Below are positions 1 through 43,353 of a DNA stretch of 43,353 nucleotides, one piece after another; positions within the stretch are counted from its first letter, which is position 1, and the number at the start of each line of letters is the position of its first letter. The stretch covers positions 1 to 43,353 of IMG/VR virus record IMGVR_UViG_3300009134_000006, one strand, 5' to 3'. The position numbers and the translations under genes were made by a program. The stretch comes from a virus. The notes below the pieces were generated by a model, which did not search any database, had not been told where the DNA came from, and saw only the letters and a list, made by a program, of their open reading frames with translations.

Positions 1-1
1 T

Positions 2-58
2 GGCAATATCGGGTATTTCTTCTCACGGAGACGTTCGAACTCTGGGAGGCAAAAATGA
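2..58 (+). CDS. host gene, 3' end only (unidentified)
   Basis: Frame 2 is open from the window edge to a TGA at 56-58, giving a short basic C-terminal tail (residues ending SRRRSNSGRQK). The stop overlaps the ATG of the next host gene as ATGA, the usual arrangement of translationally coupled genes. Frame 1 is also open here, so the assignment rests on the overlap. Function cannot be read from 18 codons. Confidence 0.4.
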   Translation, partial: GNIGYFFSRRRSNSGRQK

Positions 59-77
59 ATCCATCACCAGAACCATG
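55..77 (+). pseudogene. host membrane-protein gene, 5' fragment cut by the prophage
   Basis: The ATG at 55 has a GGGAGG ribosome site just upstream and encodes MNPSPEP before the phage left end interrupts a TGG codon after its first two bases. The remainder resumes at 43284 in the same frame. From the left end the frame runs into phage DNA and stops at TAG 168-170. The rejoined protein begins MNPSPEPWVWIAAF and continues into a hydrophobic helix. It resembles the start of a family of small conserved membrane proteins of unknown function, recalled from memory. Insertion after codon 7 should inactivate it. Confidence 0.8.
72..77. repeat. target-site duplication, left copy (ACCATG)
   Basis: ACCATG directly abuts the left phage end. 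An identical copy directly abuts the right end at 43278-43283. Collapsing the two copies restores the host reading frame, which is strong evidence that this is the duplication made at insertion. Confidence 0.92.
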
Positions 78-94
78 TGTTGAGGATTGCGACA
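78..94 (+). repeat. left terminal inverted repeat (L1)
   Basis: The 17 bases starting TGTTGAGG and ending TGCGACA match the inverted right terminus at 14 of 17 positions. The 5'-TG...CA-3' form is typical of transposons moved by MuA-type DDE recombinases. It is the likely outermost transposase-binding and cleavage site. Confidence 0.85.
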
Positions 95-110
95 GCCCGG
101 GGGGTTTGTC

Positions 111-124
111 GGTGTCATTTGGTC
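111..124 (+). repeat. left-end inner transposase site (L2)
   Basis: The motif GGTGTCATTTGGTC lies 33 bases in from the left terminus. The right end has two inverted copies (CGTGTCATTTGGTC) starting 32 and 60 bases in. The position and the shared core GTGTCATTTGGTC suggest subterminal transposase-binding sites comparable to Mu L and R sites. G-tracts follow at 131-167 (GGGG, GGG, GGG, GGGGG). Confidence 0.75.
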
Positions 125-210
125 GGAAGGGGTCTAAAATGGGACTGAAATGGGACCGGATTCGGGGGTAGAAGTAAAGGGTGGTACCGCAGTTTACGAT
201 TTTCTAAATT

Positions 211-227
211 TTTTACGCCGCGTAAAA
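211..227. promoter_or_regulatory. palindromic operator candidate
   Basis: TTTTACGC and GCGTAAAA form an 8-bp perfect inverted repeat around a single C, about 26 bp upstream of the -35 box of the first cargo promoter. Related TTTAC words recur nearby (193, 231, 241). It is a plausible binding site for the HTH protein encoded just downstream, like the C-boxes of restriction-modification controllers. The binding protein is inferred. Confidence 0.5.
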
Positions 228-252
228 TAATTTACTACATTTTACTTTTCGC

Positions 253-280
253 TTGACAATCTAATAATAACTGTTATAAT
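253..280 (+). promoter_or_regulatory. sigma70-type promoter of the left cargo operon
   Basis: TTGACA at 253-258 and TATAAT at 275-280 are both consensus hexamers with a 16-bp spacer. Transcription would start near 287 and give a short leader before the AAGGAG ribosome site at 297-302 and the ATG at 308. This promoter can serve all four rightward cargo genes. Confidence 0.7.
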
Positions 281-307
281 ATAATGTGATTACGGTAAGG
301 AGTGTTT

Positions 308-658
308 ATGAGTAATTTTTTTAAAGCTGAAGAGGTCTTTAAGGAACTTCCGGAAGATGTTAAGAAGGAAGTTTTTAAAATTGCAGAAGGAAAAGTAGTC
401 TATTTCCCAAAACAGAACAATAATAGGAAGAATGTTGATAGATTAGAAATTTGTGAAAACTATGCATGCGGTGATTCGTATAGCAAAATAGGTGATCAAT
501 TAGGATTGAGTAAGATGAGGATTTGTCAGATAGTTAATCAGGAGAGGCAGGGTTATTCAAAGAAAAGAATTGAGTACTGGAAGAAACAAGGATTGTCGTT
601 AAGAGAAATTGCGAGATTGTATAAAAGATCACACGAGAATATAAGACAGCAAATATGA
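308..658 (+). CDS. Mor-like HTH transcription regulator
   Basis: The protein has 116 residues. Its N-terminal part (ELPEDVKKEV then a GKVVYFPK strand) followed by an HTH (DSYSKIGDQLGLSKMRICQIV) recalls the Mor/C activator family of Mu-like phages, which switch on middle and late promoters. A second HTH-like segment (GLSLREIARLYKRSHENI) fills the C-terminus, unlike classical Mor. The ATG at 308 is preferred over GTG 302 because AAGGAG is 5 bases upstream. It is the first gene of the cargo operon, two bases before the methyltransferase leader. It could activate phage genes or act as controller of the linked methyltransferase/nuclease genes; its position favours the second. Family assignment is from pattern memory. 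Confidence 0.6.
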   Translation: MSNFFKAEEVFKELPEDVKKEVFKIAEGKVVYFPKQNNNRKNVDRLEICENYACGDSYSKIGDQLGLSKMRICQIVNQERQGYSKKRIEYWKKQGLSLREIARLYKRSHENIRQQI

Positions 659-677
659 TTTGGGAGGTATAATCACA

Positions 678-1721
678 ATGCCGGCGGTGGTGGATTTATT
701 TTGTGGCGTGGGCGGGATGACTCATGGTTTTGTGAAAGAGAAATTTCGTGTAGTTGCTGGGATAGATATCGATAGAACTTGCAAATATGCATACGAGAAA
801 AATAATGATGCAAAATTCATCCATGCAGACGCAGAAAATTTATTCGCCAAAGATATCATACACCTTTTTCCAAAAAACAAAATCAAAATTTTGGTTGGTT
901 GTGCTCCATGCCAGCCCTTTTCGAAATATACAAATAGAAAGACGGAGGATCATAAATGGAGACTATTGTATTCGTTTTCCAGATTAATTACGGAAATTCA
1001 ACCAGATATCATATCGATGGAAAACGTCCCAGAATTATTGACATACAGAAAAAAAACCGTCTACGACGATTTTATTGATGTGTTAGAAAAAAACGGCTAT
1101 GCAATATGTTCGGAAGTCGTCTATTGCCCAGATTATGGCATTCCCCAAAAAAGAACCCGACTGGTTTTACTTGCGTCCAAATTTGGCCCAATAAAATTAT
1201 TACAAAAAACACATACGCTTTCAAAATACAAAACCGTAGCCGATACGATAAGAAATTTAGAAAAGATTGAAGCTGGCGAAGTCAGTAAAAAAGATCCGCT
1301 GCACAGATCTAGCTGGTTGTCCGGATTGAATAAGAAAAGAATAATTATGACCCCCTGCGGAGGTAGTTGGAAAAATTGGCCAATTGATTTGATTTGCGAT
1401 TGTCACAAAAAGGAAAGCGGGAAATCGTACGGCTCAATATACGGCAGAATGAAATGGGAAGAGCCATCGCCGACCATCACGACACAATTTAACGGTTTTG
1501 GGAATGGAAGATTCGGTCACCCCGAACAAAATAGAGCTATTTCGTTTCGCGAAGCGGCACTATTGCAAACTTTTCCTAAAGATTATGATTTTATAGATCC
1601 TTATGCCGGGTTCTCTTATAAAACGATCGCAAGACATATTGGCAATGCCGTACCTGTGAGATTGGCACAAATAATCGCCAGAAGTATAAAAAAACATTTG
1701 GAGAAATATTGTGAAAACTAA
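678..1721 (+). CDS. dcm: C5-cytosine DNA methyltransferase
   Basis: The 347-residue protein has all main m5C-MTase motifs in order: I (DLFCGVGGM, residues 6-14, SAM binding), IV (APCQPFS, 76-82, with catalytic Cys78), VI (ENV, 115-117), VIII (QKRTR, 157-161) and X (GNAVP, about 322-326). The region between VIII and IX is the likely target-recognition domain. ATG 678 follows GGGAGGT at 662-668; an in-frame TTG at 660 would be upstream of that site. It methylates a specific sequence on the phage and host genome and would protect it from a partner nuclease. It overlaps the next gene by 11 bases. The recognition sequence cannot be deduced. Confidence 0.95.
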   Translation: MPAVVDLFCGVGGMTHGFVKEKFRVVAGIDIDRTCKYAYEKNNDAKFIHADAENLFAKDIIHLFPKNKIKILVGCAPCQPFSKYTNRKTEDHKWRLLYSFSRLITEIQPDIISMENVPELLTYRKKTVYDDFIDVLEKNGYAICSEVVYCPDYGIPQKRTRLVLLASKFGPIKLLQKTHTLSKYKTVADTIRNLEKIEAGEVSKKDPLHRSSWLSGLNKKRIIMTPCGGSWKNWPIDLICDCHKKESGKSYGSIYGRMKWEEPSPTITTQFNGFGNGRFGHPEQNRAISFREAALLQTFPKDYDFIDPYAGFSYKTIARHIGNAVPVRLAQIIARSIKKHLEKYCEN

Positions 1722-3726
1722 GAAAAATGCTAAAATTGGAGGTCAGATCGTAAATGAGCAAGATAACGATATAGATAAAACTTATGAATTGACTGTCGAT
1801 CTTCAAGTATTGAAACATTTAGGTATAGGTCTTTACAGCAATGTTCCTGCTGTAATATCGGAAGTGGTGGCCAATGCATACGATGCTGATGCAGAAATCG
1901 TCGAAATTACTATTGATGATAATGAAATTGCAATCAAAGATGATGGTTTGGGAATGAATGTTGAGGATGCCAATAAAAAATACCTCATAGTTGGTTATGA
2001 AAAAAGAAAGGAAGAAACTGAAACTCCAAAATTGGGTCGTGATCCAATGGGACGCAAAGGTATTGGAAAACTTTCGGCATTCGCCATCGCCAACGAAGTT
2101 GAAATCCAATCTATTAAAACGGACCCCAAAACGGGAAAAGAGCTGGGAAGAACCGCGTTCGTTATGGACGTTGCCGAGATAGAGAAAAAAGCAAAGGCGA
2201 AGAAGTCCTATCACCCTCCTCCTCTTGACGTTTCTGATATTGATTTCGACAAAGGCACACGGGTCGTTTTACGTTCATTGAAAAGGAAACGTCGCATTAA
2301 TGCGACTTACCTTCGAGTCAATGTAGCAAGACGTTTTTCAATTCTCGGACAAAGTTTTCGGGTATTCGTAAATCAAGAAAAAGTTACTCCGGCCGATAGA
2401 CAATATTGGGATAAACTGCAATTTGTATGGGGTCTTGGAAAAAGTTCGGACTATGAACAGGCAATAAAAGGTAAAAAAGTTCGAAAGAACGAAGTTTTGA
2501 AAGAAATCATGAATATACCGGGCGAACCTGATAAAAAAGTGAGTGGATGGATCGGTACGGTTCATTTCCCAAAAGAGTTGAAAGATGGTTTGATTGATAA
2601 TAATGGGATAGTCGTAATGGCGCGTGGCAAATTGGTACACGAAAATTTACTTCCATTTGCGCGAACCGCACGGATATTCGCAGAATATGTCGTAGGTGAA
2701 ATAAACGCCGAGTGGATGGACATAGACGAGGAAATCGATATAGCAACGAGTGGTAGGCAAAGTTTGAAAGAAGACTATCCACGCTTCACGGCTCTACAGG
2801 AGTATACGAAAAAACGTTTGGATGAAATCGCCGGTAAATGGACAAAGTGGAGAAAAGAGGTCGGAGTCAAAGATGCGGTCGACAGACATCCGATATTACA
2901 AGATTGGTTGAATGGCATGACACGCGACAATCGTAAACATGCCGAGAAACTTATATCCACGATTGAAGGGATGCCTATCGCTGACGAAGAAGACAAGAAG
3001 GAACTGTTCAGACACGGCATCATGGCTTTCGAAACCCTCGCACTTAAAGGTAATTTGGAAGCGTTGAATAAAATGCAGATTGTTGATGTACAGAGTTTAA
3101 ATGAAATTCTAACGGCCATGGATGATTTGGAGGCAGCGCACTATTATCAATTAACCAAGACAAGATGGACGATATTAAAAGAGTTCGAAAAATTGGTGGA
3201 CAAAAACGCCAAAGAAAAATTTCTGCAAGATAAGATATGCAATCACCCATGGTTGATGGACGCAGCATGGGAAAGGGCCACCAATGACATTCGAAAGGAA
3301 AGAAGATTCACCACCGAACTCAAAGCCAAACGTCTTGGTCTGGATAAAAATAAGCAACTCTCCAGATATGATATTCGATACCTTACCGTTTCCGGCAAAG
3401 ATTTAGTCATAGAGTTGAAACGTAGAGGTCGCCGTTTGACTGTACCGGAAATAAGCAAACAAGTCAGAAAATATGCCGAGATTATAAATACTTTGGCGAA
3501 AGAATTCAACGGCAGTATGTCATCTACCCCCGACTTCGACATCATCGTTGTAGTAGGCATTCTTCCAACAGGCTATGGAGCCACTGACGAAGCTGCCTTG
3601 AAACCTTATAAAGCACAAATTATGACTTACGAAAGATTGATAAAACGTGCACGGACCACTTATGAAGATTATCTGAACAGACAAAAGGAAATCGAACGTA
3701 TCCAAAAAATGGTCGATAAACTTTGA
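1711..3726 (+). CDS. GHKL ATPase fused to a PD-(D/E)XK-like nuclease domain
   Basis: The N-terminus of this 671-residue protein is a GHKL (Hsp90/MutL/MORC-type) ATPase: N-box EVVANAYDADA (51-61), DDGLG (77-81) and GRKGIGK (114-120). Its C-terminal third contains NHPWL (511-515) and then D554 with a following strand VIELK (E568, K570) and QVRKY. This D...ExK pattern recalls the DUF4263/Shedu-type PD-(D/E)XK nucleases. The GTG start at 1711 has GGAG about 7 bases upstream and lies inside the methyltransferase gene, so the two are coupled. MutL/MORC-like ATPases in restriction-modification operons are known from comparative genomics (Iyer, Abhiman and Aravind, 2008). I infer an ATP-gated DNA-cleaving effector; the nuclease call is less sure than the ATPase. 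Confidence 0.8.
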   Translation: MKTKKNAKIGGQIVNEQDNDIDKTYELTVDLQVLKHLGIGLYSNVPAVISEVVANAYDADAEIVEITIDDNEIAIKDDGLGMNVEDANKKYLIVGYEKRKEETETPKLGRDPMGRKGIGKLSAFAIANEVEIQSIKTDPKTGKELGRTAFVMDVAEIEKKAKAKKSYHPPPLDVSDIDFDKGTRVVLRSLKRKRRINATYLRVNVARRFSILGQSFRVFVNQEKVTPADRQYWDKLQFVWGLGKSSDYEQAIKGKKVRKNEVLKEIMNIPGEPDKKVSGWIGTVHFPKELKDGLIDNNGIVVMARGKLVHENLLPFARTARIFAEYVVGEINAEWMDIDEEIDIATSGRQSLKEDYPRFTALQEYTKKRLDEIAGKWTKWRKEVGVKDAVDRHPILQDWLNGMTRDNRKHAEKLISTIEGMPIADEEDKKELFRHGIMAFETLALKGNLEALNKMQIVDVQSLNEILTAMDDLEAAHYYQLTKTRWTILKEFEKLVDKNAKEKFLQDKICNHPWLMDAAWERATNDIRKERRFTTELKAKRLGLDKNKQLSRYDIRYLTVSGKDLVIELKRRGRRLTVPEISKQVRKYAEIINTLAKEFNGSMSSTPDFDIIVVVGILPTGYGATDEAALKPYKAQIMTYERLIKRARTTYEDYLNRQKEIERIQKMVDKL

Positions 3727-3774
3727 ACTCATACAACGAAAATTCACTTATTTCCATCATTAAAAACCAATAAT

Positions 3775-4191
3775 ATGGCCGATCATCTTACGCCCGAACA
3801 ACGTTTCCGCGCCATGTCGCATGTGAAACAAAAAGATGGTAGTCTGGAAGTAATCATTCGTTCCATATTGCATAAGAAAGGATACAGATTCAATAAACAT
3901 GTCAAAACACTGCCAGGTAGCCCGGATGTCGTATTCACAAGAGAAAAAATCGCCATATTTATAGATGGTGATTTCTGGCATGGGTATTATTTCCCCCAGT
4001 GGGAGCACAAATTAAAAGATTTTTGGAAAAAAAAGATCAAGCGAAATCGTCAACGTGACCAAAAAAATTTCAGAAAACTACGCAAAATGGGATGGCGTGT
4101 AATCCGAATCTGGCAACATGAGATTGAGTATAATTTAGAAACCTGTGTTATTAAAATAATACAGGCAGTCAAATTGGTCCGCAATAACTGA
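3775..4191 (+). CDS. vsr: Vsr-family endonuclease
   Basis: The 138-residue protein begins MADHLTPEQRFRAMSHVKQKD and contains LPGSPDVVF (46-54) and DGDFWHG (64-70), the signatures of very-short-patch-repair nucleases that nick T:G mismatches left by m5C deamination. D51 and H69 fall at the E. coli active-site positions. Position 64 is Asp rather than His, and the zinc ligands I recall for E. coli Vsr (C66, H71, C73, C117) are absent. It may therefore be a zinc-free nuclease acting in restriction rather than repair. It lies 48 bases after the ATPase/nuclease gene, with no clear ribosome site, and ends the rightward cargo operon. Confidence 0.9.
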   Translation: MADHLTPEQRFRAMSHVKQKDGSLEVIIRSILHKKGYRFNKHVKTLPGSPDVVFTREKIAIFIDGDFWHGYYFPQWEHKLKDFWKKKIKRNRQRDQKNFRKLRKMGWRVIRIWQHEIEYNLETCVIKIIQAVKLVRNN

Positions 4192-4220
4192 ATTTATTAT
4201 TAAAGCATGAGAGAGAGGAC

Positions 4221-4375
4221 GGAATTTGGGTTTAGGTTGGGTCATTGTTGAGGAGTGAGAGGGGTAGAGAGTTTTGGTTGTGTCATTTGGGTGTTGAGGA
4301 GTGAGAGGAGTAGAGAGTTTTGGAGATGTCATTTGTGATTTTGGCCCGGAGGGGGAATTTGGGGCTAGGTTGGGT
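4221..4375. repeat. G/T-rich repeat cluster between convergent cargo modules
   Basis: The gap 4192-4475 has no convincing gene. It holds a 31-base unit (4247-4277 and 4293-4323, one mismatch, 46-bp period) and two copies of a 22-base word GGAATTTGGGTTTAGGTTGG.. (4221-4242 exact, 4354-4375 with two changes). The exact copy extends to 26 bases and recurs at 5206-5231. GTGTCATTTGG at 4280-4290 equals the phage-end motif at 112-122, and ATGTCATTTG recurs at 4326-4335. The stretch looks like recombination debris at a module junction or relic end DNA. An ORF on the minus strand (4135-4446) simply translates these repeats. Confidence 0.75.
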
Positions 4376-4475
4376 AATAATTTTCTTCGCTTTGTTTTAA
4401 AGATTGTGCCAAAGATGTCAACAGTTGCTCCCGTCATAACGATCAATAAATTTTATATTATGCTTCACCCGGCCT

Positions 4476-5093
4476 TCACTTTTTCTCTTTAGGCATCACA
4501 CTAGCCAGATAGTTCAATAGATCATCTATCGGTTTGGCATATTTAGTATCAAGAAATTTATCAAGTTTATCGATCTCGTTTCTTTTCCAGGAGTCAAGTT
4601 TAGATGCATTCATATTTCGTGCTGGACCCGTAACCGGCGGAGGTTTTAAGGAATAAATTTTACTAATCAAATTTATCAATTCGGGAGTTTGAGGAAATAA
4701 GATCTGAATTTGACCAACGGTTCTAAATAGATTATAGTAATTTCTGGCAATTTCTGGATTTGTCTCTTCGCCTCTTTGTTGCCATCTTCTAGCTTCTTGT
4801 AGATTGAGTGAGTTTTTTTCTATCGGATGACCGGCTAACTCCCACAGTGCTTGATGATACCAAAAGTTGATAATCGCGTCAAAGCGCCAAGTGATATAAA
4901 GAATGATTGCAAATTTTGATCCCATTAATTCGCTGTAGGCCACACGACGCTGCTGATATATTTCGATTCTAAGTTGTTTTTTGAATCCCAAGAAATAATC
5001 TAGCAGCCTCTCAACAATCATACCCAATAATAGTATAATAGGTGGTGCTAAAATTGTTAACCAGGTAGGGATTTGGATAGTATCTTGATTCAT
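4476..5093 (-). CDS. single-TM protein with cytoplasmic helical domain, unknown function
   Basis: The 205-residue protein has one N-terminal membrane helix (WLTILAPPIILLLGMIVERLL, roughly 11-31) followed by a charged helical domain rich in aromatic residues and a Lys-rich end (MPKEKK). It has no recognised catalytic motif. It lies 123 bases downstream of the methyltransferase-nuclease gene on the same strand and so probably belongs to the lysogenic operon. Expression from a resident prophage would suit superinfection exclusion or a membrane defence role, but that is only context. No good ribosome site precedes the ATG. The gene is bracketed by the 26-bp direct repeats at 4221 and 5206, which suggests it was acquired as a unit. 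Confidence 0.7.
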   Translation of the reverse strand: MNQDTIQIPTWLTILAPPIILLLGMIVERLLDYFLGFKKQLRIEIYQQRRVAYSELMGSKFAIILYITWRFDAIINFWYHQALWELAGHPIEKNSLNLQEARRWQQRGEETNPEIARNYYNLFRTVGQIQILFPQTPELINLISKIYSLKPPPVTGPARNMNASKLDSWKRNEIDKLDKFLDTKYAKPIDDLLNYLASVMPKEKK

Positions 5094-5205
5094 TTGTTAA
5101 AATATTGGCAAGAAAGAAAGCCAAAAGGATTTGCAGATGCGATTTTATCATTAACTGAGAAGAACTCCGAGTCTTGTTTGTGTTTTTTGGTGATTTTGGG
5201 ACCGG

Positions 5206-5231
5206 GGAATTTGGGTTTAGGTTGGGTCATT
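5206..5231. repeat. 26-bp direct repeat, second copy
   Basis: These bases are identical to 4221-4246. The copy covers the last codons and the stop of the leftward methyltransferase gene (ends 5217). It is preceded by GTGATTTTGGGACCG (5190-5204), which resembles 4335-4349, and contains TGGGACCGG (5197-5205), also found near the left phage end (151-159). The pair encloses the one-TM protein gene. Confidence 0.85.
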
Positions 5232-6866
5232 TTCTTTGGTTGATTCTTTAAAGACATTAGGTTGCTGGATCTTATCCTTTCGGTGTTTTCGAGGTTTTTT
5301 GAATGTGATATCTTGCGAATGTATTTTCTCCGGCGGTCTATCTATTTTCGCACCTTTGAACAAATCCTCTATGGTTAATATTTGAATTTTGTCGTACTTT
5401 TTATTATACGGGGAAATATAATAGCCTGCTGCTAAAGCTTCTTGTTTCATCCCTTTAGTTGGCTCTTGGAGGGTGATCATTACTCCCATTGCTGCCTTTT
5501 CTCTGTCGACCGTACCTTTTAAATCACGAATGTCACTGGGGTGTACTGCACCACTTTTAACCTGAATAAGAATTTGTTTCGGCGGGCCACCTTTAGGATC
5601 ATCCTGAAAATATATATTACCGTCAATACCTCTATCGGCAGTTTTCTGAGTAGGTTTTGCTTTAACTAAACCTAATGCCCAGCTTTCAAACTGAAATCTT
5701 CCTCCTTTTTCTGCTAAATACTTAGCACCGGCAACATCTTTTGGTTCACCAACAACCTCATACTTTACCGAATAATCAAAAGTATCTTCGACTCTGTATT
5801 TCATTAATGCAATTGCAAGGTGTGTTATATCTATACCAATCCACTGCCTTTTTAATTTTTCTGCAGCAATTATTGTAGTCCCACAACCACAGAATGGGTC
5901 TAAAACTAAATCTCCTTCTTTAGAGCTTGCATTAAGAATTCTTTCTAAAAGTGACTCAGGTTTCTGGGTAGGATAACCTATTTTCTCTTTTGAAATTCCT
6001 TGCAGAGGATTTACTTCTTTATCTGTCCATAAATCAGAAACGATTTTGCCAGAAATATTTTTTAAATGAACTTTTTTCCTGTACATCCCCGTTTTTGTTT
6101 TATATATTAAGCCTTCCTTCCACCATCGTTCTAATTTTTCTTTAGAATAAAGCCACGGAGCCTTAACGCTCTTAAATTCAAACTCCTTTCTTCCTGGATA
6201 TTTTTGAAGACCACCTGCGACAATAGCGACAGTTTGATATGATCCCTTCCCATCGTCATCATCATGGCAAAAAGATTTCAAATATTTATCATCGAGATCC
6301 TTTGTGTAAATTTTGTGAAATTGTATATTTGACGATTTGCCATAAAGCAAGATGATGTCATGCTGGGTGCCAAAACCTTTACTTTGCGACTTCGGACTAT
6401 TGCTTCTTCTCCAAATAATTTCGTTTTGGAAATTCGTCCCTCCAAATACTGCATCCATTAAAAGCTTTAAATAATGACTTGCAGTAGGATCGCAATGAAG
6501 ATATATAGAACCAGTTGGTTTTAAAATACGGTGAAGCTCTATTAATCTAATAGCCATCATCACGAGATATGCGAGGAGATCATTGTTACCTAAGAATATT
6601 TGGAAAGCAACAATTAAATCCGCGACATGTTTTGGGGCTTTTTGTAATATCTCATCATATATTTCAACAGCCTTTCTGTCCCAATGCCAGGTATCTTCAA
6701 AAGCTTGGATTTGAGCTACTGATTTGCTACCGTTTTGTTCCTTGAAAAGAACATTGTAGTTTTGATCTGATTTGAATGGTGGATCTAAATAGATGAGAGC
6801 AACAGATTCGTCTTTTATGTGTTCCCGCAGAATGTCAAGATTATCGCCATAATAAAGTTTATTCAT
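5217..6866 (-). CDS. beta-class DNA methyltransferase fused to Mrr-like nuclease
   Basis: In this 549-residue protein the amino-methyltransferase motif IV LDPPF (27-31) comes first and the SAM-binding motif DPFCGCGTT (323-331) follows at the far end, which is the beta-class order. A C-terminal domain has D415 in RGIDG and QVKSG (435-439), the D...QxK core of Mrr-type restriction nucleases, then a basic tail. One chain would thus modify adenine-N6 or cytosine-N4 and possibly cleave DNA, a type II R-M arrangement on a single gene. It starts 7 bases after the repressor stop in the same direction, so it should be made in lysogens. It could also be a self-protecting methyltransferase whose nuclease domain acts on foreign DNA only. 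Confidence 0.88.
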   Translation of the reverse strand: MNKLYYGDNLDILREHIKDESVALIYLDPPFKSDQNYNVLFKEQNGSKSVAQIQAFEDTWHWDRKAVEIYDEILQKAPKHVADLIVAFQIFLGNNDLLAYLVMMAIRLIELHRILKPTGSIYLHCDPTASHYLKLLMDAVFGGTNFQNEIIWRRSNSPKSQSKGFGTQHDIILLYGKSSNIQFHKIYTKDLDDKYLKSFCHDDDDGKGSYQTVAIVAGGLQKYPGRKEFEFKSVKAPWLYSKEKLERWWKEGLIYKTKTGMYRKKVHLKNISGKIVSDLWTDKEVNPLQGISKEKIGYPTQKPESLLERILNASSKEGDLVLDPFCGCGTTIIAAEKLKRQWIGIDITHLAIALMKYRVEDTFDYSVKYEVVGEPKDVAGAKYLAEKGGRFQFESWALGLVKAKPTQKTADRGIDGNIYFQDDPKGGPPKQILIQVKSGAVHPSDIRDLKGTVDREKAAMGVMITLQEPTKGMKQEALAAGYYISPYNKKYDKIQILTIEDLFKGAKIDRPPEKIHSQDITFKKPRKHRKDKIQQPNVFKESTKENDPT

Positions 6867-6873
6867 TATTATA

Positions 6874-7518
6874 TTAGTAAAAGTGAATTTTTAAAATCAC
6901 CTTACCGATGATTTCGAGGGTTTGATCACCGGCGATTAATTGCGGGGGATATTTTGGGTTGCGAGAACTCAAAATTATTCCCCGCTTTTCTTTATGGACA
7001 TATTTGATTGCAACTTCACCTGAATCACAGCGGATGACAGCAAGGTCTCCTGTGCCTTTGATTTCGGTTTTTCTAAGTGGGGATACAACAATTAGATCAT
7101 TTTCATATATGTCGGGCTCCATGCTGGCACCCTGGACTTTTAATATGAAGGCTTTTGGATCCTTAATTAAATTTTCGGGAAGTGGAAAATAACCATCTAC
7201 ATGCTCAATAGGAGTGATTGGATAACCAGCAGGCACATTGCCCAGGATGGGTAGAGAAACAAGTTCTTCTGTAGTATATTCGGCAGCAGGTGAACGGGTA
7301 ATAATAGATTCTTCTTCACCGGTTAAAAGCCAAGAAGGGCTAACGTTAAAGGCCTTACAAATGCGCATAATTGTTGTATTTGTAAGTCCCCTCATTCCTT
7401 TTTCAATTTCACAAATCCCACCTACGGACATTTCTGCCTTTTTCGCAAATTCTAATTGACTAAGACCTAAACTTAACCGTAATTGCTTAATTCTTTTGCC
7501 AATACTATTCACATGCAA
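6874..7518 (-). CDS. LexA/CI-type phage repressor with S24 self-cleavage domain
   Basis: The 214-residue protein has an N-terminal Cro/CI HTH (GLSQLEFAKKAEMSVGGICEIE, about 18-39). After the linker come the Ala97-Gly98 cleavage site, Ser132 in GASMEPDI and Lys172 in VAIKYVHK, the S24 peptidase dyad. It should hold the early promoter silent and self-cleave on RecA activation, so induction is probably SOS-linked. This differs from Mu c, which has no such domain. The longest form uses TTG at 7518; a GTG at 7512 is an alternative, and neither has a strong ribosome site. The methyltransferase-nuclease follows directly. Divergent early genes start beyond the operator. Confidence 0.92.
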   Translation of the reverse strand: MHVNSIGKRIKQLRLSLGLSQLEFAKKAEMSVGGICEIEKGMRGLTNTTIMRICKAFNVSPSWLLTGEEESIITRSPAAEYTTEELVSLPILGNVPAGYPITPIEHVDGYFPLPENLIKDPKAFILKVQGASMEPDIYENDLIVVSPLRKTEIKGTGDLAVIRCDSGEVAIKYVHKEKRGIILSSRNPKYPPQLIAGDQTLEIIGKVILKIHFY

Positions 7519-7533
7519 TATCCATGCCCGCTA

Positions 7534-7580
7534 ATTCAATATACGGAACATTCTCTCTTGACAAATTCCGTATATTGAAT
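7534..7580. promoter_or_regulatory. repressor operator, perfect 15-bp inverted repeat
   Basis: ATTCAATATACGGAA (7534-7548) and TTCCGTATATTGAAT (7566-7580) are exact inverse copies 17 bp apart, in the gap between the repressor and the early genes. The right arm lies between the -35 and -10 of the rightward early promoter. The left arm covers the expected -10 of a leftward repressor promoter. This is the layout of a bidirectional lysis-lysogeny switch. Binding by the CI-like protein is inferred. Confidence 0.82.
7536..7565 (-). promoter_or_regulatory. leftward repressor promoter (overlapping early promoter)
   Basis: On the minus strand TTGTCA (from 7565 down to 7560) is followed 17 bases later by TATTGA inside the left operator arm. 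It overlaps the -35 of the early promoter back to back, so the two polymerases should compete. The -10 is weaker than that of the early promoter. Confidence 0.5.
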
Positions 7581-7585
7581 ATAAT
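7558..7585 (+). promoter_or_regulatory. rightward early promoter
   Basis: TTGACA (7558-7563) and TATAAT (7580-7585) are both consensus with a 16-bp spacer. The repressor operator arm 7566-7580 fills the spacer. The transcript would begin near 7592 and run into the early genes. Confidence 0.78.
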
Positions 7586-7637
7586 GTTATATAATGATTT
7601 GCTTTAAGAGTAGAGGAGCAGTGACCCTTGATGACCC

Positions 7638-7662
7638 GAAGCATTTTTGGGGTAGCTGCTTC
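7638..7662 (+). other. leader hairpin of the early transcript
   Basis: GAAGCA (7638-7643) pairs with TGCTTC (7657-7662), and an overlapping ACCC/GGGT pairing (7633-7636 with 7650-7653) could compete with it. TTTGGTTTTT follows. It might be a weak terminator or attenuator before the first early gene. The stem is short and the call is tentative. Confidence 0.3.
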
Positions 7663-7693
7663 TTTGGTTTTTGCATAAAAAAAGGAGGATAAG

Positions 7694-7879
7694 ATGAATA
7701 AATCATTCACCCCTGAAGACAGAAAAGCAAAGATAGATTTTGCTTTGGATATGGCTGAAAAAATAATCGAAAAGTATCCGGACTTAGGAGACAGACTTGA
7801 TATTGCTATGTTGATTAATGATATTTTGGATCTTAATTCATTCGCAACGAAACTCATTTCCGACCAAGGCGACGGTTAA
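7694..7879 (+). CDS. small early protein, unknown
   Basis: The protein has 61 residues, mostly predicted helical and acidic (KIDFALDMAEKIIEKYPDLGDRL). It starts after a very strong AAAGGAGG ribosome site. It is the first gene of the rightward early transcript, the place where many temperate phages encode a switch or anti-host factor. I do not recognise a family. Its last 26 bases overlap the tail of an opposing small gene. Confidence 0.6.
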   Translation: MNKSFTPEDRKAKIDFALDMAEKIIEKYPDLGDRLDIAMLINDILDLNSFATKLISDQGDG

Positions 7880-7994
7880 TGCTGGCTCTTATTTGTTCCA
7901 GTTCTTTTAGCTTTTCGTCTATATTTTTAAGAACGTTCAACATTTCTTTGAATGTTTTTAAAAGTTCTTGCTTAAAATTTTGTTCGTCATTCAT
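7854..7994 (-). CDS. 46-residue coiled-coil protein, opposite strand
   Basis: The ATG at 7994 has GGAGGTA a few bases upstream on the minus strand. The product (MNDEQNFKQELLKTFKEMLN...) is one long charged helix with heptad-like leucines. A TTGACA (8038-8033) supports a leftward promoter that would leave a leader of only about ten bases. The gene is tail-to-tail with, and overlaps, the preceding early gene. A longer in-frame start upstream lacks a ribosome site and was not used. Function is unknown; opposing transcription could tune the early operon. Confidence 0.55.
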   Translation of the reverse strand: MNDEQNFKQELLKTFKEMLNVLKNIDEKLKELEQIRASINRRLGRK

Positions 7995-8013
7995 ATTACC
8001 TCCAGTGAATAAG

Positions 8014-8038
8014 TATAATGTTATATAACGGTTTGTCA
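8014..8038. promoter_or_regulatory. divergent control region with repeated TATAATGTTATATAA
   Basis: The 15-base word TATAATGTTATATAA at 8014-8028 is an exact repeat of 7580-7594 at the early promoter. TTGACA on the minus strand lies at 8038-8033. The region separates the leftward 46-residue gene from the rightward Cro/Ner-like gene and may be a second site for the regulators. Confidence 0.45.
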
Positions 8039-8051
8039 AGGGGCGAAAAAC

Positions 8052-8282
8052 ATGGGTAGAATCAAGAATCCAGAACAAGTCCGGTGGAAATTAAAACTTG
8101 CAATTATTGAACAATATGGAACCGAACGTGCATTTGCTAAAGTATTAGGTATCTCCCTGCAGCAATTATCACATATTATCATGGGTCGAAATAAAGGTTG
8201 GCATATTAGAGGAAAAGCTTCGGAGTTGTTAGGACACTCTGAGGAATATTTATTCGGAGGTGGTAATGGCAAGGATAGATAG
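8052..8282 (+). CDS. Cro/Ner-type HTH regulator
   Basis: The protein has 76 residues with a central HTH (GTERAFAKVLGISLQQLSHIIMG) followed by a basic stretch. Its size and early position match the Ner or Cro proteins that shut down early and repressor transcription in lambdoid and Mu-like phages. AAGGGG lies about 8 bases before the ATG. It overlaps the next gene by 17 bases. Confidence 0.7.
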   Translation: MGRIKNPEQVRWKLKLAIIEQYGTERAFAKVLGISLQQLSHIIMGRNKGWHIRGKASELLGHSEEYLFGGGNGKDR

Positions 8283-8505
8283 TTTGCCGAGAAGCGCAGC
8301 GGAGATAAGGAATATCCCGGAGAGGCACTGGCTGAAGAGTGATAAGGATGTGAGGCTGGTGGCGTTTTATCCTTTCCGGGATTTTTATGGTGGGTATCTC
8401 GTGTATGAGATTGAGAAACGGAGATTTAAACAATTCGTTTCAAACAAGATGGCGAGAAAGTTGGGTGTAAAGGAGGTGTATATCTATGGTAGGCGAGCAA
8501 GTTAA
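8266..8505 (+). CDS. small early protein, unknown
   Basis: The protein has 79 residues. ATG 8266 was chosen because GGAGG (8256-8260) is correctly spaced; GTG 8260 would lie on the ribosome site itself. The sequence mixes short strands and aromatic residues (LVAFYPFRDFYGGYLVYEIEK) and ends in a basic strand. No family is recognised. It is translationally coupled to both neighbours by overlaps. Confidence 0.6.
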   Translation: MARIDSLPRSAAEIRNIPERHWLKSDKDVRLVAFYPFRDFYGGYLVYEIEKRRFKQFVSNKMARKLGVKEVYIYGRRAS

Positions 8506-8797
8506 GTATCGCAGTTATGAAGAGCTGGTCCAAGAGTATAAAGAGAAATACGATATTGAGATTGGCTCTTTTGTTTTGATCCCAGCAGTGAATGGCAGGA
8601 AGCAAAAGAAAAAAGTTGATTATGGCGAAATGATTGACCTGGTTGGGATGCAATCAGGTCAGCATGTGGTTATGTTCAGGCAAAGGAATAAGAAACTGCT
8701 GTTCACAATAGAAGAATTGGAAAAGTGCTGGCGTAAGTGCTCGGCGGAGCCAAGGGTAAGGAAAATTCTACAAGGAGGACAAGATGGTGGTAGTTGA
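8486..8797 (+). CDS. small early protein, unknown
   Basis: The protein has 103 residues with AAAGGAGG upstream. It has a helical N-terminus (YRSYEELVQEYKEKYDIEIG) and then a basic loop and strands (HVVMFRQRNKKLLFTIEELEKCW), which could be a small nucleic-acid-binding fold. No family is recognised. Confidence 0.6.
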   Translation: MVGEQVKYRSYEELVQEYKEKYDIEIGSFVLIPAVNGRKQKKKVDYGEMIDLVGMQSGQHVVMFRQRNKKLLFTIEELEKCWRKCSAEPRVRKILQGGQDGGS

Positions 8798-9011
8798 GAT
8801 AAAAGTTACCGATATAAAAGATTGTTGTTGTGAAGAAGAAACAAGAAAGAAGTTAAGAGCTGAAATTAAATCCGCGATTGAAAGTAGTTACCTTGTGAAA
8901 AAGATGAATCGAATAAGCCGGAATGCATTACGAAGAGGATTTCATGTTGTCGCAAGGCATTCTGAATGTATCGCTGAAAAAGTTAATCGGATTAACCAGA
9001 AATGTACTTAA
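8784..9011 (+). CDS. small basic Cys-containing early protein
   Basis: The protein has 75 residues. A CCC triplet (DCCCEEE, about 13-19) and two more cysteines stand in a lysine- and arginine-rich chain. AAGGAGG precedes the ATG. It ends tail-to-tail with a gene on the other strand, sharing four bases. Confidence 0.55.
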   Translation: MVVVEIKVTDIKDCCCEEETRKKLRAEIKSAIESSYLVKKMNRISRNALRRGFHVVARHSECIAEKVNRINQKCT

Positions 9012-9208
9012 GATTTTTCAATATCCAAGAGACGAAGTTCGTGATCTTTGGACCATTGAACGAGAATTATTGTGGTCATAGCTAAAGCTTCTAACGCAAC
9101 ATCTGGTTTATTAGTGTTTATCGCATTTTGTAATTGTTTCATTGCTTTAGTGAGTTCCTTTTCCTGGTCTATTTTTTCGCTCTTTGTTAAATATCCATTG
9201 ATTGACAC
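9008..9208 (-). CDS. 66-residue helical protein on the opposite strand
   Basis: The GTG start at 9208 has AAAGGAGGTG about 8 bases upstream on the minus strand, which argues for real translation. The product is helical and acidic-basic (SEKIDQEKELTKAMKQLQNAI) with a hydrophobic mid-section. It is the second leftward gene embedded in the rightward early operon. Function is unknown. Confidence 0.55.
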   Translation of the reverse strand: MSINGYLTKSEKIDQEKELTKAMKQLQNAINTNKPDVALEALAMTTIILVQWSKDHELRLLDIEKS

Positions 9209-9274
9209 AATTGGCTCACCTCCTTTCAGTTACTTATACCGCAGAGAAGTATATTCTGATAAGGGGGTGAGTCA

Positions 9275-9502
9275 ATGATTTTTAAAAAGATGATTACAGT
9301 GATGAAAAGACCGATTACAGCGATAACAAGGAAATGGCGAAGGTGGCGGGCTGGTCTTTTTCTGGGTCGGTTGCGTAAGATGTTGTTAAGGTTGAATGAT
9401 AAATTAAAGAATGCAGGGTTTACACGGCACGAGCGGAGAAGGATATCCCATAATATTTTGAAAAACATTGAAGATGCGGTAAGCACTTTTTTGAAGGAAT
9501 AA
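9275..9502 (+). CDS. small very basic early protein
   Basis: The protein has 75 residues with clusters such as RKWRRWRAG and RHERRR, suggesting nucleic-acid contact. AAGGGGG precedes the ATG. No family is recognised. Confidence 0.55.
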   Translation: MIFKKMITVMKRPITAITRKWRRWRAGLFLGRLRKMLLRLNDKLKNAGFTRHERRRISHNILKNIEDAVSTFLKE

Positions 9503-9516
9503 ATAAGGAGGTTTTT

Positions 9517-9660
9517 ATGTTGGTGGCGATTTTATTTTTAATAATCATAGCATTAGTAATAGCCATCCTGATTCTTTTGAGTATGGTAAAAGGATTGAAA
9601 GAAGGGATGGATAGGCTTGGTCAAAAAAGATTAAGAGATATCGCCGGGAGCAAACGATGA
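9517..9660 (+). CDS. 47-residue single-TM protein
   Basis: AAGGAGG at 9505-9511 precedes the ATG. The first 25 residues (LVAILFLIIIALVIAILILLS) form one membrane helix and the rest is basic (LGQKRLRDIAGSKR). It overlaps the next gene as ATGA. It may be an inner-membrane early protein. Function is unknown. Confidence 0.6.
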   Translation: MLVAILFLIIIALVIAILILLSMVKGLKEGMDRLGQKRLRDIAGSKR

Positions 9661-9848
9661 AGGTAACGGTAAAATTGGCTAAAAATATAAGATCAGGGAT
9701 GTGTTGTATTAAGGAGGTTAGACATAAAGGAATCAGGGCGGTGTTGTGGGAGGATGATTGGGTGAGATTGGTGCCGTTGGACGCTAAGGTACAGCAGATT
9801 TCATATAGGAAGGATTTGGTGTTTACGGTGTTAGAAGAGGAGGAATGA
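9657..9848 (+). CDS. small beta-rich early protein, unknown
   Basis: The protein has 63 residues, strand-rich with two adjacent cysteines (GMCCIKEV) and an acidic tail. It is coupled to both neighbours by ATGA overlaps. No family is recognised. Confidence 0.55.
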   Translation: MKVTVKLAKNIRSGMCCIKEVRHKGIRAVLWEDDWVRLVPLDAKVQQISYRKDLVFTVLEEEE

Positions 9849-10336
9849 TGAGGACTAAAGAAATTAGGTTGCAGGGGAAGAAGTACAGGCTTTCCCATGA
9901 TGAGATACACAAGATTAATTTAATTAGAAAGGGGTTGATGCTACAAGATAAAATTCAACCTTTGTCGAGCGAGTTGAAGAAAGTTAAGGATGAACTTGCC
10001 GGTATAGCGATTGATCGTCGCGGTGAGGGCAGGATGGTTCGGTTGGATGGGATTATTGCAGAGGCAGTGGTAGAATGGCACAGGAAGATTACGGTTGATC
10101 CGGAGAAGGCTGCGGAGTTAAAAAACGTTCTGGGCAAAAGGGATTTTCATTTGTTTTTTGAAGAACGGGCTGAGTATAGACCGACAAAGGAATTGAATCT
10201 TCTTATTAAAGCGAGTGATAAAGGAGCGAAGTTGAAAAAGGCAGAGGTGTTGAGCGCATTGAAGATCAAGGAGAGTGGGCCGTATGTGAAGATTAAGGAG
10301 AAGGCGAAAAAGCGGAGGAGGAAGCTTGAAAAGTGA
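9845..10336 (+). CDS. early protein with N-terminal coiled coil (possible Gam-position gene)
   Basis: The 163-residue protein opens with a strand and a helical region (HDEIHKINLIRKGLMLQDKI then LSSELKKVKDEL), followed by a mixed middle and a strongly basic C-terminus (KEKAKKRRRKLEK). Its size and placement recall the host-nuclease inhibitor (Gam) of Mu, but no clear sequence match is visible, so the function is left open. GAGGAGG precedes the start. Confidence 0.6.
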   Translation: MMRTKEIRLQGKKYRLSHDEIHKINLIRKGLMLQDKIQPLSSELKKVKDELAGIAIDRRGEGRMVRLDGIIAEAVVEWHRKITVDPEKAAELKNVLGKRDFHLFFEERAEYRPTKELNLLIKASDKGAKLKKAEVLSALKIKESGPYVKIKEKAKKRRRKLEK

Positions 10337-10595
10337 TGCTATAGTACAGGAAGAGGAAAGGCGGAAAGAGAAGGAAAAATTAAGAGAAAAAGAACATATT
10401 AAGTTGATGTTTCAGCTGGCGGTTTCAAAGCTTTTTGACGCCGGAGTATATAAAATGACAGGCGATTTAGCTGATCGTAAGTTAGATCATCTATTTGAGA
10501 CTGAATTTGAGAGACCTGATTTTCTGGTACGGTTAGGATTTTTCCTTGTTGAAGTTGGTCTATATCCCGGGCGATTTCAAACAAAGATTGACTGA
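10326..10595 (+). CDS. small charged early protein, TTG start
   Basis: The protein has 89 residues. TTG at 10326 is taken because GGAGGAGG (10315-10322) is just upstream, inside the preceding gene. A highly charged helix (EEERRKEKEKLREKEHI) leads into a more globular part. A minus-strand ORF on top of it has no ribosome site and was rejected. Confidence 0.55.
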   Translation: MKSDAIVQEEERRKEKEKLREKEHIKLMFQLAVSKLFDAGVYKMTGDLADRKLDHLFETEFERPDFLVRLGFFLVEVGLYPGRFQTKID

Positions 10596-10683
10596 GATTA
10601 ATGATACGTTCTTTGAGATACTTTAATTCATTTTTATTCATTGATAAACATAGCAATTTTATTGAGCAAGTCAAGGAGGTAAT

Positions 10684-10881
10684 GTGGGGAAGAAATTAGC
10701 GAAGAATGAGATTTTGAAGAGATTAATAAAGAATGAGCTCTTGATTTTAGATGGTATTATTGGGTAGGAAATTAGCCGAGCCCTTATTGAAATTCTAAAA
10801 CATACTACAAATTATATAGATATATTGGAACTGAAAGGGAGAATTCATAAATATATTGACGATTTTTTTGAGAGAGGTTAA
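10684..10881 (+). pseudogene. 65-codon gene with an in-frame TAG at codon 28
   Basis: GTG 10684 follows AAGGAGGT and reads 27 codons (ending LLILDGIIG) to TAG at 10765-10767. The same frame then continues for 37 codons of plausible helical protein (EISRALIEILKHTTNYIDILEL) to TAA at 10879-10881. That TAA is one base before the GTG of the next gene, the operon spacing expected of a real gene end. This is either a nonsense-mutated gene, or amber readthrough or recoding. TAG is used as a normal stop elsewhere (12014-12016), so mutation is the simpler reading. The rest of the 10596-10882 gap shows nothing else. Confidence 0.5.
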
Positions 10882-10882
10882 T

Positions 10883-12016
10883 GTGAAAAAAGATATCATT
10901 AAAGTTGTAAGAGATGAGGAGAGTGGGAAGAAGGTAGAAATAACACAAAAGATGGTGATTGAATATGGTGAGGCAATTGCGTTGTATCGAGAAGGCATTC
11001 AAAAAACAAATCAGGGAATGTTCAATTTGATTCTTTCGGTGGGACAGATGATTGATAAAAAATTGTATTTAGCGGCCGGATATAAAAACGTGGAGCAATT
11101 TGCGGTCGAAGATTTAGAAATGAGCCGAGGGCATGCATATAAGTTTTACGAACTTTATAAAAAATTACCGCCCAAGATACTTGAATGGGGATGTCTCACT
11201 GTGCGAAAACATCAAAAAGCCCTGAGTTTTCGTAGACTTTTCGTATTACCAAATGACACGGAAGCTCTGGAAGGACTTACGGAAGAAGACCTCGAAACGA
11301 TGGCGGGAATGAGTGATGCGGAGTTTGAGGCAGAAATGGCAAAATTGAGAAAAGATGATTATGACAGGGGAAGAGACGGTGGTCGTGGTCCATCAGACGT
11401 AAAGCGGGCGCTGATATCGAGAGACCGGTATCGTGATCAGCAGAAGAAGATCACACGGCTTAAGGAAAAATTTGATACTGCGTTGAATGAAAAGGATGAA
11501 CTGGTTGGTGAAATTGAGAAGATGGAGAAACGGATTGAAGATTTAAAAAGGGTTACGTCGCCGGATAAGAATAAGAACGAGTTGATTCAGGAAAATAAAA
11601 ATTTGCTGCTTAAACTCGCTGAATTAGAGAAGTTGGTGGATGCTGATAAGGTACTCAATTTTGTCGGAGAGTCGGGTATAAGATATGCGCTCGAGGCAAT
11701 AAGTGAATGCTCAATAATCTTTGGCAGGCTCAGCAAGATTGAATTACGTTCGCATGAGCAGTGGGTAGAGTTCAGGGCATACACAGATACAATTAGACAA
11801 TTACTTGAAACCTGTGAGGAGAAGATAGCAGTAACGATGGCGGAGAAGGGGTTGCATCCAAAGGAATATGAGGAGTGGCATGATGGTTCATTCAAGTATC
11901 ACATGGACAAAGCAACAGAAAATATGCGCAAGGATCATGCTGAGAAAACGGAGAAGGAAACCGATGAGATGATTGAGAAAGCAAAAGAAGATCGGAAAAA
12001 ACGGAAGAAGAAATAG
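10883..12016 (+). CDS. DUF3102-like coiled-coil protein upstream of the transposase
   Basis: The protein is about 377 residues from GTG 10883, chosen over the far-upstream TTG because GAGGT is 5 bases before it. The N-terminal part (QGMFNLILSVGQMIDKK...YKNVEQFAVEDLEMSRGHAYKFYELYKKL) matches the look of DUF3102-type phage proteins that share an HTH-like unit with ParB-type factors. A long coiled coil follows (RYRDQQKKITRLKEKFDTAL onward), then a second globular part and a lysine-rich end. Its position before the transposase suggests a role in transpositional replication or DNA binding. That role is inferred. Confidence 0.6.
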   Translation: MKKDIIKVVRDEESGKKVEITQKMVIEYGEAIALYREGIQKTNQGMFNLILSVGQMIDKKLYLAAGYKNVEQFAVEDLEMSRGHAYKFYELYKKLPPKILEWGCLTVRKHQKALSFRRLFVLPNDTEALEGLTEEDLETMAGMSDAEFEAEMAKLRKDDYDRGRDGGRGPSDVKRALISRDRYRDQQKKITRLKEKFDTALNEKDELVGEIEKMEKRIEDLKRVTSPDKNKNELIQENKNLLLKLAELEKLVDADKVLNFVGESGIRYALEAISECSIIFGRLSKIELRSHEQWVEFRAYTDTIRQLLETCEEKIAVTMAEKGLHPKEYEEWHDGSFKYHMDKATENMRKDHAEKTEKETDEMIEKAKEDRKKRKKK

Positions 12017-12023
12017 CTCATTT

Positions 12024-13607
12024 ATGAAAATACCACGGGAAATTCTGCGGGAGATTTCGGAACGTCCGAGCGGTGAACGGCGCCAGGAGGTCAAGAAGAC
12101 CGCGGCACAATATATTGTAAATGTAGCTACGGTATACCGTGAATTGCAGAAATATGAAAATAGAGTTAAAGGTCTGCGGTTAAATAATAATGAAGAAAAA
12201 ATTGTTAAGACGATTATGGGGTTGAAATTAAAAAGTAGAGGCAAGAAACATCAACACATTTCCACTCAGATGGCAATAAAAGAAGCAATGAGACGGGAGA
12301 TTATCCCGGATAAAAGGTATAACAGAGCCAGAGTAGATGAGGTGGCAAGGGTTCTGGGTTTAGACGAAAGGCACATACGCATGCCACGGCCATGCGTGCG
12401 GCTTACGACGCCGGGGCCCAATACCTGGTCTCAAGTAGATTTCACGGTGGCACAGTGTTTCTATTTGAAAAATATGCGAGTACATTTCCGTGATGTTCTA
12501 TCAAAGAAAGAACCGAAGAAAAAGATCATCCTGGGTTCGTATGTGGAGATGTATTCGGGATGCAAGTTCTGGTATGCATACGAGGCGCTGGGAGAAAATA
12601 CCAGAGATGCCACTGATTTTCTGTATCAGGCATTTGTAAAAAAGAATGCTACATTCCCGATGCACGGGTTGCCCTGGAATATTTATTGCGACCGTGGCAG
12701 TCCTTTTAGATCCAAATATTTCAGAAATCTATTAGAGCGACTGAATATTAATTTGTATTTGCACATGCCGGGGAATGCGCGGGCAACCGGGATGGTTGAA
12801 AAGAGTTTTCAACAGGTGCAGCGATTCGAGGCGATGTTGAAAACCAGGGTGCATCCAAAGGACTGGCCAAGTATTGAAGATTTTAATCGCTGGCTTTTCG
12901 AATTTTCTGTGGACGAGAATAACAAAAGCGTAGGGCGTAGCGCGAAAGGCGTAGAGCATAAACGTAGATTTGAGAAGTGGTGTGAGATCCACCCGGATGA
13001 TTTGAGGGTATGCCCGCCGAAAGAAATATTTATGAATCTCACCGCGGTGGGTGAATTACAGAGATTAGTGCATCCTGAATTGTGTATTTATTATGGTAAC
13101 AAGGCTTACTGGGTCGGGATTTCTGATATTGTGAATGAAAAGGTTGATGTATTTATTAATGTGGATGGTAAGCTATGGATTCAACATCCTTTTGTGGGTT
13201 TTGTTGGTCCCCTGGAAGAGGGCATTAAGGCGAATGTAATGGGTGTAGATTTTGACAGACCCGAGCTGACTTTCTGGGAGAAGAATAAGAGAGAAGCAGA
13301 GGAAATTGTTGAAGCAAAAGGGATTGTTGGTCCAGGACAATATTACAGTCGGGAGAGTGATAAGGCGTATAGAATTCAGGAAATTAAACGATCAGGGGAT
13401 CAGGATATCAGGGATACAAAGATGACATTATTAGAGGCGAAGATGAAGATTAGTGAGGTTGTGGGGATCCCCCTGGGGCAGATGCCAGAATCGACCAGGG
13501 AGATTATTGATGAAATTCTGAGGTCCAATGCAGATGATGGTATGATCCCAAATGAAATCATAGAAGAAATATGTGGAAGAATTAAGGAGACAATATGTTT
13601 AGAGTAA
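12024..13607 (+). CDS. A: DDE transposase (MuA-like integrase)
   Basis: The protein has 527 residues from ATG 12024. A 544-residue form starts at 11973 inside the preceding gene and is less likely, although neither ATG has a close ribosome site. The rve-type core holds D139 (SQVDFT), D223 (YCDRGSP) and E259 (GMVEKSF) with exactly 35 residues between the last two, the D,D-35-E triad. A Mu-type C-terminal barrel domain follows (LCIYYGNKAYWVG). It is shorter than MuA (663), with a reduced N-terminal DNA-binding region. It should cut and join the ends described at 78 and 43277. It overlaps the ATPase gene by 13 bases. Confidence 0.95.
   Translation: MKIPREILREISERPSGERRQEVKKTAAQYIVNVATVYRELQKYENRVKGLRLNNNEEKIVKTIMGLKLKSRGKKHQHISTQMAIKEAMRREIIPDKRYNRARVDEVARVLGLDERHIRMPRPCVRLTTPGPNTWSQVDFTVAQCFYLKNMRVHFRDVLSKKEPKKKIILGSYVEMYSGCKFWYAYEALGENTRDATDFLYQAFVKKNATFPMHGLPWNIYCDRGSPFRSKYFRNLLERLNINLYLHMPGNARATGMVEKSFQQVQRFEAMLKTRVHPKDWPSIEDFNRWLFEFSVDENNKSVGRSAKGVEHKRRFEKWCEIHPDDLRVCPPKEIFMNLTAVGELQRLVHPELCIYYGNKAYWVGISDIVNEKVDVFINVDGKLWIQHPFVGFVGPLEEGIKANVMGVDFDRPELTFWEKNKREAEEIVEAKGIVGPGQYYSRESDKAYRIQEIKRSGDQDIRDTKMTLLEAKMKISEVVGIPLGQMPESTREIIDEILRSNADDGMIPNEIIEEICGRIKETICLE
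13391..13408. repeat. 18-bp dispersed repeat, copy 1
   Basis: ATCAGGGGATCAGGATAT lies inside the transposase gene and is repeated exactly at 25388-25405 between capsid genes. Here it encodes RSGDQDI and following residues. Confidence 0.6.
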
Positions 13608-14509
13608 ATTACCCGAATAAAATTTTTGATTCAAAAGGTTTGAAGCAGGTTGCCCAGGCGTGTGCAAGGGCAGTAAATCATCAAGGATCGATTACTGCGA
13701 TTATTGGTGAGGTGGGTGTTGGCAAGAGTGTGGCTGTGTATGATGCCCTTGGTCGCATAGAATCAAAAGGCGTTTATGTAGTATGGGCAAAACAGCCAGA
13801 AAAGGAAAGGTTACGTATTGGCGGCATTATGGCGGCAATGATTAGATTTTTTGGAGAGGATCCACGCAGGGACATGGAGGCAAGAACCGAGCAGTTACGA
13901 AGGTTGTTGGGCATGAAAAGTAAGGATCACCGAATTGTCTTGGTAATTGATGAGGCGCATGCTTTGCATCGTAATACAATGAGGGCTTTGAAACGATTGC
14001 TTGAGCTGGGGTTTGGCAGAAGAATGGGGTTGTTTTCAATTGTGATGATCTGCCAGCCGGAGATTTACGGTAAGTTGCGGACTGTGCCGGAGATAGCATT
14101 GCGTACAAGAAAGGTTGAAATGAAAAGATTGACTGATGCGGAAGCAAAGGGTTTCGTAACCTGGGTGGCAGGGTGGGAAGGCGTAAAGGTTGAAACTCAA
14201 GCTCAAGAGATTATTGGGCAGAGATTGCATAATCCGCTGCGGATTGCATCGCTTGTAGCATTGATGGCAGAGTGGTGTGATAATCTCGGTGAGACGAAAA
14301 TTACAAAAGCAATGTGTCATAGAGTATGGGCAAATGATATGAAATCGCAGATGGAGAGATATGGTATATCCCAAAAGGATATAGCAGAGAGATTGGGTAA
14401 ATCAAAGACTACAGTGAACATGGCATTACAGGGTAAGTACCGAGGCAAGATTGATGAGGAGAGGCTTAATGAGGCATTGTCGGGATTGGTAGCAGAAAGG
14501 GTGAGATGA
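13595..14509 (+). CDS. B: AAA+ target-selection ATPase (MuB/TniB-like)
   Basis: The protein has 304 residues with Walker A GEVGVGKS (38-45), Walker B VLVIDEAH (115-122) and a sensor-like segment near MICQP. MuB-type ATPases coat target DNA, stimulate the transposase and give target immunity. A clear HTH (YGISQKDIAERLGKSKTTVNMAL, 256-278) lies at the C-terminus, whereas the HTH of Mu B is N-terminal, so the domain order is rearranged. Translation is probably coupled to the transposase by the 13-base overlap. Confidence 0.92.
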   Translation: MFRVNYPNKIFDSKGLKQVAQACARAVNHQGSITAIIGEVGVGKSVAVYDALGRIESKGVYVVWAKQPEKERLRIGGIMAAMIRFFGEDPRRDMEARTEQLRRLLGMKSKDHRIVLVIDEAHALHRNTMRALKRLLELGFGRRMGLFSIVMICQPEIYGKLRTVPEIALRTRKVEMKRLTDAEAKGFVTWVAGWEGVKVETQAQEIIGQRLHNPLRIASLVALMAEWCDNLGETKITKAMCHRVWANDMKSQMERYGISQKDIAERLGKSKTTVNMALQGKYRGKIDEERLNEALSGLVAERVR

Positions 14510-14512
14510 TAA

Positions 14513-14983
14513 ATGTGTAAATGGGGGACAACCAGAAATGTATTAGTGAAGATTCCTGAGGATTTGTCCTGTACAGGATATGCGCGGATGAAACATGAGG
14601 CAATTGATGCATGTATAGCTCCAATTGTAGAAGCGCTACAAAGAGGATGCATTGATATGCGCGGTTCGTGCTGTGGCCACGGTAAAGGTGTTGGGGATAT
14701 TCATTTGCAGGATGGTAGAGTTCTTATAATCGCCGATTATAAACAGTTTCTCAAACATCGTGAACAAATTAATGAACTTTTATTACTTCGAAAAAATCTA
14801 TCAGGAGGAATGGTGAAGAAACAATCGACTCCATTACATCAAGAGATAGATAAGTTGAAGAAAGAGAATCAGGAGATCAGAGATAAAGCAGCAGCACTCT
14901 TACATCTTCCTTTTAGCGCGACTGAAGCGTTTGAGAAAGCAAGAAAAGAGTTGTTAGAAATTATTTGTAAAAAGGAGAATTGA
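14513..14983 (+). CDS. phage protein with Cys/His motif and coiled coil, unknown
   Basis: The 156-residue protein has an N-terminal domain with SCCGHGKGVGDIHLQDGRVLII (about 52-73), a Cys/His/Gly motif seen in many small phage proteins of unknown role, plus C2 and C20. The second half is helical with a coiled coil (HQEIDKLKKENQEIRDKA). It ends by overlapping the start region of the transglycosylase gene. Confidence 0.6.
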   Translation: MCKWGTTRNVLVKIPEDLSCTGYARMKHEAIDACIAPIVEALQRGCIDMRGSCCGHGKGVGDIHLQDGRVLIIADYKQFLKHREQINELLLLRKNLSGGMVKKQSTPLHQEIDKLKKENQEIRDKAAALLHLPFSATEAFEKARKELLEIICKKEN

Positions 14984-15006
14984 TGAGACGGCGAGGAGGT
15001 GAAAAA

Positions 15007-15633
15007 ATGATGAATAAAATATTATCAGCAGTTAATATTATTTTTTTGGTGGTTTGTGTAGTATATTTTTGCTGGCGGGTAGGAGAATTGGATCAGAATT
15101 TTCAAAAGGAAATGCATGAGGTAGGTTTGTTGATATCCAAGTACGAGGCGAAGGCGCAGTTCATTAATAAGTATTTACCGACGGTTGAGAAGTATACAAA
15201 GTCAGGGATTATAGCAAAGAGGATTCTGGCGGCAGTTTATGAGAATAGTTTATGGTGTCAACTGGATCCGGAATTGATTCTCGCTGTGATCACAGTAGAA
15301 TCACAATTTAACCCGCGAGCAAAAAGTAATGTTGGTGCGATTGGGTTGATGCAGGTAATGCCATTGACCGGGATGTATGTGGGCAGGAGCCTGGGTATAT
15401 ATATTAATAGTGATGAAGATTTGTTTGAGATTGAAACGAATATTCAAATCGGGTGTGTGTTCTTGAAGGACTGTATCTGGAAACACGGCGAATTCAATGG
15501 CAAAGGATTTTATTATGCGGGCAGGTATGCAAAACATTATCAGGAATATAATGATAAGATTGCAGCGGCAAGGGTTATATGGGAAACGGAGATTCGGAGA
15601 AACGGTGAAACGGCGAATAAGGAGGAGTTATGA
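15007..15633 (+). CDS. membrane-anchored lytic transglycosylase (SLT domain)
   Basis: The protein has about 208 residues. An N-terminal membrane anchor (ILSAVNIIFLVVCVVYFCW, 5-23) precedes a soluble SLT-type domain with catalytic Glu98 in TVESQFNP and GLMQVMP (113-119). It would cut glycan strands in the periplasm at lysis. ATG 15007 was chosen for its GGAGGT at 14995-15000; ATG 14983, coupled to the previous stop, is possible and adds eight residues. In Mu-like phages an endolysin or transglycosylase commonly sits in the middle region, as here. Confidence 0.9.
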   Translation: MMNKILSAVNIIFLVVCVVYFCWRVGELDQNFQKEMHEVGLLISKYEAKAQFINKYLPTVEKYTKSGIIAKRILAAVYENSLWCQLDPELILAVITVESQFNPRAKSNVGAIGLMQVMPLTGMYVGRSLGIYINSDEDLFEIETNIQIGCVFLKDCIWKHGEFNGKGFYYAGRYAKHYQEYNDKIAAARVIWETEIRRNGETANKEEL

Positions 15634-15974
15634 AGAATGAATCGAAATCTCCAAAAACTATTGAGATGGAGAAGATGTTGTGGGAATTTATTTCAGGAAG
15701 TTCACAGCCGGTCAAAGCAAAAATACTTGCCCAGAGATTAAGTACAAGCATACGAATGGTACGTAGATTGATAAGGGATCTTATTGCCCAGGGGCATTTG
15801 ATTGCCTCGAGCATGGAGGCACCTTATGGATATTTTGTGCCGAAAACTGAAGAAGAAAAACGGCATTATAGAAATCAATTATTATCGAGAATCAAACACG
15901 TTCTTGGACGACTCAAGGATTTTGATAAAGCTACGGCCGAGAAGATAGAGCAAATATTATTGATAGAGAAATGA
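15630..15974 (+). CDS. winged-helix DNA-binding protein
   Basis: The 114-residue protein has a winged HTH (VKAKILAQRLSTSIRMVRRLIRDLIAQGHLI, about 28-58) with a wing (ASSMEAPYGYFVP) and a helical tail. This looks like the small wHTH regulators often found in prophages. It overlaps both neighbours by four bases. It is a candidate for early-to-late control. Confidence 0.7.
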   Translation: MKNESKSPKTIEMEKMLWEFISGSSQPVKAKILAQRLSTSIRMVRRLIRDLIAQGHLIASSMEAPYGYFVPKTEEEKRHYRNQLLSRIKHVLGRLKDFDKATAEKIEQILLIEK

Positions 15975-16462
15975 ATATTAGCAAACCACAGATGAAAAAG
16001 ATTTATGCTACAGCAAGACAGATTGGTTGGTCTAATGAGATGTTACACTTTTTTTTGAGAAGTCAGACAGGCAAAGAACATATATCAAATCTCACAAAAC
16101 GTGAGGCAATGGTTTTTATTGATGAGTTGATGAAAGCCCTGGGACAGGATAGTGGATATCGGGCAGATAAAAAAGTCAATGCTATGCTGCGTGCTGAGGG
16201 AATGATTGTAGGATGTTCGCCGGCACAGTGTGATAGAATCGGTTATTTAATGAATGATGCGGGCTGGACACAAGGAAGATTAGAGGGCTACCTGGAACAG
16301 TTTGGCGCAAAGAGATTAGAAGATTTGACTGAAACCCTGGCGAGTAATTTGATGGAGTATTTGAAGTCAGAGATACGGAGAAATGAGATTGCCACGGCGA
16401 CTGCGTCGCCTCGCAATGACACAAAGGAGGATAATAATGGTGGAGTACATGACCCTTGGTGA
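15971..16462 (+). CDS. Mu gp16-like protein (DUF1018) with internal duplication
   Basis: The protein has 163 residues. Residues 5-57 (KPQMKKIYATARQIGW...) and about 83-135 (PAQCDRIGYLMNDAGW...) resemble each other, each with a helix-turn pattern ending LMEYL/FIDEL, so the domain is duplicated. DUF1018 proteins are a hallmark of Mu-like phages, with no known activity. The last 20 or so residues come from a palindromic repeat at 16388-16417 and probably replace or extend the native C-terminus. Confidence 0.8.
   Translation: MNISKPQMKKIYATARQIGWSNEMLHFFLRSQTGKEHISNLTKREAMVFIDELMKALGQDSGYRADKKVNAMLRAEGMIVGCSPAQCDRIGYLMNDAGWTQGRLEGYLEQFGAKRLEDLTETLASNLMEYLKSEIRRNEIATATASPRNDTKEDNNGGVHDPW
16388..16417. 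repeat. REP-like palindromic element inside a gene end
   Basis: ATTGC(16388-16392)...GCAAT(16413-16417) encloses GGCGAC(16396-16401)-TGC-GTCGCC(16405-16410). The nested hairpin is far more GC-rich than its surroundings. Elements of this form (GATTGCCACGG...CTCGCAATGAC) are common dispersed palindromes in several environmental bacterial genomes, recalled from memory. It encodes IATATASPRN at the end of the gp16-like protein. Confidence 0.7.
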
Positions 16463-16712
16463 GGTGGCACGGGAATTTAATGTTGCCAAAAGTACTATTT
16501 TGCACTGGGTTAAAAAAGGGTTGCTTTATTCTATTGAATCGATTGATGTAGTACAGAAAAGGCGAATGATATTTTTCTCAGTTAGAGATGTGAATTTTTT
16601 AAAAAAGGTGATTAAATCGGTGCCGCCGGATAAGAGACACGGACGCAGAATTATGGAGGAGTATCGGCACATGGTGGAAAAGGAATGGCGCAGAGCGAAA
16701 GGCGTAGAGTGA
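16437..16712 (+). CDS. MerR-like HTH protein
   Basis: The 91-residue protein has an N-terminal MerR/excisionase-type HTH (TLGEVAREFNVAKSTILHWVKKGLL, 6-30) followed by a basic helical tail. GGAGG lies 6 bases before ATG 16437; longer in-frame starts would read through the palindromic repeat. It might bind phage ends or a middle promoter. It overlaps the MuF-like gene start as TGATG. Confidence 0.75.
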   Translation: MVEYMTLGEVAREFNVAKSTILHWVKKGLLYSIESIDVVQKRRMIFFSVRDVNFLKKVIKSVPPDKRHGRRIMEEYRHMVEKEWRRAKGVE

Positions 16713-17512
16713 TGGATATTGATTTTGCGAATAAGGAAAGCTTTAAGAATATACAGCGGGTTCTGGGCGCGGTGAAAGGGAAGTTGTTGCAGAAGATCAG
16801 TCAGATGCCAACGAGTGAAGTTTATAGATTGAAATGGATGCGAGGGATGGTAAAAGAAATCGATGCATTGGTTGATGGCGAAAAGACCCGACTTCCTGAT
16901 AGAACATTAAAAGTCAAATTAAGACCCCTGGCAGAGAGATTGGTAGATAAGATTCCCTTGATACAGGTTTTTAAATCCGGGGTAAAAGAAGGGGCTGAGC
17001 AGGTTGGGATTTATCGCAAGTTTCCTTTGCTCGATAAAAAAGCGATTGCGTTTTTGCAGGATTATAATTTTGAGTTGATCACAGACGTTACCGAGACGAT
17101 GCGGAATAAGATTAAATCACAGATTCGGCTCGGTATTATCAATGGTGAAGGTGTGCCAAAGATTGCGAAGAGATTGGTTGGCAGGGGATTGCCTAAAGGC
17201 GCAATGGAAACGGCAAGCCAGCGGGCGCGGGTAATTGTGCGAACTGAATTGGCGCGTGCTCATACTGAAGGACGGATGTATTATTACCGGGGAGTCGGAG
17301 TTAAAAAGGTTAAGATCATTGGTAAGGGTACTGATTGCCCGATTTGCGGTCCATATATTGGTCAGACTTTTAATATTGATGAGGCTCCGCATATACCATT
17401 CCATCCGAATTGCACGTGCGATGTAGTAGCGGTAATTGTAGTGGGCAAGGAGATGATCATAATCGGCAGTGAGATGTGGAAGCGGGATTGGGCGCCAAGG
17501 GTGGCTACATGA
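16712..17512 (+). CDS. MuF-like head morphogenesis protein
   Basis: In this 266-residue protein the C-terminal domain has the MuF pattern: RTELARAHTEGRMYYY, then CPICGPYIGQTF, then HPNCTCDVV, a Cys/His metal-binding arrangement. MuF proteins are minor capsid components ejected or used in DNA packaging. In Mu the F gene follows terminase and portal; here it comes about 2.3 kb before the terminase genes, ahead of a transcription terminator. ATG 16712 is preferred over 16685. Confidence 0.82.
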   Translation: MDIDFANKESFKNIQRVLGAVKGKLLQKISQMPTSEVYRLKWMRGMVKEIDALVDGEKTRLPDRTLKVKLRPLAERLVDKIPLIQVFKSGVKEGAEQVGIYRKFPLLDKKAIAFLQDYNFELITDVTETMRNKIKSQIRLGIINGEGVPKIAKRLVGRGLPKGAMETASQRARVIVRTELARAHTEGRMYYYRGVGVKKVKIIGKGTDCPICGPYIGQTFNIDEAPHIPFHPNCTCDVVAVIVVGKEMIIIGSEMWKRDWAPRVAT

Positions 17513-17757
17513 CAGGTGAAAATTTAAAAGGTAAAAGTAAAAATGAAAAGAAGAAAGAGCTTGACAATTCTAAAACTATCGTTATTATTATACAAGATGC
17601 GAAGGATGAGTATAGGATGGAACTACGAAGGAAATATTCAGGGAAAATTTTACTCACCTTCCAAAACGGTATTTTCCAGGGCGGGAAGAAGGAGGATCCT
17701 TTTTTATCCAGGGAAATACCAAAAAATCGTTCTTTGAAAAACAGAGCCGACGAATAG
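17509..17757 (+). CDS. small charged protein after MuF, unknown
   Basis: ATG 17509 overlaps the MuF stop as ATGA. The 82-residue product is Lys/Glu-rich with one strand (KTIVIIIQD) and a short motif ILLTFQNGIFQGG. A second frame (17543-17737) is also open but lacks a ribosome site. It is the last gene before the terminators. Confidence 0.45.
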   Translation: MTGENLKGKSKNEKKKELDNSKTIVIIIQDAKDEYRMELRRKYSGKILLTFQNGIFQGGKKEDPFLSREIPKNRSLKNRADE

Positions 17758-17771
17758 TCGGTTATAAATAG

Positions 17772-17796
17772 CCCGCCCCTTTAATAAAGGGGCGGG
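17772..17796. terminator. GC-rich hairpin after the early block
   Basis: CCCGCCCCTT and AAGGGGCGGG form a perfect 10-bp stem with a five-base loop. No T-run follows, so alone it may pause polymerase or protect RNA ends. A third weak inverted repeat (AAATCTTC/GAAGATTT, 17803-17835) lies between it and the next hairpin. Confidence 0.6.
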
Positions 17797-17857
17797 ACAC
17801 TCAAATCTTCAACCAAATTAAAATTTGGGAAGATTTGGTGGGGTGCCTGAGAAAGTG

Positions 17858-17893
17858 AGCCCCGATCCGATTTATCGGATTGGGGCTTTTTTA
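17858..17893 (+). terminator. rho-independent terminator
   Basis: AGCCCC-ATCCGAT pairs with ATCGGAT-GGGGCT (one G-T pair) and is followed by a run of six T. It separates the early/middle genes from the late genes, so the late genes need their own promoter or antitermination. No clear sigma70 promoter is seen between it and 17918, consistent with an activator-dependent late promoter, although none was identified. Confidence 0.85.
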
Positions 17894-17917
17894 TTAAGAA
17901 TAAGCAAAGGAGGTCAC

Positions 17918-18136
17918 ATGAATAAGCTTGATTATGCCCAGGTTGAGGAACTCGTTCAACACACTGATTTGCTTCTGGATAATGCGAAAGCAAATCTTGA
18001 GGATATCAAAAGGGCAATAAAGGATCCATCATTTCTTAAATCAGCCATGAAACAAAGAGAGATGGTGTTAAGAAGGAAAATGAGTGAGATTCTACAAGGG
18101 CAGGCAGATTTAAGGGAAGTCATATCCCATAAGTAA
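17918..18136 (+). CDS. small helical protein, first gene after the terminator
   Basis: ATG 17918 follows AAAGGAGG. The 72-residue product is entirely helical (YAQVEELVQHTDLLLDNAKANLEDI), without membrane segments. It sits just before the lysis-type genes. No family is recognised. Confidence 0.6.
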   Translation: MNKLDYAQVEELVQHTDLLLDNAKANLEDIKRAIKDPSFLKSAMKQREMVLRRKMSEILQGQADLREVISHK

Positions 18137-18170
18137 ATAAGATTGTAATAAAAAATAAAAGAGGTGGATC

Positions 18171-18455
18171 ATGGTGGAAATTTTAGAGCTCATTAAGATT
18201 GTTGGTGCGCCGGTTGCGATTCTGAGTTGGTTGGTCTGGAAACTCTGGATAAAGAATGAGAGGAAAAGTAAAAAAATACATAGCATGTATGAAAGGCTGA
18301 TTGAAGAACAAAAGCGCGATGCACTAACCAATATGAGAATGATGCAGGCGCATCTCGAAGGCAAAGGAGATTCTATCGCTAAATCATATATTGAATTTTT
18401 AACCAAAGAGGCAGAGGAGTTAAAACAAGAGATTGAGGGGATGAAGAGGAAGTGA
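18171..18455 (+). CDS. small one-TM protein, holin or spanin candidate
   Basis: The 94-residue protein has a short N-terminal helix (IVGAPVAILSWLVWKLWI, about 9-26), then a basic-acidic coiled coil ending GMKRK. A single N-terminal TM plus coiled coil next to a cell-wall enzyme fits an inner-membrane spanin or a small holin. The family is not certain. Confidence 0.6.
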   Translation: MVEILELIKIVGAPVAILSWLVWKLWIKNERKSKKIHSMYERLIEEQKRDALTNMRMMQAHLEGKGDSIAKSYIEFLTKEAEELKQEIEGMKRK

Positions 18456-18456
18456 T

Positions 18457-19053
18457 ATGAAAACATGTTTTGGTTTGCATAGCATTACACCAATTATATT
18501 AAAGAAGGGTTATGTATTATTTTCTAACAAGAACGGGCATGATCTTAATATAGTGGGTATTCGCTCAAATGATATGTCATCCAATAAATTTAATGACTGG
18601 ATAACAGTTTTTTATTTATCCGGTCAAGTTTGGAATTTTTTCGTCTTTCCAGCTACAGCGGATCCAGGCACATTTTACAGACAAACTCCTTGCAATGTTA
18701 AAGGCACAGCGGTATTGAAACCAGGTCAATATCGTGGCGCTTATAAAATTGGATATCATAAGGGTTATAAAGCCTTACAACAACAAAAGCCAGTGACCGT
18801 ATACCGTGATGCAAACCGTGATAAAATCCTTGATACTTCCGGGATGAAAGAAGATACCGGGATGTTTGGGATTAACATCCATCACGCTAATGCTTATAAA
18901 GTATCTACGGAGGTTGGCAAATGGAGTGCAGGTTGTCAGGTGTTTCAAGACCCAGACCATTTTGCATTTTTCATGACATTATGTGAAAGGGCGCGTAAAA
19001 AATTCGGGAATTCGTTTACTTATACGCTCTTGCAGGAGGATGATTTACACTAA
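18457..19053 (+). CDS. L,D-transpeptidase-fold (YkuD-like) protein, endolysin candidate
   Basis: The 198-residue protein has INIHHANAY (H142/H143) and WSAGC (156-160) reproducing the H...S-x-G-C active-site layout of YkuD domains. No signal peptide is seen, so export would need the neighbouring membrane protein. Such proteins in phages are probably peptidoglycan hydrolases or remodelling enzymes. It lies between the one-TM gene and the terminase, a usual lysis site in Mu-like phages. Confidence 0.7.
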   Translation: MKTCFGLHSITPIILKKGYVLFSNKNGHDLNIVGIRSNDMSSNKFNDWITVFYLSGQVWNFFVFPATADPGTFYRQTPCNVKGTAVLKPGQYRGAYKIGYHKGYKALQQQKPVTVYRDANRDKILDTSGMKEDTGMFGINIHHANAYKVSTEVGKWSAGCQVFQDPDHFAFFMTLCERARKKFGNSFTYTLLQEDDLH

Positions 19054-19535
19054 TGAGTTACGCAATCGATGTTAAGGAAAAAGCTTTCCAGCTATACGTG
19101 CAGCATGCGAGTTTTGATGAGATCTCAGAGGAGACCGGTGTCAATAAAAAAACTTTGCTTCGATGGAAAAAGAATGAAGGCTGGGAACCACGACGTGCTA
19201 AGATCCTCGAGGAGATGCAGAAGAAAAGTGATGCAAAGCAGATTGAACTATTGGCAGAGCTACATGCAAAAACAGTTGAGCTGTGGCGGGAGACATGTGA
19301 TGAATTACAAGAGGTGTTGAGCTTTCGTACCAAAGAAGGCGGGGTTGCGGCATATATCCAGATGGCAAATCTTATTCTTAAATTGCAGCCGCCATCAAAG
19401 AAATTGAATATTGATGATGTCCTGTCAAAGGTTTTAAAAGTATTGTTTGACCATCCTAAAATCGGGATGGTCCTGGATAAGTATAAAGATGAGATTGTCG
19501 AGCAGATTAATAAGGAATTAAGCAGTGAGAACTAA
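19053..19535 (+). CDS. terminase small subunit
   Basis: The 160-residue protein has an N-terminal HTH (HASFDEISEETGVNKKTLLRWKKNEGW, 18-44) followed by helices, as in DUF1804/Mu gp27-type small terminases that recognise packaging sites. It lies immediately before and overlaps the large subunit. Confidence 0.85.
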   Translation: MSYAIDVKEKAFQLYVQHASFDEISEETGVNKKTLLRWKKNEGWEPRRAKILEEMQKKSDAKQIELLAELHAKTVELWRETCDELQEVLSFRTKEGGVAAYIQMANLILKLQPPSKKLNIDDVLSKVLKVLFDHPKIGMVLDKYKDEIVEQINKELSSEN

Positions 19536-21021
19536 GAAAAAAATAAGAAGGACAGCATTAGAAAAACTCAAAGAGGAATTGTTAAGACGTGATCGAATCG
19601 TCGAACAGTATAAAAATAAACCTCTCCCGTTTTTAAGAAAATTTGGCTACAGTTTCCCTGATAAACCCAGGCAATTTTTTGATGATATATATTCAGAAAA
19701 AGTAACAAGGGCAGTAATAAAAACATGCCGTGGTGGTGGTAAAACTATGCTTGCGGCAGGATTAGGACTTGCATTTTTCTTATTTAAGAAGTGGAATGTG
19801 GGAATTGTTGCGGGTAGTAAAGAACAGGGGTTGCGCAGCATTGAATATGTCCAGGACATCACAGGCGAACCTGAGATTGTTGATTATATTCCGGATGAAA
19901 CGAAAACCCTGGTTAAAGGCAGATGGGGCAACTGGATAAAAGCATCACCGGCATCGACCAAAGCAATCAGAGGATTGCATGCAAGAGGCAGGGGTATGCT
20001 CTTGATCATGGATGAAGAAGCAGAGATGGAAGAGAGGATTGTCCGCTCAGCATTGAAAATAGTCAAGGATGCCAAGCCAGCAATTATTATCAGGTTGTCA
20101 ACGTTCCATAAAGTAATGGGCACTTTTGCTGACCTGGTGGATAATCATAAAAAATACGGATACGAGATGTATGAATGGGATTCGTTCGATGTAGCAGAAA
20201 AATGCAAAGATAATTGTGAAGCGTGTTTAAAAGCATATTATGGCGCACGTGCGGATATCAAAAAACTGGAAAAGGATTTTTTGAATTATTGCCAGAAAAA
20301 AGCAAAGCTTGGCTGCGGATGGCTGAGTATTCCGGAGATCAGACAGGCATTTATCGAATCGCCAAAAGAGTGGTTTGAGGTTGAGGATATGGGCTGGAGA
20401 CCTTCGGGCGAAGGGTCGGTTCTACCCATCGATAAAGTTAAAAAGGCTTTTGATAATGATTGCATCGAGATCATACCTTCGGCTGATTCCTGGTTCGGCA
20501 TTGACTGGGGATTCAAAGGCATGACAGCAATCGAAAGTCTGCAGCGGGATGGCAAAGAAGTGCAGCTGATTGACAGCGAAGAATTTATTGAAGTCAATCT
20601 CCCCTTGATAATCGAATATTTAAAAGGTCAGAGCGAGATACTGAAGACTAAAAAGGTGTATGCGGATTCCTCTCATCCATTTGAAAACAGCCAGTTGAAG
20701 AGCGAGGGGTTTGACGTGGAAGAAGTTGCTTTTGTATCATATAAAGAAACCGGGGCAGGGTGGCTCAGGTATATATTTGAAAGAGAATTATTCAAGGCGC
20801 CCAGACATTTAGAAAAAGTTAGAAAGCAGCTGGTGAACTGGCGCAGAGATAAGAATGGTAAGATTGTGAAAAAAGATGATCACCATCCTGATGCTTTGCT
20901 TGCCGGCACCAAGCATCTGGAAGATGCCCAGGGTGGCATTATGAGAATTGGTCCCAATATTCTATCAAAGACCGGCAGCGGGTTTATGGAATTCTGGAAT
21001 AAATTGAGTCGAAGAGCATGA
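19525..21021 (+). CDS. terminase large subunit
   Basis: In this 498-residue protein the ATPase domain has a Walker A-like RGGGKT (69-74) and Walker B LLIMDE (159-164). The RNase H-like nuclease has D327 (GIDWG), D381 (YADSS) and D456 (HHPDALL). It packages phage DNA into proheads and cuts by headful, probably including flanking host DNA as in Mu. A GTG start overlaps the small subunit gene by 11 bases. Confidence 0.93.
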   Translation: MRTKKKIRRTALEKLKEELLRRDRIVEQYKNKPLPFLRKFGYSFPDKPRQFFDDIYSEKVTRAVIKTCRGGGKTMLAAGLGLAFFLFKKWNVGIVAGSKEQGLRSIEYVQDITGEPEIVDYIPDETKTLVKGRWGNWIKASPASTKAIRGLHARGRGMLLIMDEEAEMEERIVRSALKIVKDAKPAIIIRLSTFHKVMGTFADLVDNHKKYGYEMYEWDSFDVAEKCKDNCEACLKAYYGARADIKKLEKDFLNYCQKKAKLGCGWLSIPEIRQAFIESPKEWFEVEDMGWRPSGEGSVLPIDKVKKAFDNDCIEIIPSADSWFGIDWGFKGMTAIESLQRDGKEVQLIDSEEFIEVNLPLIIEYLKGQSEILKTKKVYADSSHPFENSQLKSEGFDVEEVAFVSYKETGAGWLRYIFERELFKAPRHLEKVRKQLVNWRRDKNGKIVKKDDHHPDALLAGTKHLEDAQGGIMRIGPNILSKTGSGFMEFWNKLSRRA

Positions 21022-21031
21022 GGAGCAATAT

Positions 21032-22342
21032 ATGAGGTTTAAATTATTCGGCTTATTCGGTGAAAGCTTAAAAAAGATAACCGAGATTTTCGATTTCTGG
21101 AGATTTTTTACTCCGAAGTCAAGGAGTTTGAAACGATATGATTATGACCAATTGCAGGATGCATACCGGCAAAAGAAAAAGGTTCGTACCATTGTCAATG
21201 TTTCCGCCTCGTTTTTATTTGCTAACTGGTTTGAGATTGTCTGTGATGATGAGAATGCCCAGGAATTTTTGAATGATTTCTGGAGTAGTCATCGGCAGGA
21301 ACTTTTGCAGGCAGGTACAGAAGGCGCTCTTTTCGGGAATACGTATCTTGGTTTTGAATATATTAATGAAGATGATAATACTACAGTGAAAGCAATACAT
21401 CCGGGAGCGATCAAGCCGATTTACGACAAGAAACAACCCTGGTTGATTATTGGCTGGAAAATTAAAGTTAAAATTAATAATACAACGATAGAACAAACGA
21501 TTACAGAAAAGGAATGGAAGATACTGGTGAACAGGATAGAACAGGGTAATTTGAAAGGCAGAAATCCTTATAAAATTTTGCCAATCGTACACATTGCCGA
21601 GACATGTTTTTCAGATGAAGATCTGGGCACGGGAGAAATTGACGAAGCATTATTTGATCTGATTGAGAAGTATGAGAAACTTCTTGATAAAGGCGTAACG
21701 ACTGAGGAATACCACGGATCGCCAATCCCTATTTTTGAGGGGATTAAAGATTTTAAGAAATTCAAAGAGAAGCTCGAGACCAAAGGAAAGTGGCAGTCAG
21801 GTATGGGTCTTTTTATGCCCAAAGATTCACCTGCATATTTTCTGGAATCGAAACGGACAAATAGCAATATGATTGAATTGCTGAAAATAATATTCTATAA
21901 CATAGTGATACAATCAGAGACCCCGGAATATTTAATGGGCGTGCACATGAAGGCAGCGCATGCATCGACCAAAGAGCAGAGAGCACCGGTCGAGCGGAAG
22001 ACTCAGAGGCGCAGGCTTATCTGGACCAAGGCATTGCAGCGGGCAAATAAAATTATTTTACAAATGGAGGAATATCACAAAAACACTACGTTTAAAACGT
22101 ATGCTACTGAAATCGAATGGGGTCCAATCTTTGAGGCGGATAAAAAAGAGGATGCCGAGATACTCGAGAAAAAATCACATGCAGTTTCTATTTTGAAGGA
22201 ATTAGAGATCATCAGCAATGAGACGGCGCGTACATCGCTGCCTGAAATTATTGATGATCCGGATAAGGAAAAAGAAAAAATCGAGAATGAAAAAAAGGCG
22301 TCGGATAAGTACAGGGCGCCAGAAAATAAAGAGGAGGTATAA
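21032..22342 (+). CDS. portal protein
   Basis: The 436-residue protein is mixed alpha/beta in the style of DUF935/SPP1-type portals (VRTIVNVSASFLFANWFEIV; YLGFEYINEDD; TPEYLMGVHMKAAHAST). A long charged helical tail ends EKIENEKKASDKYR. It forms the dodecameric DNA channel at the head vertex. It has a good GAGGAG site and sits directly after the terminase. Confidence 0.88.
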   Translation: MRFKLFGLFGESLKKITEIFDFWRFFTPKSRSLKRYDYDQLQDAYRQKKKVRTIVNVSASFLFANWFEIVCDDENAQEFLNDFWSSHRQELLQAGTEGALFGNTYLGFEYINEDDNTTVKAIHPGAIKPIYDKKQPWLIIGWKIKVKINNTTIEQTITEKEWKILVNRIEQGNLKGRNPYKILPIVHIAETCFSDEDLGTGEIDEALFDLIEKYEKLLDKGVTTEEYHGSPIPIFEGIKDFKKFKEKLETKGKWQSGMGLFMPKDSPAYFLESKRTNSNMIELLKIIFYNIVIQSETPEYLMGVHMKAAHASTKEQRAPVERKTQRRRLIWTKALQRANKIILQMEEYHKNTTFKTYATEIEWGPIFEADKKEDAEILEKKSHAVSILKELEIISNETARTSLPEIIDDPDKEKEKIENEKKASDKYRAPENKEEV

Positions 22343-23013
22343 TGCTACAATTTAAAGAAGCAAAATTGGGGCTGGCAGACACGGGTGTTCAAACCGATAA
22401 TTTAACAATTGCGGATACCTCGAAGCCTGGCAGTCCCCAGATTACTGAGAACCAATCGATCCCATACGAGATAAAAGAATCAACCTGTAATGAATGTAAG
22501 GTAAAGCGAATCGCGGGACAGGTGGATTTGAACTTTACCAATCTCGATGGCAGTAATCCGCAGACTATTTATTATCAGATTTATGTTGATGGTCAATTAG
22601 TCGTGGATAGATCGAGCGGTTTTGAGATTGGTGCAGGCGGGACACTTGCCAAAACTGAGTTGATTTACCAGGTAGACCCAACAGATGAAAATGTAAGTAC
22701 ACAGATTTATCTCTGGGTTTCAACTACTAATCAGATCAGGCTCGATGATCACCAGGTTCGCTGTGGAATCGGCGCAGAGCAAAATACGTATGCAATCGAG
22801 ATTGAAAAAGATTACCAGCAGGCAGTATATGCAGAATTTGCTACAACCGGCGCGGCATACACATATACGCTGAAGGCAAAATCTTCGGGTGTGGAATTGA
22901 AGACTGGCACGGATGCGGCGCTTTCGATTTGTACCATGCTACCTTATACACAATTATATCTGGAGCCACAAACTGACAAGTTTATATATATCACCGGGAT
23001 TAGTTTGGTGTGA
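22342..23013 (+). CDS. beta-rich structural protein, unknown
   Basis: The 223-residue protein consists almost only of short strands with Thr, Gln and Asp, with no helix-rich region. It starts on the last base of the portal gene. Position between portal and protease and the composition suggest a head decoration or fibre-like component. No family is recognised. Confidence 0.6.
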   Translation: MLQFKEAKLGLADTGVQTDNLTIADTSKPGSPQITENQSIPYEIKESTCNECKVKRIAGQVDLNFTNLDGSNPQTIYYQIYVDGQLVVDRSSGFEIGAGGTLAKTELIYQVDPTDENVSTQIYLWVSTTNQIRLDDHQVRCGIGAEQNTYAIEIEKDYQQAVYAEFATTGAAYTYTLKAKSSGVELKTGTDAALSICTMLPYTQLYLEPQTDKFIYITGISLV

Positions 23014-23021
23014 GGTGTGAG

Positions 23022-24008
23022 ATGAAGAATAATTTAATTTTTGGTTTTGAAATTGGGCAGTTGTGCGGCGAAGAGATCGCAATTGAATCACGTGTTGATA
23101 TTAAGAAATTAACTGAGGGCGATCCAGATCCATTCTTCGCTATTGTAAAGGCATTACACATTGGGAAGTCAAGAAACAAGAAAAACTATTCGATGGAGAA
23201 TCTGGGACAGGTTCTGGGGCAATTGCCATTTTATGGTCATAAGGGCCATATTAAAGAAGAAGATATTAGTACTGTTTATCGCGAGCCGGTTACAGTATGG
23301 ATCGGCGGTGTGATCAGCGGTGAATGGCTATATTTAAAAGGATATATTCCTCCTCAATACGAAATCCTGCGCAAGGATGTAGCATTGAGCCTCAAAGCAG
23401 AGAGGCCAATGCCGGTGAGCGTGCTGGGTTGGTATAAATTAATTCAGCAGGGGGAATATTATGATGTTGAAGAGATTAAGATGATCTCAACTGACTGGGG
23501 GAATGCCGGGTTGGAAGGTATCGAAGGCGCCCAGGTAGTCGAGGTCGGCAAAGAAATGAAAACAAATAAGGGGGATGATATGCCAACAAAAGAAGAAATC
23601 CTCGCAGCTTTGACCAAGGATGAGATCAAGACCGTAAGGCCGGATCTCGTTGAATCCATACAATCAGAGATGCAGGAATCAGAAGAGGCAAAAAAGCAAA
23701 AAGAAAAAGACAAGCAAGCCCGCGACACACTGGAACAGGAAAATAAGGATTTGAAAAAGCAGGTTATTGATACTCACCGGGATAAACTTCTTGCTGAAAT
23801 TCAAGATGAGAAAATCAGGGAGATTGCCGGTGATTTACTACAGGGCGAGACGACTGAGGAACTGGATAAGAACTGGAAACTGGTTAAAGAAAAATTGGGT
23901 AAACTCGAAAAACCAGGTATGCCAATTGTGGGTGGAGCAGGAGACGAAAAGAAACCAGGTTCGGAATTCATCGAGGAAAGACTGCTGAACGATAAGAAGG
24001 AGGCATAA
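23022..24008 (+). CDS. prohead protease with scaffold domain (Mu I-like)
   Basis: In this 328-residue protein the N-terminal half has the Mu gpI-type layout (KNYSMENLGQVLGQLPFYGHKGH near 55-76, and a later MISTDWGN). The C-terminal half is a long charged coiled coil typical of scaffolds. An internal ATG at 23580 with its own ribosome site probably yields the scaffold alone. ATG 23022 is chosen over GTG 23010. It cleaves scaffold during capsid maturation. Confidence 0.8.
   Translation: MKNNLIFGFEIGQLCGEEIAIESRVDIKKLTEGDPDPFFAIVKALHIGKSRNKKNYSMENLGQVLGQLPFYGHKGHIKEEDISTVYREPVTVWIGGVISGEWLYLKGYIPPQYEILRKDVALSLKAERPMPVSVLGWYKLIQQGEYYDVEEIKMISTDWGNAGLEGIEGAQVVEVGKEMKTNKGDDMPTKEEILAALTKDEIKTVRPDLVESIQSEMQESEEAKKQKEKDKQARDTLEQENKDLKKQVIDTHRDKLLAEIQDEKIREIAGDLLQGETTEELDKNWKLVKEKLGKLEKPGMPIVGGAGDEKKPGSEFIEERLLNDKKEA
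23580..24008 (+). CDS. nested in-frame scaffold protein
   Basis: ATG 23580 has AAGGGGG at 23568-23574, at ideal spacing, inside the protease gene and in the same frame. The 142-residue product (MPTKEEILAALTKDEI...) is the coiled-coil scaffold part only. Mu (I/Z) and lambda (C/Nu3) use the same nested design. Confidence 0.7.
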   Translation: MPTKEEILAALTKDEIKTVRPDLVESIQSEMQESEEAKKQKEKDKQARDTLEQENKDLKKQVIDTHRDKLLAEIQDEKIREIAGDLLQGETTEELDKNWKLVKEKLGKLEKPGMPIVGGAGDEKKPGSEFIEERLLNDKKEA

Positions 24009-24009
24009 C

Positions 24010-24348
24010 ATGGCTATGAATCAAAAACTCTGGGGACGGGTAGAAACCGTTCTGGTAACGGCAGATGAAGATCTTGTTGCCGGTGATTTAAAGGTACTGG
24101 GTAATTGGCATGTTGTCTGCGTAGATAATATAGCCAATACTGAGACTGGGATGGGGCATATACGCGGAGCGTTCGAATTGGTCAAGAATTCTGCGAGTGA
24201 GGTAATTGCGAGTGGTGATTTCATTGAATACGTATCAAAGAACAAAGTACAGAAATTCGCAGCCGGAACAAAAATCGGTAAGGCATACGAAGCTTCAGGA
24301 AACGGTGTTACCACAGTGATTGTAATACTAATGCCAGAAATGTACTAA
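24010..24348 (+). CDS. capsid decoration protein (DUF2190-like)
   Basis: The 112-residue protein is beta-rich (VETVLVTADEDLVAGDLKVLGN...; SGDFIEYVSKNKVQKFAAGTKIGKA) in the style of DUF2190 head-decoration proteins. It lies between the protease/scaffold and major capsid genes. Its start follows the protease stop after one base. Confidence 0.72.
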   Translation: MAMNQKLWGRVETVLVTADEDLVAGDLKVLGNWHVVCVDNIANTETGMGHIRGAFELVKNSASEVIASGDFIEYVSKNKVQKFAAGTKIGKAYEASGNGVTTVIVILMPEMY

Positions 24349-24361
24349 CAAGGAGGTATTG

Positions 24362-25369
24362 ATGTTAATATTTAAGAAAGGGGTCAACCTTAAAGAAATT
24401 TTCGCTGATCCCGAAAAAAGGAAGATTGCCGGTGAGGCAATCACTAATTATCTGCGTGAAGGGTTTTATGACAGCGAAGGGCAAGCGATTAATCCAGTTA
24501 AACGGGTGATAACTGCGGAGATGATCAGGAAGTTCCCGATTGAAAAACTTTTGAGCGGAGAATATATTTCGGCTGGAGATATCACGATTTATGGTACAGG
24601 GGCTGGAGCGGGTGTTGGGCTTAAGCGAAAAGAAATTTTTATTCCTGAGGTGCCAGCAGACACTCAGTATCTTGAGATATTCCGCACGGTTCAGTCGGAC
24701 AAAGCAGGCGAAACTTATGAACAGGCAGAAGCAGGTATTACATTTTCACAATTAAAACTCGGCGAAAAACCTAAACTCGGAACAATCACGCATGCCAAAG
24801 ATTATGTACCGAATTTGAAATGGGGTGCGGCATTTGGATTCCACCGCGAGTGGATTGATGATAATGAAGTATGGAAAATGGAAGACGTCATCCGCCAGGC
24901 AAAGATTGCGGCTTTTGATGCCAAGGCAACCTTTATGTATGGATTGATTACTGCGGCTTCATGGACAAATATCAATTATGCGACAAGCTGGATTCATACT
25001 CTAAATCTGGCATACGCAGCATTAAAAAGAGCTAAAAAGTTAAAACCAAACCAGAGACCGGTTGTAGTATGCACGCCTGAAAAATTGGCTTTAATTCTAG
25101 AGGCGATTAAAGATACAATGGTTACTGGTCAGCGCGGTGAGAGATTGACCATGATTCCGGATGTGATTGATACAGCATACTTGTTAGAGACAGATCTTAA
25201 AGCGTATGTGCTGATACCCAAGGAACGATTCATACTTCAAGAAAGAGAAGCTTTGCGCACTGAGGAAGATAAAGATATTATGCTGGATGCCGAAGCAAAG
25301 GCGTGGTATTTCAGAATGAATGGGATTATTCTCGATGTCAAATACGGCAGGAAAATCACGTATACATAA
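24362..25369 (+). CDS. major capsid protein
   Basis: The 335-residue protein is the right size and in the right place, after protease and decoration genes. It has an N-terminal helical arm, FIPEVPADTQYLEIFRT, HAKDYVPNLKWGAAFGFHREWIDD and a conserved-looking end AKAWYFRMNGIILDVKYGRKI, as in Mu T-like/HK97-fold capsids. ATG 24362 follows AAGGAGG; a TTG lies just upstream. Confidence 0.85.
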   Translation: MLIFKKGVNLKEIFADPEKRKIAGEAITNYLREGFYDSEGQAINPVKRVITAEMIRKFPIEKLLSGEYISAGDITIYGTGAGAGVGLKRKEIFIPEVPADTQYLEIFRTVQSDKAGETYEQAEAGITFSQLKLGEKPKLGTITHAKDYVPNLKWGAAFGFHREWIDDNEVWKMEDVIRQAKIAAFDAKATFMYGLITAASWTNINYATSWIHTLNLAYAALKRAKKLKPNQRPVVVCTPEKLALILEAIKDTMVTGQRGERLTMIPDVIDTAYLLETDLKAYVLIPKERFILQEREALRTEEDKDIMLDAEAKAWYFRMNGIILDVKYGRKITYT

Positions 25370-25387
25370 TGAGATGGATATCAGAAT

Positions 25388-25405
25388 ATCAGGGGATCAG
25401 GATAT
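25388..25405. repeat. 18-bp dispersed repeat, copy 2
   Basis: ATCAGGGGATCAGGATAT lies in the 48-base gap after the capsid gene and is identical to 13391-13408. The surroundings hold related ATATCAGAATATCAGG words. Confidence 0.6.
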
Positions 25406-25417
25406 TAGGAATAAATT

Positions 25418-25759
25418 ATGCTGATTGATAAATTAAAAAGGCGATTAGGAAGTCAGGTTAGCGCATTCGAGGATTCTGATCTACTCGAGTTCATTGAGAC
25501 TGCAGAAAGCGAGTATTCCCTTGTTGAGGGCAAGCACGACGGGCTAATTGTCGGGCTTGCCCTCTGTACCTGTTACTTGCGTCTTGCTACAGATAGTGCT
25601 ACATTTTTTAAATACCAGCAGGCAACCGAAGCAGTGGACAAAACCATGACTCCTAAAATGTTCATGAAGATGCATGAATTTCTCTGGGAAAGCTTAAAAG
25701 AGAGATTACCGAGCAAGGTCGATACATTCCAGCTCCAGAAAGAGGATGATGACGAATGA
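25418..25759 (+). CDS. head-tail connector candidate
   Basis: The 113-residue protein is helical (LLEFIETAESEYSLVEGKHDGLIVGLALCTCYLRL) and ends in an acidic tail (KEDDDE). Its place right after the capsid gene and its size fit a head-tail adaptor. No sequence family is recognised. Confidence 0.6.
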   Translation: MLIDKLKRRLGSQVSAFEDSDLLEFIETAESEYSLVEGKHDGLIVGLALCTCYLRLATDSATFFKYQQATEAVDKTMTPKMFMKMHEFLWESLKERLPSKVDTFQLQKEDDDE

Positions 25760-25893
25760 GCAATATTACGAAATCGGCGTTTTCAGGGGTTCTGTGCGGT
25801 TTTAGCCCAATTGCGACACAAACTACGATAAGAAAAAATGTGAACGAAAGTAAACGGGTACTGTGCGCAAACAGGGGGATTGTGTGCGGTTAA
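25756..25893 (+). CDS. 45-residue Cys-containing protein
   Basis: ATG 25756 overlaps the previous stop as ATGA, and the frame runs to TAA 25891-25893, overlapping the next start. The product repeats a VLCG/VLCA/IVCG pattern with three cysteines. Coupled overlaps at both ends argue that it is translated. It may be only a coupling peptide. Function is unknown. Confidence 0.45.
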   Translation: MSNITKSAFSGVLCGFSPIATQTTIRKNVNESKRVLCANRGIVCG

Positions 25894-26435
25894 TCGGAAA
25901 AATATCTCAGGTCGCGGTAATAATCGGGATATTGATTGTCATTTGGTTGGTGATTTCAGGAATACGGGGATGCCAGAAAACGGTCCAGGATATCATCGCG
26001 CCGATATCAGAAAAAATTGATCCAATATGGGGTAAGCCAAAAGACATGATCACCAAATCACGACTCTTTGGCACTGATGATAAGCCGATATTGGAAATTA
26101 CTATTCCACCGAGCGAGGATACTATACGATTAAAAATCCCGGGCGGTGAAATGGTTTACGATCTTCCTGAAGATGTGCAGTTGCAAGTTGTGAAAATCCC
26201 GCCACCGATAATTCGATTCAAGCCAACCTTTCATTTAACCGGGATAACCGATTTTTCTGAAGTTCATTTCGGTCTTAAAATCAGGGTTGTGGAAATCTGG
26301 CGATTCGGGTTATGTGGATATGTTGCTATGTGTGGTCCGGGAGTCGGTTGTGATTTTCAGGTCATTTCAAATATTTCGATTGGTGTAGTAAGGACTATGG
26401 ATAAATGGATGATTGAGGCGAGTTTAAAACTATGA
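25884..26435 (+). CDS. membrane-anchored protein, unknown
   Basis: GTG 25884 follows GGGGG at 25874-25878. An N-terminal membrane helix (VAVIIGILIVIWLVISGI) ends at a Cys, then a Pro-rich strand domain of about 150 residues follows. Membrane proteins are unusual between head genes. A lysis or anchoring role is possible but unsupported. Confidence 0.6.
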   Translation: MRLIGKISQVAVIIGILIVIWLVISGIRGCQKTVQDIIAPISEKIDPIWGKPKDMITKSRLFGTDDKPILEITIPPSEDTIRLKIPGGEMVYDLPEDVQLQVVKIPPPIIRFKPTFHLTGITDFSEVHFGLKIRVVEIWRFGLCGYVAMCGPGVGCDFQVISNISIGVVRTMDKWMIEASLKL

Positions 26436-26827
26436 TCACAGATAAAGATAAAGATTGGATCAAAGAATGTTCAAAAGAAGTTATCGAGGGTTCTGGTGAG
26501 ATGATCATCAGGAAAAGATTAAAGACCGTGCTGCCGCCAGATTCGTATGATTCAGATTTTGGTGAAGTGGTCAAGGAATCCGAAGACCAGTATGACACGA
26601 TCGAATTCAGAGGCAAGGTATTCTGGGATATTACAGAACAGATGCTACGGGAAATGTTTGGCGAGGATAAACATGCCGAGGCAATAGTACATATCCCGGA
26701 TGCAGTAGATGTGCAGTCAAGTGATATTCTGACGATTAGAGGGCTCGATTATGAGGTAGATAAATTAAAAGAGGCACCTTTACGTGGAATGAAGATTGCC
26801 CGGTTGATCATAAGGAGTGCGCAGTGA
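26432..26827 (+). CDS. head-tail joining protein candidate
   Basis: The 131-residue protein has a helical start and then a strand domain (DTIEFRGKVFWDITEQ... DILTIRGLDYEVDKLKEAPLRGMKIARLII), like head-closure or adaptor proteins. A four-base overlap joins it to the preceding gene. Confidence 0.6.
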   Translation: MITDKDKDWIKECSKEVIEGSGEMIIRKRLKTVLPPDSYDSDFGEVVKESEDQYDTIEFRGKVFWDITEQMLREMFGEDKHAEAIVHIPDAVDVQSSDILTIRGLDYEVDKLKEAPLRGMKIARLIIRSAQ

Positions 26828-27150
26828 ATTTTTTCTGGACAAAGGATGAAGGCAAATGGATTGCATTTGATAAAATCTGTCACTTCATACTACACTTTGC
26901 AATTACTTATATCACTATCAAATTGCGGGGAACTTATATTGTGGCATACGGCATCAGCCAAACATGGGGTTGGCTTTACGAGTGGTTATGGGATTGCTGG
27001 CTCGTGGGTACAAATCTGATCAGAAAAATAGCTAAGAAACTTCCTGTGTTGAAAAACGTTGATATTAAGGTTACCGGTGCGAGCAAAAAGGACATTGTAG
27101 CGAATACAACAGGCAGTATTTGTGCTATGATTGCCGCCACGATAATATAG
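26824..27150 (+). CDS. VanZ/DUF2279-like small membrane protein
   Basis: The 108-residue protein shows the spaced motif D-K-x-x-H-F (DKICHF), then WLYEWLWD, then SKKDIVANTTGS, which is the DK..HF / E..D / D..AN..G pattern of VanZ-like or DUF2279 membrane proteins. There are two or three hydrophobic helices. It uses a GTG start overlapping the previous gene. A role in lysis or envelope change is inferred from the fold only. Confidence 0.6.
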   Translation: MNFFWTKDEGKWIAFDKICHFILHFAITYITIKLRGTYIVAYGISQTWGWLYEWLWDCWLVGTNLIRKIAKKLPVLKNVDIKVTGASKKDIVANTTGSICAMIAATII

Positions 27151-27160
27151 GAGACATGAT

Positions 27161-27508
27161 ATGGATCTGCAAAAAATTAAAAAAACAGCATGGTGGTATA
27201 TAAAGCAAGTCGGTGTTGAAACGATTGGATGTCAGATATTGATACTCGGTTATTTGCCCAATAGAACGGGATTGATTATTTCCGTAATTATCTATTCGCT
27301 ATTGCACTTCATTAAATTTTCATGGCAGGTGCCTGCGTTGTGCGTGCCTTTCGGTCTTATTTTAGGTTGGACATTTTTATCGATCACGTATCCCACGAAT
27401 GTCTGGGTCGTTATGGGAATTCATTTTGGTATAGGCGCTCTGGCATGGCACTGGATTAAACGATGGTTAAGAAAAGGACCAATCAATGCAAAGTGTTTTT
27501 GGCTTTAA
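27161..27508 (+). CDS. CPBP-like (CAAX protease fold) membrane protein, degenerate
   Basis: The 115-residue protein has three or four helices. YSLLHFIKF and GIHFGIGALAW recall motifs 2 and 3 of CPBP intramembrane proteases. The motif-1 glutamate pair is reduced to VETIGCQ, so catalysis is doubtful. It lies next to the VanZ-like gene. The pair may act together in the membrane. The family match is moderate. Confidence 0.5.
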   Translation: MDLQKIKKTAWWYIKQVGVETIGCQILILGYLPNRTGLIISVIIYSLLHFIKFSWQVPALCVPFGLILGWTFLSITYPTNVWVVMGIHFGIGALAWHWIKRWLRKGPINAKCFWL

Positions 27509-27914
27509 TGAGACAAGAAGAGCTCTAAGTATGATGCAGAATAAATTACAGCAGAGAACTAAACAGGCAATGCAGGATGCTACATTGATAATCGAACGTG
27601 CGGCAAAGGAAAATATCGAGCACGGTAGAGCTGATTGGCCAGCATTGAAACCAGCAACTCTGGCACACAGGAAGGACAGTAAACCTTTATATGACAAAGG
27701 TACACTTATGAGATCTATTCACAGCGAAGCTGACGAAACGAGGGGAGTTGTCGGCAGTAGTTTAGGCTATGCTCCGGTGCATGAATTCGGGACCAAGACT
27801 GCAGGTAGATCTAAAAATATTACAATCCCACAACGGTCATATATTGAACCGGCATGCAGGGAACATTTTAAAGAAGTGCAGGGAATTTTCATACGGAGAA
27901 TAAGGGGTCATTAA
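27486..27914 (+). CDS. Mu gpG-like virion morphogenesis protein
   Basis: The 142-residue protein has an N-terminal helix, then WPALKPATLAHRK, GTLMRSIHSEAD and LGYAPVHEFGTKTAGR, the typical pattern of phage virion-morphogenesis/tail-completion proteins. It overlaps the end of the CPBP-like gene by 23 bases. Confidence 0.82.
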   Translation: MQSVFGFNETRRALSMMQNKLQQRTKQAMQDATLIIERAAKENIEHGRADWPALKPATLAHRKDSKPLYDKGTLMRSIHSEADETRGVVGSSLGYAPVHEFGTKTAGRSKNITIPQRSYIEPACREHFKEVQGIFIRRIRGH

Positions 27915-28468
27915 TGTCTGAAGATATACTTGACAAATTTGCTGGCGAAGTATTTGAAGATGTCGAGCGCCAATTAAAAAGGACGATTGAGAAGATATTA
28001 AACATTCATGTTTCAATCGGTGTGCCGGATGCGAAGTGGAAAAAGCAATATGGTTATCCAATGGGCGCGGTAATGATTGACAATGGAGATATTATTGAAT
28101 GGATCGAAGACGGTAATCCGGAATCGACAAGAGAAGATGGCGATAAGATTATTCTGGAATATGCAGTAGCCGAAGCAGATATGATTTTGTCATTTCACCT
28201 GGCAACAAAAAAGAGAATTATGCTACATCGTTTATTTATTAAATTTTTAAAGGGGATGCGTGATCTGCCCTGTATTGGAGAAAATCAGGAATACCAAGTA
28301 GGTAAAATTTCTTTTAAAAATGTCCCGCCTGATCCCGAAGGCGAGCGGGTTTTTGAAAAAATTATTTCGATTCCTTTGTCCGGGACACTAACCGAAACAG
28401 TGATTACGGAAAAAGGAACGGTTGAATATCAAGGGAATGTGAGTGAATTCCCGGAGGTGTTAAATTAA
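27914..28468 (+). CDS. tail terminator-like protein (gp37/DUF1834 type)
   Basis: The 184-residue protein has an early helix and then alternating strands (NIHVSIGVPDAKW...) and sits between the gpG-like and sheath genes, where Mu-like phages carry the gp37 tail terminator. The assignment is positional plus fold impression. Confidence 0.6.
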   Translation: MSEDILDKFAGEVFEDVERQLKRTIEKILNIHVSIGVPDAKWKKQYGYPMGAVMIDNGDIIEWIEDGNPESTREDGDKIILEYAVAEADMILSFHLATKKRIMLHRLFIKFLKGMRDLPCIGENQEYQVGKISFKNVPPDPEGERVFEKIISIPLSGTLTETVITEKGTVEYQGNVSEFPEVLN

Positions 28469-28500
28469 TGAAACGGAGAAAAATAAAATTGGAGGTAATT

Positions 28501-28713
28501 ATGAGCAATAAAATTAAAGTCAAGGTGAATTTGCTTGAGTTCACCTATAAAGATAAGAAGGGTTATCACACAGTGGTCGGCTATGGTGATGTGCCGGCAG
28601 ATAACCAGGAAGTTCAAACAGCGTTGAAAAAGAAGTGGATTGAAGAGGTCAAAGACGAGATTAAAAATCGCAGAGTAGTATCCACTACTTCAAAAAAGAG
28701 TAAAGGAAAATAA
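28501..28713 (+). CDS. small basic protein before sheath
   Basis: The protein has 70 residues. ATG 28501 follows GGAGGT; an upstream in-frame ATG (28468) overlaps the preceding stop but lacks a site. It resembles the small DUF2635-type proteins placed before Mu-like sheath genes (KVKVNLLEFTYKDKKGYHTVV). Function is unknown. Confidence 0.6.
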   Translation: MSNKIKVKVNLLEFTYKDKKGYHTVVGYGDVPADNQEVQTALKKKWIEEVKDEIKNRRVVSTTSKKSKGK

Positions 28714-28723
28714 GGAGGATTAA

Positions 28724-30190
28724 ATGGTAACTTTAGATTTGCCAGATGTTTATACTGAGGAGATAACTCCATCAGGGGCACCGGTTAAAGGTGTTGGTAC
28801 TGGAAAGGGATCACTGGTCGGTAAGTTCAAAAAGGGCGATGTGAATACGAACATTATTTGCGGAAACTGGGAACAGCTTGTCGAGTATCTCGGTGGGCTG
28901 GCGATTGGCAGTGCAGCATACGATGCTTACTGGTTTTTCAAAAACAAAGGTTCATTTCTGAATGTGGTCAGGGTCCAGGGTACTGCAGCGAACGTGACGC
29001 TTGTAGACCGTGGCGTGCCCGATGACAAGATAAAAGTCACGGCACTGGTTGACGGCACGTTTGCAAATTATGTAGCATCACCAAAAGCAGGAATTCAGGT
29101 GATCATTGCCGACGGGACAATCACTGATACATTCAAGATAACATTCAAATTCTATTATCAGGAAAAAGGTGTGGATAAAGAATACGTGGAAACCTGGGAT
29201 AATCTTTCGATTGTTACGACTGCAGCGCGTTACTTCCCGACCATTCTCAATGACGAGGCGAATGGTAGCAAAATGGTTTCTGTTGAGGATCTCACACCGG
29301 GCAATGAGACACCACCTGGCCATTTACCGGCAACTGGTACGTTTGATCTGGTGAGCGGTGTTGAGCCAGATTATGTTGGCAGCGGCACTCCAGCGGGTAT
29401 TGATATTCTGGAGAAGGAAGACGATATCAATATTGTGTTTACAGACAAAGATGATTCTTCAACCAGGACATCGCAAATCACTCACTGCGAAAACATGGGT
29501 GACCGTCAAACCGTGCTGAATCCATCTATATATCAGACTGTGACCGAGGTAAAAGCGATTGGCGATGCATACGATACAGACCGGGCAGTTCTTGTTTACC
29601 CCTGGGTTGTAGCATACGACCCAATAATGCAGGTTCAGAGATCTTTTAGACCAGCAGGATTCAGAGCCGGGGTCATGTCACGCATCGATGCATATCTCTC
29701 GCCATGTAATCATACAGTATACGGAGCAATCGATTTGGAACGTCAACTTTCACGTGCTGATCTGGTTTCTTTGCAGGATTCCAAGATTTCACCAACGTAC
29801 TGGTGGGGCACTCGTGGTATCAGGATTCGGAATGGGCTTAATTGTTCTTCGAATGTAAATTTGAGCCAGGTGTACCGCAGACGCATGGCTGACTACATCA
29901 TGGAATCGATTGAGGATTCATTTGGCTGGGCTGTATCATTGCCTATTACACCGGAGAATCGTGATGCGCTCTCGAGCGGGATTGTAAACTGGTTTAGAAA
30001 TCTGCAGCTTGCCGGTTGGATTGAAGCATTCTTTGTCAAATGTGATGAAGAAAATAATCCGCCTGCAGTTCAGGCAGCACGTAAATGTGTTGTCCGCTAC
30101 GGTGTAAAACTCTTTAACGTGATGGATTTCATTGTGTTCGAAGCTGAGATTGGACCTAATGTTGTTACTACAACTGAAGGAGGTGCATAA
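28724..30190 (+). CDS. contractile tail sheath protein
   Basis: The 488-residue protein starts with the usual sheath opening (LPDVYTEEITPSGAPVKGVGTGKGSLVG). The C-terminal part (RADYIMESIEDSFGW-like RMADYIMESIEDSF; TPENRDALSSGIVNWFRNL) matches myophage sheath subdomains. A contractile tail makes this a myovirus-type particle. It has a strong AAGGAGG site and a coupled tube gene. Confidence 0.92.
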   Translation: MVTLDLPDVYTEEITPSGAPVKGVGTGKGSLVGKFKKGDVNTNIICGNWEQLVEYLGGLAIGSAAYDAYWFFKNKGSFLNVVRVQGTAANVTLVDRGVPDDKIKVTALVDGTFANYVASPKAGIQVIIADGTITDTFKITFKFYYQEKGVDKEYVETWDNLSIVTTAARYFPTILNDEANGSKMVSVEDLTPGNETPPGHLPATGTFDLVSGVEPDYVGSGTPAGIDILEKEDDINIVFTDKDDSSTRTSQITHCENMGDRQTVLNPSIYQTVTEVKAIGDAYDTDRAVLVYPWVVAYDPIMQVQRSFRPAGFRAGVMSRIDAYLSPCNHTVYGAIDLERQLSRADLVSLQDSKISPTYWWGTRGIRIRNGLNCSSNVNLSQVYRRRMADYIMESIEDSFGWAVSLPITPENRDALSSGIVNWFRNLQLAGWIEAFFVKCDEENNPPAVQAARKCVVRYGVKLFNVMDFIVFEAEIGPNVVTTTEGGA

Positions 30191-30609
30191 TGCCAAAACG
30201 AGCTATAGTATCAAGACAGGTTACTGGCCAGATAATTGGTCCTGATGGACCGGTCGACTGCGGTAAATGGGATGAGATTACTCTACCCAGTGAAATCGAG
30301 ATGTTAGAACATAAAACACTTGACGGAAAAACTGAATATCTGGTTGAAGGATTTAAGTACTCAGGAACATTGAAACGCGGTGTTTATGATCCAACGATTG
30401 CGCATATTATCTGGGATCTTGCACATCCCGGAGATGTGGATCCGCCAAGACATTTGATTTTGGTTACGGAAAAATATAATGATGGTTCAATTGAGCAACG
30501 GTTATACAAAGAAGTTCTGTTCACAAAAAGCGGAGAGACTATTGCACGCGGTGCACCGGTAACTGAAGATATTGACTGGGTGGCTGAGGATATGGAAGTT
30601 TTGACATAA
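30190..30609 (+). CDS. tail tube protein
   Basis: The 139-residue protein is beta-rich (YLVEGFKYSGTLKRG...) and follows the sheath directly, as in all Mu-like tail modules. The ATG overlaps the sheath stop by one base. Confidence 0.85.
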   Translation: MPKRAIVSRQVTGQIIGPDGPVDCGKWDEITLPSEIEMLEHKTLDGKTEYLVEGFKYSGTLKRGVYDPTIAHIIWDLAHPGDVDPPRHLILVTEKYNDGSIEQRLYKEVLFTKSGETIARGAPVTEDIDWVAEDMEVLT

Positions 30610-30639
30610 CCAGGATTGACCAAGGGCAAGCCAGGAAAA

Positions 30640-30674
30640 GGCAGGGTTCTCTTTGCCACCAGGAGAGCCCTGCC
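30640..30674 (+). other. strong RNA hairpin between tail tube and chaperone genes
   Basis: GGCAGGGTTCTC and GAGAGCCCTGCC form a 12-bp stem with one G-T pair and an 11-base loop in the 117-base gap 30610-30726. No T-run follows, so it is not a standard terminator. It may limit readthrough or stabilise the abundant sheath/tube mRNA. The rest of the gap is GA-rich (GGGGATGGGGAGACAAGG) up to the AAGGAGG site. Confidence 0.6.
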
Positions 30675-30726
30675 CGGCCGTATTAAAAGACATGGTGACA
30701 AGGGGATGGGGAGACAAGGAGGTTTT

Positions 30727-31074
30727 ATGAGAGAGATTGAATTTAAATTGCCGAGTGGCAAAAAGGTGAAGATGCGAGAGTCCACTGGTCTGGACCAGCT
30801 CGCTGCAAGAAGAAGGTTCATTGGTAAAAGCGATGATGAAAAAACAAATGTTCCCTGGGAAGAGATATCCAGTTGTATAATTGAAATCGAAGGGATGAAA
30901 TCGGTAAAAGGATATGAACAATTATTACAACTTTCGAATAAAGACCTAACTGCTTTGCTTTTTGCATATAATGAATTCAATACACTGACTGCCGAAGAAA
31001 TGAAGGATCTGAAAAGTTTTTTCGATTCAGGGAAGACCTCAGGCAAATCGCCCAAGCCAGTGGTTACAGCTTAG
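30727..31074 (+). CDS. tail assembly chaperone, unshifted product
   Basis: The protein has 115 residues from ATG 30727 (AAGGAGG upstream; the longer open frame to 30616 reads through the hairpin and has no site). Strands come first and then helices (MREIEFKLPSGKKVKMREST...), as in gp41/E-type tail chaperones. It lies between tube and tape measure, the conserved place for this frameshifting gene. Confidence 0.82.
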   Translation: MREIEFKLPSGKKVKMRESTGLDQLAARRRFIGKSDDEKTNVPWEEISSCIIEIEGMKSVKGYEQLLQLSNKDLTALLFAYNEFNTLTAEEMKDLKSFFDSGKTSGKSPKPVVTA

Positions 31075-31172
31075 ATGAGATTTTGAAGATGTCTCTCAAT
31101 GAAAGAGATGCCCTGGTAGAGATTATTAAAGAAGATAAGAAGTTAGGAGTAATTAAGCATGGCGATGCGTGA
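30727..31172 (+). CDS. tail assembly chaperone, -1 frameshift fusion
   Basis: Slipping back one base at T-TTT-TTC (31017-31023) joins the first 99 codons to 49 codons in the -1 frame, ending TGA 31170-31172 inside the tape-measure start. The added part (REDLRQIAQASGYSLDEILKM then SLNERDALVEIIKEDKKLG) looks like true protein, with a helix-turn pattern seen in the T extension of such chaperones. The fusion has about 148 residues and probably binds the tape measure while the short form binds tube subunits. Confidence 0.82.
31017..31023 (+). promoter_or_regulatory. programmed -1 frameshift site
   Basis: TTTTTTC is in the X-XXY-YYZ register relative to the chaperone frame (codons AGT TTT TTC). 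Both tRNAs can re-pair after a one-base slip, leading to CGA TTC AGG. The downstream -1 frame stays open for 49 codons and lacks its own start site. Confidence 0.82.
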
Positions 31173-33342
31173 AGCCTTCACAGTCGGAATTGTACTTGCT
31201 GCCAAAGATATGTATTCCGGTGTCATGGCAAAGGCACAGCGGAATCTGGGCATTCTACGCAAAACATCAACAAAATCAGCCGACGCTTTTGAAAAATCGA
31301 TGAAGCGATTCCAGGCTATTACCGCAGTTGGCGCAACAATGTCCGTAGTTTCCGGACAAATATCTGGCAAGATTCAGGAGATGACTACAGATGCTATAAA
31401 TTTTAGTGATGCGATGGGAAAAATCGGGACTGTAGTATTGCGAAATATTGGAGGATTTAAATCGCACCAAGCAGCAATGGAGGCATGGAGAACTAAAGGT
31501 TTGGATGTTTCAACGAGATCTTTATATAGTGCCTCAGAATTAATCAATGATGTAGCATATAATCTGATGTCTTCAGGGCTGAAAGCCGATACGGCAATGG
31601 ATTTAATGGAATCCGTATCGAACACGGCAATAGCAACAATCGGTGATCTGGATACGACATCAGCGTTATTCGGGTCGATTATGAATACTTTTGGACGACG
31701 ATGGGATATGAGTGCTCTGGAAAAAGGCGAACGGATTATGAATGTTTTATCTGGCGCAGTAAAAAAATTCACAATGACTGGTAATATTCTGGCGGCAGGA
31801 ATGCAATATGCAACGGCAGCATCTCAATCTATGAACATACCTTTTGAAGATACAATTGCAATTTTGGGAATGTTGAATTCTCGTAGCATTGAATCGACGA
31901 AGGCAGGAACGGCTTTCATGGCATTTATTAGAGAATTACCCGATGCGACAAAGAAAATGGGGATTACAATAGCTGATGCGAGTGGCAAATTGTTGCCCAT
32001 GTCGGATATTTTCCAGAATATTGAAAAAAGATTAAAAGGGATGAGCGAGATCAAACGGACTATTTTACTGAATAAGGCATTAGGTGAAGAAGGTTCAAAG
32101 CTGATTAAGATATTGATGGGAACCAGTGATGAATTACGAGAAAATATATCTTTTTTACAAGAATCAGGGATTGCTGCACAAATGGTTAAAGAACGAATGG
32201 GTACATTGTCTGCAGAGGTGGAAATGCAAGAACACAGGTGGCAAAATTTACGCATTGAATTAGGTGGAAAAGCAGCACCGGTGATGTTAGGTTTAAAGAA
32301 AGGTGTGCTTGAACTCGTGGATGTGCTTGGTGAAATCCCTCATGCTAAGGCATTTACCGGTACTACATTAGGCATTATTGGTATGGCGGCAGAAATTGGC
32401 AAGACAATCGGACCGGCTTTGACCATGGTTGGCGTGCTCGGTATGTGGAAGACTCAGGCGGCTCTGGCAGCAACAGCGCAAGCGGCACTTAATAAACAGA
32501 TGGGTATAGGTGCAGCAACAGCAGGAACCCAGGCAATGAAAATGGGTAGGTTGGGATCAAAGGGTGGAGCATTGGTTGGAGTTCTTGGCAGAGTAGCAGC
32601 AGTCGGTGCTGCGGCATTTATTGGCTGGGAGATTGGTACTTTGCTAAGACAAATACCCGGGCTTGATAAGGAGGTACAAAGGCTTTTAGCGACATTAACA
32701 GGCGCTGATTTAGGTGAAAAATGGGAGAATGAAACTGACATAATCGCAAAGTGTTGGGATAAAATAAGAAAAAAAGCGGAATTAACAAATGAAGAGCTGA
32801 AAACTTTTATTTTATTTCAAGTAGAATCAACAAAAAAAGCAGGATATAGTTTAGAGGAATTTTTTGCAAAAATGGAGAGGCTTGGATTTGAAGAAAAAGA
32901 AATTAGAATAATTGTTGAAGAAAGCAAAAAGGAATTACGTGAATCAGAAGCTAAATTTAGGGCATCTGCGACACCAATCCCATTAGGAGGATTATTTTAT
33001 CCTAAAAAAGCTTATGAACTTACTGAAGCCGAAATAGAAGAAAGAAGACGCAAAGAAGATATTAAAAAAAGAGAAAAAGAAGCAAAGGAATCTTGGAAAG
33101 GGTTTCAAACCGGCACGGCACGTGTACCTAAAACTGGCTGGGCATTCGTACATGAAGGTGAGGAAATAAAACCAAAGTCAATGGCAGGCGGTGGCGGTAC
33201 TACAATAACAAATTATTTTGGAGATATCATTTTACCACAAGCAGCAACCGGGTCAGCACAGATGGATGCACGCAGTTATGCACGGGCATTAATACAGGAG
33301 ATTAATCGGGTGATGAAAATAGAAGGGAAGAGACAACCATAA
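31159..33342 (+). CDS. tail tape measure protein
   Basis: The 727-residue protein has an N-terminal segment (VGIVLAAKDMYSGVMAKAQRNLGIL) and a helical core typical of TP901-family tape measures, with hydrophobic stretches near 400-500 (LGIIGMAAEIGKTIGPALTMVGVL and further). At about 1.5 Angstrom per residue it predicts a tail near 110 nm, by the usual rule. The start overlaps the end of the frameshifted chaperone. Confidence 0.92.
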   Translation: MAMREAFTVGIVLAAKDMYSGVMAKAQRNLGILRKTSTKSADAFEKSMKRFQAITAVGATMSVVSGQISGKIQEMTTDAINFSDAMGKIGTVVLRNIGGFKSHQAAMEAWRTKGLDVSTRSLYSASELINDVAYNLMSSGLKADTAMDLMESVSNTAIATIGDLDTTSALFGSIMNTFGRRWDMSALEKGERIMNVLSGAVKKFTMTGNILAAGMQYATAASQSMNIPFEDTIAILGMLNSRSIESTKAGTAFMAFIRELPDATKKMGITIADASGKLLPMSDIFQNIEKRLKGMSEIKRTILLNKALGEEGSKLIKILMGTSDELRENISFLQESGIAAQMVKERMGTLSAEVEMQEHRWQNLRIELGGKAAPVMLGLKKGVLELVDVLGEIPHAKAFTGTTLGIIGMAAEIGKTIGPALTMVGVLGMWKTQAALAATAQAALNKQMGIGAATAGTQAMKMGRLGSKGGALVGVLGRVAAVGAAAFIGWEIGTLLRQIPGLDKEVQRLLATLTGADLGEKWENETDIIAKCWDKIRKKAELTNEELKTFILFQVESTKKAGYSLEEFFAKMERLGFEEKEIRIIVEESKKELRESEAKFRASATPIPLGGLFYPKKAYELTEAEIEERRRKEDIKKREKEAKESWKGFQTGTARVPKTGWAFVHEGEEIKPKSMAGGGGTTITNYFGDIILPQAATGSAQMDARSYARALIQEINRVMKIEGKRQP

Positions 33343-34256
33343 TGAACATTAAGGTCGGCGATATAAGTCTGAAACCTTTACCAGATAGTCTGTCAGTTCA
33401 ATCACCACAGAAAATTGCCCAGATCGAATTGCCTGATACTCAGGATGTGTTTCAGGATTTTGGACCTGGACCAAAGCGATTTTATTTGACCAGCATTTTC
33501 AAAAAGAAGGATGGTGGGATTACACAGGCACTTGCTCTGGATGAGATAAAAAATAAAGGCGAGGAGATAATTTTTGCACTCGATAGTGATGCTTCCTGGA
33601 AGGTCAGGATACAGAATTTTAATTGGAATCATTTGCCCCTGGGTAATATACGATATACCCTGGACATGGTCGAGGTTTCAGAACCCGAATCTTTTGTATT
33701 TATGCCGCAACCTGAATTGTATGGACCGGATAGAATGGAGGTATATATTGCGACACTAAAATTAAAGGCAAAAGGATTTTCTCTGATGAATGCCCTGGCA
33801 AACGTGCATAATGCGATATGGCAAATTGAAGGTGCCTTAGGTAATATCAAGGATATTATCAGGGGGATCAGGCGTCTTACTGAATTGCCATATAACCAGT
33901 TGAATTTATTGAAATTCGAACTCGGTTTGATCGGTCTGCAATGTGAGGTTATCAGAGCCGAGGCGCAGAAGATCCTCGATACGCCGCAGCGGAATTATTC
34001 GGCAGCTGAAGAGATGCTGAAATTCGTATATCAATATGCCCAGATAATTCAGAATGAATCCGGGTTTATGTATACTTCGGCAAATGCGATTCCCAAAAAA
34101 GAACAGACCTATATTGTGATGGGTGATGATACACTAATGAGCATTTCAATGGATTTCTATGGAAGTTATGTGCGGTGGCAGGATATTGCCGGTGCAAATG
34201 ATATTATTGACCCGACTTCGATTGAAGTTGGTCAGGCATTACTGATACCGGAGTGA
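33342..34256 (+). CDS. baseplate/tail protein with C-terminal LysM
   Basis: The 304-residue protein has a helical middle and a C-terminal LysM-like unit (TYIVMGDDTLMSISMDFYGSYVRWQDIAGAN, then GQALLIPE). It occupies the place of the Mu gpN/gp43 DNA-circularisation or tail-tube initiator proteins. The LysM is likely to bind peptidoglycan or neighbouring baseplate parts. Confidence 0.78.
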   Translation: MNIKVGDISLKPLPDSLSVQSPQKIAQIELPDTQDVFQDFGPGPKRFYLTSIFKKKDGGITQALALDEIKNKGEEIIFALDSDASWKVRIQNFNWNHLPLGNIRYTLDMVEVSEPESFVFMPQPELYGPDRMEVYIATLKLKAKGFSLMNALANVHNAIWQIEGALGNIKDIIRGIRRLTELPYNQLNLLKFELGLIGLQCEVIRAEAQKILDTPQRNYSAAEEMLKFVYQYAQIIQNESGFMYTSANAIPKKEQTYIVMGDDTLMSISMDFYGSYVRWQDIAGANDIIDPTSIEVGQALLIPE

Positions 34257-34258
34257 TC

Positions 34259-35266
34259 ATGGGTAAAGAGATTAAAATTATTCTGGATGACAAAGAGATT
34301 ACCAAAGTACGCAGATTGAGAATAGAAAAGAATACTACAGCCGAAGCAGATATATTTGAGTTTGAGATTGATAATCATAAAGACAGATATACGGAAATTT
34401 TTTATGGCACGAGCGGTGAGCTGATCGAGATTGAAATTGTCGGGACAGTTTGTTTTAAAGGATTTGTGGATGCTGCAGGTTTTTCTTATGTGCCGGAGCA
34501 GGTGATCAATATTACAGGCAGGGATTATACTGGTTTATTGATTGATGAAATTGTAAGCAAGGATCTGGCACGCAGATTTTCTGGCAAAACCGGTTCCCAG
34601 ATTGTTCAGCAGATTGCAAAATATTATGGATTTACCAGTGAAGTAGATGCTACGCGCAATGAATATTATGAAGAAAAATTATATGCCGAAGGAACATCGG
34701 TCTGGGAAGTTGTGAGAACTCTTAATGAAAAAGAAGGGTTTGATGCATACGTTACCAAGGATAAAAAGATTATTTTTAAATTAAGGAAGATCCCCTCCCA
34801 GATAAAACGAGTATTTGCTTTGAATAAAAAAGAAGGGATTGTGCCGGCAGAATTGCATATTGACCAGGATAAAACATTGTCCCTGGCATTAAAAGTGAGG
34901 ATGATAGGATACAGTCAGAAGGCAAAAAGAAGAATCAGCTATACTGCGGAATCCTCGAGGCGCACTAGGTCGAGCTATAAACTCGTTACAGCCAAGGATT
35001 TTACACTCAAAAGCAAATCTGAAGTCAAAGCCCGGGCTGAGGCATTGCTGCGTGATTATTCCCGCGAACTTATGACCGGGGTTTTAATGTATCCGGTTGA
35101 TCCTGAAATGGACCCAGGCGATGCTATCGAGATTAAGGGGATTGAATTGGCTGATAGATTTTACGTGACCGATGTAATACATAATAAAGAACTTTCTGGA
35201 TTCACCACTGAACTGAAATTTGCAAGCAAGATTTTGACTGAGGCAAAAACTGTAGAGGAATCATGA
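34259..35266 (+). CDS. baseplate hub protein (Mu P / P2 D-like)
   Basis: The 335-residue protein follows the late-control gpD pattern, with FVDAAGFSYVPEQVINITGRDYTGLLID, GKTGSQIVQQIAKYYGF and KSEVKARAEALLRDYSRELMTGVL near the end. It forms the trimeric hub under the tube. ATG 34259 is taken for its GGAG; the upstream in-frame GTG 34253 overlaps the previous stop. Confidence 0.88.
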   Translation: MGKEIKIILDDKEITKVRRLRIEKNTTAEADIFEFEIDNHKDRYTEIFYGTSGELIEIEIVGTVCFKGFVDAAGFSYVPEQVINITGRDYTGLLIDEIVSKDLARRFSGKTGSQIVQQIAKYYGFTSEVDATRNEYYEEKLYAEGTSVWEVVRTLNEKEGFDAYVTKDKKIIFKLRKIPSQIKRVFALNKKEGIVPAELHIDQDKTLSLALKVRMIGYSQKAKRRISYTAESSRRTRSSYKLVTAKDFTLKSKSEVKARAEALLRDYSRELMTGVLMYPVDPEMDPGDAIEIKGIELADRFYVTDVIHNKELSGFTTELKFASKILTEAKTVEES

Positions 35267-35844
35267 TAGCACAGATACAAAAGGAAATTAAGAGGGCTCT
35301 GGCAAAACTACAGTTTTTTGCGATTGGCAAGGTTAAGCAAATCGATTTTGTAAACTATATGGTTAAGGCGGAAATTCTGACTACCGGCATGATCACTAAC
35401 TGGCTGCGAATCGGTGAAGGATATGTCGGCAATAATTTTGGCGAGGCAAAAGCACCGAATATCGATGATGAAGTTTTTATCTGCTTTCCGGACGGAGATC
35501 CGAGCGGTCAGGGAATTGTGATATCAAGATTATACGGTAAAGACATGCCACCCGAGATTACTGAAGACGAAATAATATCTCATCATAAAAGCGGGACCAA
35601 GATTGTAATACGAAAAAATGGGGATATGGAGATCATTGGGCAAGAGCATGAAATTTTTATAAAGGGCGATAAGATTTTTATTGGTAAGGATGGTGCGAGT
35701 CAACCTCTGGCTCTGGGCGGTAAGTTGTTAAAATATTTATCCGAATTGACAGTCCGCTGCACATCACCGGGGCAATTATCCGGGACACCCGAGCCGCCAC
35801 CAACAAAGGATTTAATAAGTGATCATTATTTTACTAAGAAATAA
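35263..35844 (+). CDS. baseplate spike protein (gpV/gp45-like)
   Basis: The 193-residue protein has an OB-fold N-terminus (KVKQIDFVNYMVKAEI...NWLRIGEGYVGNNFGEA; DDEVFICFPDGDPSGQGIVISRLYG) followed by repeating beta strands (TKIVIRKNGDMEIIGQEHEIFIKGDKIFIGKD), the triangular spike of contractile tails. A four-base overlap joins it to the hub gene. Confidence 0.88.
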   Translation: MIAQIQKEIKRALAKLQFFAIGKVKQIDFVNYMVKAEILTTGMITNWLRIGEGYVGNNFGEAKAPNIDDEVFICFPDGDPSGQGIVISRLYGKDMPPEITEDEIISHHKSGTKIVIRKNGDMEIIGQEHEIFIKGDKIFIGKDGASQPLALGGKLLKYLSELTVRCTSPGQLSGTPEPPPTKDLISDHYFTKK

Positions 35845-35870
35845 TTTTTTGCTAAACAAGGAGGTGGGTT

Positions 35871-35891
35871 ATGCCTGGGATAGGGCGATAA
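35871..35891 (+). other. six-codon leader ORF (MPGIGR) before the next gene
   Basis: In the 99-base gap after the spike gene, AAGGAGGTGGG precedes ATG CCT GGG ATA GGG CGA TAA. GGGC (35883-35886) and GCCC (35893-35896) can pair around the stop. It may be a leader peptide or the stub of a lost gene. PAAR tip proteins, which often follow spikes, tend to start similarly (MP-x-I-x-R), but six residues prove nothing. Confidence 0.3.
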
Positions 35892-35943
35892 AGCCCGTTA
35901 GAATTATGCAAGAGAACTTCTGTTTTGAAAGGAGGATATCATA

Positions 35944-36261
35944 ATGCCAGCACATCCATCACGAGGTCAACCTATTTTTGAGGCGATGAAGCAGACGATC
36001 GCGGCTCAGCTCGGCATCATTTATATAAGTCCTTCGTCAATTTTGACTCAGCCATATCCTTTTATCGAATATGATGATGAGGGTAATGAGATTTCTAACG
36101 GGACCAGACAGGAAGAAGTTATCGAAGGTGTCGAGGCGATTGCCGGTGGCAGTGATACTATGATGAAGAATGTTAAATTCAAAGCGATCACAGGAATGCT
36201 AAACACATCAGCCGGGCCGGTTAGTGGAGAAATGCCCGGCGGATCAGGATGGATAGGATGA
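35944..36261 (+). CDS. baseplate-region protein, unknown
   Basis: The 105-residue protein starts after GGAGG. It has a Gly/Ser-rich end (GPVSGEMPGGSGWIG) and an acidic middle (YDDEGNEISNGTRQEEVIEGVEAI). It lies between spike and gp25-like genes, a place for a spike tip or chaperone. No family is recognised. Confidence 0.6.
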   Translation: MPAHPSRGQPIFEAMKQTIAAQLGIIYISPSSILTQPYPFIEYDDEGNEISNGTRQEEVIEGVEAIAGGSDTMMKNVKFKAITGMLNTSAGPVSGEMPGGSGWIG

Positions 36262-36647
36262 AGTACTTAGGTTCTGATCTTGCTCTGGATGATGATGGAG
36301 ATTTAAAGGTGACAAATGGCGACATCGATGTCATTGAAGGCAGGGATTGTTTGAGCGCAAATCTTCTGGACAGAATGCTCTGCAGTGAAGGTGAATTATT
36401 GCTGCATAAAGTTTTTGGCGCAGGTCTTGCCGATAGGGTTAGTATGCCCATGGGGCAGGAAGATAAGGATGCCCTGGCAATCGAAGTGAAACATGAAATT
36501 TTAAAGGATCCCCGGGTTGATGAAGTTACAAAACTCGAGGTTCTCGATGAGGGTAGAATAATTTATATCAGAACAACGATTAAGGCAGTGAATGGCCAGG
36601 TGATCGGGAATCTGGTATTCCCATTTGAAATGGAGATGGCAGCATGA
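36258..36647 (+). CDS. baseplate wedge protein (gpW/gp25-like)
   Basis: The 129-residue protein has the gp25 layout: YLGSDLALDDDGDLKVTNGDIDVIEG, NLLDRMLCSEGELLLHKVFGAGL, KHEILKDPRVDEV. ATG 36258 overlaps the previous stop as ATGA; ATG 36249 is an alternative. Confidence 0.9.
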   Translation: MKYLGSDLALDDDGDLKVTNGDIDVIEGRDCLSANLLDRMLCSEGELLLHKVFGAGLADRVSMPMGQEDKDALAIEVKHEILKDPRVDEVTKLEVLDEGRIIYIRTTIKAVNGQVIGNLVFPFEMEMAA

Positions 36648-37741
36648 AGTATGCAAATGATATTTATGAGGTGATCCGCAACAAATTCCTGGAGCTTAAC
36701 CAGATAATTACAAATTTTAATATCGGGTCGAGAATCAGAAGCTTGTTTGAAAGTGTAGCACTGGCAATCGAGGAAGTCTGGTTCAGGATCGATACGATGT
36801 ACCAGGGATTATTTGCCGCGACTGCGCATGAAAATGATCTTGACCTGCGCGCCCTGGAACTCGGAATATCACGCAGAGCTGCAAAAAAATCAACCGGCTA
36901 TGTGAGATTTTATGGCACTCAAAGTACAGAGATCCCTGAAGATACAATTTGCTCGACTGATACGGATATCGAGCCAATCGTGGAATTCCTGACTACCGAG
37001 GCAAAAACGATTCCCGCAGCAGGTTATATCGATGTACCGGCTCAGGCAAAAGAAGCCGGTGAATCAGGTAATGTCGAAGCTGAAAAGGTTATTTATTTGC
37101 CGCAGTCAATAGGTGGTGTAACCGAGATTAAAAATCTATATGCAATTGCCAGTGGCGCTGAACAGGAAGACGATGAGCTTTTGAGAAAAAGAATTGTATT
37201 ACGGTGGTATGGAACGAGTTTTGGTGGATGTGAGGAATCATTCAGATCCTGGGCACTCGAGGTCGAAGGCGTTGCTGAAGCGCAGGCAATAGCATGCTGG
37301 CAGGGACCAGGTACTGTGAAGGTTTATATCTGGAGCAAAGACGAAACAGGAAAGCTAATCCCTGCCTCGAGCGATTTAATCGAGGATGTTCAGGAATATA
37401 TTGACGAGCGTAAACCAATCTGCACGTCAGTCACTGTAGCGCAGCCGACCGGTGTGCTGGTAGATGTTTTTGTCCACCTGACAATTGCATCAGGATATGT
37501 ATTTACCACGGTACACGAGAATTTACGCAATGTAATTATCAGCTTTTTTAATAACCTTGATGTGGGCGATGATCTAATCAAATCACAATTGCTCGCGGCA
37601 ATCATGGCAGTTGCTGGAGTCCAGGATGCAAAAATAGGAAACCCGAAAAACAATGTTGCATGCAGTGCAGCAGAAACAATCATGCTCGGCAGGTGTAATG
37701 TAGTATCAGACGAACGGGAGCAGCAGTATGTTGTATGGTGA
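36644..37741 (+). CDS. baseplate J-like protein (gp47)
   Basis: The 365-residue protein matches the baseplate J family in its helical start, YAIASGAEQEDDELLRKRIVLRWYGTSFGGCEESFRSWALEVEGVAEAQAI-type core and ending VQDAKIG. It forms the baseplate wedge with gp25 and I. It is coupled to both neighbours. Confidence 0.9.
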   Translation: MKYANDIYEVIRNKFLELNQIITNFNIGSRIRSLFESVALAIEEVWFRIDTMYQGLFAATAHENDLDLRALELGISRRAAKKSTGYVRFYGTQSTEIPEDTICSTDTDIEPIVEFLTTEAKTIPAAGYIDVPAQAKEAGESGNVEAEKVIYLPQSIGGVTEIKNLYAIASGAEQEDDELLRKRIVLRWYGTSFGGCEESFRSWALEVEGVAEAQAIACWQGPGTVKVYIWSKDETGKLIPASSDLIEDVQEYIDERKPICTSVTVAQPTGVLVDVFVHLTIASGYVFTTVHENLRNVIISFFNNLDVGDDLIKSQLLAAIMAVAGVQDAKIGNPKNNVACSAAETIMLGRCNVVSDEREQQYVVW

Positions 37742-38390
37742 TAGAATCTGGCAATTCTTACCTGGATTTTTAAAACGTGCGCAGAATGGAATTTATGATA
37801 TTTGCCAGGCGGTCGGCGAAGCACTCAATGAGATTATTACTGCAGCGCAGAAGCTAAAACCCCAGGGCATGGCGAATCGGATTACCGGGTTTAGTGAATA
37901 TTATAATTCAGACGAGCGTAAACAGGATTTAAATTTAATCGGATCCTCGAGGTTCGTTTTCAAAAGAGAGAGTGAATCCTGGGATGATTTTGAAACCAGG
38001 CTGCAGCAATTCCCGGATGACGTAAAATGGTTCGGGACTAAGAAAGGGATTATCAGAGAAATCGAGCGTACCGGGCTGGTCGTGGATTCAATCGAAATAA
38101 TGCGCGATGATGTTTACCGTTTCATTATCTTAAGCCTGGCTGATCAATGTCTGGTTTCCGAAGACAATATCTCGCACGTTTTTGCCCTGGGTGAAGAAGA
38201 AGAAACTGTGCGCGGCACCAGGGTATTTGGTTTAGAAGACTGCGAGGATTTTATTTTTATTGTGAGATTATCAGGAGCAACAGATTATTCAAAACACGAA
38301 GTTAAAACTATTTTGAAATTAACCAAGCCTCCGTATACAAAAGCATATATCTTTTTTCCGGGGGAAACTGTGGGTGAGGAGGTTATATGA
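37728..38390 (+). CDS. tail protein I-like (gp48, DUF2313-type)
   Basis: The 220-residue protein follows J, as in Mu. Its start lies 14 bases inside J. It has a helical N-terminus (YGDRIWQFLPGFLKRAQNGIYDICQAVGEAL) and a terminal strand region (DFIFIVRLSGATDYSKHEVKTILKLTKPPYTKAYIFFPG). It connects the baseplate to fibres. Confidence 0.8.
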   Translation: MLYGDRIWQFLPGFLKRAQNGIYDICQAVGEALNEIITAAQKLKPQGMANRITGFSEYYNSDERKQDLNLIGSSRFVFKRESESWDDFETRLQQFPDDVKWFGTKKGIIREIERTGLVVDSIEIMRDDVYRFIILSLADQCLVSEDNISHVFALGEEEETVRGTRVFGLEDCEDFIFIVRLSGATDYSKHEVKTILKLTKPPYTKAYIFFPGETVGEEVI

Positions 38391-40864
38391 AACAATTAGA
38401 ACATTTTTCCTGGTTTAAACCGGCAGTTGAAGATTTCCATTTTGAGAGAGATGCAAAGGAATTGCATATCAAAAAGAGAATTATTGACCTGACCGGCACC
38501 GGGACAGGAATTTTAAAAGGTGTGGATAATGAGATCGAGGCATACGTTGCGAACCCATCACAATTTTTAGAGGTTAAGGTAAAAACAGGTAAGGCATATA
38601 TCCAGGGTGAAGGGATTGAAATCGGCAGTGAGCAGACCGTGAATCTCGATGACGTTGAAACCGAAGCGAATATTATTTATCTCAAATATAAGTTGATCGA
38701 TTCGAGTGATCCAAATGCGATTCGCCAGCATCCGATTACCGGTCTACCGTATGTGGTATGGAAAGTTGATTCGTTTGAACTCGGAGCAATAAAAGAAAGT
38801 AATTATGTAGTATCCGATGACAAAATGAAACTGGCACGTGCAGCCAAGGTCGGCAGTGATTTAAAAATTACGCATGATTATCGAGAGTGGTTAATGGTTA
38901 AAAATGATGTTATCCCGGACGAAATTTTAAGAAAACAATTAGCACCACCAGTGCCAACGCATTTGGATCTAAGCACGGGTTGGGACGATGCTTATCGTAA
39001 GACCGGTGCTTCGGCAGGATTGATTAGCCATAGACCCGCATACATTAAAGCAGAATTTGGTGACAATGGAAGCGGTAATGCATCAGGCAATACATTCACC
39101 AAGACGAGTAACCGGGTTGGCGCCTGGACTGTTGATGAATGGATAGGATATTATCTGACCTGTTCAGACGGGCAATCATGGAAAGTCGTATCGAATACTA
39201 CAGATACTTTGACCTTAGAAACTGGTGATCAACCGGTGAACGGGAATTTCTGGTTGGGGCCCAATGCTGCAGGATACAAATTCGTAATCCAGACTCTTGA
39301 CCCGAGTACTGAAGCAGTGGTTGCCGAAGCAGAAGTTGACGCCCAGGCAATGGAATCGCCGGTGAAAATGGAATTTATGTGGCATGGGTTAACCGCGGAT
39401 GTAAAATATCAGATAAAGATTGCATCAAGAGGCGGATGGTTTCAGGATGAGTGGTCGAATTTCTGTTCAGGAGAATCGATTATTGCAGGCGGTCCCAAAG
39501 AAATCCCGGATGCGTGCGCCGATGCAATTGACGGTGATGTTACAATCTCGGCAGAAGATGACGGGATTAGATTATCCTGGTCAGTGAAAACTGAATATGT
39601 GAATAAAGTTTCAGGGTTTGAAATATGCTGGACTGATAACGGTACCTCGACTCCTGATTTTGATAACCTGAATCATCGTAAAGTTTTCACGGATAGAAAT
39701 TTTGTGGTGATACCGGCAAAGATGTCGAGCGAGGATGATACAGTAAAGGTGAAGATAAAAATACGCTGCGTGGATAAGGCCGGCAGGCACTGCGTGACAC
39801 CAAAGACACTCACCGACACCAATGCCAAAAAATATCCGGCAGATATTGCTGCCATAGTCACGGACCGCAAAAACATTCTTGAACCTGGGGATTTCCCATC
39901 TCTTAAAGCTTTCCTCGAAAAATCGGTTACCCTTTCTGATGGAATGCCTAAAGGCATTACGGCTGTGGAATCCTATATGGCAGAATTAGCCGGTTCATAT
40001 TCAACTCCGGCAGCACATCTCAAAGCTATTATGCAAGCTGCAGTTGACTGGGAATACGTACGCATCATTGCAAAAAATGATACTGGGCACCACTCATCCT
40101 TGATTGCGGCAGTCAATGAGCTGCCTGCAGACAAAAAGAATCCCTATACAATGTTCATGATGCCCGGCATCTATAACGAAGGCGAAATCGATCTTACAGG
40201 CAAAGAATTCTCTCTCAATATCATCGGCTTACAAAATGTCGTAATCAAAGGAAATATAATCAACTCGAGCGGTGCACCATGGCTTCCCATTGAAAATATC
40301 GAGAACATCATGTGGATTACAGAGAATGCCAAAGACTGCTTTGATCTTGCTATTGATGAAATTACTGATTATAGAAAAACTATTCATTTCAAAAACTGCG
40401 TACTCCTCAATAAATATAATTCAGCCCAAAAAATCATCGATATAATTGGATGGATATACAATGTCATAATTGATAACTGCTATATGGAACTCACCCAGGG
40501 TCTTTCTGACAACGTCATCGAGCTCGGCGGTGCAGCCGGTGAAACTCTTAAACTCGAAATCATCAATAATAGTGTAATCAAAAATAAATCCGCATCAGGT
40601 GTTACATCTGGATTAGTTGAACTCGAAGGAGCGGATTGGGATGCTTATCTATTTGATTCTGTATTTTGTGGCCATACTGCGACTCCGTGCATCTACTCTA
40701 CAATAGTCGGCGCGTATCTCAAAGCGGCGGGCATTAAATATCTCGGTGCACCATCATGGTCTGGAACTACTGATTACGGCGCTGTGCACAATATTTCCAA
40801 CATTCAATTTGACAAGACTACTGACCTCGATGTCCCTCAACCCTGGGAGCAAATAGCAACATGA
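38387..40864 (+). CDS. tail fibre with FN3 and beta-helix regions
   Basis: The 825-residue protein has an N-terminal baseplate-attachment part (HFSWFKPAVEDFHFERDAKE), then strand-rich domains, a likely fibronectin-III unit (VTISAEDDGIRLSWSV...GFEICWTDNG, about 380-430) and a C-terminal right-handed beta-helix-like region from about 590 (pectate-lyase style, TGKEFSLNIIGLQNVVIKGNII). The C-terminal part should bind the host surface. Codon choice shifts toward C-ending codons after about 39,880, suggesting the tip was exchanged. Confidence 0.82.
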   Translation: MKQLEHFSWFKPAVEDFHFERDAKELHIKKRIIDLTGTGTGILKGVDNEIEAYVANPSQFLEVKVKTGKAYIQGEGIEIGSEQTVNLDDVETEANIIYLKYKLIDSSDPNAIRQHPITGLPYVVWKVDSFELGAIKESNYVVSDDKMKLARAAKVGSDLKITHDYREWLMVKNDVIPDEILRKQLAPPVPTHLDLSTGWDDAYRKTGASAGLISHRPAYIKAEFGDNGSGNASGNTFTKTSNRVGAWTVDEWIGYYLTCSDGQSWKVVSNTTDTLTLETGDQPVNGNFWLGPNAAGYKFVIQTLDPSTEAVVAEAEVDAQAMESPVKMEFMWHGLTADVKYQIKIASRGGWFQDEWSNFCSGESIIAGGPKEIPDACADAIDGDVTISAEDDGIRLSWSVKTEYVNKVSGFEICWTDNGTSTPDFDNLNHRKVFTDRNFVVIPAKMSSEDDTVKVKIKIRCVDKAGRHCVTPKTLTDTNAKKYPADIAAIVTDRKNILEPGDFPSLKAFLEKSVTLSDGMPKGITAVESYMAELAGSYSTPAAHLKAIMQAAVDWEYVRIIAKNDTGHHSSLIAAVNELPADKKNPYTMFMMPGIYNEGEIDLTGKEFSLNIIGLQNVVIKGNIINSSGAPWLPIENIENIMWITENAKDCFDLAIDEITDYRKTIHFKNCVLLNKYNSAQKIIDIIGWIYNVIIDNCYMELTQGLSDNVIELGGAAGETLKLEIINNSVIKNKSASGVTSGLVELEGADWDAYLFDSVFCGHTATPCIYSTIVGAYLKAAGIKYLGAPSWSGTTDYGAVHNISNIQFDKTTDLDVPQPWEQIAT

Positions 40865-41439
40865 TCTCCAAATCCCGCATCCGTTTTTCCGGCATCTCTG
40901 ACGACGAAGAGCAATCCCACAAACTCTATCATCTGGTCCAGGATGACTTCCCCGGCATTAGTTTTGAAAAAGAGACCGCAGGCAAACTCCGACTCGACCA
41001 GAACGACGGTGAACCCGTACCTCTGGCACAAATCCCTGATGAAGCAATCCGTGATGCATCGCTCACATTCCTTGCTGACGGTGCTGCTGTAGGCTGGGAA
41101 TCCCAACCCTCGGCTCTGACCGAATTTTTGGGAGCTATGCGCCACCGCCTCAAATTCGATTTGTCAAAATTCAATCAGGCGCGCTTAATCGTGAACGTTA
41201 CAGCAGCCGGTTATACAAATGCAAAAATTCGTGTCCAATACTCGACTGCGCTCACCTGGTATTATCTCGACGATTCATCCGGGCCCTCAGTGCAAATCAG
41301 TGCCGCCGGGTTAAAAGTATCGACCTGGATCGATCTATGCGATGGTACAAAAGCCGATGTCTTTTTGCGCCTCGTAGGCATCGACGGCGACGCCGTCGCC
41401 AGCCCGGCATTTGGGCTCATAGCCTTGCAGGTGAGGTGA
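40861..41439 (+). CDS. fibre-associated protein with jelly-roll-like C-terminus
   Basis: The 192-residue protein starts as ATGA overlap with the fibre stop. A polar N-terminus leads to a beta-sandwich-like part (ARLIVNVTAAGYTNAKIRVQYSTALTWYYLDD; GLKVSTWIDLCDGT; VFLRLVGIDGD) resembling carbohydrate-binding folds. It shares the C-rich codon use of the fibre tip. It is probably a tip adhesin or fibre chaperone. Confidence 0.6.
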   Translation: MISKSRIRFSGISDDEEQSHKLYHLVQDDFPGISFEKETAGKLRLDQNDGEPVPLAQIPDEAIRDASLTFLADGAAVGWESQPSALTEFLGAMRHRLKFDLSKFNQARLIVNVTAAGYTNAKIRVQYSTALTWYYLDDSSGPSVQISAAGLKVSTWIDLCDGTKADVFLRLVGIDGDAVASPAFGLIALQVR

Positions 41440-41471
41440 ATGGCTTATACTCGGAGATATGCCATAGCAGA

Positions 41472-43139
41472 ATGTATAAATTAAAAAATATCACCAATAA
41501 AATCATCTGCGGGAATACCTTAACCGAAGTCAAAAAATTCCCTGATGACTGTATCGATACTGTTATAACTTCACCGCCATACTGGGGACTGCGTAATTAT
41601 GGTGAGTTGACCAAAACCATCTGGGATGGCGACCCGAATTGCAAACATAAATGGTTGGATCATAACGTGTCTTTGTTACACGAGAACCGTCAGGGATTAG
41701 GAAGATCCGGCAGACCAAGCAAAGCCGCTACGGGTAAATATATTTACGTACATGGGTTTCAAACAGCATGCGCTGGATTTTGTGAAAAATGCGGTGCGTG
41801 GTACGGTCAATTAGGATTAGAGCCAACCTTAGATTTATATTTATCTCACTTATGGCAGATTACTGATGAGCTATATCGAGTATTAAAAAAGACTGGGGTG
41901 ATATTCTGGAATCACGCTGATGCGTACGCCTCTACCGGTACGCGGCGATTTAATAATAATAAATACGGCGGTAAATCAGGCACGCATTGCGGTAGAGCCA
42001 GGATTGATAATTATGCTGCAAAATGTATGCTATTGCAAAACCACCGGCTTATCCTCGGTATGATTGACATTGATTATCGTATCTTAGTAGAATGGCGAGT
42101 ATTGGGAGAACCGGAAGGCAAATTAGAAAAAATGTTGCAGCATCCAAGAATACAAAGGATATTAAGAAATCGAATTATCTGGCATAAACCAAATCACATG
42201 CCTGCGAGTGTAGATGATCGATTCGCAAATGCTTACGAAACAATCTTTATGCTGGTTAAAAATACTAAGGCGCAATATTGTTATAATGAAAAGACAATGC
42301 TCATGGCAGATAGTAAACCAAAGGTTATGAATATAGGCTTTGATTGGGAATGGCGAACCTGTCCCAAGTGTAATGGTAAAGGTAAGGTTAAAATAAAAAG
42401 TAGATATAAGAGATGCCTTCGATGTAAGACTACTGGTAAAGTTAGATATACGTTCTGGCATAATTTAGGATACTGGTTTGACCTGGGTGCAGTGAGAGTG
42501 CCGCACAGTATAGCGACATTAAAAAGAATCAAGTATCCGATAAATCCGTATGGTGATGGTGGGATGGGTATTGGATGTCGAATGACCGGCAGTAAGAAGG
42601 GTAATGTAGGGCATAAGATGATAGAGCTTAATCCCATGGGCAAAAACCCTGGTGATATGTGGAAGATCCCGACGCAAGCATTCCCTGGGGCTCATTTCGC
42701 TACGTATCCTGAAAAGTTAGTAGAACCAATGATAAAATCAGCATGCCCGGAATGGGTCTGCAAAAAATGTGGCAAGGCACGTGTGAGGATTAAGAAGACA
42801 AAGTATATCATCGCTGGAGGAAAGAATTTACATAATAAGAATCTATCAGAAGAGGCAAAGAAAAGTATGACAAATCCAGGCCCTGCTGGGATGAAATACG
42901 GCAGAGCTTTTGCTCAACATTATACGATTGGTTGGACAGATTGCGGCTGCAATGCTGGTTGGAAACCAGGTATAACCCTTGATCCTTTTATAGGTAGTGG
43001 TACAACAGGGGTAGTTGCTGTAGATCTGGGTAGAGATTATTCAGGGATAGAGATAAACCCTGAGTATATTAAGATGGCAGAGGAGCGGATAGCGGCCGCC
43101 TCGAGGGGTGATTTAAAGAGGCAACGGAGGGCAGCTTAA
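41472..43139 (+). CDS. beta-class DNA methyltransferase with Cys-rich insertions
   Basis: The protein has about 555 residues from ATG 41472; GTG 41436, overlapping the previous stop, is an alternative. Motif IV TSPPYW is near the start and the SAM motif LDPFIGSGTTG near the end, a beta-class N4-cytosine or N6-adenine enzyme. Inserted are CEKCGAW, a DnaJ-type pair (CPKCNGKGK...CLRCKTTGK) and CPEWVCKKCGK, which probably bind zinc. It is the last gene, 138 bases from the right end. It may protect phage DNA at or after replication. Confidence 0.9.
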   Translation: MYKLKNITNKIICGNTLTEVKKFPDDCIDTVITSPPYWGLRNYGELTKTIWDGDPNCKHKWLDHNVSLLHENRQGLGRSGRPSKAATGKYIYVHGFQTACAGFCEKCGAWYGQLGLEPTLDLYLSHLWQITDELYRVLKKTGVIFWNHADAYASTGTRRFNNNKYGGKSGTHCGRARIDNYAAKCMLLQNHRLILGMIDIDYRILVEWRVLGEPEGKLEKMLQHPRIQRILRNRIIWHKPNHMPASVDDRFANAYETIFMLVKNTKAQYCYNEKTMLMADSKPKVMNIGFDWEWRTCPKCNGKGKVKIKSRYKRCLRCKTTGKVRYTFWHNLGYWFDLGAVRVPHSIATLKRIKYPINPYGDGGMGIGCRMTGSKKGNVGHKMIELNPMGKNPGDMWKIPTQAFPGAHFATYPEKLVEPMIKSACPEWVCKKCGKARVRIKKTKYIIAGGKNLHNKNLSEEAKKSMTNPGPAGMKYGRAFAQHYTIGWTDCGCNAGWKPGITLDPFIGSGTTGVVAVDLGRDYSGIEINPEYIKMAEERIAAASRGDLKRQRRAA

Positions 43140-43140
43140 G

Positions 43141-43190
43141 GTGTCAAGTTTTAGGGCAAAAATGGGCTAAAATCAGGCAAAACTTGACAC
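43141..43190. repeat. 12-bp perfect inverted repeat inside the right end
   Basis: GTGTCAAGTTTT (43141-43152) is repeated inverted at 43179-43190 with 26 bases between, starting right after the stop of the last phage gene. The arms share GTGTCA with the R2/R3 motif, so they may be weaker transposase sites. They could also fold into an RNA hairpin ending the late transcript, although no clean T-run follows. Nothing else is seen between 43140 and 43204. Confidence 0.6.
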
Positions 43191-43203
43191 TATTTGTAGT
43201 TTA

Positions 43204-43217
43204 GACCAAATGACACG
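43204..43217 (-). repeat. right-end inner transposase site (R3)
   Basis: This is an identical 14-base copy of R2 placed 28 bp further inside, so the two lie close to the same face of the helix. The extra copy makes the right end asymmetric to the left, as in Mu. Confidence 0.72.
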
Positions 43218-43231
43218 AAGTTTACATAATT

Positions 43232-43245
43232 GACCAAATGACACG
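43232..43245 (-). repeat. right-end inner transposase site (R2)
   Basis: GACCAAATGACACG is the inverse of the L2 core and sits 32 bases in from the right terminus, within one base of the left spacing. An identical copy lies 28 bases further in. Confidence 0.75.
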
Positions 43246-43260
43246 ATCACAGAAATAATC

Positions 43261-43277
43261 TGTCGCAGTCGGCAACA
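43261..43277 (-). repeat. right terminal inverted repeat (R1)
   Basis: Read inward on the minus strand this begins TGTTGCCG and ends TGCGACA, pairing with 78-94 at 14 of 17 positions. It is the probable right cleavage site of the transposase. Confidence 0.85.
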
Positions 43278-43283
43278 ACCATG
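43278..43283. repeat. target-site duplication, right copy (ACCATG)
   Basis: This is the second copy of the 6-bp repeat immediately outside the right terminus. It matches 72-77 exactly. Confidence 0.92.
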
Positions 43284-43353
43284 GGTCTGGATAGCAGCAT
43301 TTCTGACCCTGTGTATTTTTTCATTTCTTTTTCGTGACAATATTTTCTATAGT
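43284..43353 (+). pseudogene. host membrane-protein gene, continuation beyond the prophage
   Basis: Read in the frame set by the fragment at 55-77 this stretch is open to the window edge and encodes a hydrophobic segment (AAFLTLCIFSFLF) followed by RDNIFYS. The fit of frame, hydrophobicity and the shared ACCATG repeat shows that this is the same gene split by transposition. The 3' part has lost its own start codon. Confidence 0.8.

Follow-up and report, generated by a model that had tools for sequence, protein, structure and literature searches.

Organization of the tail locus

The window—as we call the whole 43,353-nt stretch of viral DNA analyzed here—contains a run of tail genes in the order sheath, putative tube, chaperone and tape measure (Table 1), which puts the chaperone in the position that G and GT occupy. 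Within the chaperone gene, the heptamer T-TTT-TTC is set in the codon register X XXY YYZ, and no other XXXYYYZ is in register where the 0 frame and the −1 frame overlap. A protein that changed frame at this point would be a G-T fusion of 148 aa. The tape measure gene begins inside the −1 frame, sharing its last 14 nt in the window and an ATGA in the relatives. The putative tube matches no named family; phrog_12993, of unknown function, is found at 2.2e-4. In the annotation of SNW-1, the best match to the tape measure, the ORFs are separate, with none marked as a fusion.

Table 1. Features of the window discussed in the text, and of the T4 and PF12322-type loci compared with it
Feature	Position	Strand	Evidence or remark
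Tail sheath	28724–30190	+	PF17482, 2.5e-13; phrog_23 tail sheath, 5.6e-48
Putative tail tube	30190–30609	+	Position after sheath; conserved in L004–L006 (64–65%) and L082 (45%)
Shine-Dalgarno AAGGAGG of chaperone gene	30716–30722	+	Sequence
Tail assembly chaperone, 0-frame product (G), 115 aa	30727–31074	+	Start ATG 30727, stop 31072–31074; homologues in L001–L003, predicted fold
AGGA, SD-like, 9 nt upstream of heptamer	31004–31007	+	Candidate weak stimulator only
Slippery heptamer T-TTT-TTC, in register	31017–31023	+	Conserved in 3/3 close relatives
−1 frame extension (T domain), 49 codons + stop	31023–31172	+	Frame open 30975–31169, stop 31170–31172; homologous −1 extensions in L001–L003 and L082
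Tape measure protein	31159–33342	+	PF10145, 8.6e-28; phrog_28 tail length tape measure, 1.4e-41
T4 gp26 and gp51, neighbours on opposite strands	L099:2303–2929 and 2980–3729	− and +	PF12322
PF12322-type protein and T-like +1 segment	L087:7504–8446; L100:639–1746; L101:642–1725; L102:714–1788		Stops CTC TGA, CTC TAA, CTA TAA

The initial annotation had placed the heptamer exactly in register, and had described the −1 frame as open for 49 codons of protein-like sequence with no start of its own. The first two statements are correct to the base (31017–31023 for the heptamer, 31172 for the end of the frame), and the extension does have gene-like codon usage: beyond the 0-frame stop it scores 8.6, a value that no stop-free off-frame window attains (0 of 1,359) and that ranks at the 86th percentile among windows of true coding sequence. 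The last statement needs amending. Late in the −1 frame there are two possible starts, TTG 31083 and ATG 31089, and inspection of the sequence upstream of them reveals no ribosome-binding site for either.

On its own, the heptamer is weak evidence, and only moderately surprising, because sites of this kind arise at appreciable rates by chance. When the 0-frame protein was recoded synonymously 20,000 times at the codon frequencies of the window, 1.6% of the sequences contained TTTTTTC in register inside the overlap—not a vanishing rate for independent origin—and 15.5% contained an XXXYYYZ of one sort or another. Across 51 forward ORFs, chosen by hand, there are 97 in-register XXXYYYZ heptamers, of which seven, this one included, lead past the 0-frame stop. 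An in-register TTTTTTG at window positions 9487–9493, near the end of the ORF at 9275–9502 and likewise with an open −1 frame, was considered as a second frameshift and rejected; it is probably there by chance, since the next ORF has an ATG and a ribosome site of its own.

Folding the RNA downstream of the heptamer disclosed no stimulatory structure, all six folds being no stronger than those of shuffled sequences (z +0.1 to +1.8). The AGGA upstream is invariant in all four aligned sequences, and this invariance may be a consequence of the conserved Lys/Glu-Asp codons in which it lies. A weak site that lacks a stimulator would be in keeping with a low ratio of fusion product here.

Predicted fold of the 0-frame domain

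Pfam has no chaperone model that matches the window protein, whose identity is suggested by gene order and predicted structure. The AlphaFold model of the 0-frame domain (pLDDT 83.8) has a chaperone fold: it superimposes on YqbN (3klu; Z 8.6, rmsd 2.6, 82 aligned), which we take to be a chaperone, on the HK97 chaperone (2ob9; Z 6.8, rmsd 3.5, 79 aligned) and on a Vibrio PICI-element protein (5ir0; Z 5.3, rmsd 4.4, 84 aligned), with the next row falling to Z 2.1 (all VIA). The likeness to YqbN and HK97 is one of modeled fold, whereas identity is 10–20% and the Foldseek E-values are non-significant; HK97 ranks first there for the 0-frame model, at an E-value of 0.18. Among the named BFVD rows for the same model are chaperones of tail assembly and hub assembly proteins like those of T4.

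Relatives and conservation of the site

Queries of IMG/VR with the chaperone, tube and sheath gave three contigs with close relatives of the chaperone (L001–L003; 64–65% protein identity), and a query with the tape measure gave none. A fourth relative, distant, was reached by way of the tube alignment (L082), and a fifth, very distant, by way of a widened sheath alignment (L087; sheath 22%). The genome contigs database yielded no relative of the chaperone, and the named phages no match for the 0-frame protein, the tube or the T domain of L001. The sheath profile found 68 loci in genome contigs at 22–31% identity, many of them actinobacterial; presumably these are injection systems, and they were left out of the analysis.

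The heptamer is present at the same codons in all three close relatives, the carriers thus being just four close sequences with the window included. The length of the 0 frame after the heptamer is identical in the three, and each has a homologous −1 extension, of the form RFR..L...A...GYS..IL.M...ER. No stretch of the DNA alignment is invariant over a greater length than GTTTTTTCG. At codon 97 the amino acid differs (Ser/Gly, AGT/GGT) and the third-base T that the heptamer requires is retained. Such retention is scarce overall—the third base is kept in only 4 of the 34 codons with different amino acids—and where the amino acid is the same, 23 of 65 codons are identical.

Comparison of L001–L003 in pairs reveals which frame is under constraint. 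Before the heptamer, differences fall mainly at frame-0 third positions (13 of 16, 15 of 17 and 10 of 13), and they change only 1–2 of 96 amino acids in frame 0 versus 12–16 of 96 in frame −1. After the heptamer the balance tips the other way, to 3–5 changes in 16 amino acids in frame 0 versus 1–2 in 15 in frame −1 over the next 48 bases, and, past the 0-frame stop, to 9 in 30 in frame 0 versus 4 in 29 in frame −1, all of these being small counts from mutually close sequences. As the alignments read, the constrained frame changes from 0 to −1 at the heptamer, and conservation of the site is, at the level of sequence, the decisive evidence for the frameshift. The initial annotation had named, among the findings that would speak against it, relatives whose −1 frame is interrupted by stops; such stops were looked for and are absent from all three close relatives; a canonical −1 tail-chaperone frameshift, as first proposed, is the best reading of the locus.

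That the split is a sequencing error, or the remnant of a decayed gene, is exceedingly improbable: three other contigs have the identical split, the same heptamer and the 0-frame stop at the same position. The −1 segment might, alternatively, be a separate small protein begun at TTG 31083 or ATG 31089. Both codons exist, and in two of the Streptomyces phages described below, LuckySocke and BRock, the corresponding T-like segment has been annotated as an ORF with its own start. Neither start has a visible ribosome-binding site, however; initiation at either would discard the first helix (residues 2–13) and the conserved RFR..L...A part; and the constraint on the −1 frame begins not at these codons but right at the heptamer. 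We regard a separate protein as very unlikely.

In L082, whose tube is 45% identical to that of the window, the −1 T domain is retained after GAT TTC TCA, without a canonical heptamer. The chaperone ORF of this contig (L082:5590–6422) has an organization of its own: two tandem G-like domains, with 44 of 105 aligned residues mutually identical, and then the T domain. A pair of GGGGACTGTCCC-type repeats (L082:5755–5780 and 6118–6143; also found in L086) occupies the same place in both G copies, and a 12-mer of this repeat occurs nine times in the 13.4 kb of L086.

Comparison with P2, lambda and Mu

The window resembles P2 E/E+E' in gene order, in the direction of the shift, in register, in heptamer class and in having an extension of similar, short length. 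A downstream hairpin is absent from both; P2 and its Burkholderia relatives have no RNA structure downstream of the frameshift site, according to PMC3091744, where a −1 shift on a heptamer of the TTTTTTG class is the rule for P2-family tails. We examined P2 itself and seven further loci, chosen for diversity among the matches listed (40 of the 253 records matching P2 E'). GpE lies in the −1 frame in all eight, and T-TTT-TT(G/C) is present in seven, as in-register TTTTTTG in six and as TTTTTTC in Vibrio phage MAR; Mannheimia phage 587AP1 has neither. The eight are not a random sample, since they were found by GpE sequence. P2 has T-TTT-TTG, and the window differs in its last base, C, as does phage MAR.

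Family membership is where the two part company. The window protein matches neither PF10109 nor PF06528, whereas P2 E and E' match these models at 1.5e-12 and 2.1e-22. The T domain and GpE can be aligned weakly (hhalign P 0.0032, probability 9.9), with a score that none of 200 column shuffles reach; sequence homology between the 0-frame domain and P2 E is not supported.

The P2 family bears, too, on whether the fusion could be made by RNA polymerase rather than by the ribosome. Slippage of the polymerase on the run of six Ts that the window contains, adding one extra T to some transcripts, would produce the same protein as ribosomal slippage, and could give an identical junction peptide. Six Ts are short for slippage by a bacterial polymerase, however, and the exact T-TTT-TTC codon register, the same in seven of eight P2-family loci, suits tandem slippage of tRNAs. 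Polymerase slippage is accordingly unlikely, and we prefer slippage by the ribosome.

Lambda differs from the window in its heptamer and its sequence, and the window phage, in addition, has a contractile tail. The likeness to lambda G/GT lies in a major unfused and a minor fused chaperone encoded before the tape measure, two products that lambda makes at about 30:1 (PMC5009743).

Mu has the same myovirus order of sheath, tube, chaperone and tape measure, and the window encodes a transposase and a DNA transposition protein of the Mu kind (phrog_310, 1.5e-31; phrog_296, 4.4e-32). The initial annotation noted that Mu uses a −2 shift, and concluded that this phage differs. Mu gp41 is indeed made by a −2 frameshift, according to PMC2628397 and PMC5009743. 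As against Mu, the conclusion stands, for the window shift is −1; as a statement about phages at large it goes too far, the heptamer class being the rule in P2-family tails. Mu has no T-TTT-TTN within the stretch examined, and the window, for its part, has no match to PF23746.

Proposed mechanism

Frameshifted tail chaperones are ordinary and widespread among phages. The one described here is real and ordinary as well: it belongs to a new lineage with a P2-type −1 shift in its tail chaperone. From the sequence, the model and the analogy with known systems, it is very probable that the frameshift is a conventional one of the G/GT or P2 E/E+E' kind, by which the chaperone is made in two forms. 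We infer that the slippage is ribosomal and its rate low, and that G and T have the roles they have elsewhere. Most ribosomes would stay in frame 0 and stop at 31072, yielding the 115-aa G. A minority, with tRNA-Phe in both the P and the A site on TTT-TTC, would slip back by one base and re-pair on TTT-TTT; CGA would be read next, and translation would proceed in the −1 frame to give the 148-aa fusion, in which the 16-residue tail of G is replaced by a predicted helical T domain of 49 residues. If lambda G/GT and P2 E/E+E' are a guide, many copies of G would cover the product of the next gene, the tape measure protein, a few copies of GT would recruit tube subunits through T, and both would depart before the tail is completed.

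The lineage thus follows the G/GT rule without having a recognized chaperone family, and adds such a phage lineage to the rule. An annotator would otherwise overlook the second product.

The T domain and T4 gp26 and gp51

The model of the T domain comprises three predicted helices (pLDDT 74). A profile of five T-domain sequences, L082 among them, aligns with the C-terminal tail of gp51, represented by T4 and eight other T4-like phages (hhalign P 8.1e-5), at a probability, 61%, that is only moderate. The alignment has 37% identity over 30 columns, namely columns 220–249 of 255, at the very end of gp51, and its score is 29.9; none of 200 column shuffles reach this, the highest being 18.0. Both gp26 and gp51 belong to PF12322, which covers residues 1–206 of the 208 in gp26 and residues 1–201 of the 249 in gp51. 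What gp51 has beyond the family is thus an extra tail of 48 residues, and its paralogue, gp26, does without. Since the T domain matches the gp51 tail, and that tail is absent from gp26, the two T4 proteins may be G and GT encoded as two genes.

Other comparisons with T4 are fainter. For the model of the window's G domain, BFVD shows a resemblance to hub assembly proteins of the T4 type (TMq 0.60–0.64), and the first BFVD row for the T model is a baseplate hub assembly catalyst, from phage ZZ1, at a non-significant E of 0.53. The whole fusion matches phrog_150 and phrog_634, of the T4-type hub, weakly (0.0025 and 0.065), and for one of four members only. The 0-frame domain gives no sequence match to gp51 (hhalign P 0.34) and none to PF12322. 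T4 differs from the window, moreover, in that its two genes lie on opposite strands and neither is annotated with a frameshift.

A third arrangement appears in the Streptomyces phages LuckySocke, BRock and pSt2308, and in L087. In all four, a T-like segment lies behind a PF12322-type protein, in the +1 frame, and continues without interruption over the 0-frame stop. The family assignment was made by Pfam for L087, and the proteins of the three named phages are homologous to that of L087 at 35–38%. The profile of this T-like segment matches the window T domain at P 1.7e-5 (probability 79%). A shorter T-like ORF is annotated in two of the three named records, LuckySocke and BRock, and none in pSt2308; a fusion is annotated in none of the four. 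We consider a +1 or −2 frameshift in these phages a candidate lead, suggested by their reading frames.

We see about an even chance that these observations have a single explanation: that the T domain is one widespread module attached to a G-type chaperone by at least three different means—by −1 slippage in the window and in the P2 family, by a +1-frame ORF that runs over the stop of a PF12322-type protein, or as part of a second gene. T4 gp26 would then be G, and gp51 would be GT, the fused form of the chaperone, delivering subunits to hub and tape measure, gene duplication having taken the place of the frameshift. The link to T4, drawn as it is from profile alignments, is unproven. In PMC3004832, gp51 is essential and described as 'of unknown function', and searches of openly licensed papers, PMC10885494, PMC3004832, PMC11948020 and PMC9024508 among them, brought up none that relates gp26 and gp51 as G and GT. 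The link would matter more than the frameshift itself, and may explain what gp51 is. If the T domain and the gp51 tail are the same thing, the role of this essential protein becomes directly testable by standard T4 genetics.

Other genes of the window

Besides the tail genes, the window encodes portal and capsid proteins. The stretches at 660–3726 and 5217–6866 encode a DNA methyltransferase (phrog_116) with an HATPase-domain protein after it and, on the minus strand, another methyltransferase; the phage may carry these genes as cargo at its left end.
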